Shown in pieces: positions 1-62,096 of a stretch of 62,096 bases of DNA. The notes below the pieces were generated by a model. That model was not told the origin of the DNA. It saw only the letters and a program-made list of their open reading frames with translations, and ran no database searches. Origin of the DNA: Acidimicrobiales bacterium. GTDB lineage: Bacteria > Actinomycetota > Acidimicrobiia > Acidimicrobiales > Iamiaceae. The DNA is taken from contig DASZTW010000004.1 of NCBI GenBank assembly GCA_035547835.1, positions 1-62,096 on the forward strand. The letters run 5' to 3'. A program made the translations under genes and the position numbers. Position 1 is the stretch's first letter; the number at the start of each line of letters is the position of its first letter.

Positions 1-32
1 AGAGGGGTGGGAGGGCCCGGGTCGCCGAGTGG

Positions 33-97
33 GGTTCCGGTGAGCGGGCGGAACACCGGAACCTATGGCCGTAGCGAGCGGGCGGAACGCTACGGCC
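33..97. repeat. Two tandem hairpins with identical loops
   Basis: Hairpin 1 (33-63) has the 10-bp perfect arms GGTTCCGGTG and CACCGGAACC. Hairpin 2 (67-97) has the arms GGCCGTAGCG and CGCTACGGCC. Both enclose the same 11-nt loop, AGCGGGCGGAA, and they are 3 nt apart. The stems differ in sequence yet both pair perfectly, so it is the structure and loop that are kept. No T-run follows, so neither is a standard intrinsic terminator. They may still end a transcript entering from the left. Function unknown. Confidence 0.7.
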
Positions 98-104
98 CTC
101 TCAT

Positions 105-187
105 TGTGGCGCATCCGATGGCGTTGCGGCGAGTCAAACCACAAAAACCTTCTCACGCTGCGGTTTTGTCCCGCCACACAGCGTGAG
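105..187 (+). other. Possible structured RNA segment upstream of sufS
   Basis: Three complementary pairs overlap here: TGTGGCG (105-111) with CGCCACA (172-178); ACAAAAACC (141-149) with GGTTTTGT (162-169, one bulged A); and CTCACGCTG (152-160) with CAGCGTGAG (179-187). The third pair starts inside the loop of the second and ends beyond the first. They therefore either form a pseudoknot or exclude one another. The sufS promoter lies downstream at 231-236, so this may belong to an upstream transcript. It matches no RNA family I can name. Confidence 0.35.
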
Positions 188-230
188 GTGGAGTGCGCAA
201 GATCCATTTCCACTATGGCCGTAGTGCTAA

Positions 231-236
231 TACACT
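231..236 (+). promoter_or_regulatory. -10 element of leaderless sufS promoter
   Basis: TACACT lies 7 nt before the ATG at 244 and there is no Shine-Dalgarno sequence between them. Transcription would start at or next to the A of the start codon. This decides the ATG at 244 over the upstream in-frame start at 193. Confidence 0.65.
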
Positions 237-243
237 GTCGACC

Positions 244-1491
244 ATGGCCGGGCCCGATGACCACCTCGATGTCAAGCGGATCAAGAAGGACTTCCCGATC
301 TTCGAGCGCCAGGTCAACGGCAAGCCCCTCGTGTACCTCGATTCTGCCTCCTCGTCGCAAAAACCGCAGGCCGTGCTCGACGCCATGGACACCCTCTACG
401 AGCACTCGTACGCCAACACGCATCGAGGCGCGTACACGATCGCGGCCGAGGCCACCGACGCGTACGAGAAGGCCCGAGGAAAGGTCGCGCGGTTGATCGG
501 CGCACCGAGCGACCGCGGTGTCGTGTTCACCAAGAACGTGACCGAGGCGTTCAACTTGGTGGTGCAGGCTTGGGGACGGGCCAACTTGTCGGCCGGCGAC
601 CCGGTGGTGATCAGCGAGATCGAGCACCACGCCAACATCGTCCCCTGGCTGATGTTGCAGGCCGAGCGCGGCATCGAGTTGAGGTTCTTGCGCCTCGGCG
701 ACGACGGCAACCTCGACCTGTCGAACCTCGACGAGCTGCTCGACGGCGCCAAGATGTTGTCGATCACGGGAGCGTCGAACGTGCTCGGCACGATGCCTCC
801 GCTGCGCCACCTCGCCGACGCGGCCCACGCAGCGGGCGCCCTGTTCATGGTCGACGGCGCCCAGCTCATCCCCCACACCCCGACGTCGGTGACCGACCTC
901 GACTGCGACTTCCTCGGTTTCACGGGCCACAAGATGCTCGGGCCGAGCGGCATCGGCGCATTGTGGGGCCGTCCGGAACTGCTCGATGCGATGCCGCCGT
1001 TCCTCGGCGGTGGCGAGATGATCCGCGACGTCCGCCTCGACGGCTTCACCACCAACGACGTGCCGTGGAAGTTCGAGGCCGGCACCATGCCGATCGCCGA
1101 AGCGGTGGGCCTCGGCGCCGCCATCGACTACCTGAGCGCCCTCGGGCTCCCCGCGGTGCGGGAGCACGAGATCGCCCTCAACACGTATGCCCGACGGGTG
1201 CTCGACGAGCAGCTCGGTGACCTCATCACCATCTACGGGCCGACCGATCCCGCCGCCCGTGGCGGCACCTTGTCGTTTTCGATCACCGACGTACATCCCC
1301 ACGACGTGTCCCAAGTGCTGGACCAGCACGCCGTGTGTGTCCGCGCCGGCCATCACTGCGCGAAGCCCCTGATGCGGCGCCTCGGGGTGGGGGCCACCGC
1401 CCGAGCGTCCTGGTACGTCTACAACGACGAGTCCGACATCGACCAGCTCGTGGCCGCGCTCAAGGCAGCGTCCGAGTTCTTCGCGTTCTGA
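244..1491 (+). CDS. sufS: Cysteine desulfurase SufS
   Basis: This is a 415-residue PLP-dependent class V aminotransferase-fold enzyme that takes sulfur from L-cysteine as a persulfide for Fe-S cluster assembly in the cytosol. The PLP lysine is K230 in FTGHKMLGPSG. His128 lies in EIEHHANIVPW and Asp204 in VDGAQLIPH. The persulfide cysteine is C372 in RAGHHCAKP, the short active-site form of group II (SufS) enzymes. The length is normal for SufS. The start at 244 is set by a leaderless promoter 7 nt upstream. sufU follows 50 bp downstream, the usual Gram-positive SufS-SufU pairing, in which SufU accepts the sulfur. The sufBCD genes are not in view and could lie left of the window. Confidence 0.95.
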   Translation: MAGPDDHLDVKRIKKDFPIFERQVNGKPLVYLDSASSSQKPQAVLDAMDTLYEHSYANTHRGAYTIAAEATDAYEKARGKVARLIGAPSDRGVVFTKNVTEAFNLVVQAWGRANLSAGDPVVISEIEHHANIVPWLMLQAERGIELRFLRLGDDGNLDLSNLDELLDGAKMLSITGASNVLGTMPPLRHLADAAHAAGALFMVDGAQLIPHTPTSVTDLDCDFLGFTGHKMLGPSGIGALWGRPELLDAMPPFLGGGEMIRDVRLDGFTTNDVPWKFEAGTMPIAEAVGLGAAIDYLSALGLPAVREHEIALNTYARRVLDEQLGDLITIYGPTDPAARGGTLSFSITDVHPHDVSQVLDQHAVCVRAGHHCAKPLMRRLGVGATARASWYVYNDESDIDQLVAALKAASEFFAF

Positions 1492-1541
1492 GCCGGCCGG
1501 CCCTAGCCTGAACAAGTCCCGAAACCTGACGGAGCCGCACC

Positions 1542-2033
1542 ATGACCGGGCTGGAAGACCTCTACCGAGAGATCATCCTCGACCATTACCGCAACCCCCG
1601 GAACCGGGGTGAGCTCGAGTCGCCGCCCGCGCACCGCGTCGAGGGGTTCAACCCGCTGTGCGGCGACGAGATCGTGCTGTACCTCGACATCGACGACGGT
1701 GTCGTGCGCGACTTGCGGGTCGGTGGTCAGGGGTGCTCGATCAGCCAGTCGTCCGCGTCGATGATGTCGGCCGCTGTGAAGGGAAAGACCGTCGAGGAGA
1801 TCCGCGACCTCACCCGCTCGTTCAAGGCGATGATGTCGATCCACGAGACCTCGCTCGAGGGCGACGGCGACGCGCCGGCCGACGATCTCGCCGATCCCGA
1901 CGCGCTCAGCGAGGAGCTCGGCGACCTCGAAGCGCTGCGAGGCGTGGTGAAGTTCCCGGTGCGGATCAAGTGCGCCACGTTGTCGTGGAACACGCTCAAC
2001 CAGGGCATCGAAGAGGCGGCTCAACAAGCCTGA
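1542..2033 (+). CDS. sufU: SufU zinc-dependent sulfurtransferase / Fe-S scaffold
   Basis: A 163-residue IscU/NifU-N-type protein that receives persulfide sulfur from SufS. The metal/sulfur ligands are visible: C40 and D42 in NPLCGDE, C65 in GGQGCSISQSSAS, and C144 in RIKCATLSW. An insertion of about 20 residues precedes the last cysteine, typical of SufU rather than IscU, which also has a histidine here. GGAG lies 9 nt before the ATG, so unlike sufS this gene has a leader. A TAGCCT hexamer at 1504-1509 may be its own -10. Confidence 0.92.
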   Translation: MTGLEDLYREIILDHYRNPRNRGELESPPAHRVEGFNPLCGDEIVLYLDIDDGVVRDLRVGGQGCSISQSSASMMSAAVKGKTVEEIRDLTRSFKAMMSIHETSLEGDGDAPADDLADPDALSEELGDLEALRGVVKFPVRIKCATLSWNTLNQGIEEAAQQA

Positions 2034-2040
2034 CCCTCGT

Positions 2041-2090
2041 CGGGCAGCCGGGCTGGTCAGACGTCATCGGGCAGCCGGGCTGGTCAGACG
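2041..2090 (+). repeat. 27-bp tandem duplication at the 3' end of the pterin dehydratase gene
   Basis: The 23-bp unit beginning CGGGCAGCCGGGCTGGTCAG occurs at 2041-2063 and again at 2068-2090, period 27. The second copy contains the stop codon and last codons of the leftward gene. The first copy is therefore a duplicated 3' end left between two convergent genes, probably from replication slippage. Confidence 0.85.
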
Positions 2091-2338
2091 AGGTCGTTGA
2101 TCGCCTCGGCAAGGGCGACATCGCGCTCGGTCACCTCGCCAACGTCGTGGCTCGTGAGGTCGATCACGACCCGGTTCCACGAGTTCGACCAATCGGGATG
2201 GTGGTCAGCCTTCTCGGCGAGCAGGGCCACCTGCGCCATGAACCCGAACGCTTCACGGAAGTTGCCGAAGACGAACTCGCGGTGCAGGCGGTCGGCTCGG
2301 CGGTCCCATCCCTTTGGTGTGTGCTCCATCGCCTCCAT
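2084..2338 (-). CDS. Pterin-4a-carbinolamine dehydratase (PCD/DCoH family)
   Basis: An 84-residue protein, slightly short for the family, which dehydrates 4a-hydroxytetrahydropterins to recycle the cofactor of aromatic amino acid hydroxylases. The family motif is present as [14 protein letters not shown], followed by [17 protein letters not shown] with the expected acidic residue. An alternative start three codons in (MEHTPKGW) is possible. It lies 9 nt downstream of the Cys-rich gene on the same strand and probably shares its transcript. No aromatic amino acid hydroxylase is in the window, so the physiological substrate is unclear. Confidence 0.88.
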
Positions 2339-2347
2339 GCAAGCCGG

Positions 2348-2689
2348 TCAGGCTCGTCGGCGAAAGAGCCGCCGCCACCTCGGCGAGCGGGCCCGCTCCA
2401 CGTGCAGCTCGGCCAGCACCCGCGGGCCGGCCGCGTTGATGATGTCTTCCGCTTCGTCGAGCAGCGCCGCCACGTCACCGTCGCCACCCACGCTCGACGG
2501 CTCGGACGGGGTGGGAGGCGACACGAGCGAGCCGTGCTGCCAGTCGACGTCGGCCAGGCGCCGCTCGTAGCGGGAGCACTCGTCTGGGCAGCGCCAAGGC
2601 GCTTCGGGCGCGAGGTCGAGGCTGCACTGGCGCACGGTGTCGCCGTTCGCATAGCTCCGAGACTCGTAGTGTTTGCACTCCTCGCGCAT
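2348..2689 (-). CDS. Small Cys-containing protein of unknown function
   Basis: A 113-residue protein I do not recognise. The N-terminal part has four cysteines spaced like a small metal site (REECKHYESR, TVRQCSL, WRCPDECSRYERR). A helical middle follows (VAALLDEAEDIINAAGPRVLAEL) and then a very basic tail, RSPRWRRLFRRRA. I chose the ATG at 2689 because GGAG lies 7 nt before it. An upstream ATG at 2695 overlaps that site. It is divergent from menB, with starts about 90 bp apart, and co-oriented with the pterin dehydratase. A zinc- or Fe-S-binding role is only a guess from the cysteines. Confidence 0.65.
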   Translation of the reverse strand: MREECKHYESRSYANGDTVRQCSLDLAPEAPWRCPDECSRYERRLADVDWQHGSLVSPPTPSEPSSVGGDGDVAALLDEAEDIINAAGPRVLAELHVERARSPRWRRLFRRRA

Positions 2690-2779
2690 CGGCATGCTCC
2701 ATCTTGCCCCGGCGCCGATGCAGAACGGACTCACCCCACGGACTCACCCCAGCGACAGCGCTCCCCGTACGCTGCCGGG

Positions 2780-3700
2780 GTGATCTCCGAACTGTTCGAC
2801 GAAGGTGCATGGCGAGCCGTCGAAGGCTTCGCCTTCACCGACCTCACGTACCACCGGGCGGTCGACCAGGGCACGGTGCGCATCGCGTTCAACCGACCCG
2901 AGGTCCGCAACGCCTTCCGGCCCAAGACCGTCGACGAGCTGTACGTGGCGCTCGACCACGCCCGCCAGAGCACCGACGTCGGGTGCGTGCTGCTCACCGG
3001 GAACGGGCCGTCGCCCAAGGACGGCGGGTGGGCGTTCTGCTCCGGCGGCGACCAGCGCATCCGCGGCAAGGACGGCTACAAGTACACCTCCGACGACGCC
3101 ACGGGGCAGCCCGGGGAGACGTCCGCCGCCATCGACCCCGGCCGCGCGGGGCGGCTCCACATCCTCGAGGTGCAGCGCCTGATCCGCACCATGCCGAAAG
3201 TCGTGATCTGCGTGGTCCCGGGTTGGGCTGCAGGCGGCGGCCACAGCCTCCACGTCGTGTGCGACCTCACCCTCGCCAGCGAGGAGCACGCGCGCTTCAA
3301 GCAGACCGACACCGACGTGGCGAGCTTCGACGGCGGCTACGGGTCCGCGTACCTTGCCCGCCAAGTCGGCCAGAAGTTCGCCCGCGAGATCTTCTTCCTC
3401 GGCCGCACCTACACCGCGACCGAAGCCCATGCGATGGGAGCCGTCAACGCCGTGGTGCCCCACGCCGACCTCGAACGCACCGCGCTCGAGTGGGCCGCGG
3501 AGATCAACTCCAAGAGCCCGACCGCGCAGCGCATGGTGAAGTTCGCCCTCAACCTGGTGGACGACGGGCTCATGGGCCAGCAGGTGTTCGCCGGCGAAGC
3601 GACCCGCCTCGCCTACATGACCGACGAGGCCGCCGAAGGCCGCGACGCGTTCTTGGAGAAGCGCGACCCCGACTGGTCGTCGTTCCCCTGGCACTACTGA
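2780..3700 (+). CDS. menB: 1,4-dihydroxy-2-naphthoyl-CoA synthase MenB
   Basis: A 306-residue crotonase-fold enzyme that closes the second ring of naphthoate by Dieckmann condensation of o-succinylbenzoyl-CoA in menaquinone synthesis. Visible family features: NRPEVRNAFRPKTVDEL, the oxyanion-hole segment AFCSGGDQRIRG, VPGWAAGGGHSLHVVCDLT, the loop FDGGYGSAYLAR, and the C-terminal DPDWSSFPWHY, which closely matches MenB. The GTG start is fixed by TACGCT at 2768-2773, 6 nt upstream (leaderless pattern). The frame is open far upstream, but that part is antisense to other genes. No other men gene is nearby. Its 3' end overlaps the converging phosphorylase-like gene by 7 bp. Confidence 0.93.
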   Translation: MISELFDEGAWRAVEGFAFTDLTYHRAVDQGTVRIAFNRPEVRNAFRPKTVDELYVALDHARQSTDVGCVLLTGNGPSPKDGGWAFCSGGDQRIRGKDGYKYTSDDATGQPGETSAAIDPGRAGRLHILEVQRLIRTMPKVVICVVPGWAAGGGHSLHVVCDLTLASEEHARFKQTDTDVASFDGGYGSAYLARQVGQKFAREIFFLGRTYTATEAHAMGAVNAVVPHADLERTALEWAAEINSKSPTAQRMVKFALNLVDDGLMGQQVFAGEATRLAYMTDEAAEGRDAFLEKRDPDWSSFPWHY

Positions 3701-4401
3701 CCGCCAGCAGCCTCGCGGCACGCGGCGAGGGTGGCGGCCGCGGCCGTGCGGGCCGCCAACGACGCGCCGCGGCTCAGCTTCACCAGGTCGGACAGCCGGC
3801 CAGGACGGGTGGCCGCGAAGCGCAGCACGTTGCGAGCGACCGGGCGGCCGTCCGTGTCGACCAGCGCCAGGATCTCGCTGTCGAGCCCGTCGGTGGCCAG
3901 GTCGCTGATCGAGCGGAACGCCGTCCACGGAACCTGGCGGTCGGCACACACGCGGGCGACAGCAGCGGTCTCCATGTCGATGCCGGTGCAGCCCGCGTCG
4001 ACCAACGAGGTGAACACCTCGTGATCCTCGATCAGCTCGCCCGACGTGACGATCGTGCCGGTGCGTTCACGACCGCCCAGCGGTGATGCGTCGAACGAGT
4101 CGCCGGTGTGGTGGTCGACGACGGTGGCAGGGACGATCAGGTCGCCGACCCGGGTGGACGGCCCCAGGCCACCGGCGATCCCGCACACCACCAGGTGGTC
4201 GGGATCGAGCGCGTCGAGGACGCGCTCGGTGACCGCAGCCGATCGCTCGACGCCGATGCCGGCCAGCGTGGCGCTCACTTCGGTGGCACCGACCTGACCC
4301 TCGTGCACCGCCAGATCACCAACCTGCCGTGGGGACAGCCGCGCTTGGCGCACCAGCGGGCGCAGCTCGGATGTCATCGGAGCGAGGACCACGACATGCA
4401 C
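3694..4401 (-). CDS. Nucleoside phosphorylase / MTA-SAH nucleosidase-like protein
   Basis: A 235-residue purine-nucleoside-phosphorylase-superfamily protein. It has VVCGIAGGLGPSTRVGDLIVP (phosphate/base-pocket glycine segment), the ribose-binding GIDMETAAVARVC with the Met-Glu pair, and FRSISDLATD with the catalytic aspartate. These fit 5'-methylthioadenosine/S-adenosylhomocysteine nucleosidases. However, the protein lacks the usual N-terminal catalytic-glutamate context, so a related role such as futalosine hydrolase or a hopanoid-associated phosphorylase cannot be excluded. Starts with GTG. Convergent with menB. Confidence 0.75.
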   Translation of the reverse strand: MHVVVLAPMTSELRPLVRQARLSPRQVGDLAVHEGQVGATEVSATLAGIGVERSAAVTERVLDALDPDHLVVCGIAGGLGPSTRVGDLIVPATVVDHHTGDSFDASPLGGRERTGTIVTSGELIEDHEVFTSLVDAGCTGIDMETAAVARVCADRQVPWTAFRSISDLATDGLDSEILALVDTDGRPVARNVLRFAATRPGRLSDLVKLSRGASLAARTAAAATLAACREAAGGQ

Positions 4402-4451
4402 GACGGCACGATGCCACAGGTGCCGGCAGCGGCGCCCGTTGTGTGGCCGTC

Positions 4452-4577
4452 ATGTGCGGCAACTGCGGCTGCGGTGGTCACGGGTCGTGCACGGGCCGTG
4501 CGCGAGAATGGCCCGTCCACCTCCGTGTTGCCTCCGCCGTCGCGCGCTCGACGCGCCCCACCGGCCGACTGCTGTGA
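4452..4577 (+). CDS. Possible 41-aa Cys-rich peptide coupled to the MBOAT gene
   Basis: An ATG ORF encodes 41 residues beginning MCGNCGCGGHGSC, with four cysteines in the first 13 residues, then an Arg-rich tail. Its TGA overlaps the GTG of the MBOAT gene as GTGA. The MBOAT start has neither a Shine-Dalgarno sequence nor a nearby -10 hexamer, so reinitiation after this peptide would explain how it is translated. The cysteines could bind a metal. It could also be a leader peptide or chance; there is no SD before the ATG. Confidence 0.35.
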   Translation: MCGNCGCGGHGSCTGRAREWPVHLRVASAVARSTRPTGRLL

Positions 4578-6232
4578 TCTTCCCCACCGTCCGCTTCGCG
4601 ATCTTCTTCAGCATCGTGCTGCCGCTGAGCTGGCTGCTCATGCGCCGGCGCGGCGCGTGGCGCGCCCTGATGCTGGTCGCGAGCTACATCTTCTACGGGT
4701 TCGCCGGGTGGTGGTACATGGCGTTGCTGGGCGCCTCCACGGTGGCCAACCAGGGCTTCGCACTGGCCATCGACCGCTCCAAGCGAGGCGGCACCAAGCG
4801 AGCGTGGTTGGTGGTCGCGGTGGCCGCCAACCTCGGCGCGCTGGCGTACTACAAGTACACCAACCTCCTGTTGTCGTCGGCCAACAACCTGGCAGCAGAC
4901 CTCGGCTGGCACTGGAAGCTCCCGCTGGCGAACATCGCCCTCCCGGCGGCCATCTCGTTCTTCACCTTCCAGGCCCTCAGCTACGTGATCGACACGTTCC
5001 GAGGGAAGATCCGCCCGGTCTCCTTCGGCGACTTCGCGGTCTACCTCAGCTTCTTCCCCCACTTGCTCGCCGGCCCGATCGTCCGGGCGGCCGAGTTCCT
5101 CCCGCAGCTCAAGACCCGGCGCGATCCGCGCAAGGTGGACTCGGGCCTGGCGTTCTGGTTGATCGCGGGCGGGCTGTTCAAGAAGCTGGTGATCTCCACG
5201 TACGTGGCCAAGGCCATCGTCGACCCGGTGTTCAAGGCCCCCACGCAGCACCTCGCAATCGACACGGTGCTCGGCGTGTACGGGTTCGCCGTGCAGATCT
5301 ACATGGACTTCAGTGCCTACACCGACATCGCCATCGGGCTCGCGATGCTGCTCGGGTTCCGTTTCCCCCAGAACTTCGACGTGCCGTACCGCGCCGCGTC
5401 GCTCCAGGAGTTCTGGCGCCGTTGGCACATGACGCTGTCTCGCTGGCTGCGCGACTACCTGTACATCCCGCTCGGCGGCAACCGCCGCAAGCGATCCCGT
5501 GCCTACTTCAACTTGATGGCCACGATGGTGCTCGGCGGTCTGTGGCATGGCGCCAGCTGGATGATGTTGATCTGGGGAACCATCCACGGCGTCGGTCTCG
5601 CCGTCGAGCGCTTCTTCAAAGACCTCGCGGCGCGGCGCCGGCGTCAGCGCGACGAGCGCGACCAACGCCGAGCCCGCGCGATCGCCTCCCTGACCGTCGC
5701 CGTGCCGGCCGGCGACAGCGGCGGTGGCACCGCCCGCGTGCTCACCGGCGACTCGGCCGGCGTGCTCGTCGTCGACGACCCCGACGCGACGCCGGCCAGC
5801 GCCACGGGTGGCGGGGTCGGACCCCCTGGCCCCCCGGCGGCGCCCCCGAGCGTCGAGCGAGCCCGTCGCAGGCCGCTCACGTGGATCAGCACGTTCGTGA
5901 CGTTCCAGGTGGTGTGCGTCGCGTGGGTGTTCTTCCGGGTGGGCCTGCCAGGCGAGGACGGCACGCTGCGCGACGCCATCCAAGTGTTGTCGCGCCTCGG
6001 CCACTGGGGCAGCGCCATCGACTTCAACCCGGTGCTCGTGGCGGTCATCTTCGGCTCGCTCGCGCTGCAGTTCTGGCCTGCGTCGTGGACCGGCCGCGTG
6101 CGAGCCTGGTTCTCGCACCTCCACTGGGCAGCCCAGGGCGTGGGGCTGGCGCTGTGGATCCTCGGCACTGCGCTGCTGTTCCACAAGATCACGCCGAGCG
6201 GCGTCGCGCCGTTCATCTATTTCAAGTTCTGA
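4574..6232 (+). CDS. MBOAT-family O-acyltransferase (AlgI/DltB-like)
   Basis: A 552-residue multi-pass membrane acyltransferase. Family marks are PHLLAGPIVRAAEFLPQ, DFSAYTDIAIGLAMLLGFRF, FWRRWHMTLSRWLRDYLYIP, and the catalytic-histidine region LWHGASWMMLIWGTIHG. Members pass acyl groups, often acetyl, across the membrane to polysaccharides or lipids. A cytoplasmic insert of about 80 residues, rich in Arg and then Gly/Ala/Pro (about 355-435), interrupts the C-terminal helices. The next gene, 23 bp on, encodes a membrane-anchored SGNH protein. This MBOAT plus SGNH pairing is typical of envelope O-acetylation machines (AlgI/AlgX or PatA/PatB type). The substrate is unknown. The GTG start overlaps the stop of a small Cys-rich ORF. 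Confidence 0.88.
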   Translation: MIFPTVRFAIFFSIVLPLSWLLMRRRGAWRALMLVASYIFYGFAGWWYMALLGASTVANQGFALAIDRSKRGGTKRAWLVVAVAANLGALAYYKYTNLLLSSANNLAADLGWHWKLPLANIALPAAISFFTFQALSYVIDTFRGKIRPVSFGDFAVYLSFFPHLLAGPIVRAAEFLPQLKTRRDPRKVDSGLAFWLIAGGLFKKLVISTYVAKAIVDPVFKAPTQHLAIDTVLGVYGFAVQIYMDFSAYTDIAIGLAMLLGFRFPQNFDVPYRAASLQEFWRRWHMTLSRWLRDYLYIPLGGNRRKRSRAYFNLMATMVLGGLWHGASWMMLIWGTIHGVGLAVERFFKDLAARRRRQRDERDQRRARAIASLTVAVPAGDSGGGTARVLTGDSAGVLVVDDPDATPASATGGGVGPPGPPAAPPSVERARRRPLTWISTFVTFQVVCVAWVFFRVGLPGEDGTLRDAIQVLSRLGHWGSAIDFNPVLVAVIFGSLALQFWPASWTGRVRAWFSHLHWAAQGVGLALWILGTALLFHKITPSGVAPFIYFKF

Positions 6233-6255
6233 ACCCCACCGACCCTGACCCGAGC

Positions 6256-7401
6256 ATGGACCTGACCGAACCCGACGAACACGGCGAGGACATCTTCCAT
6301 CCCGAGCCGGTCCCCCGGCGCCGGACCTCGGCCGCGCGCGCCATGGCGGTGATCGCGATCGCGCTGGTGGTCGCGGCGCTGCTCGATGCCGACGGGCTGC
6401 GTCAGACCGCCGACCGTCAGCCACCCGGCCGCACTCGCGACATGGCCGTGTGGGTCACCAAGCACGTGGTGCAACCCGTGAGCCACGCGTTCGGGTTCAA
6501 CCAGCCACGCCATTGGATCAACGACGCGCTCGGCGTCAGGGACAACACCCACATCACCAACACCCGCAACGTGCGGCTGGCGCCGCGCACCACACGCCCA
6601 CCGGTGCCGACGACGACGACCACGATCCCCCGGCGCCGGCCGTCACCCACCGACCCGCTGCGGGTGCTGGTGACCGGTGACTCGCTGTCAGAGAACCTGT
6701 TCCCGCCGCTGGTGCAAGCGCTCGACGGCAAGCCGGCGACCGTGCAGCAGGACTCCGAGATCGGCACCGGGCTGGCCCGACCCGACGTGGTCGACTGGCC
6801 CACCAAGCTGGCTCACGACATGGCCGAAGGCCGTTACGACGTCGTGGTCGTCATGTTCGGCGGCAACGACACCCAGGACCTGCGCACCGCCACCGGGTGG
6901 GTCCACCTCGGCAACTCCCACGCGCCCAACAAGGAGTGGATCGACGAGTACGAGCGCCGCATCGCGCTCACGCTCGACACCCTGATCCACGGCAACCCAG
7001 AAGTCACGGTGGTGTGGGTGGGGCTGCCGGCCATGAGCGGCGGCCCGGCCACCTTGGCGCCGATGGTGCCGTTGCTGAACTCCCTGATCGTCCGCGAAGT
7101 GCAGGCCCGGCCCGCCAATGCCGTCTACGCGCCCGCGGGCACGATCCTCGACACGCCTCAGGGCGGGTTCCAGCGCTATGTGACCAACGCCGACGGGTCG
7201 ACCACCGAGCTGCGTGCGGGCGACGGGGTCCACTTCTCGATCGCGGGCGGCAAACGGATCGTCGAACGACTCGTCACACCGATCATCGAACGGCAGTACC
7301 ACCTTGGCACCACGCCGCCACCACCTCCAGGGCCGTCGAGGCGGTCAGGACCGACGCCTGGGCAAGGGTCGGCGGTGCCGCCGGGCCCTGGCGATCACTG
7401 A
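6256..7401 (+). CDS. Membrane-anchored SGNH/GDSL hydrolase-fold protein (DUF459-like)
   Basis: A 381-residue protein with a short cytoplasmic tail, one membrane segment (about 30-48, AMAVIAIALVVAALL), a Thr/Pro-rich spacer (about 113-133) and an outside SGNH domain. The catalytic Ser lies in VTGDSLSENL, the Asn block is VVVMFGGNDTQDL, and the Asp-His pair is in GDGVHFSIAGG. The C-terminal 40 residues are Pro/Gly-rich and disordered. It is the likely extracytoplasmic partner of the MBOAT protein encoded just upstream, placing or removing acyl groups on an envelope glycan. It converges with the ABC exporter genes, whose last stop is only 3 bp away. Confidence 0.82.
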   Translation: MDLTEPDEHGEDIFHPEPVPRRRTSAARAMAVIAIALVVAALLDADGLRQTADRQPPGRTRDMAVWVTKHVVQPVSHAFGFNQPRHWINDALGVRDNTHITNTRNVRLAPRTTRPPVPTTTTTIPRRRPSPTDPLRVLVTGDSLSENLFPPLVQALDGKPATVQQDSEIGTGLARPDVVDWPTKLAHDMAEGRYDVVVVMFGGNDTQDLRTATGWVHLGNSHAPNKEWIDEYERRIALTLDTLIHGNPEVTVVWVGLPAMSGGPATLAPMVPLLNSLIVREVQARPANAVYAPAGTILDTPQGGFQRYVTNADGSTTELRAGDGVHFSIAGGKRIVERLVTPIIERQYHLGTTPPPPPGPSRRSGPTPGQGSAVPPGPGDH

Positions 7402-7404
7402 CCG

Positions 7405-9294
7405 TCAGCTGGCCGCGCCCCCGACGCCAGCGGTGGGGCTGAGGCCCCGCATCCACGTGTCGTACAGCGACGCGTACCGGCCGCCGTGGGCGACCAGTTC
7501 GTCGTGGCTGCCCAGTTCCACCAAGCGGCCCTGGTCGACCACGCCGATCCGATCGGAGCGCGATGCGGTGGTCATGCGGTGGCAGATCACCACGACAGTG
7601 CGACCTTCGGTGAGGCGCTCCATGGCGTCGTCGACCAGCGCCTCGGTGCCGGGGTCGAGGCTCGACGTGGCCTCGTCGAGCACCAGCAGCGGCGGGTTGG
7701 CCAGCGCCGCGCGGGCGAGCGAGACGAGCTGCTTCTCGCCGGCCGACAACCGCGATCCCCGCTCGTGGACCTCGGTGGCCAAGCCCTCCTCCAGCGACGC
7801 GAACCGCTCGTACACCCCGATGGCGCGCAGCGCCTGCACGATCTCCTCGTCGGACGCGTCGGGCTTGGCGATCCGCACGTTGTCGAGGATCGAGCCGCTG
7901 AAGAGGAAGCCTTCCTGCGGCACCACCACGATGTGGTCCCGCAGCGACGCGGCCGACGCCTGACGCAAGTCGACGCCGCCGAAGCGCACGTCACCCTCGG
8001 TCGGGTCGTAGTAACGGGCGATCAGCTTGGCGAGCGTGGACTTGCCGGCGCCGGTGGGCCCCACCAGCGCGAGCTGCTCTCCCTGAGCGATCATGAGGTC
8101 GACGTCCTGCAGGACCGGATCGCCGCCCGCGTAACCGAACGACACGCCACGCACTTCGACGTCGCCCGCCACGGGCAGGTCGACGGGATGCTCGGCTTCG
8201 GGCACGTCGATCGGCGTGTCGAGCAGGTCGAACAGCTTGGTGAGACCCGAGCCCGCGGACTGCACCTGGTTGAAGTACTGGCTGAGCTGCTGGAACGGGT
8301 CGAACAAGTTCGACAGCGACAGCACGAAGAAGGTGACGGTGCCGATGGTGACGGTGCCGTTCACCGTGAGCCACCCGCCGATGCCGATCACCAGCGCGGT
8401 GGTGAGCAGACCCGCGAGCTCGATGACCGGCAAGTACCAGCACGAGATCCACACGGTGTGCATGTACGCGTCGTACAGCCCCCGGTTGCGGCGGCTGAAC
8501 CGCTTGACCGTGGTGTCCTCCTGGGTGAAGGCCTGGATGACCCGCACGCCGCTGATGCCTTCTTGCAACGACGTGAGGGTGACACCGATCCAGTCGCGCA
8601 CCCGCAGGTACGACTTGCTCGAGTCGCGCTGGAACTTGATCGACGCCAGCACCACGACCGGCAGCGGGATCATGCAGATCAGGAACAGCTGCCACGACAC
8701 CACGGCCAACAGCACGACGGCGATCACCATCAGCATCCCGTTGGTGAGCATGAGGACCAGACCCTGCTGCACGAGGTCTTCCATCTGGTCGATGTCGGAC
8801 GTCATCCGTGACACGACGACGCCGGCCTTCTCGCGGTCGTAAAAGGGCATCGACAAGTGCTGGAGGTGGTCGAACACCCGCTCACGCAAGTCGCGCAGGA
8901 AGCCCTCGCCCACGCGGCTGATCATCAGGATCTGCGCCCGCTCGGTCACCCACGAGATGATCGCCACCACGACATACGTTGCGACGGCGATGTTGAGCAC
9001 CCGACCGTTGTCGTGGCTGATGCCGCGGTCGATCGCGATCTTCAACAGGAGCGGGCCGGCGAGGACGGTGAGCGTGTAGACGGCCACCACCCCCATGACC
9101 GCGAAACCGGCCCGGCGATACGGGCGGGCGAGCTTCACGATGCGACCCAGCATCTTCGCGGCGTCGCCACGGCTGAGGCGGTCGGCAGCGTCGTGCTCGG
9201 ACACTGGGGCGTCGGCGACCTCCGGTACGAGCGACCAGCGTCGCCGGGAGCCGCGCGTCGAGGAGCGCTCACGCTCGAAGGGGGGAGGGCTCAC
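7405..9294 (-). CDS. ABC exporter half-transporter with canonical catalytic site (second subunit)
   Basis: A 629-residue type IV ABC exporter subunit with six predicted helices (about 60-330) followed by an ATPase domain. Walker A is GPTGAGKST (412-420), Walker B LLVLDEATSSLD with the catalytic glutamate E541. The signature motif is degenerate: LSAGE (516-520) instead of LSGGQ. The upstream gene has the reciprocal defect, so the two form a heterodimer with one consensus and one degenerate ATP site, as in TM287/288 and BmrCD. An ATGA overlap couples it to that gene. The substrate is unknown; drugs, lipids or peptides are possible. Confidence 0.9.
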   Translation of the reverse strand: MSPPPFERERSSTRGSRRRWSLVPEVADAPVSEHDAADRLSRGDAAKMLGRIVKLARPYRRAGFAVMGVVAVYTLTVLAGPLLLKIAIDRGISHDNGRVLNIAVATYVVVAIISWVTERAQILMISRVGEGFLRDLRERVFDHLQHLSMPFYDREKAGVVVSRMTSDIDQMEDLVQQGLVLMLTNGMLMVIAVVLLAVVSWQLFLICMIPLPVVVLASIKFQRDSSKSYLRVRDWIGVTLTSLQEGISGVRVIQAFTQEDTTVKRFSRRNRGLYDAYMHTVWISCWYLPVIELAGLLTTALVIGIGGWLTVNGTVTIGTVTFFVLSLSNLFDPFQQLSQYFNQVQSAGSGLTKLFDLLDTPIDVPEAEHPVDLPVAGDVEVRGVSFGYAGGDPVLQDVDLMIAQGEQLALVGPTGAGKSTLAKLIARYYDPTEGDVRFGGVDLRQASAASLRDHIVVVPQEGFLFSGSILDNVRIAKPDASDEEIVQALRAIGVYERFASLEEGLATEVHERGSRLSAGEKQLVSLARAALANPPLLVLDEATSSLDPGTEALVDDAMERLTEGRTVVVICHRMTTASRSDRIGVVDQGRLVELGSHDELVAHGGRYASLYDTWMRGLSPTAGVGGAAS

Positions 9295-11063
9295 GAGGCC
9301 ACTTCCTCGGACTCGGGTTGGTACGCGGCCGCCGCGGCCAGCACCTCCCGGTAGCGCTCCGACGTGGTGAGCAGTTCCGCGTGGGTGCCCTGCGCGGCGA
9401 CGCGACCTGCGTCGAGCAGGACCACCCGGTCGGCCAGCGCGATGGTGGCAGGGCGGTGCGCGATCACGATCGTGGTGCGGTTGACCATCACCTCGCCGAG
9501 CGCGTCGCGGATCTCGCGCTCCTTCGACGGATCGACCGCGGACGTGGCGTCGTCGAGGATCAGCACACGAGGGTCGGCCAGGATCGCCCGGGCGATCGCG
9601 ATGCGCTGGCGCTGACCGCCCGACAGCGAGAAGCCGCGCTCACCGATCTCGGTGTCGTAACCCTCGGGCATCGCGGTGATGAAGTCGTGCGCGCCCGCCA
9701 ACTTGGCCGCCTCGACAATGCGCTCCATCGGCGCGTTGGGGTAGGCGAACGCGATGTTTGCTGCGATCGAGTCGCTGAACAGGAACGTGTCCTCGAACAC
9801 GATGCCCACCGCCCGCCGCACCTCGTGCACGGCCGCGTCGCGGACGTCGACACCGTCGAGCAACACCCGGCCCTCGTCGACGTCGTAGAAGCGGGGCAAC
9901 AGCTTGGCGACCGTGGACTTGCCACTGCCGGTCGCGCCCACCAGCGCGACCGACTCGCCTGGCTCGATCCGCAGGTCGAGGTCGTGCAGCACGGGGTCGC
10001 CGTGCCCGAAGCCGAACGTGACGTGGTCGAACTCGATCGCGCCGACTGGTCGCCCGGCGACCGCCGCCGGCAACCCTTTGGGGCGCGCCGGATCGGTGAC
10101 GCGCACGTCGGCCGACAGCACCTCGTCGACCCGCTCGGCGGAGGCAGCCGCCCGCTGTGCCTGGGCGATGATGCTGCCGAGCATGCGCAGCGGCCAGATC
10201 AGCAGCGTGACGTAGAAGTTGAAGGCCACCAGCGCGCCGATGGTGAGGTGGTGGTCCAGCACCCGGTGCCCGCCATACGCCAGCACCAGGATCAGGCCGA
10301 TGCTCGGCAACAAGTCGAGCAACGGCAGGTAGCGGGCACGGATGCGGGCGGTGTCCATCGACGCGTCGTACAAGTCGCCTGCCTCGACCCCGAGCCGCTC
10401 CTGCATGAGCTCCTCGGCGCCGAACCCCTTGACCACCCGCACGCCCGACACGGTCTCCTCGACGACAGCGGCCAGCTCGGCGGACTCTTGCTGGACGGCC
10501 ATCACGGCCGGATGCAGGCGGGTCGAGAAGCGTTTCGCCAGCACGTTCAGCAACGGCAGCGAGCCGACCGCCAGCAACGTGAGGATGACGTCCATGCGCA
10601 GCATCAGCACCACCGCTGCGATGACGGTGGCGAGGTTCGCGCACGTCAGCGGGATCATGACCACGAAGTTCACGATCTGTTGGAGGTCGGTGTTCGAGCG
10701 GCTCATCAGCTGACCGGTCTGCTGGCCGTCGTGGTACGCGAAGTGGAGCTGCTGCAGGTGGCCGAACATGCGCTGGCGGAGCTCGGCTTCGCTCCAACGG
10801 GCTTCGCGGAAGGCGAAGTAACGACGAAGGCCGGTGAACGTGCCCGAAAACAGCCCGGCGATGGCGATGATGATCGCCCACTTCCAGATGGCGTGCGTGT
10901 CCGACTTGCCGATGCCGTGGTCGATCGCCGATTCGACGAGCTTCGGCACCGAGACCTTGGCGGCCGTCCAGATCAGACCCGCAGCGATGCCGAGCGCCAG
11001 CCCACCTCGTTGACGGCGGCACTGGTCACGGAGGAGCCGCCACCCTCTGTTGCGCTGTGCCAC
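9291..11063 (-). CDS. ABC exporter half-transporter with degenerate ATP site (first subunit)
   Basis: A 590-residue transmembrane plus ATPase half-transporter. Walker A is GATGSGKST (376-384) and the signature LSGGQ (480-484) is consensus. In Walker B the catalytic glutamate is aspartate (LILDDATSAVD, D505), and the Q-loop reads IVFEDTFLFS with Glu in place of Gln. This is the non-hydrolytic partner of a heterodimeric exporter. It starts with GTG, with AGGGGG 5 nt upstream. The promoter contains a perfect 16-bp palindrome touching the -10, so the pair is likely under a dedicated repressor. The second subunit follows with a 4-bp overlap. Confidence 0.9.
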   Translation of the reverse strand: MAQRNRGWRLLRDQCRRQRGGLALGIAAGLIWTAAKVSVPKLVESAIDHGIGKSDTHAIWKWAIIIAIAGLFSGTFTGLRRYFAFREARWSEAELRQRMFGHLQQLHFAYHDGQQTGQLMSRSNTDLQQIVNFVVMIPLTCANLATVIAAVVLMLRMDVILTLLAVGSLPLLNVLAKRFSTRLHPAVMAVQQESAELAAVVEETVSGVRVVKGFGAEELMQERLGVEAGDLYDASMDTARIRARYLPLLDLLPSIGLILVLAYGGHRVLDHHLTIGALVAFNFYVTLLIWPLRMLGSIIAQAQRAAASAERVDEVLSADVRVTDPARPKGLPAAVAGRPVGAIEFDHVTFGFGHGDPVLHDLDLRIEPGESVALVGATGSGKSTVAKLLPRFYDVDEGRVLLDGVDVRDAAVHEVRRAVGIVFEDTFLFSDSIAANIAFAYPNAPMERIVEAAKLAGAHDFITAMPEGYDTEIGERGFSLSGGQRQRIAIARAILADPRVLILDDATSAVDPSKEREIRDALGEVMVNRTTIVIAHRPATIALADRVVLLDAGRVAAQGTHAELLTTSERYREVLAAAAAYQPESEEVAS

Positions 11064-11068
11064 CGGAG

Positions 11069-11098
11069 CCCCCTGGACTTGACCCGCGGGTCAATCTA
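11069..11098 (-). promoter_or_regulatory. Promoter with 16-bp palindromic operator before the ABC exporter
   Basis: On the minus strand the -10 TAGATT (11098-11093) runs into the perfect palindrome TTGACCCGCGGGTCAA (11079-11094), sharing its last two T residues. The SD AGGGGG (11074-11069) and the GTG at 11063 follow. The transcription start would fall inside the palindrome, so a protein bound there should block transcription. The same layout recurs at 51645-51675. Confidence 0.65.
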
Positions 11099-11228
11099 GC
11101 CGGGCACGCCTGTGGCTCTCGCAATCGATTTCGCGTGACACCTGCCGCAGAAAGCACCCAACGACACTGGCATGAACTGTGGGAATCATGTCATTGACGC
11201 CACCGACGTCGGGGCGGAAGATCGACGC

Positions 11229-12248
11229 ATGACCACGCGACACATTGCGATCGTGGCCTTTCCCGGGGTTCAGGCGCTCGACGTCGCGGGCCCCCACGAG
11301 GTCTTCGCCACCGCGGATCGCGTGCTGCGACATCTCGAGTGTCGTGACCGCTACGACGTGTCGGTGGTGTCGCACCGCGGCGGGCCGATCGCCTCCGAGA
11401 GTGGCCTGGAGATCGGGACCCGCCCGGCAGGCGACGTGCATCGCTCGACCCACACGCTCATCGTTCCCGGAGGATCCGGTGTCCGAGACGCCGCGGCCGA
11501 TCCGGGGACGGTGACGTGGCTGGCCGGGCTGCGGAGCCGCCGACTCGCCACCGTGTGCAGCGGGCCGTTCCTGGCAGCCGCCGCCGGTCTCTTGCGCGAC
11601 CGGAAGGTCACCACCCACTGGGCCCGGGCGGCCGAGTTGGCACAAGCCCACCCCGATCTCACGGTCGACCCCGAACCGGTGTACCTGCGCGACGGCGACG
11701 TGTGGTCGTCGGCAGGGGTCACGGCCGGCATCGACCTCTCGCTGGCACTCGTGCGCGAGGACGTGGGCATCGACGTGGCGCAGACCGTCGCGCAGTGGCT
11801 GGTCATGTTCCTCCACCGCCCGGCGAACCAGTCGCAGTTCGCCGCGCCGGTGTGGATCCGCCGGGGCGCCGACGACGGCGTGCGCCGCGCGCAGGACCTC
11901 GTCGACGCCGATCCCGGCGGCGATCACCGGATCGAAGTGCTGGCTGATCGGGTCGACATGAGCCCGCGCAACTTCCAGCGCCGCTTCACCGAACAAGTCG
12001 GCATGACGCCCGGCAAGTACGTCGCCGAGGTCCGCCTCGAAGCCGCTCGCCGCGCGCTCGAGGAGTCCGACGCGCCGATCGCCACCATCGCCGCCGCCAC
12101 CGGACACGGCTCCGCCGAGACGTTGCGCCGCACGTTCGTCGAACGGCTCGGAGCCTCGCCGCGCGAGTACCGCCGCCGCTTCACCCACCACCCCGATGCC
12201 GCTGCACCTCCAACAGCCGCCGCACACCAAAGGAAGGTCGACCAGTGA
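11229..12248 (+). CDS. GlxA-type transcriptional regulator (DJ-1/PfpI plus AraC HTH)
   Basis: A 339-residue regulator. The N-terminal DJ-1/PfpI-like domain (about 5-180) has the nucleophile-elbow cysteine in ATVCSGPFLAAA. The C-terminal AraC/XylS domain (about 225-325) has two helix-turn-helix units: IEVLADRVDMSPRNFQRRF, then IATIAAATGHGSAETLRRTF. Such proteins sense small metabolites and activate nearby genes. The next gene, overlapping by 4 bp, encodes a free-standing DJ-1/PfpI enzyme, probably in the same pathway and possibly the target. The ATG at 11229 fits the start of the domain; an in-frame ATG at 11172 would add 19 unrelated residues. Confidence 0.88.
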   Translation: MTTRHIAIVAFPGVQALDVAGPHEVFATADRVLRHLECRDRYDVSVVSHRGGPIASESGLEIGTRPAGDVHRSTHTLIVPGGSGVRDAAADPGTVTWLAGLRSRRLATVCSGPFLAAAAGLLRDRKVTTHWARAAELAQAHPDLTVDPEPVYLRDGDVWSSAGVTAGIDLSLALVREDVGIDVAQTVAQWLVMFLHRPANQSQFAAPVWIRRGADDGVRRAQDLVDADPGGDHRIEVLADRVDMSPRNFQRRFTEQVGMTPGKYVAEVRLEAARRALEESDAPIATIAAATGHGSAETLRRTFVERLGASPREYRRRFTHHPDAAAPPTAAAHQRKVDQ

Positions 12249-12904
12249 CCGAACCATCCGCACCCGTCCACATCGCCATCGCGTTGTTCCCTCGCCTCAC
12301 CGTGCTCGACGCCGTCGGGCCCTATGAGGTCCTGCAACGCCTGCCGGAGTTCGACGTCACCTTCGTGGGCCACGAGACCGGCCCGGTCCGGGCCGACAAC
12401 GGCTTCCTCGGACTCGAGGTCGACGCAACGTTCGCCGACCTGCCGGACCCCGACGTCCTGGTCGTCCCCGGCGGGGTCGGCGCCCGGGAGCTGACCGGCG
12501 ACGACGTGATCCTCGACTGGATCCGCCGCGCCCACCGCACCAGTCGGTTCACGACCTCGGTGTGCACCGGCTCCATGCTGCTGGCCGCTGCCGGCCTGCT
12601 CGACGGGCTCACCGCCACCACGCACTGGGCGTACATGGACCAGCTCGCCGACCTAGGGGCCAAGCCGACGCCGGACCGCGTAGTCGAGCACCTCGATGAC
12701 CGGCTCATCACGGCGGCCGGCGTGTCGAGCGGCATCGACATGGCGTTGCGGCTGGTGGAGGTCATGGTCGACCGCACCGCCGCCGAGGCCGTCCAGCTCC
12801 TGATCGAATACGACCCCGAGCCGCCGGTCGACAGTGGCTCACCGGCCAAAGCCCCGGCGCACGCCATGGCCCGCGCGATCGAGTACGCCGGCCTGCGCAG
12901 CTGA
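12245..12904 (+). CDS. DJ-1/PfpI family protein, isonitrile hydratase-like
   Basis: A 219-residue single-domain protein. It has the acidic pair of the isonitrile hydratase group (LDAVGPYEVL, D22 and E28), the glycine-rich VLVVPGGVGARE, and the nucleophile C107 in TTSVCTGSMLLAAAGLLDG. Relatives hydrate isonitriles to N-formamides, though many are uncharacterised. The GTG start overlaps the TGA of the upstream GlxA-type regulator (GTGA), so the two are translationally coupled. It converges with the gamma carbonic anhydrase gene across an 85-bp C-rich spacer. Confidence 0.82.
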   Translation: MTEPSAPVHIAIALFPRLTVLDAVGPYEVLQRLPEFDVTFVGHETGPVRADNGFLGLEVDATFADLPDPDVLVVPGGVGARELTGDDVILDWIRRAHRTSRFTTSVCTGSMLLAAAGLLDGLTATTHWAYMDQLADLGAKPTPDRVVEHLDDRLITAAGVSSGIDMALRLVEVMVDRTAAEAVQLLIEYDPEPPVDSGSPAKAPAHAMARAIEYAGLRS

Positions 12905-12989
12905 CCCCGCCGCCCTTCCCCGAGCCCGCCACCCCGACCCGACCCCGGGAAGCACGCCGCTCTGGGTCGGGCTGGGTTGTGCGCGTGGG

Positions 12990-13511
12990 TCAGTCGATGC
13001 GGCGGAGCTCGGCGCGGTAGCGGATGGCCCGGGCGACGTAGCTCTCCATCGCAAGACGGATCATGAACTCGGGCTGCACCGAGTCCGGCCGGAGCTTCGC
13101 CGGGACCCCGAGCGCCATGGCCCCCGACGGCACGACCATGTTGTTGGGCACCAGCGCCTGCGCCCCCACGAGCGCGCCCGTCTCCACCACCGCGTTGTGC
13201 AGCACCACCGATCCCGAACCCACCAGCGCGCCATCGTGGATGATGCAGCCCTCGAGGTGCGCGAGGTGGCCGACCACGCATTCGTCGCCCACGCGGGTGG
13301 GGCTCATGGGCGTGGTGTGGACGACCGTGCCGTCCTGGATCGAGGTGCGGGCGCCGATCGTGATGGTCGCGTCGTCGCCGCGCAGCACCGCACCCGGCCA
13401 GATCGACGACTCCGCGCCGATCGTCACCGACCCGATCACCACTGCTTCGGCGGCGACATGAGCGGACGGGTGAATGTCGGGGACCTGGTCACCCAATGCG
13501 TAGACGGCCAT
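12990..13511 (-). CDS. Gamma carbonic anhydrase-like hexapeptide protein
   Basis: A 173-residue left-handed beta-helix protein of hexapeptide repeats (AVVIGSVTIGAESSIWPG and onward). The three zinc-ligand histidines of gamma carbonic anhydrases are visible in GTVVHTTPMS and VVGHLAHLEGC. Members may hydrate CO2 or, as YrdA/PaaY types, act as thioesterases or be inactive. The ATG at 13511 lies 8 nt downstream of TAGGGT (13525-13520), the leaderless pattern. The frame stays open another 1.7 kb upstream, but that is antisense to oligopeptidase B. It is divergent from that gene. Confidence 0.88.
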   Translation of the reverse strand: MAVYALGDQVPDIHPSAHVAAEAVVIGSVTIGAESSIWPGAVLRGDDATITIGARTSIQDGTVVHTTPMSPTRVGDECVVGHLAHLEGCIIHDGALVGSGSVVLHNAVVETGALVGAQALVPNNMVVPSGAMALGVPAKLRPDSVQPEFMIRLAMESYVARAIRYRAELRRID

Positions 13512-13519
13512 GCACCGGC

Positions 13520-13636
13520 ACCCTACGGGGCCGACCGCGACCCGGGCGAAGCGCGCGCAGGCGACGACGCCGGACCGCGCCTCCGGCAGGCAACAGCTGG
13601 AGCCGGAGCCGAGCGCGGCGCGCAGGTGTCTAACCT
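13520..13636. promoter_or_regulatory. Divergent leaderless promoters (gamma-CA / oligopeptidase B)
   Basis: Leftward -10 TAGGGT (13525-13520) is 8 nt from the carbonic anhydrase ATG. Rightward -10 TAACCT (13631-13636) is 7 nt from the GTG at 13644. Neither gene has a Shine-Dalgarno site. Confidence 0.6.
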
Positions 13637-13643
13637 CGGCGCC

Positions 13644-15782
13644 GTGGTCGCTGCGCACCCTGCTCCGGACGGCACCGGCCCCACCGAGCCGCCAACACCC
13701 AAGCGCGTGCGGCACGTGCGATCGCTCCACGGCGACGACGTGCCCGACGACTGGTACTGGCTCGCCGACGAGTCCGACCCCGACCGGCGCCCGCACCTCG
13801 AAGCCGAGAACGCCTGGGCGGAGGCGGCCACGGCACGGCTGGCGGGCCTGCGCGAGCGCCTCTTCGAGGAGATCAAGAGCCGGGTGCAGGAGACCGACGC
13901 GACCGCGGCCTGGAAGAACGGCCCATGGTGGTACTACGACCGCACGACCGAGGGGCTCGGCCAACCCGTGCACTGCCGGCGACCCGACGACGGGTCCGGC
14001 CGCGCGCCCGCCGGCGAGCCCGGGGGGCCCACCGAGCAAGTGCTGCTCGACGAGAACCAACTGGCGGCAGGAACCGGGTTCGCCCGCCTCGGCAACCTGT
14101 CGGTGAGTCCCGACGGGAACCTGCTCGCGTGGTCCGTCGACCACCGCGGCGACGAGGCTCACACGTTGCACGTGCGCGACCTGCGAACCGGCGAGGATCT
14201 CGCGGAAGCGATTCCCGCCACCTCGTACGGCCTTGGCTGGGCGGCCAACGGCGAGTCGCTCTTCTACACCACGCTCGACCACGCGCAGCGACCCTGGCAG
14301 GTGTGGCACCACCGGCTCGGCACGGACCGCGCTTCCGATCGCCTGGTGTTCGAGGAGCCCGACGAGCGCTTCTTCGTCGGCGTCGGCAACAGCCGCGACG
14401 ACCGCCACGTCGTGATCGACACGGGCAGCGTCACCAGCTCGGAGATCTGGCTCCTCGACGCCACCGACCCCGACGGGGCAACGCGCGTGGTGGCGCCCAG
14501 ATCCGACGACGTCGAATACCACGTGGAGCCGCACGGCACCCGGCTGTTCATCGTCTCGAACCACGAAGGTCCCGACTTCGCGCTCTACGAGACCACGATC
14601 GACGAAGCGGCCGACCGCGCCGCGTGGACCACCTTGATCCCCCACCGGCCCGGGGTGCGCATCGACGGTGTCGACGCCTTGCGCGACCACTTGGTCGTGT
14701 CGTTGCGCGAGGGCGGGCACACCGGGCTGCTGGTCCACGAACTGGCCACCGGCGCCCAGCGGGCGATCCCGATCGACGAGCCGGTGGCGACACTCGGCCC
14801 TCACGTCAACGCCGAGTTCGACACGGCGGTCTTCCGATATCACTACGAGTCGCTGGTGACGCCGGCAACCATCTACGAAGACGACCTGACGACCGGCGAG
14901 CGCACGCTGCGCCGGCGCGTGCCGGTGCCGGGCGGCTACGACCCCGACCGATACGAGTCGAACGGGCTGTGGGCGACGGCTGGCGACGGCACGAAGGTCC
15001 CGATCTCGCTCGTGCACCGCAAGGGTCTCGCGCTCGACGGCAGCCACCCGTGCCTCCTGTACGGCTACGGCGCGTACGAGGCGAGCACCGACCCGTGGTT
15101 CTCCCCGGCACGGGTGTCGCTGCTCGAGCGTGGGTTCGTATGGGGCATCGCCCATGTGCGGGGCGGTGGTGAGATGGGCCGCCAGTGGTACGAGCACGGC
15201 AAGCTGCTCGAGAAGCCCAACTCGTTCAGCGATTTCGTCGCGTGCGCCCGCCACTTGATCGACGCCGGTTACACCTCACCGGCCCGGCTCGCGGCCAGGG
15301 GCGGGTCGGCAGGCGGGCTGTTGATGGGCGCAGTGGCGAACGCCGCCCCGGACTTGTTCCGGGCGGTCGTCGCCGAGGTTCCGTTCGTCGACGCCCTCAA
15401 CACCATCTGCGACCCGACGCTGCCGCTGACCGTGACCGAGTGGGAGGAGTGGGGCAACCCGCTCGAGAGCGCCGAGGTGTACCGGGTCATGCGCAGCTAC
15501 TCGCCGTACGAGAACGTGCATCCCGTGCCGTACCCGGCGGTGCTCGCCACCGCCGGTCTGCACGACACGCGCGTCGGGGTGCACGAGCCCGCGAAGTGGG
15601 TGGCGCGCCTCCGCGACGTCAGCACCGGCGACGCGCCGATCGTGCTGAGGATCGAGATGGGCGCCGGGCACGGCGGGCCGACCGGGCGGTACGACGCCTG
15701 GGAGCGCGAAGCGTTCGCCCTGGCGTTCGTGATCGATCGACTCGGCGCGCCGCTCGATCCCGCCGTCAGCCCAACCAGCTGA
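13644..15782 (+). CDS. ptrB: Oligopeptidase B (prolyl oligopeptidase family S9A)
   Basis: A 712-residue cytosolic serine peptidase that cleaves short peptides after basic residues. The N-terminal beta-propeller begins with the family segment DDWYWLADESDPDRRPHLEAE. The C-terminal alpha/beta-hydrolase domain carries the nucleophile in ARGGSAGGLLMG, Asp in LHDTRVGVHEP and His in GAGHGGPTGRYD. GGSAGG rather than GGSNGG favours oligopeptidase B over prolyl oligopeptidase. The GTG at 13644 follows TAACCT by 7 nt; another GTG at 13626 lies upstream of this -10. The 3' end overlaps convergent engB by 17 bp. Confidence 0.92.
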   Translation: MVAAHPAPDGTGPTEPPTPKRVRHVRSLHGDDVPDDWYWLADESDPDRRPHLEAENAWAEAATARLAGLRERLFEEIKSRVQETDATAAWKNGPWWYYDRTTEGLGQPVHCRRPDDGSGRAPAGEPGGPTEQVLLDENQLAAGTGFARLGNLSVSPDGNLLAWSVDHRGDEAHTLHVRDLRTGEDLAEAIPATSYGLGWAANGESLFYTTLDHAQRPWQVWHHRLGTDRASDRLVFEEPDERFFVGVGNSRDDRHVVIDTGSVTSSEIWLLDATDPDGATRVVAPRSDDVEYHVEPHGTRLFIVSNHEGPDFALYETTIDEAADRAAWTTLIPHRPGVRIDGVDALRDHLVVSLREGGHTGLLVHELATGAQRAIPIDEPVATLGPHVNAEFDTAVFRYHYESLVTPATIYEDDLTTGERTLRRRVPVPGGYDPDRYESNGLWATAGDGTKVPISLVHRKGLALDGSHPCLLYGYGAYEASTDPWFSPARVSLLERGFVWGIAHVRGGGEMGRQWYEHGKLLEKPNSFSDFVACARHLIDAGYTSPARLAARGGSAGGLLMGAVANAAPDLFRAVVAEVPFVDALNTICDPTLPLTVTEWEEWGNPLESAEVYRVMRSYSPYENVHPVPYPAVLATAGLHDTRVGVHEPAKWVARLRDVSTGDAPIVLRIEMGAGHGGPTGRYDAWEREAFALAFVIDRLGAPLDPAVSPTS

Positions 15783-16347
15783 GGATCAGCGCGCGCAGCC
15801 GGTCGATGCCGGTGCCCTTGGTGGCGCTCACCCACACCACGTCGGCCCGCGCCACGCCGCATCGCTCGGCGAGCTCGGCCTTGCGGGTTTCGCGCTTCGA
15901 CGCTTTGACCTTGTCGTGCTTGCTGGCGACGACGGTGAACGTGAGATCGTGCGCCCGCAGCCAATCGAGCATCTGGACGTCGAGCTTGGTGGGCCCGATC
16001 TCGCCGTCGACCAAGACGAGGGTGCGGACCAGCGACTGCCGCCCGAGCAGGTACCCCTCGACCATGGGCTGCCAGCCGGCACGCACGTGCGCGGGCACTT
16101 TGGCGAACCCGTACCCGGGGCAGTCGACAGCGCTGGTGTCGTCGCCGAGCGCGAACAAGTTGAGCAGTTGCGTGCGGCCCGGGGTCTTGGACACGTGCGC
16201 GAGGGCCTTGCGGTTGGCGAGCGCGTTCAGCAGCGACGACTTGCCGACGTTGGAGCGGCCCATGAACGCCACTTCCGCGCGCGACGGAGGAAGGTCGCGG
16301 TGGTCGCGCGCCGACATCACGAACTGGAACTGCAGTGGTGGGCTCAC
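15766..16347 (-). CDS. engB: Ribosome biogenesis GTPase EngB (YsxC/YihA)
   Basis: A 193-residue small GTPase needed for large ribosomal subunit assembly. G1 is GRSNVGKSS, the G2 region is KTPGRTQLLN, G3 is DCPGYGFA, G4 is ASKHDK (usually TKxD), and G5 is VSATKGTG. The GTG start lies 6 bp after the stop of the solute-binding protein gene, so it is the last gene of the sugar ABC operon. This is unusual for a ribosome assembly factor. An internal ATG at residue 11 (MSARDH) is an alternative start. Confidence 0.93.
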   Translation of the reverse strand: MSPPLQFQFVMSARDHRDLPPSRAEVAFMGRSNVGKSSLLNALANRKALAHVSKTPGRTQLLNLFALGDDTSAVDCPGYGFAKVPAHVRAGWQPMVEGYLLGRQSLVRTLVLVDGEIGPTKLDVQMLDWLRAHDLTFTVVASKHDKVKASKRETRKAELAERCGVARADVVWVSATKGTGIDRLRALILSWLG

Positions 16348-16353
16348 CGATCG

Positions 16354-17820
16354 TCAGCCGTTGTCCTGGCGATACAACGTGAGCGCCGCGTCGACCTTGC
16401 GCTGCGCCACGGCCAGCGCATGCGCGGGTGACTGATTCTGCAACATCACCGCCTCCCAGGCTGTCTGGAGGGCGTCGACGAAATCGCCGTACGGACCGAT
16501 CAGCGGTCCGGGGTTGTCAGGGTTGACGGACGACAGCTCGTCGAACGCGGGCTTCAGCAAGCGCCCACCGAGCTGATCGGACCAGAACCGCGTGACTTGC
16601 GGCGAGTTCGCAGCTCCCGAGAAGACCGGCAGGTACGAAGTGGTCAGGTGGTACTGCACCATCTGCGGCTTCGACATCATGAACTTCAAGAACTCCCACG
16701 ACGCCGCTTGCTGCGCCTTGGAAGAGCCGTGGTCGACGATGTACATGGCCGCGCCCGACGCCTGCACCTGCCCCGGCTCCTTGACGCCCGGGAACGGACC
16801 AGACGCAGGCAACAGGCTCGTGGTGTCCGTGGGGGACGGCACGGCGTTCGCGTCGCCTTTGAGGAAGGCCGAAATGGTGGTGGACGCCGCCGAGGTCTCG
16901 ATCAGCATCGACGACTTCTGCGTCGCGAGCGCCAAGTACTGGTCGATGTTGCCGGGTGCCTTGGGCACCACGACGAGCAGGTCCTCGCGCTGCATCTTCT
17001 TGAACAGCTCGAGGATCTGCACGGCCTGGGGAGTGTTGAACGTGGCGCGGGTGGCTTCGCCGTCGCGCCCGTCGTGGTGGTTCACCACGTCGACGCCCAC
17101 CCCGCTCAGCCAGGTCCACAAGAACCACGGGTCGAGCTTGAGCGACATCGGATGCGGGATCCCGGCGGCCTCGAGCTTGCGGGCATCGTCGTACAGCTCT
17201 TGCAGCGTGCCGGGCGGCTTGTCGGGATCGAGGCCGGCCCGTGCGAAGTGCGCGCGGTTGTAGTACAGGACCAGCTCCGAGGCCGATGCGAACCCCGGCC
17301 AGTAGACGCCCCGGACGGTGTAGTAGCTCCGCACGGCCGGTTGGATCGCCGACATGTCGAAGTGGTCGGCCTTCATGCAGGACTCGGCCGGCAGCACGGT
17401 GCTGGAATCGGCCATCGTCTGGAGCTTGGTGTCCTCGACCTGGATGATCGACGGCAGCTGCTTCGACGACGCCGCGCGGGCGTACTTGTCGAACACCTCG
17501 TCGTAGTCCTTGCCTTCTTGGCTGGCGGTGACGTGGATGCGGTACCGCTGGCGGCCCGACTTCTGGGCCTGATCCTGCTGGGCGTTGAACGCCTTGACCG
17601 AGTCGTCGAGCCCGGCCTTGGGTTGTGCGGTCCAGCCGTGCCAGATCGACACGTGGATGGTCCCGGTCGCGTCTCGCAATGCCCCGAGCGGGCAGGCCGG
17701 GAGGTTCGACGCACTGACGTGGCGGCTGGCGGAGTTGCCTCCGTAGCCTCCACAGGCCGCCGCGAGCATGGCCGCGACGGCCAGGCCCGCCACTCCGGCC
17801 GCGATGCGACGCCGCGTCAC
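16354..17820 (-). CDS. Extracellular solute-binding lipoprotein of a sugar-type ABC importer
   Basis: A 488-residue family 1 solute-binding protein. The lipoprotein signal peptide ends in LAAAC (Cys at about 23), so it would be lipid-anchored outside the membrane. The mature part begins with HVSIWHGWTAQPKAGLDDSV, like UgpB glycerol-3-phosphate or oligosaccharide binders, and contains WPGFASASELVLYYNRAHF and a hinge-region AAMYIVDHGSSKAQQAASWEF. It is the fourth gene of a leftward operon: ATPase, permease, permease, binding protein, engB. The substrate cannot be read from sequence; glycerophosphodiesters or oligosaccharides are reasonable candidates. Confidence 0.9.
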   Translation of the reverse strand: MTRRRIAAGVAGLAVAAMLAAACGGYGGNSASRHVSASNLPACPLGALRDATGTIHVSIWHGWTAQPKAGLDDSVKAFNAQQDQAQKSGRQRYRIHVTASQEGKDYDEVFDKYARAASSKQLPSIIQVEDTKLQTMADSSTVLPAESCMKADHFDMSAIQPAVRSYYTVRGVYWPGFASASELVLYYNRAHFARAGLDPDKPPGTLQELYDDARKLEAAGIPHPMSLKLDPWFLWTWLSGVGVDVVNHHDGRDGEATRATFNTPQAVQILELFKKMQREDLLVVVPKAPGNIDQYLALATQKSSMLIETSAASTTISAFLKGDANAVPSPTDTTSLLPASGPFPGVKEPGQVQASGAAMYIVDHGSSKAQQAASWEFLKFMMSKPQMVQYHLTTSYLPVFSGAANSPQVTRFWSDQLGGRLLKPAFDELSSVNPDNPGPLIGPYGDFVDALQTAWEAVMLQNQSPAHALAVAQRKVDAALTLYRQDNG

Positions 17821-17824
17821 CAGC

Positions 17825-18736
17825 TCATCCCTTCACCGCCCCGGCCGTGAGACCACGGATGATCTGGCGACTGAAGACGATCAGCACGACCACGATCGGG
17901 AGCGCGGCGAGGATCGCCCCGGCGAACGCCACGTTGTAGTGCGCCGGATCGGAGCCGTTGAGCGACGCGAGGCCGATCTGCACGGTGTCCCATCGCGTGC
18001 CGGTGGTGGCGGCCTGCGGCCACAGGTACTGGTTCCACGCCGACAAGAACGCGATCACCGTGAAGCTGGCGATGACCGGCCGCGACAGCGGGATCGCCAC
18101 GCGGGTGAGGAACCGGAGATGGCCGTGACCATCGAGCCGCGCGGCGTCGCGCAGATCGTTCGGAACCCCGAGGAAGCCTTGGCGGATCAAGAACGTGCCG
18201 AGCGCGGTGGCCAGGAACGGCAGGACCAGCCCTTGGTACGTGTTGAGCCACCCGAGCCGCCGCATGGTCTCGACGTTGGCGATCAGCGTGACTTCGATCG
18301 GCAGCATCAAGGTGGCCATGAACAGTGCGAACGCCAGCCGCTTGAACCGGAACTGCAAGAACGCGAACGCGTACGCCGCCAGGCACGACGTCACCACTTG
18401 ACCTGCCGTGATCCCGATCGTGACCAGCGCCGACACCAACAAGTTGTGCGACAAGTTGCCGGCGCCCCATGCCCGGGAGAAGACGTTCCATTCGATGTGC
18501 ACCGGATACGGCGGCGTGCCGGCGCGCAAGTAGGCGTCGGGGTTCGACAGCGCCCGCACGACGATCATGTAGACGGGGAACAGCACCACGACCGACAGCG
18601 CGACGAGGGCCACGTACCACCCCGCGTTGCGCAGCACGCGGGGTGCACCGCCACGACCCACGTCGATCGCGACCGCCGTGCCGCCACCCAGCCGCGGCGC
18701 CGCGGGCTCGACGCGATCGGTGTCAGTCGTTGCCAT
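17825..18736 (-). CDS. Carbohydrate ABC transporter permease (MalG/UgpE type)
   Basis: A 303-residue inner-membrane permease with six predicted helices. The cytoplasmic EAA loop that docks on the ATPase is present as NDLRDAARLDGHGHLRFLTR. Its start overlaps the end of the preceding permease gene by 14 bp. The binding-protein gene follows after 4 bp. Its fixed partners are the other permease, the MalK-like ATPase and the lipoprotein of this operon. Confidence 0.92.
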   Translation of the reverse strand: MATTDTDRVEPAAPRLGGGTAVAIDVGRGGAPRVLRNAGWYVALVALSVVVLFPVYMIVVRALSNPDAYLRAGTPPYPVHIEWNVFSRAWGAGNLSHNLLVSALVTIGITAGQVVTSCLAAYAFAFLQFRFKRLAFALFMATLMLPIEVTLIANVETMRRLGWLNTYQGLVLPFLATALGTFLIRQGFLGVPNDLRDAARLDGHGHLRFLTRVAIPLSRPVIASFTVIAFLSAWNQYLWPQAATTGTRWDTVQIGLASLNGSDPAHYNVAFAGAILAALPIVVVLIVFSRQIIRGLTAGAVKG

Positions 18737-19628
18737 AGTGCACCCGCCTCGACAACAGCGCGAACTGCAGCGCGGAGATGATCGCGGTCACCACGAACAG
18801 CCCGAGCGACATGACCGCCCCGGTACCCGCCTTGGCGGGCGTCTGGCTGTGGAAGATCTTCCACACCAGCGTCTCGGTGGAATGGACCGGACCGCCAGCG
18901 GTCAGCACTTCGATCTGCGCATACGACTGCATCCCGAACACCACGAGCACCACCACGAGGAACAGCAGGATCGGCGACAGCAACGGCAAGGTGACCTTGA
19001 AGAAGCGGCGCACCGATCCGTATCCGTCGAGCGTGGCCGCCTCGAGCAGCTCTTCGGGAATGGCCTGCAAGCCAGCCAGCACGATCACGAAGCACAAGCC
19101 GAGGTTCTGCCAGATCGACGACAGCGACACGCCGAACAACGCCCAACCCGGCCGGCTCAACAAGTTGAGTTGGTTGAACATGCCGACCACGGGGTTGATC
19201 AACACGAAGAAGATCACCGCCGCGACGGCCACCGACGTCGCGATGGTGGACGCGAAGATGGTCTGGAAGATCCGGATCCCGCGCAACCGCCGGTTCGCCA
19301 CCACCGCCAGCACGGTGCCGAGCACCAACCCGGCCGGCACCGTGTACAGCACGTACAGCAGCGAGTGCACGAGTCCGTCGCGGAACTCCGAGCCGGTCAG
19401 CACGTCCCAGTACTGGCTCCACCCGACGTAGTGCTGGCGGGTGCCGAAGTCGTTCGACCGGTACAAGCCGATGTTCACCAGCCGCCACAACGGCAAGAAG
19501 CAGAACGCCGCGAAGATCACCAACGACGGCAACAGGCACAGCGCCGCGACCGAGCCGTCGCGCCGCCACCACTTGGATCGGCCCGCGCCGGTGCCCTGGT
19601 CGAGCGGGGCGGCAGTCGCGGCGGCCAT
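18723..19628 (-). CDS. Carbohydrate ABC transporter permease (MalF/UgpA type)
   Basis: A 301-residue membrane protein with six predicted helices. The EAA-type coupling loop reads PEELLEAATLDGYGSVRRFF. The N-terminal 22 residues are polar and basic before the first helix. It starts at the last base of the ATPase gene and runs into the second permease, forming the translocation channel with it. Confidence 0.92.
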   Translation of the reverse strand: MAAATAAPLDQGTGAGRSKWWRRDGSVAALCLLPSLVIFAAFCFLPLWRLVNIGLYRSNDFGTRQHYVGWSQYWDVLTGSEFRDGLVHSLLYVLYTVPAGLVLGTVLAVVANRRLRGIRIFQTIFASTIATSVAVAAVIFFVLINPVVGMFNQLNLLSRPGWALFGVSLSSIWQNLGLCFVIVLAGLQAIPEELLEAATLDGYGSVRRFFKVTLPLLSPILLFLVVVLVVFGMQSYAQIEVLTAGGPVHSTETLVWKIFHSQTPAKAGTGAVMSLGLFVVTAIISALQFALLSRRVHYGND

Positions 19629-20746
19629 CAGCCGATCCGTTGCCCGGTGTCGGCGTCGAACACGTGCACCTGGTCAGGGCGCACCGCCAGCGGTGCGGTC
19701 TCGCCGACGACGGGTTGGGCCTGGCCGGTCCGCTGGCGGATTGTGACTCGCTGATCACCCACGTCGGCCACCACCAGCGACTCGTGGCCGAGCCACTCGA
19801 TGTTGACGACCCGTCCCGTCAGCGATGGCCCGGTGTCGGTCCGACCGAGCGCCAAGTGCTCCGGCCGCAGCCCCACCACCACCTGTTGGCCCTCGACGAG
19901 CGCGCCACGGGCCCCGACCGGGACGGCCAGGCGGTCGGCGCCGACCGCCAACACCGGTCGCCCATCGGCCACGACCACCGTGGCGTCGAACGTGTTCATC
20001 GGAGGTGCCCCGATGAAACGGGCGACGAACAAGTTGGCCGGGCGGTCGTAGATGTCCTTCGGGGTCCCGACTTGTTGGAGGTGGCCGTCGGACATCACGG
20101 CGATGCGGGTGGCCATGGTCATGGCCTCGATCTGGTCGTGCGTGACGTACAGGACCGTGGCGGGGAAACGCCGGTGCAGCTCCACCAGTTCGGTGCGGGT
20201 CTGGGTGCGGAGCTTGGCGTCGAGGTTCGACAGCGGTTCGTCCATCAAGAACACCCTCGGCCGGGTCACGATGGCCCGCGCCAACGCAACCCGCTGGCGC
20301 TGCCCACCCGACAGGGCACCGGGCTTGCGACCCAGATACGGCTCCAAGCCGAGCGCCCGGGCGGCTTCCGCGATGCGCTGCGTGCGCTCGGTGTGGGTCA
20401 GCTTGCGGGGCTCGGCTTCGCCTTCGACGCGCTGGGGTCGGACCATCAGCGGCGATTCGATGTTCTTGGCGACCGTCAGGTGCGGGTAGAGCGCGTAGCT
20501 CTGGAACACCATCGCCACGTCGCGATCGCGGGGCTCGACATCGTTGACCACGCGGTCGCCGATCGAGATCTTCCCTTCGGTGACCGACTCGAGGCCGGCC
20601 ACCATCCGCAATGCGGTGGTCTTGCCGCAACCGGAGGGACCGAGCAGCACCATGAACTCACCGTCGTCGACCACGAGGTCGAGCCGGTCGACGGCGGTCG
20701 TGCCGCCGAATCGTTTCGTGACCTGGTCGAACGCCACGCCCACCAT
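19628..20746 (-). CDS. ABC importer ATPase (MsmK/UgpC type)
   Basis: A 372-residue MalK-like ATPase. Walker A is GPSGCGKTT, the signature LSGGQRQRVALARAI and Walker B VFLMDEPLSNLD. The H-loop is YVTHDQ. A C-terminal TOBE/OB regulatory domain of about 130 residues includes VVGLRPEHLALG. The ATG at 20746 (MVGVAFDQVTKRF) is preceded by GGAG at 6 nt and TAGGGA further upstream. The longer frame to 20824 adds only an Arg/Pro-rich stretch. It is the first gene of the importer operon, so it may also energise other importers, as MsiK-type ATPases do. Confidence 0.93.
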   Translation of the reverse strand: MVGVAFDQVTKRFGGTTAVDRLDLVVDDGEFMVLLGPSGCGKTTALRMVAGLESVTEGKISIGDRVVNDVEPRDRDVAMVFQSYALYPHLTVAKNIESPLMVRPQRVEGEAEPRKLTHTERTQRIAEAARALGLEPYLGRKPGALSGGQRQRVALARAIVTRPRVFLMDEPLSNLDAKLRTQTRTELVELHRRFPATVLYVTHDQIEAMTMATRIAVMSDGHLQQVGTPKDIYDRPANLFVARFIGAPPMNTFDATVVVADGRPVLAVGADRLAVPVGARGALVEGQQVVVGLRPEHLALGRTDTGPSLTGRVVNIEWLGHESLVVADVGDQRVTIRQRTGQAQPVVGETAPLAVRPDQVHVFDADTGQRIG

Positions 20747-20833
20747 GTGTCTCCGATCCCTACGGTTGGCTCTACGGGTCGGTCCAGGCCGGCCCGGCGC
20801 CGGCCGGTGCGGTCTGGGTCGCATCAGGTCCGC

Positions 20834-21334
20834 TCATGTCATGCCGGCGTAGCCACCGCGGAAGAAGACCAGCGGACGTCCCTCACGCTCTACCTGGAGC
20901 CCGGCGACCCGGCCGAGCACGATGGCGTGATCGCCGGCCGACAGCTCCCCTTCGATCTTGCAGTCGATCCACGCCAGCACGTCGGTCAGCACCGGACAAC
21001 CCAGCGGCGACGGCCGCCAACCGACCCCCTGGTACTTGTCGGCTCCCGACGACGCGAAGGCGCGCGACAGCGCTTCTTGACCCTCCGCGAGCACGTTGGC
21101 GCAGAACCGACCCGTCTCGCGGATGCGCGGCCAGCTCCTCGACGTCGCGGCCACACAAAAACCCACCAGCGGCGGCTCGAGTGAGACAGAGAAGAACGAG
21201 CCGACGGCCAAGCCGAGCGGGGTGGAGCCCACCTCGCTGGTGATGACCGCGACGCCTGTCGGAAAGTGCCCGAGCACCTGGCGGAAGTGAGCCTCGTCGA
21301 CCGTCTCGCGGTCGGGCTCGCTGATGTCGGTCAC
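20834..21334 (-). CDS. Flavin reductase family protein
   Basis: A 166-residue FMN-binding split-barrel protein of the HpaC/FlaRed group. It has HFPTGVAVITSEVGSTPLGLAVGSFFSVSLEPPLVGF and ARSWP-like residues typical of the flavin reductase subunit of two-component monooxygenases. These reduce FMN or FAD with NAD(P)H and hand it to a partner oxygenase. No clear partner lies next to it; the LLM and diiron genes are 29 kb away. Starts with GTG. It precedes the ABC operon on the same strand by about 90 bp but may be separate. Confidence 0.88.
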   Translation of the reverse strand: MTDISEPDRETVDEAHFRQVLGHFPTGVAVITSEVGSTPLGLAVGSFFSVSLEPPLVGFCVAATSRSWPRIRETGRFCANVLAEGQEALSRAFASSGADKYQGVGWRPSPLGCPVLTDVLAWIDCKIEGELSAGDHAIVLGRVAGLQVEREGRPLVFFRGGYAGMT

Positions 21335-21494
21335 GGTGCGCTGACCGGTCCGCCGTGCATCCGGCGGAGCGTAGTGGTTGGGAGGCGAGCCAATCGGCGG
21401 GCCGACCCATCAACACGTGGCGTTGGTCGCGCCCGGCGCAGCCTGGCGGATCGATCCGTGACGCACGATCGGGGCGACCGATCGGCGCGCGCCC

Positions 21495-22400
21495 TCAGGC
21501 GATGGTCACCGGTGCGGCCAGCACCACGCTCATGCCCTCGCCCGCGGCCAGCACCTCGAGCTCATGGCCCGACGGCACCAGCCCCCGCGCGTACCCGAGG
21601 AGTTCGTCGACGCGATCGTCGTCGTGCGCTGGGTCGTGGTGGAACAAGGCCAGGCGTTTGGCGCCGGCTTCGACCGCCACGTTCACCGCGTAGTCGACCG
21701 TGCAGTGACCCCACTCGGTCTTCTCGGCGAACTCACCGCTGTCGTATTGGGCATCGTGGATCAACAGGTCGGCACCGCCGCACAGCTCGAGCACCGAGCC
21801 GGCGATGCGGGATGACCCGTCGCACGGCTGCTGGTGGTCACTGACGTACGCGACGGAATAGCCGTCGAGCTCGACCCGGTAGCCGTTGGTGGCGCCGACG
21901 TGCGGCACCGAGCGGACCCGCACTTTCGCCCGCCCGATCGCGAGGTCGGTGTCGGACGCGTCGTGGAACCGGATCGTGCCGAACAGGTCGGTGCTGCGCA
22001 CCGGGAAGTAGGGCGGGCGCATGAAATCGTCGAACGCGGCGGCCACCGAACAACCGGGCTCAGGGGGTGGTGCATACACGTCGAGCTCGGCACCGGCACG
22101 GTTGATCGGGGTGAAGAACGGCAGGCCTTGCACGTGGTCCCAGTGCAGGTGCGTCACGAGTGCGGTGCCGCGAAACGACCCGTCGTGCGGCAGGTCCTCA
22201 CCCCAGAACCGCAGGCCCGTGCCCAAGTCGAACACGATCGGGTCCATGTCGTGCGCGGTCAGGGCGACACACGCGGTGTTGCCGCCGTACCGAGCATTGG
22301 TTGGTGACGGGCAGGGAGTGGATCCCCTGACTCCGTAAAAGGTGATGGTGACCAGCGCGAGTCCCCCTGTCTGGCCCCTCCTGCAGTTGTTCACCGGCAC
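21495..22400 (-). CDS. MBL-fold metallo-hydrolase
   Basis: A metallo-beta-lactamase-fold protein of up to 301 residues. The metal motif is THLHWDHVQGLPFF, with further ligands in VAYVSDHQQPCD, ADLLIHDAQYD, EWGHCTVDYAV and LALFHHDPAHDDD. Close types include RNase Z-like and cyclic-nucleotide phosphodiesterase-like hydrolases, so the substrate is open. The conserved sequence begins at TITFYGVRGSTP, 17 residues after the GTG at 22400. There is no ATG or GTG at that point, although AGGGGG precedes a CTG codon there. The true start is therefore uncertain. Confidence 0.82.
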   Translation of the reverse strand: MPVNNCRRGQTGGLALVTITFYGVRGSTPCPSPTNARYGGNTACVALTAHDMDPIVFDLGTGLRFWGEDLPHDGSFRGTALVTHLHWDHVQGLPFFTPINRAGAELDVYAPPPEPGCSVAAAFDDFMRPPYFPVRSTDLFGTIRFHDASDTDLAIGRAKVRVRSVPHVGATNGYRVELDGYSVAYVSDHQQPCDGSSRIAGSVLELCGGADLLIHDAQYDSGEFAEKTEWGHCTVDYAVNVAVEAGAKRLALFHHDPAHDDDRVDELLGYARGLVPSGHELEVLAAGEGMSVVLAAPVTIA

Positions 22401-22503
22401 GTTACCTTTCGCTGCAAGCCGGTGAGTCCGGAGTGACGTCAGGCACGTCGAAAGGCCTCCGGCGCGGATGCGGCGACCGCCTGCCGCGGGTTACGTTCCG
22501 GCC

Positions 22504-23388
22504 ATGACCGATCGGACACCGAACCAGGCCAGCGTCGAGATCAACGGCTACCGGGCCGCGTACCTCGAGATGGGCGACGGTCCGCTGGCGTTGTGCCTGC
22601 ACGGCTTCCCGGACTCGGCGCACACCTGGCGCCACCTGCTGCCGCAGCTCGCGGACGCCGGGTTCCACGCCGTGGCACCGTGGCTCCGCGGTTACGCCCC
22701 ATCAGCGGTGCCGAGCGATGGTCGCTATCAGAGCGGCGCGCTCGCGCTGGACGCCAACGCGCTCCACGACGCGCTCGGCGGTGGCGAGCCGGGGGTGATC
22801 GTCGGCCACGACTGGGGTGCGATCGGCACGTACGCCGCGATCGGGAACCAACCCGACCGCTGGCGACGGGCCGTCACCGCCGCGGTGCCACCGATGCCGA
22901 TCGCAGGTGGCGGGATCATGCAGTACGCCCAGCTGCGCCGGTCCTGGTACATGTTCTTCTTCCAGCACCCGCTCGCCGATGTCGTGGTCGCCGGGGACGA
23001 CTTGCGGTTCGTCGACCACCTCTGGGAGGACTGGTCCCCCGGCTACGACGCGGGCCACGACCTCCCGCTGGTCAAGGACGCGCTGCGCGACAGCGCCAAC
23101 CTCGGCGCGGCGATCGGTTACTACCGGGCCATGCTCGGCGACGGCGCCCGCGATCCCGAGCTCGATGCGATCGAGGCATCGGCAATGGCGCCCCCGCCGA
23201 TCCCCACGCTGTACCTCCACGGCGCCGACGACGGCTGCATGGGCGTCGAGTTGGCGGAGCAGGCGGCGGCGTTCCTCGAACCGTCGGGCTCGCAGATGCA
23301 GATCGTGGCCGACGCCGGCCACTTCCTCCATCTGGAGCAGCCCGACGTCGTGAACGCGGCGGTCGTCGCCCACCTCACCTCGTCGTGA
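22504..23388 (+). CDS. Alpha/beta hydrolase (epoxide hydrolase-like)
   Basis: A 294-residue alpha/beta-hydrolase. The oxyanion segment is LCLHGFPDSAHTWRHLLP, the nucleophile elbow VGHDWGAIGTYAA has Asp as in epoxide hydrolases and haloalkane dehalogenases, and the late segment is TLYLHGADDGCMG with ADAGHFLHLEQP supplying His. Epoxide hydrolase is the best guess. The ATG at 22504 lies 6 nt after TACGTT (22492-22497), the leaderless pattern. It is divergent from the MBL gene. Confidence 0.87.
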   Translation: MTDRTPNQASVEINGYRAAYLEMGDGPLALCLHGFPDSAHTWRHLLPQLADAGFHAVAPWLRGYAPSAVPSDGRYQSGALALDANALHDALGGGEPGVIVGHDWGAIGTYAAIGNQPDRWRRAVTAAVPPMPIAGGGIMQYAQLRRSWYMFFFQHPLADVVVAGDDLRFVDHLWEDWSPGYDAGHDLPLVKDALRDSANLGAAIGYYRAMLGDGARDPELDAIEASAMAPPPIPTLYLHGADDGCMGVELAEQAAAFLEPSGSQMQIVADAGHFLHLEQPDVVNAAVVAHLTSS

Positions 23389-23485
23389 TCCGGCAGCCGG
23401 CGCCGACACGAAGGAGCTGACGGGGGCGAGAGGCGCAGGCGGAGCCGGCACGGAGCGTCCAGCACGAGCAGTGAGGCGGGCCAAG

Positions 23486-23833
23486 TCAGGCGGCACCGAG
23501 GGATCGGAAGGCCGGCGAGCGGTGCACCTCGGTGAGACAACCCACGATCTTGTCGACCCGGGCACGGAGGATCGGCCGCCACGTCCACTCGGGAAAGCGG
23601 TCGAGGCTCGACCGCAGGCGCATGGCGCGCTCGGCCTCCACGCCGACGCTCCGCAACGCGAAGTAGACGAGGTGGCGGTCAGGCCCGACGTAGCGGTCGC
23701 CGATGTCGCCCATCAGCCGGGTCAGCCGCCGCATGCCTTGCTCGTGCAGGCCGGTGAGGGTCCGCAAGTCCAGTCGCGGGTCGTGGTACCCGGTCAATTC
23801 GTCGGCCAGCAGTCGGATCGCGTCGTCGTTCAC
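23486..23833 (-). CDS. Protein of unknown function
   Basis: A 115-residue, mostly helical, charged protein I do not recognise. Segments such as LTGLHEQGMRRLTRLMGDIGDRYVGPDRHLVYFALRSVG and RFPEWTWRPILRARVDKIVGCLTEVHR look like a real soluble protein rather than a shadow frame. Starts with GTG; no Shine-Dalgarno or -10 is obvious. It lies downstream of mutY on the same strand, separated by a 45-nt hairpin element that contains the mutY stop codon. Confidence 0.55.
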   Translation of the reverse strand: MNDDAIRLLADELTGYHDPRLDLRTLTGLHEQGMRRLTRLMGDIGDRYVGPDRHLVYFALRSVGVEAERAMRLRSSLDRFPEWTWRPILRARVDKIVGCLTEVHRSPAFRSLGAA

Positions 23834-23870
23834 GCCCCATGAGAGGCCCGCGACACCCGATCATGACGCT

Positions 23871-23915
23871 GCTGTGAGCAGAAAGCCACGCCCACGGTTG
23901 TCAAGTGCTCACAGC
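23871..23915. repeat. 45-nt GTGAGCA hairpin element, copy 1
   Basis: The outer arms GCTGTGAGCA and TGCTCACAGC pair perfectly over 10 bp around a 25-nt middle. A second copy at 31925-31969 matches at about 38 of 45 positions with the arms unchanged. The right flank GCAGGGTGGGT recurs after a related hairpin at 32043-32088. The element holds the stop codon of leftward mutY and may act as a transcription terminator or be a small dispersed repeat. Confidence 0.7.
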
Positions 23916-24811
23916 AGGGTGGGTTCGGGCGGCGATGAGACGGAGGGGAGCTCGAGCCAGACCGCGGTGGCGGACCCGACCTCGACCGCGAGGCCGTCGT
24001 CGAGCAGCGTGCGCGCCACCCGGGTGGCCCGGTCCGGGTCGCCGGGCCAACCCATGACCTCGGCGAGCACCTCGGGCTCGGCGCGCACCGGCCCCGCGCG
24101 CAACGCGTCGACGAGGCGACCCCGCCCCTGGCGGTCGGATCCGTCGAAGCGCGACTGGGGGCGCGACGACCCGGCCGTGCCCACCGCCGGGTCCGGGTCG
24201 GGACGACCAGCTACCGCCCATGCACACGTCGATGCCACCGGGCACTCGCCACACGACGGCGAGCGAATGGTGCACACCGTTGCCCCCAGGTCGAGGACGG
24301 CCTGGTTCCACGCCCAGCCCTGGCCCGGCGGCACCGCCTGGTCGGCCTGCGCTTGCGCCTCGGCCTTGCGGAGCGGCCGGCCGGCCCAGCGGGCCAGCAC
24401 CCGCGCCGCGTTGGTGTCGACAACCCCGACGTCGGCTGCGAACGCGAACGCGGCGACCGCCCGTGCCGTGTACGGACCGATGCCGGGTAGGGCCATCAGC
24501 TCGCCGATCGAACGCGGCAGCGCACCACCGTGTTCGGCGACGACCACGCCGGCGCAGCGGTGGAGGTTGAGCGCCCGGCGGTTGTAGCCCAAACCGGCCC
24601 ACAGCTGCACCACGTCGCCGGCGGCCGCGGCCGCGCAGGACCCGACCGTGGGAAAGCGTGCGAGAAAGGCGTGGTACTTGGGGATCACCCGCACCACCTG
24701 GGTCTGCTGGAGCATGAGCTCGGACACCAGCACCGACCAGGGATCCCGGCTGCGACGCCACGGCAGGTCGCGCCTCGTTCGGTCCGACCAGTCCAGCAGC
24801 GGATGGATCAT
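23909..24811 (-). CDS. mutY: A/G-specific adenine glycosylase MutY
   Basis: A 300-residue HhH-GPD DNA glycosylase that removes adenine mispaired with 8-oxoguanine. The catalytic Glu lies in SELMLQQTQV. The helix-hairpin-helix is LMALPGIGPYTARAV and the catalytic Asp is in GVVDTNAARVLAR. The 4Fe-4S loop has exact C-x6-C-x2-C-x5-C spacing (CTIRSPSCGECPVASTC). The C-terminal region after the cluster is about 90 residues and shows no clear Nudix-like 8-oxoG recognition domain, so the protein is short for MutY. It overlaps the upstream methyltransferase gene by 4 bp. Confidence 0.92.
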   Translation of the reverse strand: MIHPLLDWSDRTRRDLPWRRSRDPWSVLVSELMLQQTQVVRVIPKYHAFLARFPTVGSCAAAAAGDVVQLWAGLGYNRRALNLHRCAGVVVAEHGGALPRSIGELMALPGIGPYTARAVAAFAFAADVGVVDTNAARVLARWAGRPLRKAEAQAQADQAVPPGQGWAWNQAVLDLGATVCTIRSPSCGECPVASTCAWAVAGRPDPDPAVGTAGSSRPQSRFDGSDRQGRGRLVDALRAGPVRAEPEVLAEVMGWPGDPDRATRVARTLLDDGLAVEVGSATAVWLELPSVSSPPEPTLL

Positions 24812-25581
24812 TCGATGCGGTGGCAGCAGTAGATGTCGGTGACGTACGGAAGCGGGAACGTGTCAGGGAGATCGGCCACCAGCGCGAGCACCTCGTCAAC
24901 CACCTGTTGCTGGTCGGCTTCGGGCGACGCGGCGACGTAGCTGATCGACCGCACCCGATCGGCCAGTCGCTCCTTGGTCATCGATTGCTCCCAGCGGTGC
25001 TGGTGGCGGGTCACCCGCTCGAAACGCCCCGATGCACGCAACGCCGACGGCCAGTCGGTGGTCTTGTAGTCCGCGATCTGACGCTCGTCCCAACGGATCA
25101 CGCGGCTCATGTCGGCAACCCACGACTCGGTTTCGTCCCGTACGTTCCACAACACCGCCAGCCCGCCGTCGGGCCGCAGGACCCGTGCGATCTCAGCCAG
25201 CGCCTGCTCCAAGTCGAACCAGTGGAACGCCTGGGCCACGGTGACGGCATCGAGCGACTCGTCGCCCACGTCGATCGACTCTGCCGTACCGCCGACCAGC
25301 TCGACGTCGGGGCAGACGACTTCGAGCTGGCGGCGCATCCCCTCCAACGGCTCCAGCGCCATCACCCGCGCGCCGGTGCGGACCAGGCCCCGGGTGAGCT
25401 TGCCGGTGCCGGCCGCCAGGTCGAGGATCCTCGAGCGCGGGTGGACCGGCAGCTCAGCCGCCAGCAGGTCGATCACCTCGGCCGGGTAGCCCGGCCGCGA
25501 GCGCTCGTATTCCGCAGCGGCCCGGTCGAAGCCGGTGGCTGCGACCTCGGGGATGCCCGGCTCAGGCGCCTCGGGCGGCAC
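24808..25581 (-). CDS. Class I SAM-dependent methyltransferase
   Basis: A 257-residue Rossmann-fold methyltransferase. Motif I is RILDLAAGTGKLTRGLV, followed by the acidic RVMALEPLEGMRRQL, and post-motif AVTVAQAFHWFDLEQALAEIARVLRPDGGLAVLWN. The pattern matches the methyltransferase 11 family (UbiE/Tam-like small-molecule enzymes). The substrate is unknown. It sits between the MaoC-like gene (6 bp upstream) and mutY (4-bp overlap) in one leftward operon. Confidence 0.87.
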   Translation of the reverse strand: MPPEAPEPGIPEVAATGFDRAAAEYERSRPGYPAEVIDLLAAELPVHPRSRILDLAAGTGKLTRGLVRTGARVMALEPLEGMRRQLEVVCPDVELVGGTAESIDVGDESLDAVTVAQAFHWFDLEQALAEIARVLRPDGGLAVLWNVRDETESWVADMSRVIRWDERQIADYKTTDWPSALRASGRFERVTRHQHRWEQSMTKERLADRVRSISYVAASPEADQQQVVDEVLALVADLPDTFPLPYVTDIYCCHRIE

Positions 25582-25587
25582 CGCGGT

Positions 25588-26112
25588 TCAGGCCTCGCCT
25601 TCGGCCCAGATGTCGGTGCCGTCGTAGGGGCGCTGGCGCTGCGGGGCGCTGGCGGCCTTCCACACCATGACTTTGCGGCGGAAGTAGCAGACCTCTTCGC
25701 TGCGCTGGTTGATGCCTTTGGTCTCGACCGTGACGATGCCGCGGTCGCCTTTGGACGTCTCGCGCTTGTCGAGCACGCGGGTCTCGGCGTAGATCGTGTC
25801 GCCGTGGAAGGTGGGCTTGCGGTGCAGGAGCGACTCCACCTCGAGATTGAACACGGCAGCGCCGCTCACGTCGGGGACGCTCATGCCCAGCACCAGCGAG
25901 TACACGAGGTTGCCGACCACCACGTTGCGCCCAGTGGGCGACTCGTGCTCGGCGAACCACTCGTTGGTGTGCAACGGGTGGTGGTTCATGGTCATCATGC
26001 AGAACATGTGGTCTTCGGCCTCGGTGATCGTCTTGCCGGGCCAGTGCCGGTAGATGTCGCCGATGACGAAGTCCTCGTAGTACCGGCCAAAAGGGCGCTC
26101 GTACACGGTCAA
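25588..26112 (-). CDS. MaoC-family (hotdog) dehydratase
   Basis: A 174-residue hotdog-fold protein of the MaoC/(R)-hydratase family, which hydrates enoyl-CoA thioesters. The hydratase motif appears as MMTMNHHPLHTNEWFAE with the catalytic Asp replaced by Asn/His, followed by VVGNLVYSLVLGMSV and PTFHGDTIYAETRVLDKR. This form resembles mesaconyl-CoA hydratase-like proteins. The TTG start at 26112 is chosen because GGAGGA lies 7 nt upstream; the next in-frame start is a GTG two codons later. First gene of the MaoC-methyltransferase-mutY operon. Confidence 0.85.
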   Translation of the reverse strand: MTVYERPFGRYYEDFVIGDIYRHWPGKTITEAEDHMFCMMTMNHHPLHTNEWFAEHESPTGRNVVVGNLVYSLVLGMSVPDVSGAAVFNLEVESLLHRKPTFHGDTIYAETRVLDKRETSKGDRGIVTVETKGINQRSEEVCYFRRKVMVWKAASAPQRQRPYDGTDIWAEGEA

Positions 26113-26257
26113 AGAAGGATCCTCCGGCTCAGGGTTGCTGCCATGGTACGCGTCGCCCCGGGCCGGCCTGCCAGCCGGCACGGGCCCGTCCCCGGCCTGT
26201 CGCCGGGGCTGGCCGTGGGGCATCACCGCGGATTCCGAAGCGGGAATGACCGATCGG

Positions 26258-26263
26258 TAACCT
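26258..26263 (+). promoter_or_regulatory. -10 element of leaderless acyl-CoA dehydrogenase promoter
   Basis: TAACCT ends 7 nt before the ATG at 26271 with no Shine-Dalgarno site between them. It drives the three-gene fatty-acid oxidation operon. Confidence 0.6.
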
Positions 26264-26270
26264 GCGCTCC

Positions 26271-27872
26271 ATGACCGCCCCGGATCTCGAACTCGCCGCG
26301 TCCGTCGTCGACCTCGCCTCGGGTGTGGTGTCGGCCGGGGTCGGCAAGCTGGCGGCCGGCGGGTCGATCGATGACCAGCAGGTGCTCGCGTACGACCTGG
26401 CCCACGCCGCCGCCGCCATCGAGACCGCCCGAGGTCTGCTCGGCTACGGCGCCAACGGCGACCTGGAGGCACGCATCACCGTGGCCTACGTGGCCGACGC
26501 GGTCCGCGACCTCGCCGCCAAGCTGTTCGGCCGTGAAGCAGAGTGGGGTGTGGAGCCCGGCGCGCTCGACGGCGCCCGCGGGTTCGTCACCACGTACGCC
26601 GCGCCGGAGTTCCTCGCCGCGATCGACGACCCCGGCCCCCGCCATCTCGACGGCGACTTCACCATGGTGCAGGACACGTTCCGGCGCTTCGCCGAGAGCG
26701 TGCTGAAGCCACGTGCCGAGGAAATCCACCGCAAGAACCTCGACATCCCCGAGGAGATCATCTCGGGCCTCGCAGAGATGGGCGCGTTCGGCTTGTCGGT
26801 CCCCGAGGAGTACGGCGGGTGGGGCACCGGGGGCGAGTCCGAGTACATCGGCATGGTCGTGGCCACCGAGGAGCTGTCACGGGGATCGCTCGGCGCGGGC
26901 GGCTCGCTCATCACCCGACCCGAGATCCTGACCCGCGCCCTGCTCGCGGGCGGCACCGAGGGCCAGAAGAAGGCCTGGCTGCCGAAGCTCGCGTCGGGCG
27001 AGGTCCTCAACGCCGTGGCCGTCACCGAGCCCGACTTCGGGTCCGACGTCGCCGGCGTGAAGGTCACCGCCACCGCGGTCGACGGAGGCTGGGTCATCAA
27101 CGGCGTCAAGACGTGGTGCACGTTCGCGGCCCGGGCCGACGTGCTGATGGTGCTGGCCCGCAGCAACCCCGACCGGTCGCTCGGCCACAAGGGCCTGTCG
27201 ATGTTCATCGTGCCCAAGCCCCGCGGCGAAGGCCACGGCTTCGAGTTCACCCAACAGGCCGGTGCCGACGGTGGCGCGCCGGGCGGCGGCAAGATCGAGG
27301 GTCGCGCCATCGACACGCTCGGCTACCGCGGCATGCACAGCTACGAGATCTCGTTCGACAACTGGTTCGTCGAGGCCGCCAACCAGATCGGGCTCGAAGG
27401 CGGGCAGGGCAAGGGCTTCTACTACCAGATGGCGGGTTTCGAGAACGGCAGACTCCAGACCGCGGCGCGCGCCATCGGCGTGATGCAAGCCGCGTACGAG
27501 GCCGCCCGCGACTACGCCCACGAGCGGGTCGTGTTCGGCCAGCCGATCGACGAGTACCAGCTCACCCAAGCCAAGCTCGGCCGAATGATCGTGCTGATCC
27601 AGGCGGCGCGGCAGTTCTCCTACGTCGTGGCTCGGCAGATGTCGCAGGGCCAGGGCACACTCGAGGCGTCGATGGTCAAGGCCTACGTGTGCAAGGCCGC
27701 CGAGTGGGTCACGCGCGAAGCGCTGCAGATCCACGGCGGCATGGGTTACGCCGAGGAGTTCCCGGTGAGCCGCTACTTCGTCGACGCACGCGTCCTGTCG
27801 ATCTTCGAAGGCGCCGATGAAACGCTGTGCCTGAAAGTGATCGCGCGTCGGCTCGTCGCCACCGCCGGGTGA
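26271..27872 (+). CDS. Acyl-CoA dehydrogenase with N-terminal helical extension
   Basis: A 533-residue FAD flavoenzyme for alpha,beta-oxidation of acyl-CoA thioesters, about 140 residues longer than the usual 380-400. Residues 1-125 form an extra Ala-rich helical region that itself resembles the C-terminal helices of the family. The core then begins with RRFAESVLKPRAEEIHRKN. FAD/substrate motifs are LNAVAVTEPDFGSDVAG and GWVINGVKTWCTFAARAD. The C-terminal helix has ARVLSIFEGADETLCLKV around the catalytic Glu region. ECH and SDR genes follow at 11 bp and 1 bp, forming a beta-oxidation operon. Confidence 0.9.
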   Translation: MTAPDLELAASVVDLASGVVSAGVGKLAAGGSIDDQQVLAYDLAHAAAAIETARGLLGYGANGDLEARITVAYVADAVRDLAAKLFGREAEWGVEPGALDGARGFVTTYAAPEFLAAIDDPGPRHLDGDFTMVQDTFRRFAESVLKPRAEEIHRKNLDIPEEIISGLAEMGAFGLSVPEEYGGWGTGGESEYIGMVVATEELSRGSLGAGGSLITRPEILTRALLAGGTEGQKKAWLPKLASGEVLNAVAVTEPDFGSDVAGVKVTATAVDGGWVINGVKTWCTFAARADVLMVLARSNPDRSLGHKGLSMFIVPKPRGEGHGFEFTQQAGADGGAPGGGKIEGRAIDTLGYRGMHSYEISFDNWFVEAANQIGLEGGQGKGFYYQMAGFENGRLQTAARAIGVMQAAYEAARDYAHERVVFGQPIDEYQLTQAKLGRMIVLIQAARQFSYVVARQMSQGQGTLEASMVKAYVCKAAEWVTREALQIHGGMGYAEEFPVSRYFVDARVLSIFEGADETLCLKVIARRLVATAG

Positions 27873-27883
27873 AGGGCGCGCCG

Positions 27884-28663
27884 ATGACCGACCGCATCCG
27901 CTTGGAGGTCGACGGCGCGATCGCCACGATCACCAACGACCAACCCGACAAGCACAACGCGTTCGACGACGCGATGGACGTCCGGCTGTTCGAGATCCTC
28001 ACCGAGCTCCGCGGCCGCCCCGAGGTCCGGGCCGTGATCTGGCGCGGCGAAGGCACGTCGTTCTCGTCGGGACGAGACGTCGCCTCGATCGGCACGCTCA
28101 AGGTCGACTTGTCGCACCACGAGCTGATGCGACGAGGCCACCGCGGCATCCAACAGCTCTGGGAGCTCGATGCGCCGGTGCTGGTGGCCTGCAAGGGATG
28201 GGTGATGGGCGGGTCGTTCCAGCGGGCGTTGCTGTGTGACATCCGAGTAGCCGCCGAGGGCACCCGCTTCCGGCTGCCGGAGATGACCCACGGCGTGATC
28301 CCCGACACCGGTGGGGTGGCGGTGCTGCACCAGATCTGCGGGCCGGGTGTGGTGTCCGACCTGGTGTTGACCGGCCGGGTCATGCACGCCGACGAAGCGC
28401 TGGCCCACGGCGTGGTCAGCCGGGTGGTGCCCGGGGCCGAGCTCGACGCCACGGTGCGGGAGATGGCCGGCCAGATCGCTGCCGCGCCCGCGGTGAGCGT
28501 GAAGATGGCCCGCGAGGTGATCCGGCACCTGTCCGTCCCCGCGGTGCGAGCGTCGATGGCCGATGAGGTGATCTACCAGACCTTCATCAACCGCAGCGAC
28601 GACTTCGCCGAGCTCCGCGCCGCCCGCGCCGGCGAGCGCCCACCCCGCTACACGGGGAGCTGA
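27884..28663 (+). CDS. Enoyl-CoA hydratase/isomerase family protein
   Basis: A 259-residue crotonase-fold protein. It has NDQPDKHNAFDDAMD, the first oxyanion loop TSFSSGRDVASIG, and the second VACKGWVMGGSFQRALLCDIRVA. The glutamates of classical hydratases are not both obvious (LPEMTHGVIPDTGG carries one), so hydratase versus isomerase is open. The ATG at 27884 is 11 bp after the acyl-CoA dehydrogenase stop; an upstream in-frame ATG would overlap that gene. Confidence 0.88.
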   Translation: MTDRIRLEVDGAIATITNDQPDKHNAFDDAMDVRLFEILTELRGRPEVRAVIWRGEGTSFSSGRDVASIGTLKVDLSHHELMRRGHRGIQQLWELDAPVLVACKGWVMGGSFQRALLCDIRVAAEGTRFRLPEMTHGVIPDTGGVAVLHQICGPGVVSDLVLTGRVMHADEALAHGVVSRVVPGAELDATVREMAGQIAAAPAVSVKMAREVIRHLSVPAVRASMADEVIYQTFINRSDDFAELRAARAGERPPRYTGS

Positions 28664-28664
28664 C

Positions 28665-29567
28665 ATGGCCGGCACCGACACCCCGCCCGGGATCCCCGCA
28701 CCTCCGCCGCCGGGCGAGACCGCGCTCCGGCCCGGCACGTTCGACACCTCGGTGGTGTTGGTGACAGGCGGCGGCACCGGCCTCGGCAAGGCCATCGCCG
28801 CGGAGTTCGCCCGCCTCGGCGCGTCGATCGTGGTCGCCAGCCGGGGCCACGAGCACCTCGACGCCGCCGGAGTCGCCATGGCCGAGCTCGGCGCGCCGTT
28901 CGCGGCGGTGGTCTGCGACATCCGCGACCCCGACTCGGTGGCGGCAGCGTTCGACGCCGCGACCGAGGCGTTCGCGCTGCCCGACGTGCTGGTCAACAAC
29001 GCGGCGGCCAACTTCCCGTCGCCCGCCGAGGACCTGTCCCCCAACGCGTGGCGGACCGTCGTCGACATCACGCTCAACGGCACCTTCTACTGCGCCCGCG
29101 AGTTCGGTCGCCGCCACCTAGCGGCCGGTACGCCCGGCTCGATCATCAACGTCGGCGCCTCGTACGCCTGGACCGGCGGGCCGGGCTTCGCGCACTCCGC
29201 GGCCGCCAAGGCCGGCGTGAAGAACCTCACCGAGACGCTGGCGGTGGAGTGGGGCCCGTACGGCATCCAAGTCAACGCGCTGGTGCCGGGTCTGTTCCCG
29301 CACGAGGACATGACCGCGGACATCACCGGCAACCTCGACCGCACCAGCGACAAGGACGTCTGCCAGCCGGCCCTGCGCGTCGGCCAACGCCAGGAGCTGG
29401 GATGGGCCGCCACGTTCCTGGCCTCACCATACGCCCGGTTCATCTCCGGCCACACGCTGGTGGTCGACGGGGCGAACTGGCAGCGGCGCCTGCTCACCAA
29501 CCCTCCCGTGGCCACCGTCCGCGACCAGATGGGGCGCGGCCCGTTCGATCCCGACGCGCGTCGCTGA
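28665..29567 (+). CDS. SDR oxidoreductase, 2,4-dienoyl-CoA reductase-like
   Basis: A 300-residue short-chain dehydrogenase with NAD(P) motif TGGGTGLGKAIAAEF and VLVNNAAANFPSP. In place of the usual YxxxK it has HSAAAK within GPGFAHSAAAKAGVKNLTETLAVEWG. Loss of this tyrosine next to the LAVEWGPxxIxVN segment is characteristic of 2,4-dienoyl-CoA reductases. These help oxidise unsaturated fatty acids, which fits the operon with acyl-CoA dehydrogenase and enoyl-CoA hydratase. The ATG is 1 bp after the hydratase stop. Confidence 0.88.
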   Translation: MAGTDTPPGIPAPPPPGETALRPGTFDTSVVLVTGGGTGLGKAIAAEFARLGASIVVASRGHEHLDAAGVAMAELGAPFAAVVCDIRDPDSVAAAFDAATEAFALPDVLVNNAAANFPSPAEDLSPNAWRTVVDITLNGTFYCAREFGRRHLAAGTPGSIINVGASYAWTGGPGFAHSAAAKAGVKNLTETLAVEWGPYGIQVNALVPGLFPHEDMTADITGNLDRTSDKDVCQPALRVGQRQELGWAATFLASPYARFISGHTLVVDGANWQRRLLTNPPVATVRDQMGRGPFDPDARR

Positions 29568-29749
29568 CCCGTCCGCCGGGCCGGGAGGCTCGCTCCGACA
29601 ACGAGTCCGACCCGCACCGGTCATCGACACCGGCCCAGCGGACCTCCGAGGCCACCACGCGGCGTGGTCGGCGGCCAGCCCCGTCGGAGTACGATGAGCC
29701 GTTCGAGCCGGGGAGCAGTCGAGGTCTCCGGCGTGCACGGAACCTCGAG

Positions 29750-31057
29750 ATGTCCGCCCGCTCCGACTCCCTTCCCACAGCTGCCGCCGCGCCTGCCGGC
29801 CCGCCCACGGGCCGTCGCGGGATGTGGGCCCACGTCCTCGCTGCCGCGGCGCGGAGCACCAACCGGCTGGCACGCTTGCGGGGTGGTTCCGGCTCGGTGA
29901 TCGGCGGTCACGTCGCCACGCAGCTCAGCCGCCACCCGCTGCGCCACCTGGCCCGCGACCGATGGGTCGTCGTCGTGTCCGGCACGAACGGCAAGACCAC
30001 GACCACCCACCTGCTGGCCGCCGCGATGGCGACGGCCGGGCCGATCGTCACGAACCGGGAAGGGTCGAACTTGAAGACCGGCGTGGCGGTGGCGCTGGCG
30101 AACGACCTGCGTCCCGACTTGGCGGTCCTCGAGGTCGACGAAGCCACACTCGCCCGGATCTACGACGACCTCGCCCCCAATGTCGTGTGCCTGTTGAACC
30201 TGAGCCGCGACCAGCTCGACCGTTACGGCGAAGTGCGCATCATCGCGGGCCGGTGGCGCACCACGTTGTTCGAGTCCGGCGACACGGTCGTGGTGGCCAA
30301 CGCGGATGACCCCTTGGTGGTGTGGGCGGCGGAGCGCGCCGGCCACGTCCGTTGGGTGTCGGTGGGTCAGCGGTGGGTCAACGACGCCGGCGTGTGCCCC
30401 GCATGCGGCGGCCGCATCCACCGCGACGAGACCGACCGGCCCGCCTGGCGGTGCGACGGGTGCAGCTTGGCGCGACCAGAGCCCGCCGTCGTGCTCGACG
30501 GAAGCGACCTGGTCGACCTCGAGTCGGGTGAGCGCCACCCGATCCGCCTGGCGTTGCCGGGTCGCTTCAACCTGGCCAACGCGACGATGGCGGCCACCGC
30601 GGCGCACGTGGCAGGCGTCGCGTACGCGGCGGCGCTGGCGGCCATGGCCGACACTGCGGCGGTGGCCGGCCGGTACCGCACCTTGGAGATCCACGGCCGT
30701 TCTGTCCGGCTGCTGATGGCGAAGAACCCGGCGGGCTGGCAGGAGTCGCTCGACATCATCCAGCCCGCGCCGGTGCCGGTGATCGTCGCGATCAACGCCC
30801 GGGTCGCCGACGGGCACGACCCCTCCTGGCTGTGGGACGTGCCGTTCGAGAAGCTGGCCGGCCGTCAGGTCGTCGCCACGGGAGAGCGGGCGTACGACTT
30901 GGCCGTCCGCCTGGCGTACGCCGGCGTGGAGCACACGGTCTTCGAGGGCACCCCGCTGGCGGCCGCCGCCACCCTCGAGCGCCGCGACGTCGACCTGGTC
31001 GGCAACTACACCGTGTTCAGCGACATCCTCGCTGCCCACCCGGATGTCCGGTCATGA
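29750..31057 (+). CDS. murT: Lipid II isoglutaminyl synthase subunit MurT
   Basis: A 435-residue Mur-ligase-family protein that, with GatD, amidates the alpha-carboxyl of D-glutamate in lipid II at the cytoplasmic face of the membrane. The ATP P-loop is VSGTNGKTTTTHLLA. The MurT-specific zinc ribbon is CPACGG...WRCDGCSLARP (four Cys). The C-terminal DUF1727 has LLMAKNPAGWQESLDI. The ATG at 29750 is my choice; the conserved sequence starts near MWAHVLAAAARSTNRLAR, so an ATG 24 codons later is possible. A TACGAT hexamer about 60 bp upstream may be the -10. Overlaps gatD by ATGA. Confidence 0.94.
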   Translation: MSARSDSLPTAAAAPAGPPTGRRGMWAHVLAAAARSTNRLARLRGGSGSVIGGHVATQLSRHPLRHLARDRWVVVVSGTNGKTTTTHLLAAAMATAGPIVTNREGSNLKTGVAVALANDLRPDLAVLEVDEATLARIYDDLAPNVVCLLNLSRDQLDRYGEVRIIAGRWRTTLFESGDTVVVANADDPLVVWAAERAGHVRWVSVGQRWVNDAGVCPACGGRIHRDETDRPAWRCDGCSLARPEPAVVLDGSDLVDLESGERHPIRLALPGRFNLANATMAATAAHVAGVAYAAALAAMADTAAVAGRYRTLEIHGRSVRLLMAKNPAGWQESLDIIQPAPVPVIVAINARVADGHDPSWLWDVPFEKLAGRQVVATGERAYDLAVRLAYAGVEHTVFEGTPLAAAATLERRDVDLVGNYTVFSDILAAHPDVRS

Positions 31058-31839
31058 CGTTCGTGGATGCCCGTGGGACCGCCACCGAGCGGCGCACCTC
31101 GCGCCCCGCGCGACGCGGCCGCGACACCGTTCGCATCGTGCGGCTCTTCCCCGACCTGCTCGGCACGTACGGCGACGACGGCAACGCGCTGGTGCTCGCG
31201 CAACGCTGCGCGTGGCGGGAGATCGACGCCGAGATCGTCGACGTCCGCTCGGGCGATCCCATCCCCGACGACGGCGACGTGTACACGATCGGCGGCGGCG
31301 AAGACGGCCCCCAGACCACCGCGGCGCGCCAGCTCGACGAGTCGGGTTCGGTGCAGCGGGCGGTCGACCGTGGAGCCGCCGTACTCGCCGTGTGCGCCGG
31401 CTTCCAGATCATGGGCCACGAGTTCCTCGGGCCCGACGGCACGGTCACCGCGGGCCTCGGGCTGTTCGACTGCGTGACCGGACGCCTGCCGGGACCCCGG
31501 CTGGTCGGTGAGGTCGTCGCCGACGTCGACCCCGGGCTCGGGCTCCCGGTGCTCAGCGGCTACGAGAACCACGCCGGCACCACCGAGCTCGGACCGGGAG
31601 CGACACCCTTGGCGCGCGTGCGCATCGGGCACGGCAACGGCGTGGGCGACAACGCCGAGGGAGCGTGGTCAGGCCGGTGCGTGGGCACGTACCTGCACGG
31701 GCCCGTCCTCGCCCGCAACCCGGGGTTGGCCGACCAGCTGTTGAGCTGGGTGCTGCACACCGAGCTCGGCCCGTTGCCCGTCGACGACCTGGTCGACCGC
31801 CTCCGCGAGCAACGCCTCGCCGCCACCCGCGCGACCTGA
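31054..31839 (+). CDS. gatD: Lipid II isoglutaminyl synthase glutaminase subunit GatD
   Basis: A 261-residue class I glutamine amidotransferase (CobB/CobQ-like) that supplies ammonia to MurT. It has the typical LFPDLLGTYGDDGNALVL, the nucleophile C114 in AVLAVCAGFQIMGHEFL, and the catalytic His in GTYLHGPVLARNPGLAD. The first 25 residues are an Arg/Thr-rich extension. It overlaps murT by 4 bp, the conserved order in Gram-positive bacteria. The pair indicates amidated peptidoglycan. Confidence 0.94.
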   Translation: MTFVDARGTATERRTSRPARRGRDTVRIVRLFPDLLGTYGDDGNALVLAQRCAWREIDAEIVDVRSGDPIPDDGDVYTIGGGEDGPQTTAARQLDESGSVQRAVDRGAAVLAVCAGFQIMGHEFLGPDGTVTAGLGLFDCVTGRLPGPRLVGEVVADVDPGLGLPVLSGYENHAGTTELGPGATPLARVRIGHGNGVGDNAEGAWSGRCVGTYLHGPVLARNPGLADQLLSWVLHTELGPLPVDDLVDRLREQRLAATRAT

Positions 31840-31924
31840 CCTGGCCCGACCCGACCCGACCCGACCCGACCTCACCCCACCCGAGTGGACCTCACCCCAC
31901 CCGACCCGACCTCACCCCACCCGA
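31838..31924. repeat. CCCGA / CTCACCCCAC simple-sequence repeat
   Basis: Downstream of gatD the sequence is built from 5-bp CCCGA units followed by about three copies of a block like GACCTCACCCCACCCGA. It is strongly strand-biased (C on plus, no G runs) and probably slippage-prone. No coding potential. Confidence 0.85.
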
Positions 31925-31969
31925 GCTGTGAGCAGAAGACCACCCCCCAGGTGGCCAAGTGCTCACAGC
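31925..31969. repeat. 45-nt GTGAGCA hairpin element, copy 2
   Basis: Same arms as the copy at 23871-23915 (GCTGTGAGCA / TGCTCACAGC). The middle contains an additional CCACC/GGTGG pair, extending the fold. It sits between gatD and the terC riboswitch, where a terminator would be expected. Confidence 0.7.
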
Positions 31970-31995
31970 GGCACCGTCTGGGAGAGCCACCCCGC

Positions 31996-32034
31996 CCCGG
32001 ATCCACGGCCCGGATCCACGGCCCGGATCCACGG
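31996..32034. repeat. Three tandem 13-bp repeats
   Basis: CCCGGATCCACGG occurs three times without interruption (31996-32008, 32009-32021, 32022-32034). Each unit contains the palindrome GGATCC. Confidence 0.9.
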
Positions 32035-32042
32035 CCCAACCG

Positions 32043-32088
32043 TGCGGTGAGCACGTGCGGCGACCATGCGCCGTCCGCGCTCACCGCA
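32043..32088. repeat. Related hairpin, TGCGGTGAGC arms
   Basis: TGCGGTGAGC (32043-32052) pairs perfectly with GCTCACCGCA (32079-32088) around 26 nt. The core GTGAGCA and the right flank GCAGGGTGGGT resemble the elements at 23871 and 31925, so this is probably a diverged family member. It lies just upstream of the riboswitch, possibly near its promoter. Confidence 0.6.
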
Positions 32089-32109
32089 GGGTGGGTCTGG
32101 TAGCCTGGT

Positions 32110-32210
32110 CGCCCGAAGGGGAGTATCCCTCCGCGGGTCCGTCGTCATCACGATGCCGCCATCGGCATCCGGCGGGGCCGGCACCAGCCCGGTGCGGGAG
32201 AGACCTTCAA
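32110..32210 (+). ncRNA. yybP-ykoY (manganese) riboswitch aptamer
   Basis: The two conserved internal-loop strands of this family are present in order: GAAGGGGAGTA (32115-32125) and CGGGAGAGACCTTC (32195-32208). The conserved CGTCGTCATCACG segment (32140-32152) lies between them. GAAGG (32115-32119) pairs with CCTTC (32204-32208) as P1. The family senses Mn2+ and commonly controls TerC-type exporters, which is the gene 42 bp downstream. I identified it by consensus and context, without a covariance-model search. Confidence 0.88.
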
Positions 32211-32243
32211 CTGCGCACCAGTTGAACGCACCAGTTGAAGGAG
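32204..32243 (+). promoter_or_regulatory. Riboswitch expression platform masking the terC Shine-Dalgarno
   Basis: CCTTCAACTG (32204-32213), the 3' strand of P1 plus 5 nt, is perfectly complementary to CAGTTGAAGG (32232-32241), which contains the SD GAAGGAG (32237-32243). A perfect tandem repeat of 13 bp (CGCACCAGTTGAA at 32214-32226 and 32227-32239) supplies a second CAGTTGAA that can form a tighter 8-bp hairpin leaving the SD free. If Mn2+ stabilises P1, the SD is released, which gives an ON switch acting on translation. Confidence 0.75.
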
Positions 32244-32252
32244 ACTCTCGCC

Positions 32253-33206
32253 ATGGACGTACCCGTCTACGCCTGGATCGCCGTCGTCGCGGCCATCTGC
32301 GCGTTCCTCGCCGTCGACCTGTTCGTGTTGCACCGCGACGCGCACGAGGTGTCGGTGCGCGAAGCCGCTCTCACCAGCGCCGCGTGGGTGACGCTCGGGC
32401 TCTCGTTCACCGCCGTGGTGTGGTGGGTGTGGGGCGGCAACCGCGCCGGCGAGTACGTGGCCGGCTACCTCATCGAAAAGAGCCTCAGCGTCGACAACAT
32501 CTTCGTGATCGCGCTGCTCCTCGCGTACTTCGCGGTGCCGCCCAAATACCACCACCGGGTGCTGTTCTGGGGCGTGGTCGGCGCGCTGGTGCTGCGGGCT
32601 GCGTTCATCTTCGCCGGCGCGGCGTTCCTCGACGCCGCCCACTGGGCGATCTACGTGTTCGGTGCACTGCTGGTGGTCTCGGGCCTCAAGATGGTGCGCC
32701 ACGGCGACGACGAGGTGCATCCCGAGCGCAACCCCGTGCTGCGCGTCACGCGGCGCGTGATCCCGATGACGGACCGCCACCACGACGCCAAGTTCTTCGT
32801 GAAGCAGGCGGGCAAGTGGGTCGCCACGCCGCTGTTCGCCGTGCTGCTCGCCGTGGAGACCACCGACGTCGTGTTCGCAGCCGACTCGATCCCGGCGATC
32901 TTCGCCGTCACCGACGAGCCGTTCCTGGTGTTCACGTCGAACGCGTTCGCCATCTGTGGACTGCGCGCGTTGTACTTCCTGCTCGCCGGCGTGATGGACC
33001 GCTTCGTGTACCTGAAGACGGGGCTGGCGGCGATCTTGGTGTTCGTGGGAGCGAAGATGTTGCTGGCCGACGTGTACCACGTGCCGATCTGGGCATCGCT
33101 GCTGGTGATCGCCGCGATCTTGACGGTGGCGGTCGTGGCGTCGCTGCGGTCGACCGCAGCGGCGCCCGCCGGCGCAACTGGTGACCAGGAGGTCGCACAC
33201 TTGTGA
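32253..33206 (+). CDS. TerC-family membrane protein, probable manganese exporter
   Basis: A 317-residue integral membrane protein with about 8-9 helices. TerC/Alx signatures are GYLIEKSLSVDNIFVIALL and AVETTDVVFAADSIPAIFAVT, each with paired acidic residues that bind metal. Family members such as Alx, MeeF and MeeY export Mn2+. The yybP-ykoY riboswitch upstream supports Mn2+ as the ligand and substrate. The ATG at 32253 is 9 nt after GAAGGAG; an in-frame TTG 18 bp earlier lies inside that SD and is rejected. The next gene overlaps by 4 bp (GTGA). Confidence 0.92.
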   Translation: MDVPVYAWIAVVAAICAFLAVDLFVLHRDAHEVSVREAALTSAAWVTLGLSFTAVVWWVWGGNRAGEYVAGYLIEKSLSVDNIFVIALLLAYFAVPPKYHHRVLFWGVVGALVLRAAFIFAGAAFLDAAHWAIYVFGALLVVSGLKMVRHGDDEVHPERNPVLRVTRRVIPMTDRHHDAKFFVKQAGKWVATPLFAVLLAVETTDVVFAADSIPAIFAVTDEPFLVFTSNAFAICGLRALYFLLAGVMDRFVYLKTGLAAILVFVGAKMLLADVYHVPIWASLLVIAAILTVAVVASLRSTAAAPAGATGDQEVAHL

Positions 33207-34759
33207 AGCCGGCCTGGTTCATCGGGGCCGCCGCCGTGCTCGGCGGGCTGTGGTGGCGGCGCCGCAAGCTGGAGCCCACCCTCCTGGTCGGCGGGCTCGT
33301 CGTCGCGATCGCGATGGTCGTGTACGGCACTGGCGCCGTGCACTTCCCCGACCTCGACAAGACGCTCGAGCACGTGGGCACCACCCTCGGACCGTGGACG
33401 TACCTGCTGGTGGGCGTGATGGCGTTCGCCGAGACCGGCGCGTTCATCGGGTTGCTCGCGCCGGGCGAGACCGTGATCCTCATCGGCGGTGTGGTCGCCG
33501 GGCAGGGCGAGATCAACCTCGCCGGCCTCATCGCCATCGTCTGGACATGCGCCGTCGCCGGCGACCTCACCTCGTTCTGGCTCGGCCACCGGCACGGCCG
33601 CGACTTCCTCGTTCGCCACGGCGCCCGCTTCCACATCACCGAAGCCCGGGTCGAGCAGGTCGAAGGGTTCTTCGTGCGGCGCGGCGGCCAGTCCATCCTC
33701 ATCGGACGGTTCGTCGGCCTGGTGCGGGCCATCGCACCGTTCCTCGCGGGATCGTCGGGCATGCCGGTGCGGCAGTTCCTCGCGTATGACGTGATCGGTG
33801 CCGGTGCGTGGGGCGCGGCGTTCGCAGTGCTGGGGTTCGTGTTCTGGCAGTCGCTCGACAAAGTGCTCGCGTGGGCCAAGACGGGCAGCTTGATCCTTGC
33901 CGTCGTGATCGTGGTGGCGGTCGGGATCGTGACCGCCCTGAAATGGCTGCGCGACGCCGACAACCGCGACCGTGTCGACCACGCCTGGCAGCGCGTCCGT
34001 GCCCACCCGCTCGTGAAGCCGGTGGTGCGGACGCTCGAGCCCCTCGCCCGCTGGAGCCGCCGACCCGCCGCGTTCCTGCTCGAGCGGATCACACCCGGCA
34101 ACCTGGGCCTCGAGCTCACTGCGCTCGCCACTCTGGTCACCGCCGGCGGGTTCGTGTTCATCGGCTACCTCACCACGGTCCACGACGGCACGTTCACCCC
34201 GGGGGACCGGCGGGCCGCCCAGTGGGCGGTCGACGTCACCGCGGGCTGGCTCACCGACGCCGCCAAGGCGATCACCGCCCTCGGCACCAGTTGGGTGATC
34301 GTGCCACTGGTGATCGTGTCGGTGGCGCTGCTCGCCCGACGTCGCCAAATCGCCGAGGCCGCAGCCATCGCGGTGGGGTGCGCGGTCACGTTCGGCCTCG
34401 CGCAGTGGACCAAGGCAGGCATTCACCGGCACCGCCCCCCGGGCGCGCTGGTGGCCACCGAGGGCTGGTCGTTCCCATCGGGCCACGCCAGCAGCGGCGT
34501 GCTGTGGCTCGCGGTGGGTGTGGCGCTGTGGCGGCTGCTGTCCGGCACGAAGTCGCGGTCCGTCGCGATCATCGTCGGCGCGGTGATCACCGTCGCGATC
34601 GGCCTGTCGCGGGTCTACCTCCGCGCACACTGGTGGTCCGACGTGGCCGCGGGTTGGGGCCTGGGCGTCGCCGTCTACGCCCTGTGCGGCGCCGCGGCCC
34701 TGGTGGCCGAGCACCACCGCCGGGCCGTCACGCGCTCCACCGCCCGGTCCCCCACCTGA
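33203..34759 (+). CDS. DedA-PAP2 fusion membrane protein
   Basis: A 518-residue two-domain membrane protein. The DedA/VTT domain (about 60-225) has FAETGAFIGLLAPGETVIL and GRFVGLVRAIAPFLAGSSGM. The PAP2 lipid-phosphatase domain (about 330-505) has all three catalytic motifs: KAGIHRHRP, SFPSGHAS and SRVYLRAHWWSD. DedA proteins flip lipid carriers or phospholipids, and PAP2 enzymes such as PgpB and UppP dephosphorylate lipid pyrophosphates. The fusion could recycle undecaprenyl phosphate or act on phosphatidate. The GTG overlaps the terC stop, so it is probably also under the Mn2+ switch. Confidence 0.9.
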   Translation: MKPAWFIGAAAVLGGLWWRRRKLEPTLLVGGLVVAIAMVVYGTGAVHFPDLDKTLEHVGTTLGPWTYLLVGVMAFAETGAFIGLLAPGETVILIGGVVAGQGEINLAGLIAIVWTCAVAGDLTSFWLGHRHGRDFLVRHGARFHITEARVEQVEGFFVRRGGQSILIGRFVGLVRAIAPFLAGSSGMPVRQFLAYDVIGAGAWGAAFAVLGFVFWQSLDKVLAWAKTGSLILAVVIVVAVGIVTALKWLRDADNRDRVDHAWQRVRAHPLVKPVVRTLEPLARWSRRPAAFLLERITPGNLGLELTALATLVTAGGFVFIGYLTTVHDGTFTPGDRRAAQWAVDVTAGWLTDAAKAITALGTSWVIVPLVIVSVALLARRRQIAEAAAIAVGCAVTFGLAQWTKAGIHRHRPPGALVATEGWSFPSGHASSGVLWLAVGVALWRLLSGTKSRSVAIIVGAVITVAIGLSRVYLRAHWWSDVAAGWGLGVAVYALCGAAALVAEHHRRAVTRSTARSPT

Positions 34760-34786
34760 CCGCGCCCACCCGCTGCGGGTGAGGGG

Positions 34787-35317
34787 TCAGGGCTGGGGGC
34801 GAGGGCGGACCTGGTACACGAGCTCGCCGACCGCGGCCAACTCCCCGTCGGCGGTGCGGACCTCGACCCGGCAGAACTGCGTCTTGCGACCCCGGCGCTC
34901 GACCCAGGCCTCGGCGATGACGTCCTGCGCTTCCACGGCGCTGAGGTAGTTGATGCCCATGTGGAGGGTGAGCATGTCGAGGCGCTGGTCGCCCGCGGAC
35001 GAGATGGCCGGCACCACGGCGGTGTCGATCAGACTGGCGATGGCCCCACCGTGCACGAAACCCGCGGGCTGGTTGAACTCGGCGCGGTACGGCAGGCGCA
35101 GCCGCGCGTAGTCCGTGCGCACTTCCTCGACGACGAAACCGAGCGTCGTCGGGAAGAACGGCCCGTCCATGCGCTCCAACATCGACTCCCACAGGGCTTT
35201 GCGCGCGGGCGGTAGCGGTGCGAACCGTTCGGCGTTCGGGGCGACGGGACCAGTCCTCGCCGAGACGCCGCCGGTCGGGGGAAGGTCGCCGTCGGCGACT
35301 TCGGTGTTGGTCGACAT
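34787..35317 (-). CDS. PaaI-family hotdog thioesterase
   Basis: A 176-residue acyl-CoA thioesterase of the PaaI/4HBT group. The hotdog motif is GFVHGGAIASLIDTAVVPAI and the product strand TLHMGINYLSAVEAQDVIAEAWVERRGRK. The N-terminal 50 residues are a family-atypical extension. The ATG at 35317 is 7 nt after TAGGCT (35330-35325), the leaderless pattern. It converges with the DedA-PAP2 gene. Confidence 0.87.
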   Translation of the reverse strand: MSTNTEVADGDLPPTGGVSARTGPVAPNAERFAPLPPARKALWESMLERMDGPFFPTTLGFVVEEVRTDYARLRLPYRAEFNQPAGFVHGGAIASLIDTAVVPAISSAGDQRLDMLTLHMGINYLSAVEAQDVIAEAWVERRGRKTQFCRVEVRTADGELAAVGELVYQVRPRPQP

Positions 35318-35429
35318 GTCGACGAGCCTACGGGGACCCCGGGTCGACCCTTCAGGGCTGGGCGACGATCCAACCGGAACAGTCGGATTTCCGCCCAGGC
35401 CCGGGATGGGGAGGGGATGGGATGGAAGG

Positions 35430-36659
35430 TCAAGCCGCGAGGTCGGCGGGGAGGAGTTGCTCGTTCAGGAGACGGGCGAACCGGTCGGGCGAGCCGGACA
35501 CGAAGCGGCGACACAGCGGCAGGCCCTCGACGTAGCAGGAGATGTACGCGCGCCAGGTGGGGTCCGTGAGGAACTGGACCGCCTTGGCGGCGCGCTCGCG
35601 CGACAGCAGCCCCCACCGTTGGTAGTAGTCGATCGCCTCGTCGGGGCTGGCGCCGTCCTCGTGCAAGCGCAGGGCCACGTTGCCCCGCACCGCCGACAGC
35701 CGCTCCCCTGCCACCCGCAGGCGCGCCACGACTTCCGCGTCGTACGGGATGTCGAGGTCGTGCAGGTGCTCGGCCAACACCGGCTCGGGCGCGTCGCCGA
35801 GCAGCACTTCCAGCCCCAGGTCCGCCAGTCCCTCGGCCAGCAGGCATTGCGGGGTACCGACCAGGAAGATCGACTCCTCGAGTTGGTGGCGCGACCGGAC
35901 CAGGCCGACCTCCTTGCGGCAGTGCTCGGTGTGGTGCCCGGGATACGCCTCGTGCGCCACCAAGTGGCCGAGCGACGTCGACAGCACCGGCAAGTCCACG
36001 TTGATGGCAACCCGGCTGCGCAGCCCGCCGAGGTAGTAGTTGAACCCCGACCACGGCTTGTCGGTCTCGAGCACGAACTCGACGTGCTCGCCGTCGGGCA
36101 AGACGAACAAGGCATCCGTGCGGGCACGGAAGTCGTCGGCCAGCGACCGGATCGCCGGCTCCAACCGGTCGGTGGGCACTCGCTGGGACTCCCGCCACGC
36201 GTGGTACCGATCGGCCAAGGTGTCGCCGGCCACGCCGGCACCGCGAGGCAGCACCGCGTCGATCTCGCGGTGGGCAGCCTCGATCTCGCTCTCGTCCACG
36301 TGGCTCGGGCGCACGCCGTAGCACTGCTCGACTTCGTCGACGTAGTCGACGTGCGCGCCGGCCAGCTTGGCGGCCACGGTGACCAGGCCCACCACTTGGG
36401 CCCGCAGCCAACGCCGGCGCGGCGCGGCCAGGTCACCCGCACCGCCGTCGAGGTCGGCCACCAGTCGCTCGGCATCGGCCCGCAGCGCGGCGGGCGGGCG
36501 GGGCGGCTCGGCTCGCACCCTCGAGGCGAGGTCGGGCGGTCCGTAGTACGCGTCGACCACGCCGGACAGGTGGCGATCGAGTCGCAGGCCCAACTCGAGG
36601 TAGCGCCCGACCGGGTCCTCGTCGGCGACCCGTCCGACGCCCCGTGTCGGTGCCGTCAT
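35430..36659 (-). CDS. DUF885-family metallopeptidase-like protein
   Basis: A 409-residue helical protein with the DUF885 hallmark HLVAHEAYPGHHTEHC, an HExxxH-type metal site. It also has FEFVLETDKPWSGFNYYLGGLRSRVAINVDLP. DUF885 proteins are often annotated as probable carboxypeptidases, with little direct evidence. This one is shorter than typical members (about 550). It is the second gene of a leftward pair, 7 bp after the dienelactone hydrolase gene. Confidence 0.82.
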   Translation of the reverse strand: MTAPTRGVGRVADEDPVGRYLELGLRLDRHLSGVVDAYYGPPDLASRVRAEPPRPPAALRADAERLVADLDGGAGDLAAPRRRWLRAQVVGLVTVAAKLAGAHVDYVDEVEQCYGVRPSHVDESEIEAAHREIDAVLPRGAGVAGDTLADRYHAWRESQRVPTDRLEPAIRSLADDFRARTDALFVLPDGEHVEFVLETDKPWSGFNYYLGGLRSRVAINVDLPVLSTSLGHLVAHEAYPGHHTEHCRKEVGLVRSRHQLEESIFLVGTPQCLLAEGLADLGLEVLLGDAPEPVLAEHLHDLDIPYDAEVVARLRVAGERLSAVRGNVALRLHEDGASPDEAIDYYQRWGLLSRERAAKAVQFLTDPTWRAYISCYVEGLPLCRRFVSGSPDRFARLLNEQLLPADLAA

Positions 36660-36666
36660 GCAGCCG

Positions 36667-37353
36667 TCAACCGAGATGGCCGCGGAGGAAGTCGAGCGTC
36701 CGCTCCCACGCCAGCTCCGAGGCCTCGGCGTCGTAGACCTCGGGCCGCGTGTCGTTGAAGAACGCGTGCTCCGAGTCGGGGTAGACGTGGAACTCGACCG
36801 ACTTGCCGAGGTCCTTCAACTTCGCTTCGAGCTCCGCAGCCGTGGCAGGCGAGAAGTAGTCGTCGTGACCGGCGATGTGGCCCAACACCGGGGCGGTCAT
36901 CGCCGCCCAGTCGGGCTGCGCCTCCGGCCAGGCGATCACGCCGTAGAACGCCACGCACGCCCCGATCTGGTCGCCGCGCTGGGTGCCGAGCACCATCGCC
37001 AACCCGCCGCCCATGCAGAACCCGACGACGCCGACCTGCGAACCACGGACCTTGTCGGAACCCAGCAGGTAGTCGACGGCCCCGCCCATGTCCTTGCCGG
37101 CCTGGTCGAGGTTGAGTGCCATCATCAGCTTGCCGGCCTCGTCGGGCTCGGTGGTGGTGGTGCCGTGGTACAGGTCCGGGGCCAGCGCCGTGAAGCCCTC
37201 CGCGGCGAAGCGATCGCACAGCTCCTCGATGTGCGGGACCAGGCCCCAGTACTCCTGGATCACGACGACACCGGGCCCGGCGCCGGCTTCGGGCGTGGCG
37301 AGGTACCCCCGCCCGGTGGATCCGTTGCTCGGGAACTGAACGATCTCACCCAT
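36667..37353 (-). CDS. Dienelactone hydrolase family protein
   Basis: A 228-residue alpha/beta-hydrolase. The catalytic triad reads Cys in VGVVGFCMGGGLAMVLG, Asp in HIAGHDDYFSP and His in YPDSEHAFFND, as in carboxymethylenebutenolidase. Many such proteins have other ester substrates. The ATG at 37353 is 7 nt after TAGGGT (37366-37361); an in-frame GTG at 37362 sits inside this -10 and is less likely. The DUF885 gene follows by 7 bp. Confidence 0.9.
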   Translation of the reverse strand: MGEIVQFPSNGSTGRGYLATPEAGAGPGVVVIQEYWGLVPHIEELCDRFAAEGFTALAPDLYHGTTTTEPDEAGKLMMALNLDQAGKDMGGAVDYLLGSDKVRGSQVGVVGFCMGGGLAMVLGTQRGDQIGACVAFYGVIAWPEAQPDWAAMTAPVLGHIAGHDDYFSPATAAELEAKLKDLGKSVEFHVYPDSEHAFFNDTRPEVYDAEASELAWERTLDFLRGHLG

Positions 37354-37443
37354 GGCTCGCACCCTATTGCAGCCAGGCCAGCCGGGTCAGGCGACGGCTC
37401 GGCTCCGTGTGCGCGGCGAGGCGGACGTGCCCGCAGACCGGCG

Positions 37444-38241
37444 TCACGCGGGGCGCAACAGTTCCGGCACCACCGGGCAGTCGGTGCGCAAACGGGCCGC
37501 GTCGACCGTCTCGGCACCGCCGGGGCCGACCACGCGGTCGACCAACGCCAGCGGGACGACTTCCTCGTCGCGGTCCCATGGCTCACCTTGCAGGTCGAGG
37601 CGCGCGGCGAGCGCGTCGAACATCGACCCTGGCAGCCACCGGCCGACTCCGGCGACCAACCACACCTCGGTCTCGGTCTGGCGGGCGACGGCTGCGGCCG
37701 CGAGGGATCCAGCCGCGCCCACGAACGACGACGGGCCGACCGCCGACCCTTCGAGCAGCACGATGTCGGCGTCGGCCACCGCCCCACCCAGGCCTTCGAT
37801 GGCGACGTCGCCGGCATCGACATCGGCTCGACGCAACCGCATCACCAACGAGGAACCGTGACCGCCGGCATCGACCACCAACGGGCGGACGTCGCCCCGC
37901 AGCGGCAAGGCGTCGGCCACCAGCTCGGGCCAGCCGAGCACGGCGACCACGGCGTCGTCGGGAAGCGCCCGTGCGAGGGCACCGGCCGTGGTGTCGGCGT
38001 CGAGGGCATCGGCGGCGTCGAACGCCTCACGGCCCGGATGGTCGGCCAGCAGCACCCGCGCCGCCAGCCACCACAACGCGCCGTTGGTCGGGTGACGCTC
38101 GACCATGCGTCGACACGCCGTGACCAGACCCGTGGGCTCGGAAGCGAACGATGCCAGGGCACCTGCCGCCTCCCGCGCCAGGAGGCCGTGCTCCGCGCCC
38201 GTGGCCCGGGCCACGTATCGCATGCGCTCGATCGGGTGCAT
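37444..38241 (-). CDS. Protein of unknown function, weakly eIF-2B/ISOCOT-like
   Basis: A 265-residue protein I cannot name firmly. An N-terminal helical part (ACRRMVERHPTNGALWWLAARVLL) is followed by an alternating alpha/beta part with RPLVVDAGGHGSSLVMRLR and DADIVLLEGSAVGPSSFVGAAGSLAAAAVARQTETEVWLVAGVG. The second segment resembles the sugar-phosphate/nucleotide site of eIF-2B-like and methylthioribose-1-phosphate isomerase proteins (D-x5-A-x-G...G). Enzymatic function is not supported. The ATG at 38241 has CAGACT 6 nt upstream as a possible weak -10. Confidence 0.6.
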   Translation of the reverse strand: MHPIERMRYVARATGAEHGLLAREAAGALASFASEPTGLVTACRRMVERHPTNGALWWLAARVLLADHPGREAFDAADALDADTTAGALARALPDDAVVAVLGWPELVADALPLRGDVRPLVVDAGGHGSSLVMRLRRADVDAGDVAIEGLGGAVADADIVLLEGSAVGPSSFVGAAGSLAAAAVARQTETEVWLVAGVGRWLPGSMFDALAARLDLQGEPWDRDEEVVPLALVDRVVGPGGAETVDAARLRTDCPVVPELLRPA

Positions 38242-38294
38242 GGACCCAGTCTGCAGGGTCGGGCGCCGATGTGGTCAGAGCGACGCGGAGATGG

Positions 38295-38795
38295 TCAGAG
38301 GCCGGGCTGCCAGACCATGTCGATGACCACCAGCAGCAACAACAGGTGCACGGCGCCGTACAGCATGGAAAGCCGCTGTTCGAGTGCGGCGCGCTTGCCA
38401 CCGTCGACCTCGCCGCCGGCGAGCTTGCGCTCGGCGGGCAAGAGGCCGACGAAGAACACGGCGAGCATCAAGAACCACAACAAGAACGCGATCGACACCC
38501 AGGTCTGGCTCATCTTGTAGACGTCGTGTTTGGCAGTCACCACACCCAACGCGCCGAAGATCCCGACGCACACCAGCGCGCCGCCGTGCACGGCCGGGCT
38601 CACGACCCGGCCGATGAACCCAGGGGCGTCAGTGGTGGCGGCGGTGGCCGCGCCGGGCGCGCCACCCGCCTCACGCCGGCTGCGGCCGAGCAGCGGCCAC
38701 ACGAACGCCGGAGCGAAGGCGATGATCACGGCCAGCACGTGGAGGAAGACGAAGAACCGGAACCCGAAGCCGAGGTTGGCCACCGCGAGGATCAT
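38295..38795 (-). CDS. Four-helix integral membrane protein (DUF2269-like)
   Basis: A 166-residue membrane protein with four predicted helices at about 8-33, 72-90, 102-122 and 145-163. It contains FFVFLHVLAVIIAFAPAFVWPL and SQTWVSIAFLLWFLMLAVFF. Histidine H19 in the first helix and the overall shape resemble DUF2269/CopD-like small membrane proteins, some of which bind heme. Function unknown. AGGAG lies 10 nt before the ATG. Confidence 0.7.
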   Translation of the reverse strand: MILAVANLGFGFRFFVFLHVLAVIIAFAPAFVWPLLGRSRREAGGAPGAATAATTDAPGFIGRVVSPAVHGGALVCVGIFGALGVVTAKHDVYKMSQTWVSIAFLLWFLMLAVFFVGLLPAERKLAGGEVDGGKRAALEQRLSMLYGAVHLLLLLVVIDMVWQPGL

Positions 38796-38851
38796 GGGGC
38801 TGTAGCTCCTGAGGAGGTGGGGTGAAGTGCCCGCACCCTACGCCGCGGCAC

Positions 38852-40327
38852 TCAGCGGCGAATGCCACCTTTGGTCATGCCGAGCACGTCGAGGGCCTTG
38901 TCGAGCTCGCCGGCCGGCATCAGACCCTGCTCGAGCACGAGCTCGCGGATCGACCTGCCCGTCGCGACGCTCTGCTTCACGAGCTCCGCCGCCTTCTCGT
39001 AACCGACGTACGGGTTGAGCGCGGTGCCGAGCGACGGCGACGACTCGGCGTACGCCCGGGCGCGCTCGACATCGGCCGTGACCCCTGCGACGCAGCGATC
39101 CGCGAACAGCACCGCCACGTTCGCCAGCAACCGCACCGACTCGAGCACGTCGTGGGCCATCAGCGGCATGAACACGTTGAGCTCGAAGTTGCCTTGCGAC
39201 CCGGCGACGCCGACCGCGGTGTCGTGGCCGATCACTTGCACCGCGACCTGGGTCATGGCCTCGGCCAGCACCGGGTTCACCTTGCCGGGCATGATCGACG
39301 AACCCGGCTGCAGGTCGGGCAAGTGGATCTCGGCCAGACCGGTACGGGGACCCGAGGCCATCCACCGGATGTCGTTGGCGATCTTCATGAACGACACGGC
39401 CAGCACCCGCAACGCCCCCGACGCGTCGACCAGGTCGTCGCGCGCTCCTTGCGCGGCAAAGTGGTCGGGCGCTTCGGTCAGCGGCAGGCCGGTGCGGATC
39501 GCCAGCAGCTCGACCACGGTCGGGGCGAACCGCTTGGGCGCGTTGATCCCGGTGCCCACCGCCGTGCCACCGAGCGGCAGGCGCCCCACTCGTGGCAACA
39601 CGGCTTCGAGGCGCTCGCGGTCGGCCTCGACTTGCGCCGCGTAGCCGCCGAACTCCTGGCCGAGCGTCACGGGTGTGGCGTCCATCAGGTGCGTGCGGCC
39701 CGACTTCACGACGTTGGCGAACGCGCGTTGGCGGCCGCGCAGCGCGCCGGCGAGGTGGTCGAGCGCAGGGAGCAGGTCGTCGCGGATCGCAGCTGCGACG
39801 GCGAGGTGGACGGCCGAGGGGAACACGTCGTTCGACGACTGGCTGGCGTTGACGTGGTCGTTGGGATGCACGGCGCCGGGCTCACCGAGCGCGGCCGAGG
39901 CGAGCGTCGCGATCACTTCGTTGGCGTTCATGTTCGACGACGTGCCCGAGCCCGTCTGGAAGACGTCGACGGGGAACTGGTCGTCCCACTCCCCCGCGGC
40001 GACCGCGTCGGCGGCCGAGCGGATCGCGTTGGCCTTGCGGCGGTCGACGGCGGGCACCTCGCGCAGCCGGGCGTTCACATCGGCGGCCTCGGCCTTGATC
40101 AGCGCCAACGCCCAGATCAGGCGACGCTCGATCCGCAGGCCCGAGATGGGGAAGTTCTCCACGGCCCGTTGGGTCTGCGCCGCCCATCTGGCGTCCGTCG
40201 GCACGCGGACCTCGCCGAGCGAGTCGTGCTCGACCCGGTACGCCTCGGCACCCGGCGAGGCCGCGGCGCCTGAGCGCCCGGCGCGGCCGGACGACGGTCG
40301 GTCAGAGTGGTGCGGGCTCGTTGCCAT
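38852..40327 (-). CDS. fumC: Fumarate hydratase class II (FumC)
   Basis: A 491-residue oxygen-stable, metal-free fumarase of the TCA cycle. It has [16 protein letters not shown], the [19 protein letters not shown] segment, [18 protein letters not shown] with the catalytic His, and the superfamily signature [16 protein letters not shown]. The N-terminal 28 residues are a Ser/Ala-rich extension. The ATG at 40327 lies 7 nt after TACCGT (40340-40335). The 5' end overlaps the acetyltransferase gene by 26 bp. A second, unrelated fumarase (class I) is encoded at 42307. Confidence 0.95.
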
Positions 40328-41063
40328 CCTCAGGACGGTAGGGCCGGGCGAGCAGCGCTGCCTCGGCTTCTCGCACCGCGTCGACCCACTCGGGTGGGAT
40401 CTCCGGCGCCGGCACCCGCAGCGGTGGGTCCCAGTTGCCGTCCTCGTCGAGCCGCCGCACGACCCGCGCGGGCGCACCCGCCAGGACGCAGTGGCCGGGG
40501 AACTCGCCTCGCACCACCGAGCAGGCCGCCACCGCGACGTTGGGACCCAACACCGAGCCGGGCAACACGACCGCGCCGAAGCCGAGCCAGCTTCCGGACC
40601 CGATGGACACGCGATTGTTGGCGGGCCACTGGCGCCCGATGGGCAGGTTGGGGTCGGCGTAGATGTGGTTCTGGTCGGTGATGTAGACGTTCGGCCCGGT
40701 GTAGACGTGGTCGCCGATGTCGAGCGACGCGTGACCGACGATGTACGAGGACCGACCGATCGAGCAGCGATCCCCGATCCGGACCACCGGTCGCTCGCCG
40801 AGGTCCTGGCCCGGGCCCATGCCCGCCGACAAGGTGGTGTACGGGCCGATCATCGTGTGGTGGCCGACCGAGATCCAGCGCTCGTTGTAGACCGCGCCGG
40901 TGGGCCACCCGAGGCAGCTGCCCTCGCCGAACGCCGCAAACCGCTTCGCCACGTCGGTGTCGGGACCGATGTCGGCCACCTTGCGCGACCACTCGGTGGT
41001 ACGGCGGATCACCTGACCCAACGCGCGGCGCAGCCACGGTGGCATCTCGTCGGCGGCGAACAT
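40302..41063 (-). CDS. Hexapeptide-repeat O-acetyltransferase
   Basis: A 253-residue left-handed beta-helix acetyl/acyltransferase. Hexapeptide repeats run from about residue 68 ([16 protein letters not shown]) to 205, with the CoA-site histidine region [11 protein letters not shown] and the closing GAPARVVRR. It resembles maltose/galactoside-type acetyltransferases and sugar O-acetyltransferases. The acceptor is unknown. The ATG at 41063 is 7 nt after TACCGT (41076-41071). Divergent from the Gfo/Idh/MocA gene. Confidence 0.85.
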
Positions 41064-41070
41064 CGCCGAA

Positions 41071-41138
41071 ACGGTACGCGACCGGGCATGAACAGCGCGA
41101 AACCCGCGGCGGTGCGCGATCCGCCGCGCCCCTAACCT
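41071..41138. promoter_or_regulatory. Divergent leaderless promoters (acetyltransferase / Gfo-Idh-MocA)
   Basis: Leftward -10 TACCGT (41076-41071) is 7 nt from the ATG at 41063. Rightward -10 TAACCT (41133-41138) is 7 nt from the GTG at 41146. The two promoters share a 56-bp spacer. Confidence 0.6.
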
Positions 41139-41145
41139 GCGCATC

Positions 41146-42234
41146 GTGGAGACCGAATCGACACCACTCGCGGGCACGACCACCTCGGTACGCGGCGCGG
41201 AGCCCGCGCTGCGAATGGGAATCCTCGGCGCCGCGGCGATCGCGCCGGCCGCGCTCGTGCGGCCCGCCCGGTCGACGCCCGGGGTGGACGTGGTGGCGGT
41301 CGCAGCACGCGACCGGCGCCGCGCCGACAAGTTCGCCGCCAAGCACCGCATCCCCAACGTGCACGGCTCCTACGACGACCTGCTGGCCGACCCCGACATC
41401 GACGCGGTGTACGTGCCGTTGCCCAACGGTCTGCACGGCCGATGGACCATCGCCGCGCTCGAAGCCGGCAAGCACGTGCTGTGCGAGAAGCCGCTCGCCG
41501 CCAACGCGGTCGAAGCGAAGCGCATGGCCGACGCGGCCGAGCGATCCGGCCTGCTGCTGATGGAAGCGTTCCACTGGCGCTACCACCCGATCAACGTGCA
41601 ACTCCTCGACCTGGTGGCCGGCGGCGCCATCGGCCGGGTCGAGCGCATCGACGCGGCGTTCTGCTTCCCGTTGCTGGGCAAGCCCGGCGACATCCGTTGG
41701 CGAGCCGACCTCGCCGGCGGTGCGCTGATGGACGCGGGGTGCTATCCGATCAACATGGTGCGCGCCGTCGCACACTCGGCTGGGTTCGACGAGCCCGAGG
41801 TGGTGGGTGCCCGCATCGCCTCCACGCGCGCCGGCCGCTCACGTGGCGTGGTCGACCGTGCGGCCCGCGGCGAGCTGCGGTGGCAGGCGTCGAACGGTGC
41901 TCCGGTCGCCGGGTCGGTCCGCTGCTCGATGTGGGGACGCGACGTGCTGGCGCTCAGCCTCGACGTGCACGGCGACGCCGGAAAGTTGCACGTGCGGAAC
42001 CCACTTGCGCCGCAGCTGTTCGGCCGCCTCCGCGGCCGAACCGAGCGCGGCCCGGTCCGCGAGCGCGCCGATCGAAGCGTCACCACGTACGGCTGCCAGC
42101 TCCGCGCGTTCGCGGCGGCGGTGCAGCGTGGCGAGCCGTTCCCGACCACCGCCGACGATGGCGTGCGCAACATGGCGGTGATCGACGCGCTGTACCGGGC
42201 CGGCGGGCTCGAGCCGCACGAACCATCGGCCTGA
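41146..42234 (+). CDS. Gfo/Idh/MocA family oxidoreductase
   Basis: A 362-residue NAD(P)-dependent sugar or inositol dehydrogenase-like protein. The Rossmann start is RMGILGAAAIAPAAL, the family signature VLCEKPLAANAVEAK, and the catalytic region MEAFHWRYHPINVQLLDL and GALMDAGCYPINMVR. Close homologues act on glucose-fructose, xylose or dihydrodiols; the substrate is not determinable here. The GTG start is fixed by TAACCT 7 nt upstream. The N-terminal 22 residues are an extension. Confidence 0.9.
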   Translation: METESTPLAGTTTSVRGAEPALRMGILGAAAIAPAALVRPARSTPGVDVVAVAARDRRRADKFAAKHRIPNVHGSYDDLLADPDIDAVYVPLPNGLHGRWTIAALEAGKHVLCEKPLAANAVEAKRMADAAERSGLLLMEAFHWRYHPINVQLLDLVAGGAIGRVERIDAAFCFPLLGKPGDIRWRADLAGGALMDAGCYPINMVRAVAHSAGFDEPEVVGARIASTRAGRSRGVVDRAARGELRWQASNGAPVAGSVRCSMWGRDVLALSLDVHGDAGKLHVRNPLAPQLFGRLRGRTERGPVRERADRSVTTYGCQLRAFAAAVQRGEPFPTTADDGVRNMAVIDALYRAGGLEPHEPSA

Positions 42235-42306
42235 CCGGGCACGGCGTGGCGGCTGCCGGCTGCCGCTTGGTCACGCAGCGCACGTGGCCGTTACCGTCGA
42301 CCGGCG

Positions 42307-43941
<1,635 letters not shown>

Positions 43942-44039
43942 GCGGGGCGTCTCCACGACCCGCTCGCGCGGTCAGCCGGCGCTGCCCCCAGGCCCGGCGC
44001 CGACCCCAGGCCCGGCGCCGACCCCTGGCCGAACGGGGC

Positions 44040-44099
44040 GAAAAAGGTTGTGGCCCCGGGCGCTGAGCTGACCGAAGCCAGACAGCGGCCCGGGGCCAC
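44040..44099 (-). terminator. Intrinsic terminator (leftward)
   Basis: GTGGCCCCGGGCGCTG (44050-44065) pairs with CAGCGGCCCGGGGCCAC (44083-44099) with one bulged G. Reading leftward it is followed by AACCTTTTTC, giving a run of five T. Reading rightward there is no T-run. Confidence 0.75.
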
Positions 44100-44392
44100 C
44101 AGTTCGGCCGAGCATCCACCTTGCGATCTTCTGGAGGCGTTAACCTCTTTCCGATCACTCACATCGCCCGTCGGAGCCAAGGCTCTGGCGGGCGATGACG
44201 CTTTGTGGCCTTCGGTGCCGAAGCACGTCCGACCACGGAGACCCATCGCCGTTCGGAGTTTCCCCCGGACCACGTTGGGAGGCGGTCACTCGTCCTCCCA
44301 CACCGCTGAATCCCGACTTGCCTCCCGGGTGTTCCTTCGGCCGAGGCCTCCGGTCCGTTCCGGGTTGCTCACCGTTCTCGAATCGGTGCAGT
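44040..44392 (-). ncRNA. Candidate structured non-coding RNA, about 350 nt
   Basis: On the minus strand, TTGACG (44427-44422), a 17-nt spacer and TTCAGT (44404-44399) form a plausible promoter starting near 44392. The transcript would contain stacked hairpins, including the 17-bp helix CATCGCCCGTCGGAGCC with GGCTCTGGCGGGCGATG (44162-44197), and end at an intrinsic terminator. I compared it by eye with RNase P RNA, tmRNA and SRP RNA and saw no match. 6S or the actinobacterial Ms1 RNA remains possible. Confidence 0.5.
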
Positions 44393-44438
44393 ACGGAGAC
44401 TGAACACCACGGCGTGACGCCCGTCAACAAGTATTTTG

Positions 44439-44500
44439 CTATCCCCAGGGTTATCCCCGAGGTTTCTTGGTTCTCCCCAACTCGGGCGCAGTTCTCCACC
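44439..44500. promoter_or_regulatory. Cluster of four TTATCCCCA-like boxes
   Basis: CTATCCCCA (44439), TTATCCCCG (44451), TTCTCCCCA (44471) and TTCTCCACC (44492) each match 7 of 9 positions of the DnaA box TTATCCACA. They lie just upstream of the putative leftward promoter at 44427, so they may equally be activator sites for that RNA gene. Confidence 0.35.
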
Positions 44501-44539
44501 GGTTGGTCACAGGGTCACCGCGCAGATGGGGCGGCTCGA

Positions 44540-46147
<1,608 letters not shown>

Positions 46148-46236
46148 GAGGGATCAGCTTGGTCGGAGGGCGGGGCAGGACACCAGCACGTTGCGACGCG
46201 CGCCCGCGCGGCGACGCACGTGCGGTCGGACGCGGC

Positions 46237-46635
46237 TCAGGGGGTGGTTGCGAGGCCGGTGCCCGGCGCGCCGGGCTCCGGTTCCGTGGTGGATCCGGGA
46301 GTGGCGCCGCCTGCGCCGGTGTTGCCGGCGGCGGTGGTCGGCGCTTCGGTCGTCGGCGCTTCAGTCGTCGGCGCCTGTGAGGTGGTCGACTCGCTCGTCG
46401 TTGCCGAGGTGGCCGGCGACGAAGTGGCCGGCGACGAGGTGGCCGATGACGACCCCGGGCTCGACACGCTCGAGGAGCTGGCGACGGTGGTGGTCGGCTC
46501 CTGGGCGTGGTTCGACGACTTGCCCACGCCCGCGACCAGCCCGCCGATCCCAGCGCCGAGCACACCGAGGACCGCCACCGCGACCACGGCAGCGGCACGG
46601 CGCGCACCAGCACGGGGCGTTCCGGGAGCAGACAT
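46237..46635 (-). CDS. Ser/Thr-rich membrane-anchored protein of unknown function
   Basis: A 132-residue protein with a short basic N-terminus, one membrane segment (about 14-38, AAAVVAVAVLGVLGAGIGGLV) and a low-complexity outer tail. The tail contains repeats such as SSPATSSPATS and APTTEAPTTEAPTT. It could be a glycosylated stalk or surface protein. The repeats are also visible in the DNA as near-perfect 12-15-bp tandems at about 46330-46445, so the length may vary between strains. The ATG at 46635 follows TAGCAT (46648-46643) by 7 nt. Confidence 0.65.
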   Translation of the reverse strand: MSAPGTPRAGARRAAAVVAVAVLGVLGAGIGGLVAGVGKSSNHAQEPTTTVASSSSVSSPGSSSATSSPATSSPATSATTSESTTSQAPTTEAPTTEAPTTAAGNTGAGGATPGSTTEPEPGAPGTGLATTP

Positions 46636-46642
46636 CCAGACC

Positions 46643-46720
46643 ATGCTAGGTGGCGCCGACCACCGCTCCGCGACTCATCGCGGACCGGTCACGCGGGGTG
46701 AGGGGCGCCTCGCCTACGGT
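46643..46720. promoter_or_regulatory. Divergent leaderless promoters (Ser/Thr-rich protein / serine hydrolase)
   Basis: Leftward -10 TAGCAT (46648-46643) is 7 nt from the ATG at 46635. Rightward -10 TACGGT (46715-46720) is 8 nt from the ATG at 46729. No Shine-Dalgarno precedes either start. Confidence 0.55.
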
Positions 46721-46728
46721 CAGCAGCG

Positions 46729-47844
46729 ATGCACGACCCCTCACTGCTCCCGCTGCCCCCACAACCCGACGCCACACCGCTTCCGACCGGGGAGTGGCCG
46801 GCCGGTCCGATGACCGATCCTGTCGACTCCGGCCGGTTCGCCGACTTGCTCGACACGGCGTTCGGCAGCGACGCGCCTGCCGAGCTCGGGCTCACCCAGG
46901 CAGTGGTCGTGATCCAGCACGGCACGCTCGTGGCCGAGCGCTACGGCGAGCCGTTCCACTCCGAGCTCGACGCCCTGTCCGAGACCGGGCCGCTGGTCCC
47001 CGGACCCGACACCACCATGATCTCGTGGTCGATGGCGAAGTCGATGCTGCACGCAGTGATCGGCCAGCAGGTGGGCCGGGGAGCGATCGACCTCGACGAG
47101 CCCGCCCCGGTACCGGAGTGGTCCAGTGCAGGCGACCCGCGCGGCGCGATCACCTGGCGGCACCTGCTCACGATGTCGCCGGCGCTCGAATGGGCGGAGG
47201 ACTACGTCGACGAAGGCGTTTCCGACGTGATCCAGATGCTGTTCGGGTCGGGCGCCGACGACATGGCCGCGTACGCCGCCGACAAGCCACTCGTCGCCCG
47301 TCCCGGCCACCGCTACAACTACTCGAGCGGCACGAGCAACATCCTCGCCCGCTGCCTCCAGCGGGTCCTCGGCCTCGAAGGCGACGCCGACGGCATGGCC
47401 GCCCATCTGCGCAGCGCGCTGTTCGAGCCGATCGGCATGACGTCGGCCATCCCGAAGTTCGACCCTGCCGGCACGTTCGTGGCCTCCTCGTACGTCTACG
47501 CCACGGCCCGCGACTTCGCCCGATTCGGCCTGCTGTACCTGCGCGACGGGGTCTGGGACGGCCGGCGCGTCTTGCCCGAGGGCTGGGTCGACACCGCCCG
47601 CGAGCCCACCGAGACCGACCCCGAGCGCCGGCACTCGGCTCACTGGTGGGTCCAGCCCGACGGCCTCGGCACCTTCGCGTGCGACGGCTACGAAGGCCAA
47701 CGGATCGTGCTGGTACCCGCGCTCGACCTGGTGGTCGTACGCCTCGGCAAGACCCCTGCGCCCCCGGACCCGCCACCCGGCCAACCCGCGCCGCCCCACC
47801 CCGTCGAGAAGTGGATCGACCAGCTCGTCGCCTGCTTCGCCTGA
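46729..47844 (+). CDS. Serine hydrolase, beta-lactamase / class C-like family
   Basis: A 371-residue penicillin-binding-fold hydrolase. The SxxK motif is SMAK in MISWSMAKSMLHAVIG, the YxN-like motif is RYNYSSGTSNILARCLQ, and the third motif region is HSAHWWVQPDGLGTFACDGYEGQRIVLVP. No signal peptide is seen, so it is probably cytosolic. Members include esterases (EstB type), 6-aminohexanoate-dimer hydrolases and peptidases; true beta-lactamase activity is not implied. Confidence 0.87.
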   Translation: MHDPSLLPLPPQPDATPLPTGEWPAGPMTDPVDSGRFADLLDTAFGSDAPAELGLTQAVVVIQHGTLVAERYGEPFHSELDALSETGPLVPGPDTTMISWSMAKSMLHAVIGQQVGRGAIDLDEPAPVPEWSSAGDPRGAITWRHLLTMSPALEWAEDYVDEGVSDVIQMLFGSGADDMAAYAADKPLVARPGHRYNYSSGTSNILARCLQRVLGLEGDADGMAAHLRSALFEPIGMTSAIPKFDPAGTFVASSYVYATARDFARFGLLYLRDGVWDGRRVLPEGWVDTAREPTETDPERRHSAHWWVQPDGLGTFACDGYEGQRIVLVPALDLVVVRLGKTPAPPDPPPGQPAPPHPVEKWIDQLVACFA

Positions 47845-47873
47845 CCTCCTCGCGGGCCGCTCGTCCTCCGGAT

Positions 47874-47916
47874 GTTTGGCTCGTTGGTGTCGGAATCCGA
47901 AAGGAACGGGCCAAAC
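47874..47916. terminator. Hairpin between convergent genes
   Basis: GTTTGGCTCGTT (47874-47885) pairs with AACGGGCCAAAC (47905-47916) with one G-T wobble. The loop itself holds TCGG-AAT-CCGA. It lies between the converging serine hydrolase and acyl-CoA ligase genes and could end both transcripts, although neither side has a T-run. Confidence 0.5.
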
Positions 47917-47962
47917 AGTCGGCCGGTCTCGTCGCGCGAGGGCCTGAGCTCAGGTCGCGGGG

Positions 47963-49498
47963 TCAGTTGACCTGGCGGTCGCGCTCGCCCCAGAACTCCT
48001 TGCGGAGCTTGAACTTCTGGAGCTTGCCGGTGGCGGTGCGGGGCAGCTCGTCCCGGAAGACGACCTTCTTGGGGCACTTGTAACCGGCGAGCTTCGTCTT
48101 GGTGAACTCGATGAGCTCGACCTCTTCGAGGGTGGCGCCGGGGGCGACGACGACCAGCGCGGTCACGAGCTCGCCCCACTTGTCGTCGGGAACCCCGATC
48201 ACGGCCACCTCGGCCACTGCGTCGTGGGAGAAGACCGCGTCCTCGACCTCGATCGACGACACGTTCTCGCCGCCCGAGATGATCACGTCCTTGCGACGGT
48301 CGAGGATGTGCACGTAGCCGTCCTCGTCGACCAGCCCGCCGTCGCCGGTGTGGAACCAACCGTCGCGGATGGCGAGGTCGGTCTGGTCGGGCTGCTGCCA
48401 GTAGCCCTCCATGACGACGTTCGAGCGTGCCAGCACCTCGCCCTTGTCGTCGACCGACATCTGGCACCCGATCGCGGGCGCCCCGGCACGCATGAGCTTG
48501 CGCGCCCGTCCCTCGACCGGCAGCTCGTCCCACTCCGCCCGCGAGCGGTTCATGGTGAGCAGCGGCGCCGTCTCGGTGAGCCCGTAGATCTGGATGAACT
48601 CCCAGCCGAGCTCCGACTCGACCCGTGCGATCGTGCGGCTGGGCGGCGGCGCCCCCGCCACGACGATGCGGGTTCGTCCGTGCCCGGGGATCGGGCCGTC
48701 CCAGGCGCTCGCCGCGTCGAGCACGGCGGCGACCACGGCCGGCGCGGCGCACAGCAGAGTGACCCCGTGCGCGTCGACGCGTCGCAGGATCTCGGCGCCG
48801 TCGATCTTGCGGATCACGACCTGCGTGGCGCCCATGCCGGCGGTGGCGTACAGCATCCCCCAGCCGTTGCAGTGGAACATCGGCAAGGTGTGCAGGTACA
48901 CGTCGCGGTCGGTCACCGTGGCGTGCCAGCCGAACGTGGTGGCGTTGATCCAGCAGTTGCGGTGGGTGAGCTGCACGCCCTTGGGGCGGGCGGTCGTACC
49001 GCTCGTGTAGTTGATGGTCGCCGTCGCGTCCTCGTCGGGCTCCCATGGGCGCGGTTCAGTGTCGTAGTCGTACAGCTCGCCGTCGGCCTCGGCACCCAGC
49101 ACGAACTTCTGCTTGCAGTCCACCGCAGCGAGGGAGTCGGCCAGCTCGGGGTCGACCAGCAGGATCGACGCGCCCGCGTGCTCGACGATGTAGCTGACTT
49201 CCTCGGCCACCAGCCGGAAGTTGATCGGTACCAGGATCCGGCCCCAGCCGGACACGCCCCAGAACGACGTGAGGAGCCGGGCGGAGTTGTGCGACACGAT
49301 CGCCACCCGCTCGCCCTGCGGCACCCCGAGACGGTCGAGCGCGGCGGCCTGCGCCCGTGCCCGCCTGCCCATCTCCTGATACGTGAGCGACCCCCACGAC
49401 TTGGCCGGCTGGTCCGGCTCGTCGACCACGCCCACCCGGTGCGGGTACACGGTCATCGCACGGTCGAGGAAGTCACGAACCGAGAGTGCGACCTTCAT
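47963..49498 (-). CDS. Acyl-CoA synthetase (AMP-dependent ligase)
   Basis: A 511-residue adenylate-forming enzyme that activates a carboxylic acid to its CoA thioester. Motifs: INYTSGTTARPKGVQLTHRN (P-loop), GWEFIQIYGLTETAPL, DGWFHTGDGGLVDEDGYVHILDRRKDVIISGGENVSS, and the C-terminal catalytic lysine in LPRTATGKLQKFKLR. The pattern fits medium/long-chain acyl or aryl-CoA ligases (FadD/alkK-like). AAGGGA lies before the ATG. Confidence 0.92.
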   Translation of the reverse strand: MKVALSVRDFLDRAMTVYPHRVGVVDEPDQPAKSWGSLTYQEMGRRARAQAAALDRLGVPQGERVAIVSHNSARLLTSFWGVSGWGRILVPINFRLVAEEVSYIVEHAGASILLVDPELADSLAAVDCKQKFVLGAEADGELYDYDTEPRPWEPDEDATATINYTSGTTARPKGVQLTHRNCWINATTFGWHATVTDRDVYLHTLPMFHCNGWGMLYATAGMGATQVVIRKIDGAEILRRVDAHGVTLLCAAPAVVAAVLDAASAWDGPIPGHGRTRIVVAGAPPPSRTIARVESELGWEFIQIYGLTETAPLLTMNRSRAEWDELPVEGRARKLMRAGAPAIGCQMSVDDKGEVLARSNVVMEGYWQQPDQTDLAIRDGWFHTGDGGLVDEDGYVHILDRRKDVIISGGENVSSIEVEDAVFSHDAVAEVAVIGVPDDKWGELVTALVVVAPGATLEEVELIEFTKTKLAGYKCPKKVVFRDELPRTATGKLQKFKLRKEFWGERDRQVN

Positions 49499-49697
49499 GG
49501 CAGTTCCCTTCCCCCGGTTCGGCCCGGACGTCGGCCCGGACCGATCGGTCCAGACGGCTTGCCACCGACGGCTGGATGCAGACGGTGACTGAGGTCACGG
49601 TAGCCCCGGTGCCGCGCGCACCGTCGCCGTCGTGCCGCTACCGTCCGCCGGGCCGGCCTTTTGGCCACGAATGGCAGCCTCAGGGGGAGACGAGACG

Positions 49698-50612
49698 ATG
49701 CGCATCGGGATCTTCGCGGGAGACGTGCTCGAGTCGAGCGACACCGACGGGGTCGTCGCCGCCGCCCGTCAGGCCGCCGACGAAGGGTTCGCCTCGTTCT
49801 GGCTTCCCAACATCTTCAACGCCGACGCGTTGGTGTCGCTGGGCGTCGTGGCCCGAGAGGTGCCCGACATCGGCCTGGGCACCGCCGTGGTGCCCACGTA
49901 CCCACGTCACCCGGTCGCACTGGCCCAACAGGCGCTCACGGTGAACGCCATCAGCGGAGGGCGCCTCACGCTCGGGATCGGCTTGTCGCACCAGATCGTG
50001 ATCGAGAACATGCTCGGTTACTCCTTCGACCACCCGCTGCGACACATGCGCGAGTACCTCGCCGCGTTGATGCCGCTCGCACAGGGGCACATGGCCGACG
50101 TCACCGGCACTTCCGTGTCCGCCCACGCCGCCCTGATCGTCCCGAGTGCGACCCCGTTCCAGGTCGTGGTGGCGGCGCTCGGCCCCAAGATGCTGGAGCT
50201 CGCCGGCACCGTCGCCGATGGCACCGTCACATGGATGACCGGACCGAAGACGCTCGCCGGGCACATCGTCCCCACCATCACGGCTGCCGCCGAAGCGGCC
50301 GGTCGGCCGGCCCCGCGGATCGTGGCCGGCCTTCCCGTCTGCGTCACCGACGACGTGGCGGGCGCGCGAGAGCGGGCGGCGGAAGTGTTCGCCGTGTACG
50401 GGCACCTACCGTCGTACCGGGCGATGCTCGATCGCGAGGGGCTCGACGGTCCCGCCGACCTCGCCATCGTCGGCCCGGAAGACCAGGTGCTCGAACGGCT
50501 CGCCGAAGTTGACGCCGCCGGGTGCACCGAGCTGGCGGCCGTGTCGTTCGCGGTGGGCGAGGAAGCCGCCCGAACCCGGGCCGCGTTGCGGACGTTGCTG
50601 GCCGGCGCATGA
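49698..50612 (+). CDS. LLM-class (F420-dependent-type) oxidoreductase
   Basis: A 304-residue TIM-barrel luciferase-like protein. It has MRIGIFAGDVLESSDTDGVV, FWLPNIFNADALVSLGVVA, GTAVVPTYPRHPVALAQQALTVNAISGGRLTLGIGLSHQ and PFQVVVAALGPKMLELAG. This pattern matches F420-dependent members of actinobacteria more than FMN-dependent ones, though the cofactor cannot be proven from sequence. The ATG at 49698 has GGGGGAG upstream; an earlier in-frame ATG is rejected. A second LLM gene follows after 19 bp. Confidence 0.88.
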   Translation: MRIGIFAGDVLESSDTDGVVAAARQAADEGFASFWLPNIFNADALVSLGVVAREVPDIGLGTAVVPTYPRHPVALAQQALTVNAISGGRLTLGIGLSHQIVIENMLGYSFDHPLRHMREYLAALMPLAQGHMADVTGTSVSAHAALIVPSATPFQVVVAALGPKMLELAGTVADGTVTWMTGPKTLAGHIVPTITAAAEAAGRPAPRIVAGLPVCVTDDVAGARERAAEVFAVYGHLPSYRAMLDREGLDGPADLAIVGPEDQVLERLAEVDAAGCTELAAVSFAVGEEAARTRAALRTLLAGA

Positions 50613-50631
50613 CACGGCGGCGTGGCGCGCG

Positions 50632-51525
50632 GTGAAGGTCCGCATCGGATTCGGGTTGGGCGCAGCTGCGTCGGTCGGGGCCGCCGGGCGCTTCGGCGAG
50701 CTGGTCGACGGGCTCGAAGCGCTGCGGTTCGACTCCCTTTGGCTCTCCGAGCGGCTCACCGGCGACGCGCCGGATCCGCTGATCGGGTTGGCGGTCGCCG
50801 CAGGGCGCACCACGCGCCTCAAGCTCGGCACTTCGGTGCTGGTGGTGCCGGGCCGCAACCCGGTCGTGCTGGCCAAGGAGCTGGCGAGCCTCGACGTGCT
50901 GTCGGGTGGCCGGCTCCTCCCTGCAGTGGGGCTGGGCGCCGTCCGGCCGGCCGAACAGGCCGCGTTCGGCGTCGAGCGCGGCGAGCGTGCCGCATGGCTC
51001 GAGGAGGCGCTTCCGCTGCTGCGTGAGCTGTGGACCGGCGAGCCGGTCACCCATGAAGGGCCACGCTTTCGCCTCGACGGCGTCCAGATCGGGCCTCGTC
51101 CGATCGGGACGATGGACGTGTGGTTCGGCGGGCAGGCGCGCTCCGAGCTGCGCCGCACCGGCCGCCTCGGCGACGGCTGGCTCCCGTCGTTCTGCACGCC
51201 CGCCGACGTCGCCGAGGGCTGGGAGGTCATCACCGAGACCGCCGCAGAGCACGACCGCACGATCGACCCCGAGCACCTCGGCGCGCTGGTCGTGTTCGCG
51301 AACAGCGAAGTGCCCGAGGGCGTGGCGGCGTTGATCGCCCAGCGCCGCCCCGAGCTCGAACCTGGCGACATCGTGCCGATCGGCCTCGACGGCTTACGCG
51401 CCCAACTCGAGAAGTTCATCGCGGCCGGTGCGTCGAAGTTCGTGCTCGTACCCGCCGACGAGCCACCCGAGTGGGAGCCGGCCCTGCGCGACCTCACCGA
51501 CGCGGTCTTCGACCTGCAGACCTGA
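50632..51525 (+). CDS. LLM-class flavin/F420-dependent oxidoreductase
   Basis: A 297-residue luciferase-like protein. Features: VRIGFGLGAAASVGAAGRF, DSLWLSERLTGDAPDPLIGLAVAAGRT, GTSVLVVPGRNPVVLAKELASLDVLSGGRL and the late segment MDVWFGGQARSELRRTGRLGDGWLPSF. It is only distantly related to the LLM protein encoded 19 bp upstream, so the two are a co-transcribed pair, not a recent duplication. The GTG at 50632 matches the domain start. Confidence 0.87.
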   Translation: MKVRIGFGLGAAASVGAAGRFGELVDGLEALRFDSLWLSERLTGDAPDPLIGLAVAAGRTTRLKLGTSVLVVPGRNPVVLAKELASLDVLSGGRLLPAVGLGAVRPAEQAAFGVERGERAAWLEEALPLLRELWTGEPVTHEGPRFRLDGVQIGPRPIGTMDVWFGGQARSELRRTGRLGDGWLPSFCTPADVAEGWEVITETAAEHDRTIDPEHLGALVVFANSEVPEGVAALIAQRRPELEPGDIVPIGLDGLRAQLEKFIAAGASKFVLVPADEPPEWEPALRDLTDAVFDLQT

Positions 51526-51560
51526 CCCCCGCCACCCCCGCGCGGGACCCCCAAACCCCG

Positions 51561-51608
51561 TTCTGGGCTGCTTTTTACGCGCTGGGACGCGTAGAAAGCA
51601 GCCCAGAA
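51561..51608. terminator. Long hairpin after the LLM gene pair
   Basis: The 21-nt arms at 51561-51581 and 51588-51608 pair throughout with one G-T wobble around a 6-nt loop CTGGGA. The left arm contains TTCTGGGCTGC and a T5 run. It probably ends the LLM operon and insulates the regulated promoter 40 bp downstream. Only one copy is in the window. Confidence 0.6.
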
Positions 51609-51644
51609 GCGGTGGGGGACTTCACCGCAGGGGGGCGACGCGCC

Positions 51645-51675
51645 TAACTTGACCCCCGGGTCAAGCAGCAGGGGG
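51645..51675 (+). promoter_or_regulatory. Promoter with palindromic operator before the diiron gene
   Basis: The -10 TAACTT (51645-51650) shares its last two T with the palindrome TTGACCCCCGGGTCAA (51649-51664, imperfect only at the centre). AGGGGG (51670-51675) and the ATG at 51684 follow. The order and spacing repeat those before the ABC exporter at 11098-11063. Confidence 0.65.
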
Positions 51676-51683
51676 AGCCAGAG

Positions 51684-52805
51684 ATGAGCAGCATGCAACT
51701 CGACTACACGACCGAAGACATCCTCGCCGACCACGCCTTCGCGGAGCCGCTGATCGCAGACGGGATCCGCTGCCACGGCGGGTTCACCGCGGAGGGCGCG
51801 TACGTCTCGCCGCGCACCGCCCATCGAGTCGACGCCATCGCGAACTGGCAGGCGCACCACCGCGACACGTTCGGGACCGACTTGCTCGACCCGCCGCTCG
51901 AGACGTGGCCGGGCCACTACCCGAACCTCCCCCAGGCTCGCTTCCTCCTCGACCACGGCGTGCGGGAGCCGATCGTCGCGATCCTGACGCGCATCGGCAC
52001 GGTCGAAGGCTTCGGCGGCCTGATCCGCACCACGCCGATCCCGAACTGGGAGCGCATCGTCGACGAGGACCTGCGCCACACCGCCACAGCCCACCTCCCC
52101 GCGCTGTACGAAGCCCACGCCCGAGACGAAGCAGGCCACGAGGATGACGCGGGCAACGCTCAGGCGGGCCACAAGCAGATGTGGTTCAGCGCCCGCGACA
52201 TCGCGTTCGAGCACCCCGTGAGCGGCGACCAGACGGCGCTGATGCTGGAGCGGATGGGCATCGCCCCGCCGGGAAGCGGCGGCAAGATCGACCCCGAGCG
52301 GATGCGGGCCGAGGCGCTCGCCAACCGGACCCTGCCCGACGACGTCGACTTCGACCTCGAACAGCTCTTGAACCGCATGATCAGCTTGCTGTTCATCGAG
52401 ATCTCGGCGTTCCACGCGTTCGCGTGGGCCGAAGCGCTGCTCGACGACCCCGAGCGCGTCGCCGGCGACGGCGAAGCCGCACGGATCGTGTCGTACATCC
52501 GCACCGACGAGACCCCACACGTCGGCTACCTGAAGACCTCGCTCACCGAGCTGCGCGACCGCACCTTCATCAGTGACAAGGGCCGCCGGGTGCCCGGCGC
52601 CGAGATCGTGGGGCCGGTGTGGGACCAGCACCTCGCCTCATCGCTCGGCGAGCGGCGCGAAGCCCAGCTCGACGCGGTGTACCGCGAGGTCCAGCACGCG
52701 CTCGAAGGCCGGCGCAACGCTGCCGACCTGCTCGCAGAGTTCGACACGTTGGGCGACACGGCCCGTGGCGCCGACGGCGCCTGGCACTCCGCCGCCGCCA
52801 ACTGA
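51684..52805 (+). CDS. Ferritin-like diiron protein, probable oxygenase
   Basis: A 373-residue helical protein. A complete diiron ligand set can be read in order: E108 (GTVEGFG), E149-x2-H152 (ARDEAGHE), E239 (LFIEISAFH) and E276-x2-H279 (RTDETPHVGYL). These are two E...ExxH halves of a four-helix bundle, as in ribonucleotide reductase R2, AurF-type N-oxygenases and fatty-acid desaturases. I cannot assign a substrate. The operator and SD layout at its promoter match those of the ABC exporter, suggesting one regulon. An MFS carrier gene converges with it. Confidence 0.72.
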   Translation: MSSMQLDYTTEDILADHAFAEPLIADGIRCHGGFTAEGAYVSPRTAHRVDAIANWQAHHRDTFGTDLLDPPLETWPGHYPNLPQARFLLDHGVREPIVAILTRIGTVEGFGGLIRTTPIPNWERIVDEDLRHTATAHLPALYEAHARDEAGHEDDAGNAQAGHKQMWFSARDIAFEHPVSGDQTALMLERMGIAPPGSGGKIDPERMRAEALANRTLPDDVDFDLEQLLNRMISLLFIEISAFHAFAWAEALLDDPERVAGDGEAARIVSYIRTDETPHVGYLKTSLTELRDRTFISDKGRRVPGAEIVGPVWDQHLASSLGERREAQLDAVYREVQHALEGRRNAADLLAEFDTLGDTARGADGAWHSAAAN

Positions 52806-52887
52806 GCCGACGCGCGCCGTTCCGGGCGCCGCAGCATTGCCCCCGGGACGCGGTCAGGTGCCCAGGACGAAGCAAGCCGCGGCCGGC

Positions 52888-54207
52888 TCAGGCGCCGGCG
52901 CGTCGACCGCCCGACTCGGGTAGCTCGATGTCCTCGAGCTCTCGACCGTGCGTGTCGGGGAACTTGAACCAGAACAACGCGACCGCGGCGAGCGGCCCCA
53001 GGCCCAGCACGGTGACGGTCAGCGGGAAGCGCTCGTTCGTGAGCCACAGCAACAACGCGGCGACCCCGAAGCTGGCCGCGTCGCCCGCGACACGGACCAC
53101 GTTGGCCCATGCCGTCGCCTGGCTGCGGACGCCGGTCGGGAACAGCTCCGCGGTGTAGGCGCTGAAGGTCGGGTTGAAGCCGGCTTGGCCGACCAGCGCC
53201 AAGCTCATGAACGGCAGCAGTGCCACCGGCGCGACCGGCAGCCAGAAGAACCCGAGCGCGCCCACCACGGACACCAGCGCGAACAGGCACCCGACCGCGC
53301 GTCGCCCGTAGTGGTCGCTCCATGCCCCGGCGGCGACCATCAGCGGGATGGCCGGGATGCCGGCGCCCACGAGCATGAAGCTGGCGGTGCTGGCCGAGAT
53401 GTGCCGTTGCTGTTGCAGGAAATCGAGGGAGAAGACGCTCGCCTGCACCACCAACTCCGCCAAGAAGGCGGTGGCGAGGACCAGCACCAACCAACGCCGG
53501 TACTGGGCGTGGAAGATGTCCCGCCACGACGTCGACAACGTGCCTTCGTCGCGGGCGCGGAGGAACCGTTGGCTCTCGGGAAGCCGACGTCGCAGCCAGC
53601 CGACCGCGAACAGCGGCGGGATGCCGGCCACGTACAGCAGCCGCCAACTCCACCCGAGCGGGCTGATCACGCCACCGAACAGCAGCGCGCCGAAACCCAC
53701 GCCGAGCGCAGAGGTCATGGCCAAGAACCCGAACCCGACGCCTCTGGCGCTCGCCGGCAGCTCCTCGGCCGCCATGGTCCAGACAATGGCCGCTTCTGCG
53801 GTGATGAAGAACCTGGCCACGAACTGGCACACGCCGAACAGCGGTGCGCTGGGAGCCGCGGCGCTCAACCCCGTCGCAACCGTGTAACCGATCAACGCCA
53901 CGATCAGGAGCCGTCGCCGACCCGTGCGATCCGCCGAACGGGTGAGTGCCACGGCGGGCAGCGCGCCGAGGTACAGCGCGCCGACGTACAGCGACGCGCT
54001 GCTCTGGCTGAGGTGGAACGACCCCCGGATCTGCTTCAGCGCAACGGCGATGATGCCTCGGTCGTAGCCGTCGAAGAAGTTGGTGGTGCCGAGCACGCCC
54101 AGCAGAAACCAGTGCTCTCGGCCGAGCATGGCGAACGCCCCGCGCAACCGCGGCAGCGAGCCGGTTCCGGCGACCGAGTCGCTGTCGCTCGCCACGGGCC
54201 CGGCCAC
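52888..54207 (-). CDS. MFS transporter (sugar / aromatic acid symporter-like)
   Basis: A 439-residue carrier with about 12 helices. The first helix has NFFDGYDRGIIAVALKQI with the DGYD signature of aromatic-acid:H+ symporters and SV2/sugar-porter relatives. Loop motifs are ADRTGRRRLL, LPESQRFLRARD between the halves, and WSDHYGRRAVG. The substrate is unknown. The GTG at 54207 lies 7 nt after TACGCT (54220-54215), the leaderless pattern. Divergent from the sigma-like gene. Confidence 0.87.
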   Translation of the reverse strand: MAGPVASDSDSVAGTGSLPRLRGAFAMLGREHWFLLGVLGTTNFFDGYDRGIIAVALKQIRGSFHLSQSSASLYVGALYLGALPAVALTRSADRTGRRRLLIVALIGYTVATGLSAAAPSAPLFGVCQFVARFFITAEAAIVWTMAAEELPASARGVGFGFLAMTSALGVGFGALLFGGVISPLGWSWRLLYVAGIPPLFAVGWLRRRLPESQRFLRARDEGTLSTSWRDIFHAQYRRWLVLVLATAFLAELVVQASVFSLDFLQQQRHISASTASFMLVGAGIPAIPLMVAAGAWSDHYGRRAVGCLFALVSVVGALGFFWLPVAPVALLPFMSLALVGQAGFNPTFSAYTAELFPTGVRSQATAWANVVRVAGDAASFGVAALLLWLTNERFPLTVTVLGLGPLAAVALFWFKFPDTHGRELEDIELPESGGRRAGA

Positions 54208-54304
54208 CGGCCAAAGCGTACCGGCGCGCCCCGAAGCCCCGAGAAGGGCGCCGGAATCGAAAACCGCGGTTGCGTCGGGCGCCGGCCTTGACTACCAACG
54301 AGGG

Positions 54305-56674
54305 GTGGACGAACCGGACGAGACGTCGACCGCACCTGCTCGCCGGTCCACGATCGGGCGCTCGACGGGACGCGCCGAGCTTCCCGGCCGCCCGCACGCC
54401 GTGCCCGATCCCGTCCCCGACCCCGACCACGTCGAGCGCCAAGCCCTGCTCAAGGCGCAACGAGGCGACAACCGGTCGTTCGCTCGCCTGATCCGCACCC
54501 ACGATCCCGCCCTGCGAACCGTCGCCACGTTCCTCGTCGGCACCGAGTCGGTCGACACCGTGTTGCACGACGCCTACGTGCGTGCCTACCGCGCACTGCC
54601 CCGCTACAAGGGCGACCTCGCGCCCCGCCTTTGGCTCACGCGGCCAGTCGTGTCGGTGGCGCTCGACCTGCTCCGCAAACGCCACCGGCCCCGCCCGCGC
54701 CGAGCCGGCGCGGTCCGGTCGCCCGCCGAGACGCCGCCGCCCGCCGCGTCGCGCGCCGACGAGGTGCCCCAGCCCGACCCGGCCAGCGGGGTGCGGATCC
54801 TTGCCGGCGACACCGCCAGCCCGGGCCGCGCGGTGGACGACGAACCGGCTGCCGACCCCAGGTCGCCAGCACCCAGCAGCGCCGCCAGCACCCGAGCGCC
54901 CGAGCTCGGCGCAACGCCCGAACGGGACAGCGCCCTGTCACGCCTGCACCGCGCGTTCGACGAACTGCTGCTCGAGGACCGCATCGCACTGACCCTGGTC
55001 GACGTCGCCGAACTGACGGTGGCCGAGGCGGCAGCGACGGTCGAAGTCGAGCAACCCACGATGGCGACTCGGCTGGGCCGCGCCCGCGGGAGCGTCCGAC
55101 GCACGTTGAACGAACTGGCGGACTCTGGTGCATCCAAGGTGTGGACTCCCCCGCCCATGCCCGACCCCGACGACCTCGACGCCTGGTTCGACCTCCAGCC
55201 GGTCGAGGACCACGGGGCCGAGTTCTGGCCGTCCGTCGGCGCCAAGCTGCTCGACGCCAAGTACCGCCCGGCCGCCAGCGGTCCCGAACCGCGGACCGTC
55301 GGCGGCGTGCGCACCAAGCGAGGTCCCGACGACGGCACGACACCGGGCGCCGGCAAAGCGACGGTGAAAGTCGCCACCAAGGCCGACGACCGGACGATCG
55401 GAACCCTGGCCCGACAGGCGCGCCACGGACGCGGCCGGTCGTGGGGTTGGCTGCGCCAGCTCGTGGTGGTCGCGGTTGGCGTCGGTGCAGCCGTCGGCTT
55501 GATCTTCGCCGGTTTCGCGATCTCCAACCGGGTGAGCCACCGCGACGCCCAACTCGGCACCACCGCAGGCAAGATCATCGCCAGGGTGAACGACGCCATG
55601 TCGACCGACCAGGTGATCTCCGGCGCCGTGACGGTGGACAGCGGCGGGTCGCCGGTGGCGCCCGGCACGTACGAGTTCGTCCGCAGCCCCGACGGTTCGT
55701 ACAAGATCGCCAAGGACGGCGGCGGGTGGACCGAGGCCTACGACAACGCCACCGGCACGTTCACCCAAGCCACCTTCGCAGCCAACGGCGCCCCGATCAC
55801 CCGGCGGGTCGAGACCGGTGTGGCCCCCGGACCGCCCGACCCCTCGGCCACGACCGGCTCGCAGCTCGGCGACCCGTTGGTGGGCGTGATCCAGCTGCTG
55901 GCGCAGGGCTCGAACACCCAACTCACCACGCTCGGCAACAACGGCGCGCCGCAGTACGTGATCGACAGCGATCTGCCGTTGAGCGGTGGCCGCGCGAGCG
56001 GCGCCGACTTGTTCGCCGGCATCGGCGCGTTCAGCCGAACGGCGGCAGCCGACCACGTGCGCGTGCTCATCGACCAGTCGCTCGAGCTGCCGACCGACGT
56101 CCAGCTCACGCGCGACCAGGGGTCGGTGATGCACCTCCGCTTCGCGGACCTGGCGGTCGGCAACAGCGCCGGCTCGGGCCAGTTCACCGTCGCCGCGCCA
56201 GACGGGGCCACGACGACCTCACGGGGCTACGAGGTGGTGCCGCTCAACGGGGTGACGAGCGCGGTCGGCTACGACCCGGCCAAACCGTCGTACCTGCCCG
56301 GCGGGTTCACACTGTCGTCGGTGGCCGTGCAACCAGAGTCGCCTGCCGGCTCGACGAGCACCGCGGGCGGCCGCAACCCACCCAACAGCGCGGTCGTGGT
56401 GCTCGTCTACCGCCACGGCGGCGACACGATCGTGGTGACCACCCGGCGCACGACCTCGGCCGCCGGCAAGTTCTGGCTCGACCCGCTCGCCACCACCGGC
56501 GACGGCGCCACCCACTCGGTGGACGTGACCGCCGGGCGGTTGCTCGAGGCCGGCGCCCGGGGGAGCGACCGGCCGGTGCCGCATCTGTGGGCACGCGACC
56601 GCGACCTCGTCTACACCGTGACCGGGACCGTGTCGCTGAGCCAGCTCACCAAAGTCGCGTCGTCGCTGCAGTGA
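54305..56674 (+). CDS. Membrane-tethered ECF sigma-like protein with LolA/DUF4367-like ectodomain
   Basis: A 789-residue multidomain protein. Residues about 45-128 resemble sigma region 2 (AQRGDNRSFARLIRTHDPAL, AYVRAYRALPRYKG). An Ala/Pro linker leads to sigma region 4 at about 208-275 (LSRLHRAFDELLLEDRIAL, EVEQPTMATRLGRARGSVRR). One membrane helix at about 384-408 (LVVVAVGVGAAVGLIFAGF) is followed by an outside part. The first section, KIIARVNDAMSTDQVISGAV onward, looks like a LolA/RseB fold. The C-terminus (YLPGGFTLSSVAV, VLVYRHGGDTIVVTT, RDLVYTVTGTVSLSQLTKVASSL) matches DUF4367. Sigma factor and envelope sensor are thus in one chain. GTG at 54305 is a best guess for the start; no SD is clear. 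Confidence 0.75.
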   Translation: MDEPDETSTAPARRSTIGRSTGRAELPGRPHAVPDPVPDPDHVERQALLKAQRGDNRSFARLIRTHDPALRTVATFLVGTESVDTVLHDAYVRAYRALPRYKGDLAPRLWLTRPVVSVALDLLRKRHRPRPRRAGAVRSPAETPPPAASRADEVPQPDPASGVRILAGDTASPGRAVDDEPAADPRSPAPSSAASTRAPELGATPERDSALSRLHRAFDELLLEDRIALTLVDVAELTVAEAAATVEVEQPTMATRLGRARGSVRRTLNELADSGASKVWTPPPMPDPDDLDAWFDLQPVEDHGAEFWPSVGAKLLDAKYRPAASGPEPRTVGGVRTKRGPDDGTTPGAGKATVKVATKADDRTIGTLARQARHGRGRSWGWLRQLVVVAVGVGAAVGLIFAGFAISNRVSHRDAQLGTTAGKIIARVNDAMSTDQVISGAVTVDSGGSPVAPGTYEFVRSPDGSYKIAKDGGGWTEAYDNATGTFTQATFAANGAPITRRVETGVAPGPPDPSATTGSQLGDPLVGVIQLLAQGSNTQLTTLGNNGAPQYVIDSDLPLSGGRASGADLFAGIGAFSRTAAADHVRVLIDQSLELPTDVQLTRDQGSVMHLRFADLAVGNSAGSGQFTVAAPDGATTTSRGYEVVPLNGVTSAVGYDPAKPSYLPGGFTLSSVAVQPESPAGSTSTAGGRNPPNSAVVVLVYRHGGDTIVVTTRRTTSAAGKFWLDPLATTGDGATHSVDVTAGRLLEAGARGSDRPVPHLWARDRDLVYTVTGTVSLSQLTKVASSLQ

Positions 56675-56777
56675 GGTGCCGCCGGGTCGCCCGCAGGTCG
56701 GGCCACCGGCGGTCGTGACCAGAGGCAGATCGGCGCAACGCGGCCGCAGCTCGTCGGCAGGCAGCGCGCCGGCGATG

Positions 56778-56862
56778 TGCCCGGGGTGGGAGTCGAACCC
56801 ACATGGCCCGTGAGGACCCGCGGGGTTTAAGCCCGCTGCGTATGCCATTCCGCCACCCGGGC
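56778..56862 (-). tRNA. tRNA-Leu (anticodon UAA)
   Basis: The 85-nt class II tRNA reads GCCCGGGTGGCGGAATGGC at its 5' end. The anticodon arm is GCGGG-CTTAAAC-CCCGC, anticodon TAA. It has a long variable arm (GGTCCTCACGGGCC), the T-arm GTGGGTTCGACTCCCAC and the acceptor CCCGGGC plus discriminator A. CCA is not encoded. It reads UUA codons, which are rare in a genome this GC-rich. Confidence 0.95.
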
Positions 56863-56894
56863 CGGGCCTCGCCAGCGTAGGGCGACGGGCCGGA

Positions 56895-57203
56895 TCAGGC
56901 GGCGAGGTCGCGCAGCTGGCTGACCGCCTCCCACAACGCGGTGCGAACCCGGGTGGCGTCGACCCCGCCCAGGCCGTTGGCCACGACGACGCCCTCGACC
57001 ATGTCGGCCACCACCGCCACGAAGGGGCGGTCGCGCAGCTCGACGGCCACGATGACCGCGCCGCCGGCCGTCCGCCGCACCGTGCGCGAGGCTCCAGCCA
57101 CCCGCGGCGGGCTGCGGAACGTGGGCGTGCGCAGGCCCCTGGCCCGGGCCGTTTCGCCGAGCGTCCGGGCGATCTCGGCAAATCGGAGTGAAGTCGCTTC
57201 CAT
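56895..57203 (-). CDS. Small protein of unknown function
   Basis: A 102-residue alpha/beta protein with an Arg-rich N-terminal third, then the strand-helix segment GGAVIVAVELRDRPFVAVVADMVEGVVVANGL and the C-terminal helix TALWEAVSQLRDL. I do not recognise it. The ATG at 57203 is chosen as the first methionine of the coherent part. It is divergent from the nuclease gene, with starts only 38 bp apart, and lies just upstream of the tRNA-Leu on the same strand. Confidence 0.6.
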   Translation of the reverse strand: MEATSLRFAEIARTLGETARARGLRTPTFRSPPRVAGASRTVRRTAGGAVIVAVELRDRPFVAVVADMVEGVVVANGLGGVDATRVRTALWEAVSQLRDLAA

Positions 57204-57241
57204 CACCCACCATCTTGACGGCGACCTGTGACAATCGGCGG

Positions 57242-58171
57242 GTGGACGACGAGCTGAACCCGGCGCAGCACGACATCTTGGACCGGCTCGGGGCCGCCCT
57301 CGACGAGCGCCCGGCGTTTCGCCCTGACCTTCGCCATGAGCTGCGGGCCGAGCTCGAGCACGGCGTCGCCGAAGTGGCCGCCGGTCTCGACACCGCACGG
57401 TCGTTGAACGTGGCCAAGCACGCGCTGGCCGGGGTGCACGGCTGCGAGGCCCGCTGGCAGGCCGAGTCCGGCGAGTTCGAGCCCTCGGTGCCGATCGTGC
57501 GCGGCACGCTGGTCCACAAGGCGCTCGAGCTGTCGGTGCACTGGCCGCCCGACCGGCCCCGCTACCCGCTCGACCTCGTCGACGCCGCCATGGAGTCGTT
57601 GCGCGTCAACGACCACTGGTCGTCGGAATTCATCGACACGGCCGGCCCCCGCGAGCAGGCCGAGCTGCGCAGCGCGGCGGGCGAGATCGTGAGCAAGTTC
57701 CTCGAGACCTGGCCGCCGCTCAGCTCCCGTTGGCACCCCGTGACCGAGACCTCCTTGTCCTTGGACCTCGGCGATGGCCGGATCCGGCTCCGCGGGGTCG
57801 TCGACCTCACGCTCGGCCAGGCCAAGGCGGGCCGGGCGGGCAAAGTGGTGATCGACTTGAAGACCGGGCGCTTCTCGCCTGTCCACGTGGAGGACCTGCG
57901 GTTCTACGCGCTGGTCGACACGCTGCGCGTGGGCGTCCCACCCCGCCTGCTCGTCACGTACTACCTCGACGCCGGCCACCTCCAGCCCGAACCGGTGACC
58001 GAGGACCTGCTGTGGTCGGCCACGGCCCGCACCGTCGACGGCATCGTCCGCATGGCCGAGCTGCGCGGCGGGGCCGAAGCAGTCCGCCGCCCGTCTCCTG
58101 CCTGCCACTGGTGCCCCCTCGCGGAGGACTGCGGGCCTGGTCAGGAGTTCCTGCGCGACCAGGACCGGTGA
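57242..58171 (+). CDS. PD-(D/E)XK nuclease with predicted Fe-S cluster (RecB/Cas4-like)
   Basis: A 309-residue RecB-family nuclease. Active-site residues: H92 in RGTLVHKALEL, D188 in RLRGVVDLT, D205 and K207 in VVIDLKTG, and Y222 in DLRFYALVD. Four cysteines frame the domain: C68 (VHGCEARW) and C288, C291, C297 (CHWCPLAEDC). This is the layout that holds a 4Fe-4S cluster in AddB, Cas4 and Dna2. No cas genes or helicase lie nearby, so a DNA-repair role is more likely than CRISPR adaptation. The GTG start is preceded by GACAAT at 6 nt. Confidence 0.85.
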   Translation: MDDELNPAQHDILDRLGAALDERPAFRPDLRHELRAELEHGVAEVAAGLDTARSLNVAKHALAGVHGCEARWQAESGEFEPSVPIVRGTLVHKALELSVHWPPDRPRYPLDLVDAAMESLRVNDHWSSEFIDTAGPREQAELRSAAGEIVSKFLETWPPLSSRWHPVTETSLSLDLGDGRIRLRGVVDLTLGQAKAGRAGKVVIDLKTGRFSPVHVEDLRFYALVDTLRVGVPPRLLVTYYLDAGHLQPEPVTEDLLWSATARTVDGIVRMAELRGGAEAVRRPSPACHWCPLAEDCGPGQEFLRDQDR

Positions 58172-58242
58172 ACCCGACCGTTGACCGAAACGCAACCGAC
58201 CTGCAACAGACGGCTGGCCGGGTCGGCGTTAGCATCCGCCAC

Positions 58243-59208
58243 GTGGCCGAACGAAAGCGGTCGGTGCCCAAGCCGAAGAGCGTTCCCGTCGCCGAGTTGA
58301 GCCGCGACGACGAGCCGATCGAGGCCGCGCTCGCCAACGGTTCGAGGTCCCGGGGGCGCGGTGACCTGGTCCCCGTCCGGCGAGGCCAGAGCGACACCGA
58401 GCCCGAGCCGCTGCCCGACCCCCGCCTCGGCGACGTCGACGAATGGGGTCGCTCCGAGCACATGCGGGAGCTGGTGCGCCAGCTCTACGACCCGATGTAC
58501 CGGCGCTACTTCCGCGTCGAGTGGGAAGGTCTCGACCGCATCCCCACCGAAGGCGGTGCGCTGTTGGTGTCGAACCACGCGGGAGCGATCCCTGCCGACG
58601 CGCCGGCGATCATGCATGGCATCGAGACCGAGCTCGGACGGCCGGTCTACGGCTTGGCCGACTACTTCTTCCGCACGGTCCCGGTGGTGGGCACGCTGTG
58701 GTCGCGAGCTGGAGGCGTGGTCGCCCACCCTGACAACGCGTACCGGCTGCTGCGCGAGCAGGAGCAGCTCGCGCTGGTCTTCCCCGAGGGCACCAAGGGC
58801 ACCAGCAAGCTCTACGGCGAGCGCTACAAGCTGCGCCGGTTCGGCCGCGGGGGTTTCGTGGAGATCGCGCTGCGAGCCGGCGCGCCGATCGTGCCGCTGG
58901 CGGTGGTGGGCGCCGAGGAAGCCATGCCGGTCCTCTACAACGTCAAGCCGGTGGCGAAGGCGCTCGGGGTGCCGTACTTGCCGATCACCGCCAACATGTT
59001 GGCGTTCGGCCCGCTGCTCGGCCTGGTGGGCTACTTCCCCGCCAAGATCAAGATCCGGGTCCTCGAACCGGTGCATTTCGAGGTCGAGCCCGACAAGGCG
59101 CGCTACTCCCGGTCGTTGATCATGGAAGCGGCCGAAGGCATCCGCCAGCAGATCCAAGAAGCGCTGCACGACATGCTGCGCGAGCGCCAGTCGGTGTGGA
59201 AGGGCTGA
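58243..59208 (+). CDS. 1-acylglycerol-3-phosphate acyltransferase-like protein
   Basis: A 321-residue PlsC-like lysophospholipid acyltransferase. Catalytic motif 1 is LLVSNHAGAIPADAPAIM (H and D further apart than in HX4D, as in the DGAT/LPLAT-like subgroup). Motif 3 is LALVFPEGTKGTSKLYGERYKL and motif 4 APIVPLAVVGAEEAMPVL. The first 75 residues are polar and disordered. The GTG is 7 nt after TAGCAT (58230-58235), excluding a longer frame. It is followed at 4 bp by an epimerase-like gene. Confidence 0.9.
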   Translation: MAERKRSVPKPKSVPVAELSRDDEPIEAALANGSRSRGRGDLVPVRRGQSDTEPEPLPDPRLGDVDEWGRSEHMRELVRQLYDPMYRRYFRVEWEGLDRIPTEGGALLVSNHAGAIPADAPAIMHGIETELGRPVYGLADYFFRTVPVVGTLWSRAGGVVAHPDNAYRLLREQEQLALVFPEGTKGTSKLYGERYKLRRFGRGGFVEIALRAGAPIVPLAVVGAEEAMPVLYNVKPVAKALGVPYLPITANMLAFGPLLGLVGYFPAKIKIRVLEPVHFEVEPDKARYSRSLIMEAAEGIRQQIQEALHDMLRERQSVWKG

Positions 59209-59212
59209 GCTG

Positions 59213-60250
59213 GTGGGGCGACGCGTCCTGATCACCGGCCTCGGCACGTTCTGGGGTGGCCGCACCGCGCAAGCGCTCGAAGCCGACCCTGACGTCGACG
59301 TGATCATCGGGCTCGACAAGACCGAGCCGACCATCGAGCTCGAGCGCACCGAGTTCGTCCGCACCGACGAGAACTACTCGATCCTGAGCCGCATCGTCCG
59401 GGCCACGGGTGTCGACACCGTGGTCCACACGTTCCTGGTGGTCGACTCCACGCAGATGACCTCCACGCAGCTCCACGAGATCAACGTCATCGGCACCATG
59501 AACTTGTTCGCGGCCGCATCGGCCGAGGGGTCCACCGTCGAGCAGGTGGTGGTGAAGTCGTCGTCGCTGGTGTACGGCGCCGGACCCCGCGATCCGTACT
59601 GGTTCCGCGAGTCCACCCGACGGGTCGAACCGGTTCGCACCCGCATCGAGCGCAGCTTGCTCGAGGTCGAGGGCTACGTGCGCGACTTCGCCCTCGACAA
59701 CCCGCACGTGGCGGTCAGCTTGTTGCGGTTCTCCAACGTGATCGGCCCCGACCTGTCCACGCCGCTCATCCGGGCGCTGCAGCTCCCGCTGGTGCCAGCG
59801 GTGTTCGGCTTCGATCCGCGCTTTCAGTTCCTCCACGAGGACGACGTCGTGCGAGCGCTCCGGTTCGCGTTCGACACCCGCTTGGCCGGGGTCTTCAACG
59901 TGGCGGGCGACGGGCTGCTCCCGTGGAGCGAGGTCGTGGCGATGTGCGGCAAGCGCCGGAGCTACCTGCCGTTCGTCGGTACCACGCAGTTCGCCGCCAT
60001 GTTGCGCCGGGTGGGCATCGAGCTGCCGCCCGAGACCGTGGCGCTGCTTCGCAACGGCCGCGGGGTCGACAACCGGCTCTTGAAGGCCGCCGGGTTCGAG
60101 TACAGCTACACGTCGGCGGGAGCGGTCGAGGCATTCGTGAAGGCCAGCCGGCTGCGGTCCACCGTCGGCAACATCGAGCCCGAGTACCACTACGACCAGG
60201 ACCTCGAGACGTTCTTCCAGCACTCGCCGGCCGTGTTGCGCGACCAATAG
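59213..60250 (+). CDS. NAD-dependent epimerase/dehydratase-like SDR protein
   Basis: A 345-residue extended-SDR protein. The nucleotide-binding start is VLITGLGTFWGGRTAQALE, and later SSSLVYGAGPRDPYWFRES and VAVSLLRFSNVIGPDLSTP follow epimerase topology. The classical YxxxK is not visible after SSSLVYGAG, so catalysis may be altered or lost. The GTG start is 4 bp after the acyltransferase stop. The conserved neighbour and spacing suggest a joint role in lipid or envelope metabolism. Confidence 0.82.
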   Translation: MGRRVLITGLGTFWGGRTAQALEADPDVDVIIGLDKTEPTIELERTEFVRTDENYSILSRIVRATGVDTVVHTFLVVDSTQMTSTQLHEINVIGTMNLFAAASAEGSTVEQVVVKSSSLVYGAGPRDPYWFRESTRRVEPVRTRIERSLLEVEGYVRDFALDNPHVAVSLLRFSNVIGPDLSTPLIRALQLPLVPAVFGFDPRFQFLHEDDVVRALRFAFDTRLAGVFNVAGDGLLPWSEVVAMCGKRRSYLPFVGTTQFAAMLRRVGIELPPETVALLRNGRGVDNRLLKAAGFEYSYTSAGAVEAFVKASRLRSTVGNIEPEYHYDQDLETFFQHSPAVLRDQ

Positions 60251-60322
60251 CCCGACCCGCGCCGCCGGGCCCACAACGGGCCCTCCCGCGCGAAACGATC
60301 GCTCGACATAGGCTGCCCGCCC

Positions 60323-61159
60323 ATGGCGAACGAGGCGATGCGGGAACTGTGGAACAGCGACGCGGTGGGGTCGTGGACGGAGCAACGTGACCGGTACGAC
60401 CGCCAGCTCGCGCCGTACGCCGACCTGGTGGTCGACGTCGCGGAGTTCAACGAGACCGACCGCATCCTCGACGTGGGCTGCGGCACCGGCGCCCTGACGA
60501 GGTTGGCTGCGTCGCACTGCCCCCACGGCACCGCCACAGGCGTCGACATCTCGCGGCCGTTCGTCGACGAGGCTCGCCGGGCCTCGGAGGGAATCGCCAA
60601 CGTCCACTACCTCGTGGCCGATGTGCAGACCGACGAGCTGGTCCCCGCCGAGGCCGTGGTGTCCCGCTTCGGGGTGATGTTCTTCGACAACCCTTCGGCC
60701 GCGTTTGCGAACCTGCACTCGATCACCGAGCCCGACGGCCAGTTCACGTTCGTGTGTTGGCGGGGGCTGCTCGACAACGAGTGGGTCACCGTCCCGATGG
60801 GCGCCGCGCTCGGGATCGTGGGGCCGCCCGAGCCGCCGGCACCCGGCTCGCCCGGCCCGTTCGCGTTCGAGAGCCGCAACCATCTGGCGTTCCTGCTCAC
60901 CGAAGCCGGCTGGGCCGACATCACCGTCGAGCCCGACGACCGCAAGCTGCTACTCGGCGGCGGGCTCGACGCGGCGTGCGCCACCGACTTCGTGTTGGGC
61001 GACGTCGGCTTCCGGCAATTGCTCGGCGACTTGGACGCCGACAAGAAGGCCGCCGTCCGCGAAGCCGTGCAGGAGGCCCTGGCGCCACACGAGACATCCG
61101 ACGGGGTGGCGTTGCAGGCGGGTGCATGGCTCGTGCGCGCCCACTGCCGCAACGACTGA
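60323..61159 (+). CDS. Class I SAM-dependent methyltransferase
   Basis: A 278-residue methyltransferase with motif I RILDVGCGTGALTRLAA, acidic GVDISRPFVDEARR, and VVSRFGVMFFDNPSAAFANLHSI, as in the ubiquinone/menaquinone-type methyltransferase 11 family. The N-terminal NEAMRELWNSDAVGSWTEQRDRYD is also typical. The substrate is unknown. The ATG is 8 nt after TAGGCT (60309-60314). The enoyl-CoA hydratase gene follows by 12 bp. Confidence 0.87.
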   Translation: MANEAMRELWNSDAVGSWTEQRDRYDRQLAPYADLVVDVAEFNETDRILDVGCGTGALTRLAASHCPHGTATGVDISRPFVDEARRASEGIANVHYLVADVQTDELVPAEAVVSRFGVMFFDNPSAAFANLHSITEPDGQFTFVCWRGLLDNEWVTVPMGAALGIVGPPEPPAPGSPGPFAFESRNHLAFLLTEAGWADITVEPDDRKLLLGGGLDAACATDFVLGDVGFRQLLGDLDADKKAAVREAVQEALAPHETSDGVALQAGAWLVRAHCRND

Positions 61160-61171
61160 CAGACTCGCCGC

Positions 61172-61942
61172 ATGGCACTCGTCGAGACCGAGATCCACGG
61201 CCACGTGGCCGTGGTGACCCTGCACGACCCCGACCGTCGCAACGCGCTGACCAGACCGATGGTCACCGAGATCGTCGACACGTTCGATCGGATCGAGGCC
61301 GACGAGTCCCTCGGCGCGGTCGTCGTGACCGGTGCGCCGCCGGCGTTCTGCGCCGGGGCCGACCTCGGCGACCTCGGCAGCACGAACGCGGATCCCGAAG
61401 CCGGCCGGGCGGGGCTGCTCGGCATCTACGAGGGCTTCTTGCGGGTGGGCCGCTGCAAGCTGCCCACCATCGCCGCCGTCAACGGCGCGGCCGTGGGTGC
61501 CGGCACGAACTTGGCGCTGGTGTGCGACGTGCGCCTCGCCGCCGAGCGCGCCAAGTTCGACACCAGGTTCCTGCAGATCGGCATCCACCCGGGCGGCGGC
61601 CACACGTGGATGTTCCGGCGCGAGGCCGGACCGCAGACCGCCGCCGCGGCCATCTTGTTCGGTGAGGTGCTGTCAGGCGCCGACGCCGAGCGGGTCGGGC
61701 TGGTGTGGCGTTGCCTGCCCGACGACGAGCTCCTGCCCGCCGCCATCGAGATGGCCGGCCGGGCGGCCAGCGCGCCCCGCGGCGTGCTCACCCGCACCAA
61801 GGCCACGCTGGCCGACGTGCCCGCCATCGCCACGCACCCCGAAGCCGTCGAGCGCGAGCTCGCACCGCAGGTGTGGTCCACGCAACAACCCGAGTTCGCC
61901 GAACGCATCGCCGCCCTCAAGGCCAAGGTCTCCAAGAAGTAA
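61172..61942 (+). CDS. Enoyl-CoA hydratase/isomerase family protein
   Basis: A 256-residue crotonase-fold protein. Oxyanion-hole loops are PPAFCAGADLGDLGS and AAVNGAAVGAGTNLALVCDVRLA. The region of the hydratase glutamates reads FLQIGIHPGGGHTWMFRR with no Glu at the usual first position, so a function other than simple hydration is possible. The last residues are AALKAKVSKK. An RHS-like frame on the other strand runs into its 3' end. Confidence 0.86.
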   Translation: MALVETEIHGHVAVVTLHDPDRRNALTRPMVTEIVDTFDRIEADESLGAVVVTGAPPAFCAGADLGDLGSTNADPEAGRAGLLGIYEGFLRVGRCKLPTIAAVNGAAVGAGTNLALVCDVRLAAERAKFDTRFLQIGIHPGGGHTWMFRREAGPQTAAAAILFGEVLSGADAERVGLVWRCLPDDELLPAAIEMAGRAASAPRGVLTRTKATLADVPAIATHPEAVERELAPQVWSTQQPEFAERIAALKAKVSKK

Positions 61943-62096
61943 CGACCAGTCCGGCCGCTGCGCCACCCGACCCACCGGGTCGATCCGATACGTCGAAGAA
62001 CCCGCGCCGCTGCCGGTCGAGACCACTCTGCCGGCGGCGTCGTAGGTGAACGCCTGGTCCGCGAGCGTGGTGGTGTTCCCGTGGTCGTCGTAACTG
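61673..62096 (-). CDS. RHS/YD-repeat protein, 3' part, cut by the window edge
   Basis: Reading leftward from 62096 the frame encodes SYDDHGNTTTLADQAFTYD, then AAGRVVSTGSGAGSSTYRID and PVGR. This is a clear pair of YD repeats of an RHS-type surface or toxin-delivery protein. Similarity ends near 61967, 25 bp before the stop of the convergent enoyl-CoA hydratase gene. The frame has no stop until 61673, inside that gene. Either the RHS gene overlaps its neighbour by 270 bp or, more likely, its end has been lost by deletion. Confidence 0.6.
   Translation of the reverse strand, partial: SYDDHGNTTTLADQAFTYDAAGRVVSTGSGAGSSTYRIDPVGRVAQRPDWSLLLGDLGLEGGDAFGELGLLRGPHLRCELALDGFGVRGDGGHVGQRGLGAGEHAAGRAGRPAGHLDGGGQELVVGQATPHQPDPLGVGA

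Follow-up and report, generated by a model that had tools for sequence, protein, structure and literature searches.

The gene at 54305..56674 (+) raises the question of whether a sigma factor, a membrane anchor and an envelope sensor can reside on one chain and, if so, whether the sigma part of such a protein could still direct transcription. The gene lies in a 62,096-nucleotide stretch of Acidimicrobiales DNA, the whole of which is referred to here as the window. It consists of a single open frame running from a GTG start to a stop codon and encodes 789 aa; GC content by codon position is 0.72/0.57/0.90, with a strong third position, and relatives were found by a search of the family. Sigma region 2 (a putative pseudo-sigma-2; residues 40-132, 54422..54700 (+)) contains a Pfam Sigma70_r2 match at residues 62-128 (E 1.8e-6, above the cut-off). 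Sigma region 4 (residues 205-275, 54917..55129 (+)), in which the recognition motif is degenerate, matches Sigma70_r4_2 just below the cut-off (residues 213-261, E 1.8e-5, 24.7 vs 25.7 bits). These are connected by a long linker (residues 133-204, 54701..54916 (+)) that is probably disordered. When 15 aligned members were scanned at E<=1, Sigma70_r2 was found in 11, Sigma70_r4_2 in 9 and DUF4367 in 5, while the best NCBIfam matches were ECF sigma factors such as SigM, far under the respective cut-offs (71.7 vs 190 bits). The sigma part is followed by an anti-sigma-like helix with an FW motif (residues 301-325, 55205..55279 (+)) and by a single membrane helix (residues 386-406, 55460..55522 (+)), assigned on the basis of a hydrophobic stretch that begins at residue 386. 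The outer part comprises a LolA-like domain resembling the N-terminal domain of RseB/MucB (residues 418-640, 55556..56224 (+)) and a DUF4367-like domain that is probably similar to the RseB/MucB C-terminal domain (residues 641-789, 56225..56671 (+)).

The full-length protein was modelled using AlphaFold2 (mean pLDDT 75.2, pTM 0.54). A sigma fold had been anticipated for the N-terminal region, and it is indeed predicted with confidence: the sigma-2 (pLDDT ~95) and sigma-4 (~96) segments form helical bundles, with PDB matches of the former to ECF sigma-2 structures, and the intervening linker falls below 50 at residues 132-202. A helix at 307-320 (pLDDT ~91) coincides with the anti-sigma-like segment, a long helix at 382-418 contains the hydrophobic stretch, and the ectodomain is rich in β-structure. 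The sigma part can be superposed on SigW as found in the SigW-RsiW complex with a Z of 17.8 and an rmsd of 2.0 over 155 residues, but its fit to RNAP-bound sigmaE is poor (rmsd 27, 169 residues). SigG1, for which no anti-sigma is listed (7qh5; Z 14.6, rmsd 4.3), can likewise be aligned to the model, and the sigmaE of the RseA complex (1or7) aligns over sigma-2 only. A closed, SigW-RsiW-like arrangement of the sigma part is thus predicted, which is suggestive only. Many solved ECF sigma structures are complexes with an anti-sigma, and the compact arrangement may therefore reflect an AlphaFold default.

For the ectodomain folded alone (25 alignment rows; mean pLDDT 83.2, pTM 0.86), Foldseek lists RseB or MucB chains in its top 14 rows (E 3.1e-13 to 6.3e-9, 375-388 columns), ahead of LolA-type proteins that cover the first ectodomain domain, with low TM-scores to RseB (TMt 0.39-0.49). 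Alignment by VIA-align to RseB (2p4b) gave a Z of 13.2 with 261 residues aligned across a span of 8-377 and an rmsd of 8.5, scoring below the LolA-type 4mxt (Z 17.2, rmsd 2.8, 181 residues). The RseB rows as a group reach residue 377 with 243-261 residues aligned (rmsd 8.5-8.8), with residues beyond 230 barely tested, and whole-ectodomain RseB alignments end at residue 789 in the full model and 377 in the ectodomain model. A sequence search of the PDB with the ectodomain profile returned weak matches only, to designed proteins and a polyketide synthase, and not RseB, meaning that the relation to RseB is one of fold. The Pfam RseB/MucB profiles did not match the window protein (E<=10) and were absent from the families listed for the 15 members at E<=1. 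The ectodomain had been read as a LolA-like domain combined with a DUF4367-like domain. Taken together the best fold matches for the pair are RseB and MucB, and the models firmly place the first domain as RseB/LolA-like; the second is less secure, and is likely to correspond to the RseB C-terminal domain set at another angle. Comparison with DUF4367 (PF14285) was divided: for the window protein Pfam gave no match at E<=10, and the family is represented only in the five members noted above. According to PMC7400510, the MucB N-terminal domain binds lipid while the main binding helix of the anti-sigma meets the C-terminal domain. The central proposal of the original prediction, that sigma, membrane anchor and RseB-like sensor occupy one chain, is therefore borne out by Pfam, AlphaFold2 and Foldseek.

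We found the fusion in 18 of the 24 searched genomes of the family, distributed over nine genus groups (family-wide search and follow-up; G000, G001, G002, G004, G005, G009, G012 and G013-G023), so that the architecture does recur in relatives. The carriers' family is by inference Iamiaceae of the Acidimicrobiales, and NCBI places Aquihabitans in this family and order. The six non-carriers (G003, G006, G007, G008, G010 and G011) all belong to one genus group, which includes Aquihabitans sp. G128 (G002). Two of the 18 carriers counted are incomplete. The G021 copy is cut by a contig end, while in G002 (L045:7957-10790 (-)) the two halves lie in different frames, with the break between sigma-4 and the FW helix; its ectodomain open frame measures 568 aa in two analyses and 1044 aa in one listing, and the break could be a sequencing error or a real split. 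Among the matches listed for a full-length profile run over 298 genomes of the order (12 from the family), end-to-end matches occurred in the family only. The ectodomain profile was searched against three overlapping sets of 397 (order), 395 (class) and 396 (phylum) genomes, and these searches scored 3-4 candidates per genome. Outside the family it identified split or stand-alone genes in the loci read, matches in G154, G611 and G683 being left out. A candidate second fused paralogue in the window's own genome, a sigma match within a 784-residue frame on G000:C17, proved to be an ordinary ECF sigma ending a longer open frame and was rejected.

Among the split loci, a canonical-motif ECF sigma gene lies directly upstream of an anti-sigma/RseB-like gene in G285, G565, G549, G771 and G220. 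At the chosen starts, the sigma stop overlaps the anti-sigma start in the first four, and the genes are adjacent in G220; G821 has the same sigma to anti-sigma order with broken frames. The short helix FW..LGRRLLAER between sigma-4 and the membrane is common to the fused proteins and the separate anti-sigma genes, and across 21 rows, 5 of them from separate anti-sigma genes, F307 and L315 do not vary. Two more distant separate anti-sigmas show zinc-finger features, with a zf-HC2 match (E 8.5e-7) in G708 and a readable HxxxCxxC stretch in G702. Ectodomain-type genes without an adjacent sigma match in the retrieved sequence were also found in G420, G408, G601, G721 and G762, as well as in G559 and G674 on short contigs. 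One split-type locus (L085, G284:C24, ~7789-9899 (-)) joins the beginning of a sigma to the ectodomain in a single frame but lacks the part in between, which may be an assembly collapse.

The existence of split homologues was originally put forward as a sign that the join might be a sequencing fusion, and an assembly or annotation artefact joining two genes could draw on these homologues and on the differing frames in G002. Such homologues do exist in other families, but as two-gene loci, and recurrence of the join in most of the family genomes and in nine genus groups speaks against an artefact; the combination indicates that the join is evolutionary, and we leave an artefact a negligible chance. 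Given the adjacent or overlapping sigma and anti-sigma genes of other families, the fused gene appears to have arisen in situ from such a pair, with its parts in the order sigmaE–RseA–RseB. In the ectodomain tree, 17 fused rows fall on one side of a branch (support 79/85, not starred). In a quick sigma tree the fused sigmas group beside the partners of G285, G220, G565 and G549 (SH-aLRT 82), with the G771 sigma outside; the fused group also takes in two long-branch rows, L131 and L150, which lie next to similar anti-sigmas of their own. The simplest reading is that a cognate sigma/anti-sigma pair fused in place, possibly but not necessarily in a single event. Sequence, predicted fold and split homologues together support a fusion within Iamiaceae or their ancestry, so that counterparts of sigmaE, RseA and RseB follow one another on one chain as they do in the operon.

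That operon order, rpoE-rseA-rseB-rseC, is given in PMC4336711. The fused protein has the same kinds of parts in the same order as RpoE-RseA-RseB and AlgU-MucA-MucB, namely an ECF sigma, an anti-sigma helix with a membrane helix and an RseB-like sensor. It differs from these systems in being one polypeptide instead of three and in having lost sigma contact residues, and from RseB/MucB themselves in the apparent domain angle of its outer part (rmsd 8.5) and in lacking a Pfam RseB/MucB match at E<=10. Fused membrane-bound ECF proteins were already taken to be known, and this holds: sigma/anti-sigma fusions are described for ECF48, ECF52, ECF53, some ECF36 and IutY/ECF243 in PMC8999054. As in the fused protein, sigma, anti-sigma part and membrane helix lie on one chain in ECF48, ECF52 (SCO4117), ECF53 and IutY (ECF243), as described in PMC8999054 and PMC5826349. 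Unlike ECF48, ECF52 and ECF53, the fused protein has no zinc-finger anti-sigma domain, the HxxxCxxC motif being present in 0/15 aligned copies and the window protein containing no Cys at all. Where SCO4117 carries a carbohydrate-binding domain, the fused protein has an RseB-like outer part, and its degenerate sigma part may be a further difference from ECF48/52/53 and IutY.

To what extent the sigma part could still function was assessed by comparing the fused copies with nine sigmas: five split partners, two partners of the more distant anti-sigmas (G708 and G702) and two sigmas of the window's own genome. The region 2.2 Asp is present in 1/15 aligned fused copies against 9/9 comparison sigmas, and the region 2.2 Gln in 0/15 against 9/9, although in the fused row L043 the preceding position is a Gln. 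Including G002, G021 and G016 (the last read by eye), which have neither residue, the totals over all 18 fused copies are 0/18 for Gln and 1/18 for Asp. The Asp position is occupied by Arg in 8 aligned fused copies (8/14 relatives of the window copy), and the window copy has S and T at the acidic motif (SVDT). The T of GTWL is found in 0/15 fused copies against 5/5 split partners (7/9 of all comparison rows), and the same figures apply to both the region-4 G and the region-4 S (each 0/15 vs 5/5, and 7/9 overall). The region-4 T is retained in 4/15 fused copies, the window copy among them, and the recognition motif as a whole differs between genera. The role of the region 2.2 Gln is known from sigma70 work.

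As a background to these losses, among 41 usable non-fused sigmas in the fetched loci, a profile scan found the Asp in 39 and the Gln in 36, with both missing in 2 (45 rows lay outside the aligned fused set, of which the G002 and G021 fused copies and 2 gapped rows were left out). The window's own genome contains 21 region-2 matches, with that of the fused gene ranking 20th by score. Its 13 other aligned sigmas have the Asp in 12 (one Glu) and the Gln in 11 (2 without), with none lacking both; 7 of the 21 matches are unaligned. Judged from these alignments, the core-RNAP contact motif of region 2.2 and the promoter-contact residues are decayed across the family. The degeneracy of region 2 at the -10 binding helix had been recognised previously, correctly, and the loss extends further, to the core-RNAP contact motif and to region 4. 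The acidic motif of region 2.2 is identified as a core RNAP contact in PMC8103513, where some working ECF sigmas are also reported to lack it and to regain the charge by phosphorylation.

The original prediction envisaged a sigma part held at the membrane until its release, which now appears doubtful given the family-wide loss of RNAP- and promoter-contact residues. In its fullest form, such a membrane-tethered working sigma would sense envelope damage, be cut by site-1 and site-2 proteases and be freed for transcription. One-chain sigma/anti-sigma precedents lend this model some weight, as proteolytic release is proposed for ECF52 and reported for IutY in PMC8999054, and the sigma-2 and sigma-4 folds are predicted to be intact. 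Against this, core- and promoter-contact residues are missing in nearly all copies, with the frequent Asp to Arg replacement and a region-4 motif that varies between genera.

A possible site-1 protease was identified in the form of a divergent, extracytoplasmic HExxH-type gene (the HELTHALDDQ type, L043:10048-11445 (+), with relatives L154-L162 and L052). It occurs within ~1.4 kb of the fused gene in 10/18 carriers (G013-G021 and G023), possibly with an intervening gene. One membrane helix is visible by eye, and two of the three proteins scanned gave a weak match to DUF6782 (putative metallopeptidase) below the cut-off. The motif is intact in 7 and has decayed in G018, G019 and G021; the window's own genome gave no match to this neighbour at E<=1e-5. 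While not universal, the HExxH neighbour could be a partner or a protease of the fused protein. On balance, we regard proteolytic release of a working sigma as a minority prospect. A second HExxH type (HELTHVLQDQHFDL and variants) was observed at 13 Iamiaceae loci away from the fused gene (L163-L171 and L174-L177).

Membrane-bound one-component regulators such as ToxR and CadC suggest another possibility, in which sigma-4 would no longer act as part of a sigma but as a helix-turn-helix that binds DNA from the membrane. Region 4 retains its helical fold, and the window protein has a weak Crp-type HTH match (E 0.001, below the cut-off, Pfam). However, the G and S of the recognition motif are lost in 15/15 copies, the motif is not constant between genera, and sigma-4 is less conserved than sigma-2, making this reading quite improbable.

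Conservation was compared by domain as mean pairwise identity within two genera (g2, 5 rows; g3, 3 rows) and over all 15 members. The respective values are 0.75, 0.74 and 0.46 for sigma-2; 0.28, 0.56 and 0.25 for the sigma linker; 0.53, 0.46 and 0.33 for sigma-4; 0.71, 0.67 and 0.56 for the anti-sigma helix; 0.42, 0.54 and 0.29 for the LolA-like domain; and 0.59, 0.62 and 0.41 for the DUF4367-like domain. Sigma-2 is thus the best conserved domain within both genera, with the anti-sigma helix ahead of it over all 15. These values bear on the notion that only the RseB-like sensor matters and that the sigma half is a decaying relic. The lost contact residues would be expected of a relic, but sigma-2 is the part best kept within each genus and its fold is confidently predicted, and we consider a vestigial sigma half very improbable. 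That sigma-2 is disarmed yet well kept argues for a new role, although its conservation could reflect folding alone. Positions conserved in the fused copies only include 60, 64, 67, 71, 84, 87, 90 and 91 on the 2.1/2.2 helices; others lie in 2.3/2.4 and region 4 (e.g. 113, 116, 117, 122 and 227), so no single surface is picked out, and as a sign of a 2.1/2.2 surface these positions are suggestive at most. In class I anti-sigmas, helix 4 covers the 2.1/2.2 surface that binds the RNAP clamp, according to PMC7406223.

The alternative offered alongside release, that the protein might sequester or modulate another sigma system, fits better than release of a working sigma in view of the residue loss. 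We favour, as roughly an even call and above proteolytic release, a repurposed and locked pseudo-sigma receptor acting through a partner. A neighbouring ECF sigma gene and a membrane anti-sigma gene with an RseB-like outer part would have become one polypeptide, and in the cytoplasm the sigma-2/sigma-4 pair would, as the model suggests, lie against the anti-sigma helix in cis. We propose that the RNAP-clamp and promoter-DNA contacts decayed because this lock was permanent, while the sigma-2 fold was kept under constraint. The RseB-like part may meet a lipid or envelope-damage signal and, through the single membrane helix, alter the presentation of the repurposed sigma-2 surface to its partner, possibly an RNAP-associated factor or an additional anti-sigma. 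Counting against this reading are the working ECF sigmas that do without the acidic motif and the few other sigmas, in the own genome and in the background set, that lack the Gln or both region 2.2 residues. The analysis also turned up no partner, signal or regulon for the fused protein; the upstream sequences of the fused genes were listed, and no shared promoter motif is claimed.

A related reading takes PhyR as its guide, an anti-anti-sigma whose sigma-like domain has a degenerate ECF sigma fold and has ceased to direct transcription (PMC8103513). The fused protein shares a degenerate sigma fold with PhyR: the Pfam PhyR_sigma-like family was matched in 3/15 members at E<=1, and the model can be aligned with chains of PhyR (4qic, Z 12.4; 9cb6, Z 11.2). 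In contrast to PhyR, the fused protein is membrane-anchored with an outer sensor, and no receiver family appeared in the Pfam scans of the window protein and the 15 members. The protein would then be a membrane-borne sigma mimic, an envelope receptor whose pseudo-sigma output binds or lets go of an anti-sigma belonging to a different ECF pathway, amounting to a membrane version of PhyR made by fusing and then disarming a pair. We rate this specific form as rather unlikely.

The fused gene is an example of an envelope stress switch, ordinarily built from two or three proteins, condensed into a single chain, while relatives still display the arrangement as two genes. Its sigma fold remains constrained although core- and promoter-contact residues are gone, which offers a testable case of how a transcription factor becomes a component of signalling, and members of this family may be wrongly annotated as RNA polymerase sigma factors. 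As far as searches of the open-licence PMC literature go, no description of an RseB-bearing one-chain sigma protein was found, and three features appear to be new, namely an ectodomain resembling RseB, recognisable split relatives and a sigma part disarmed throughout the family; a group for the protein may exist in the 2021 ECF reclassification.

The surroundings of the fused gene in the window were also inspected. A tRNA-Leu (taa) gene lies directly downstream on the opposite strand, at 56777-56862 (-). Two genes upstream (51684-52805 and 47948-49588 (+), 373 and 546 aa) have no Pfam match at 1e-5, and the stretch that carries them contains gene clusters common to several loci of the family.
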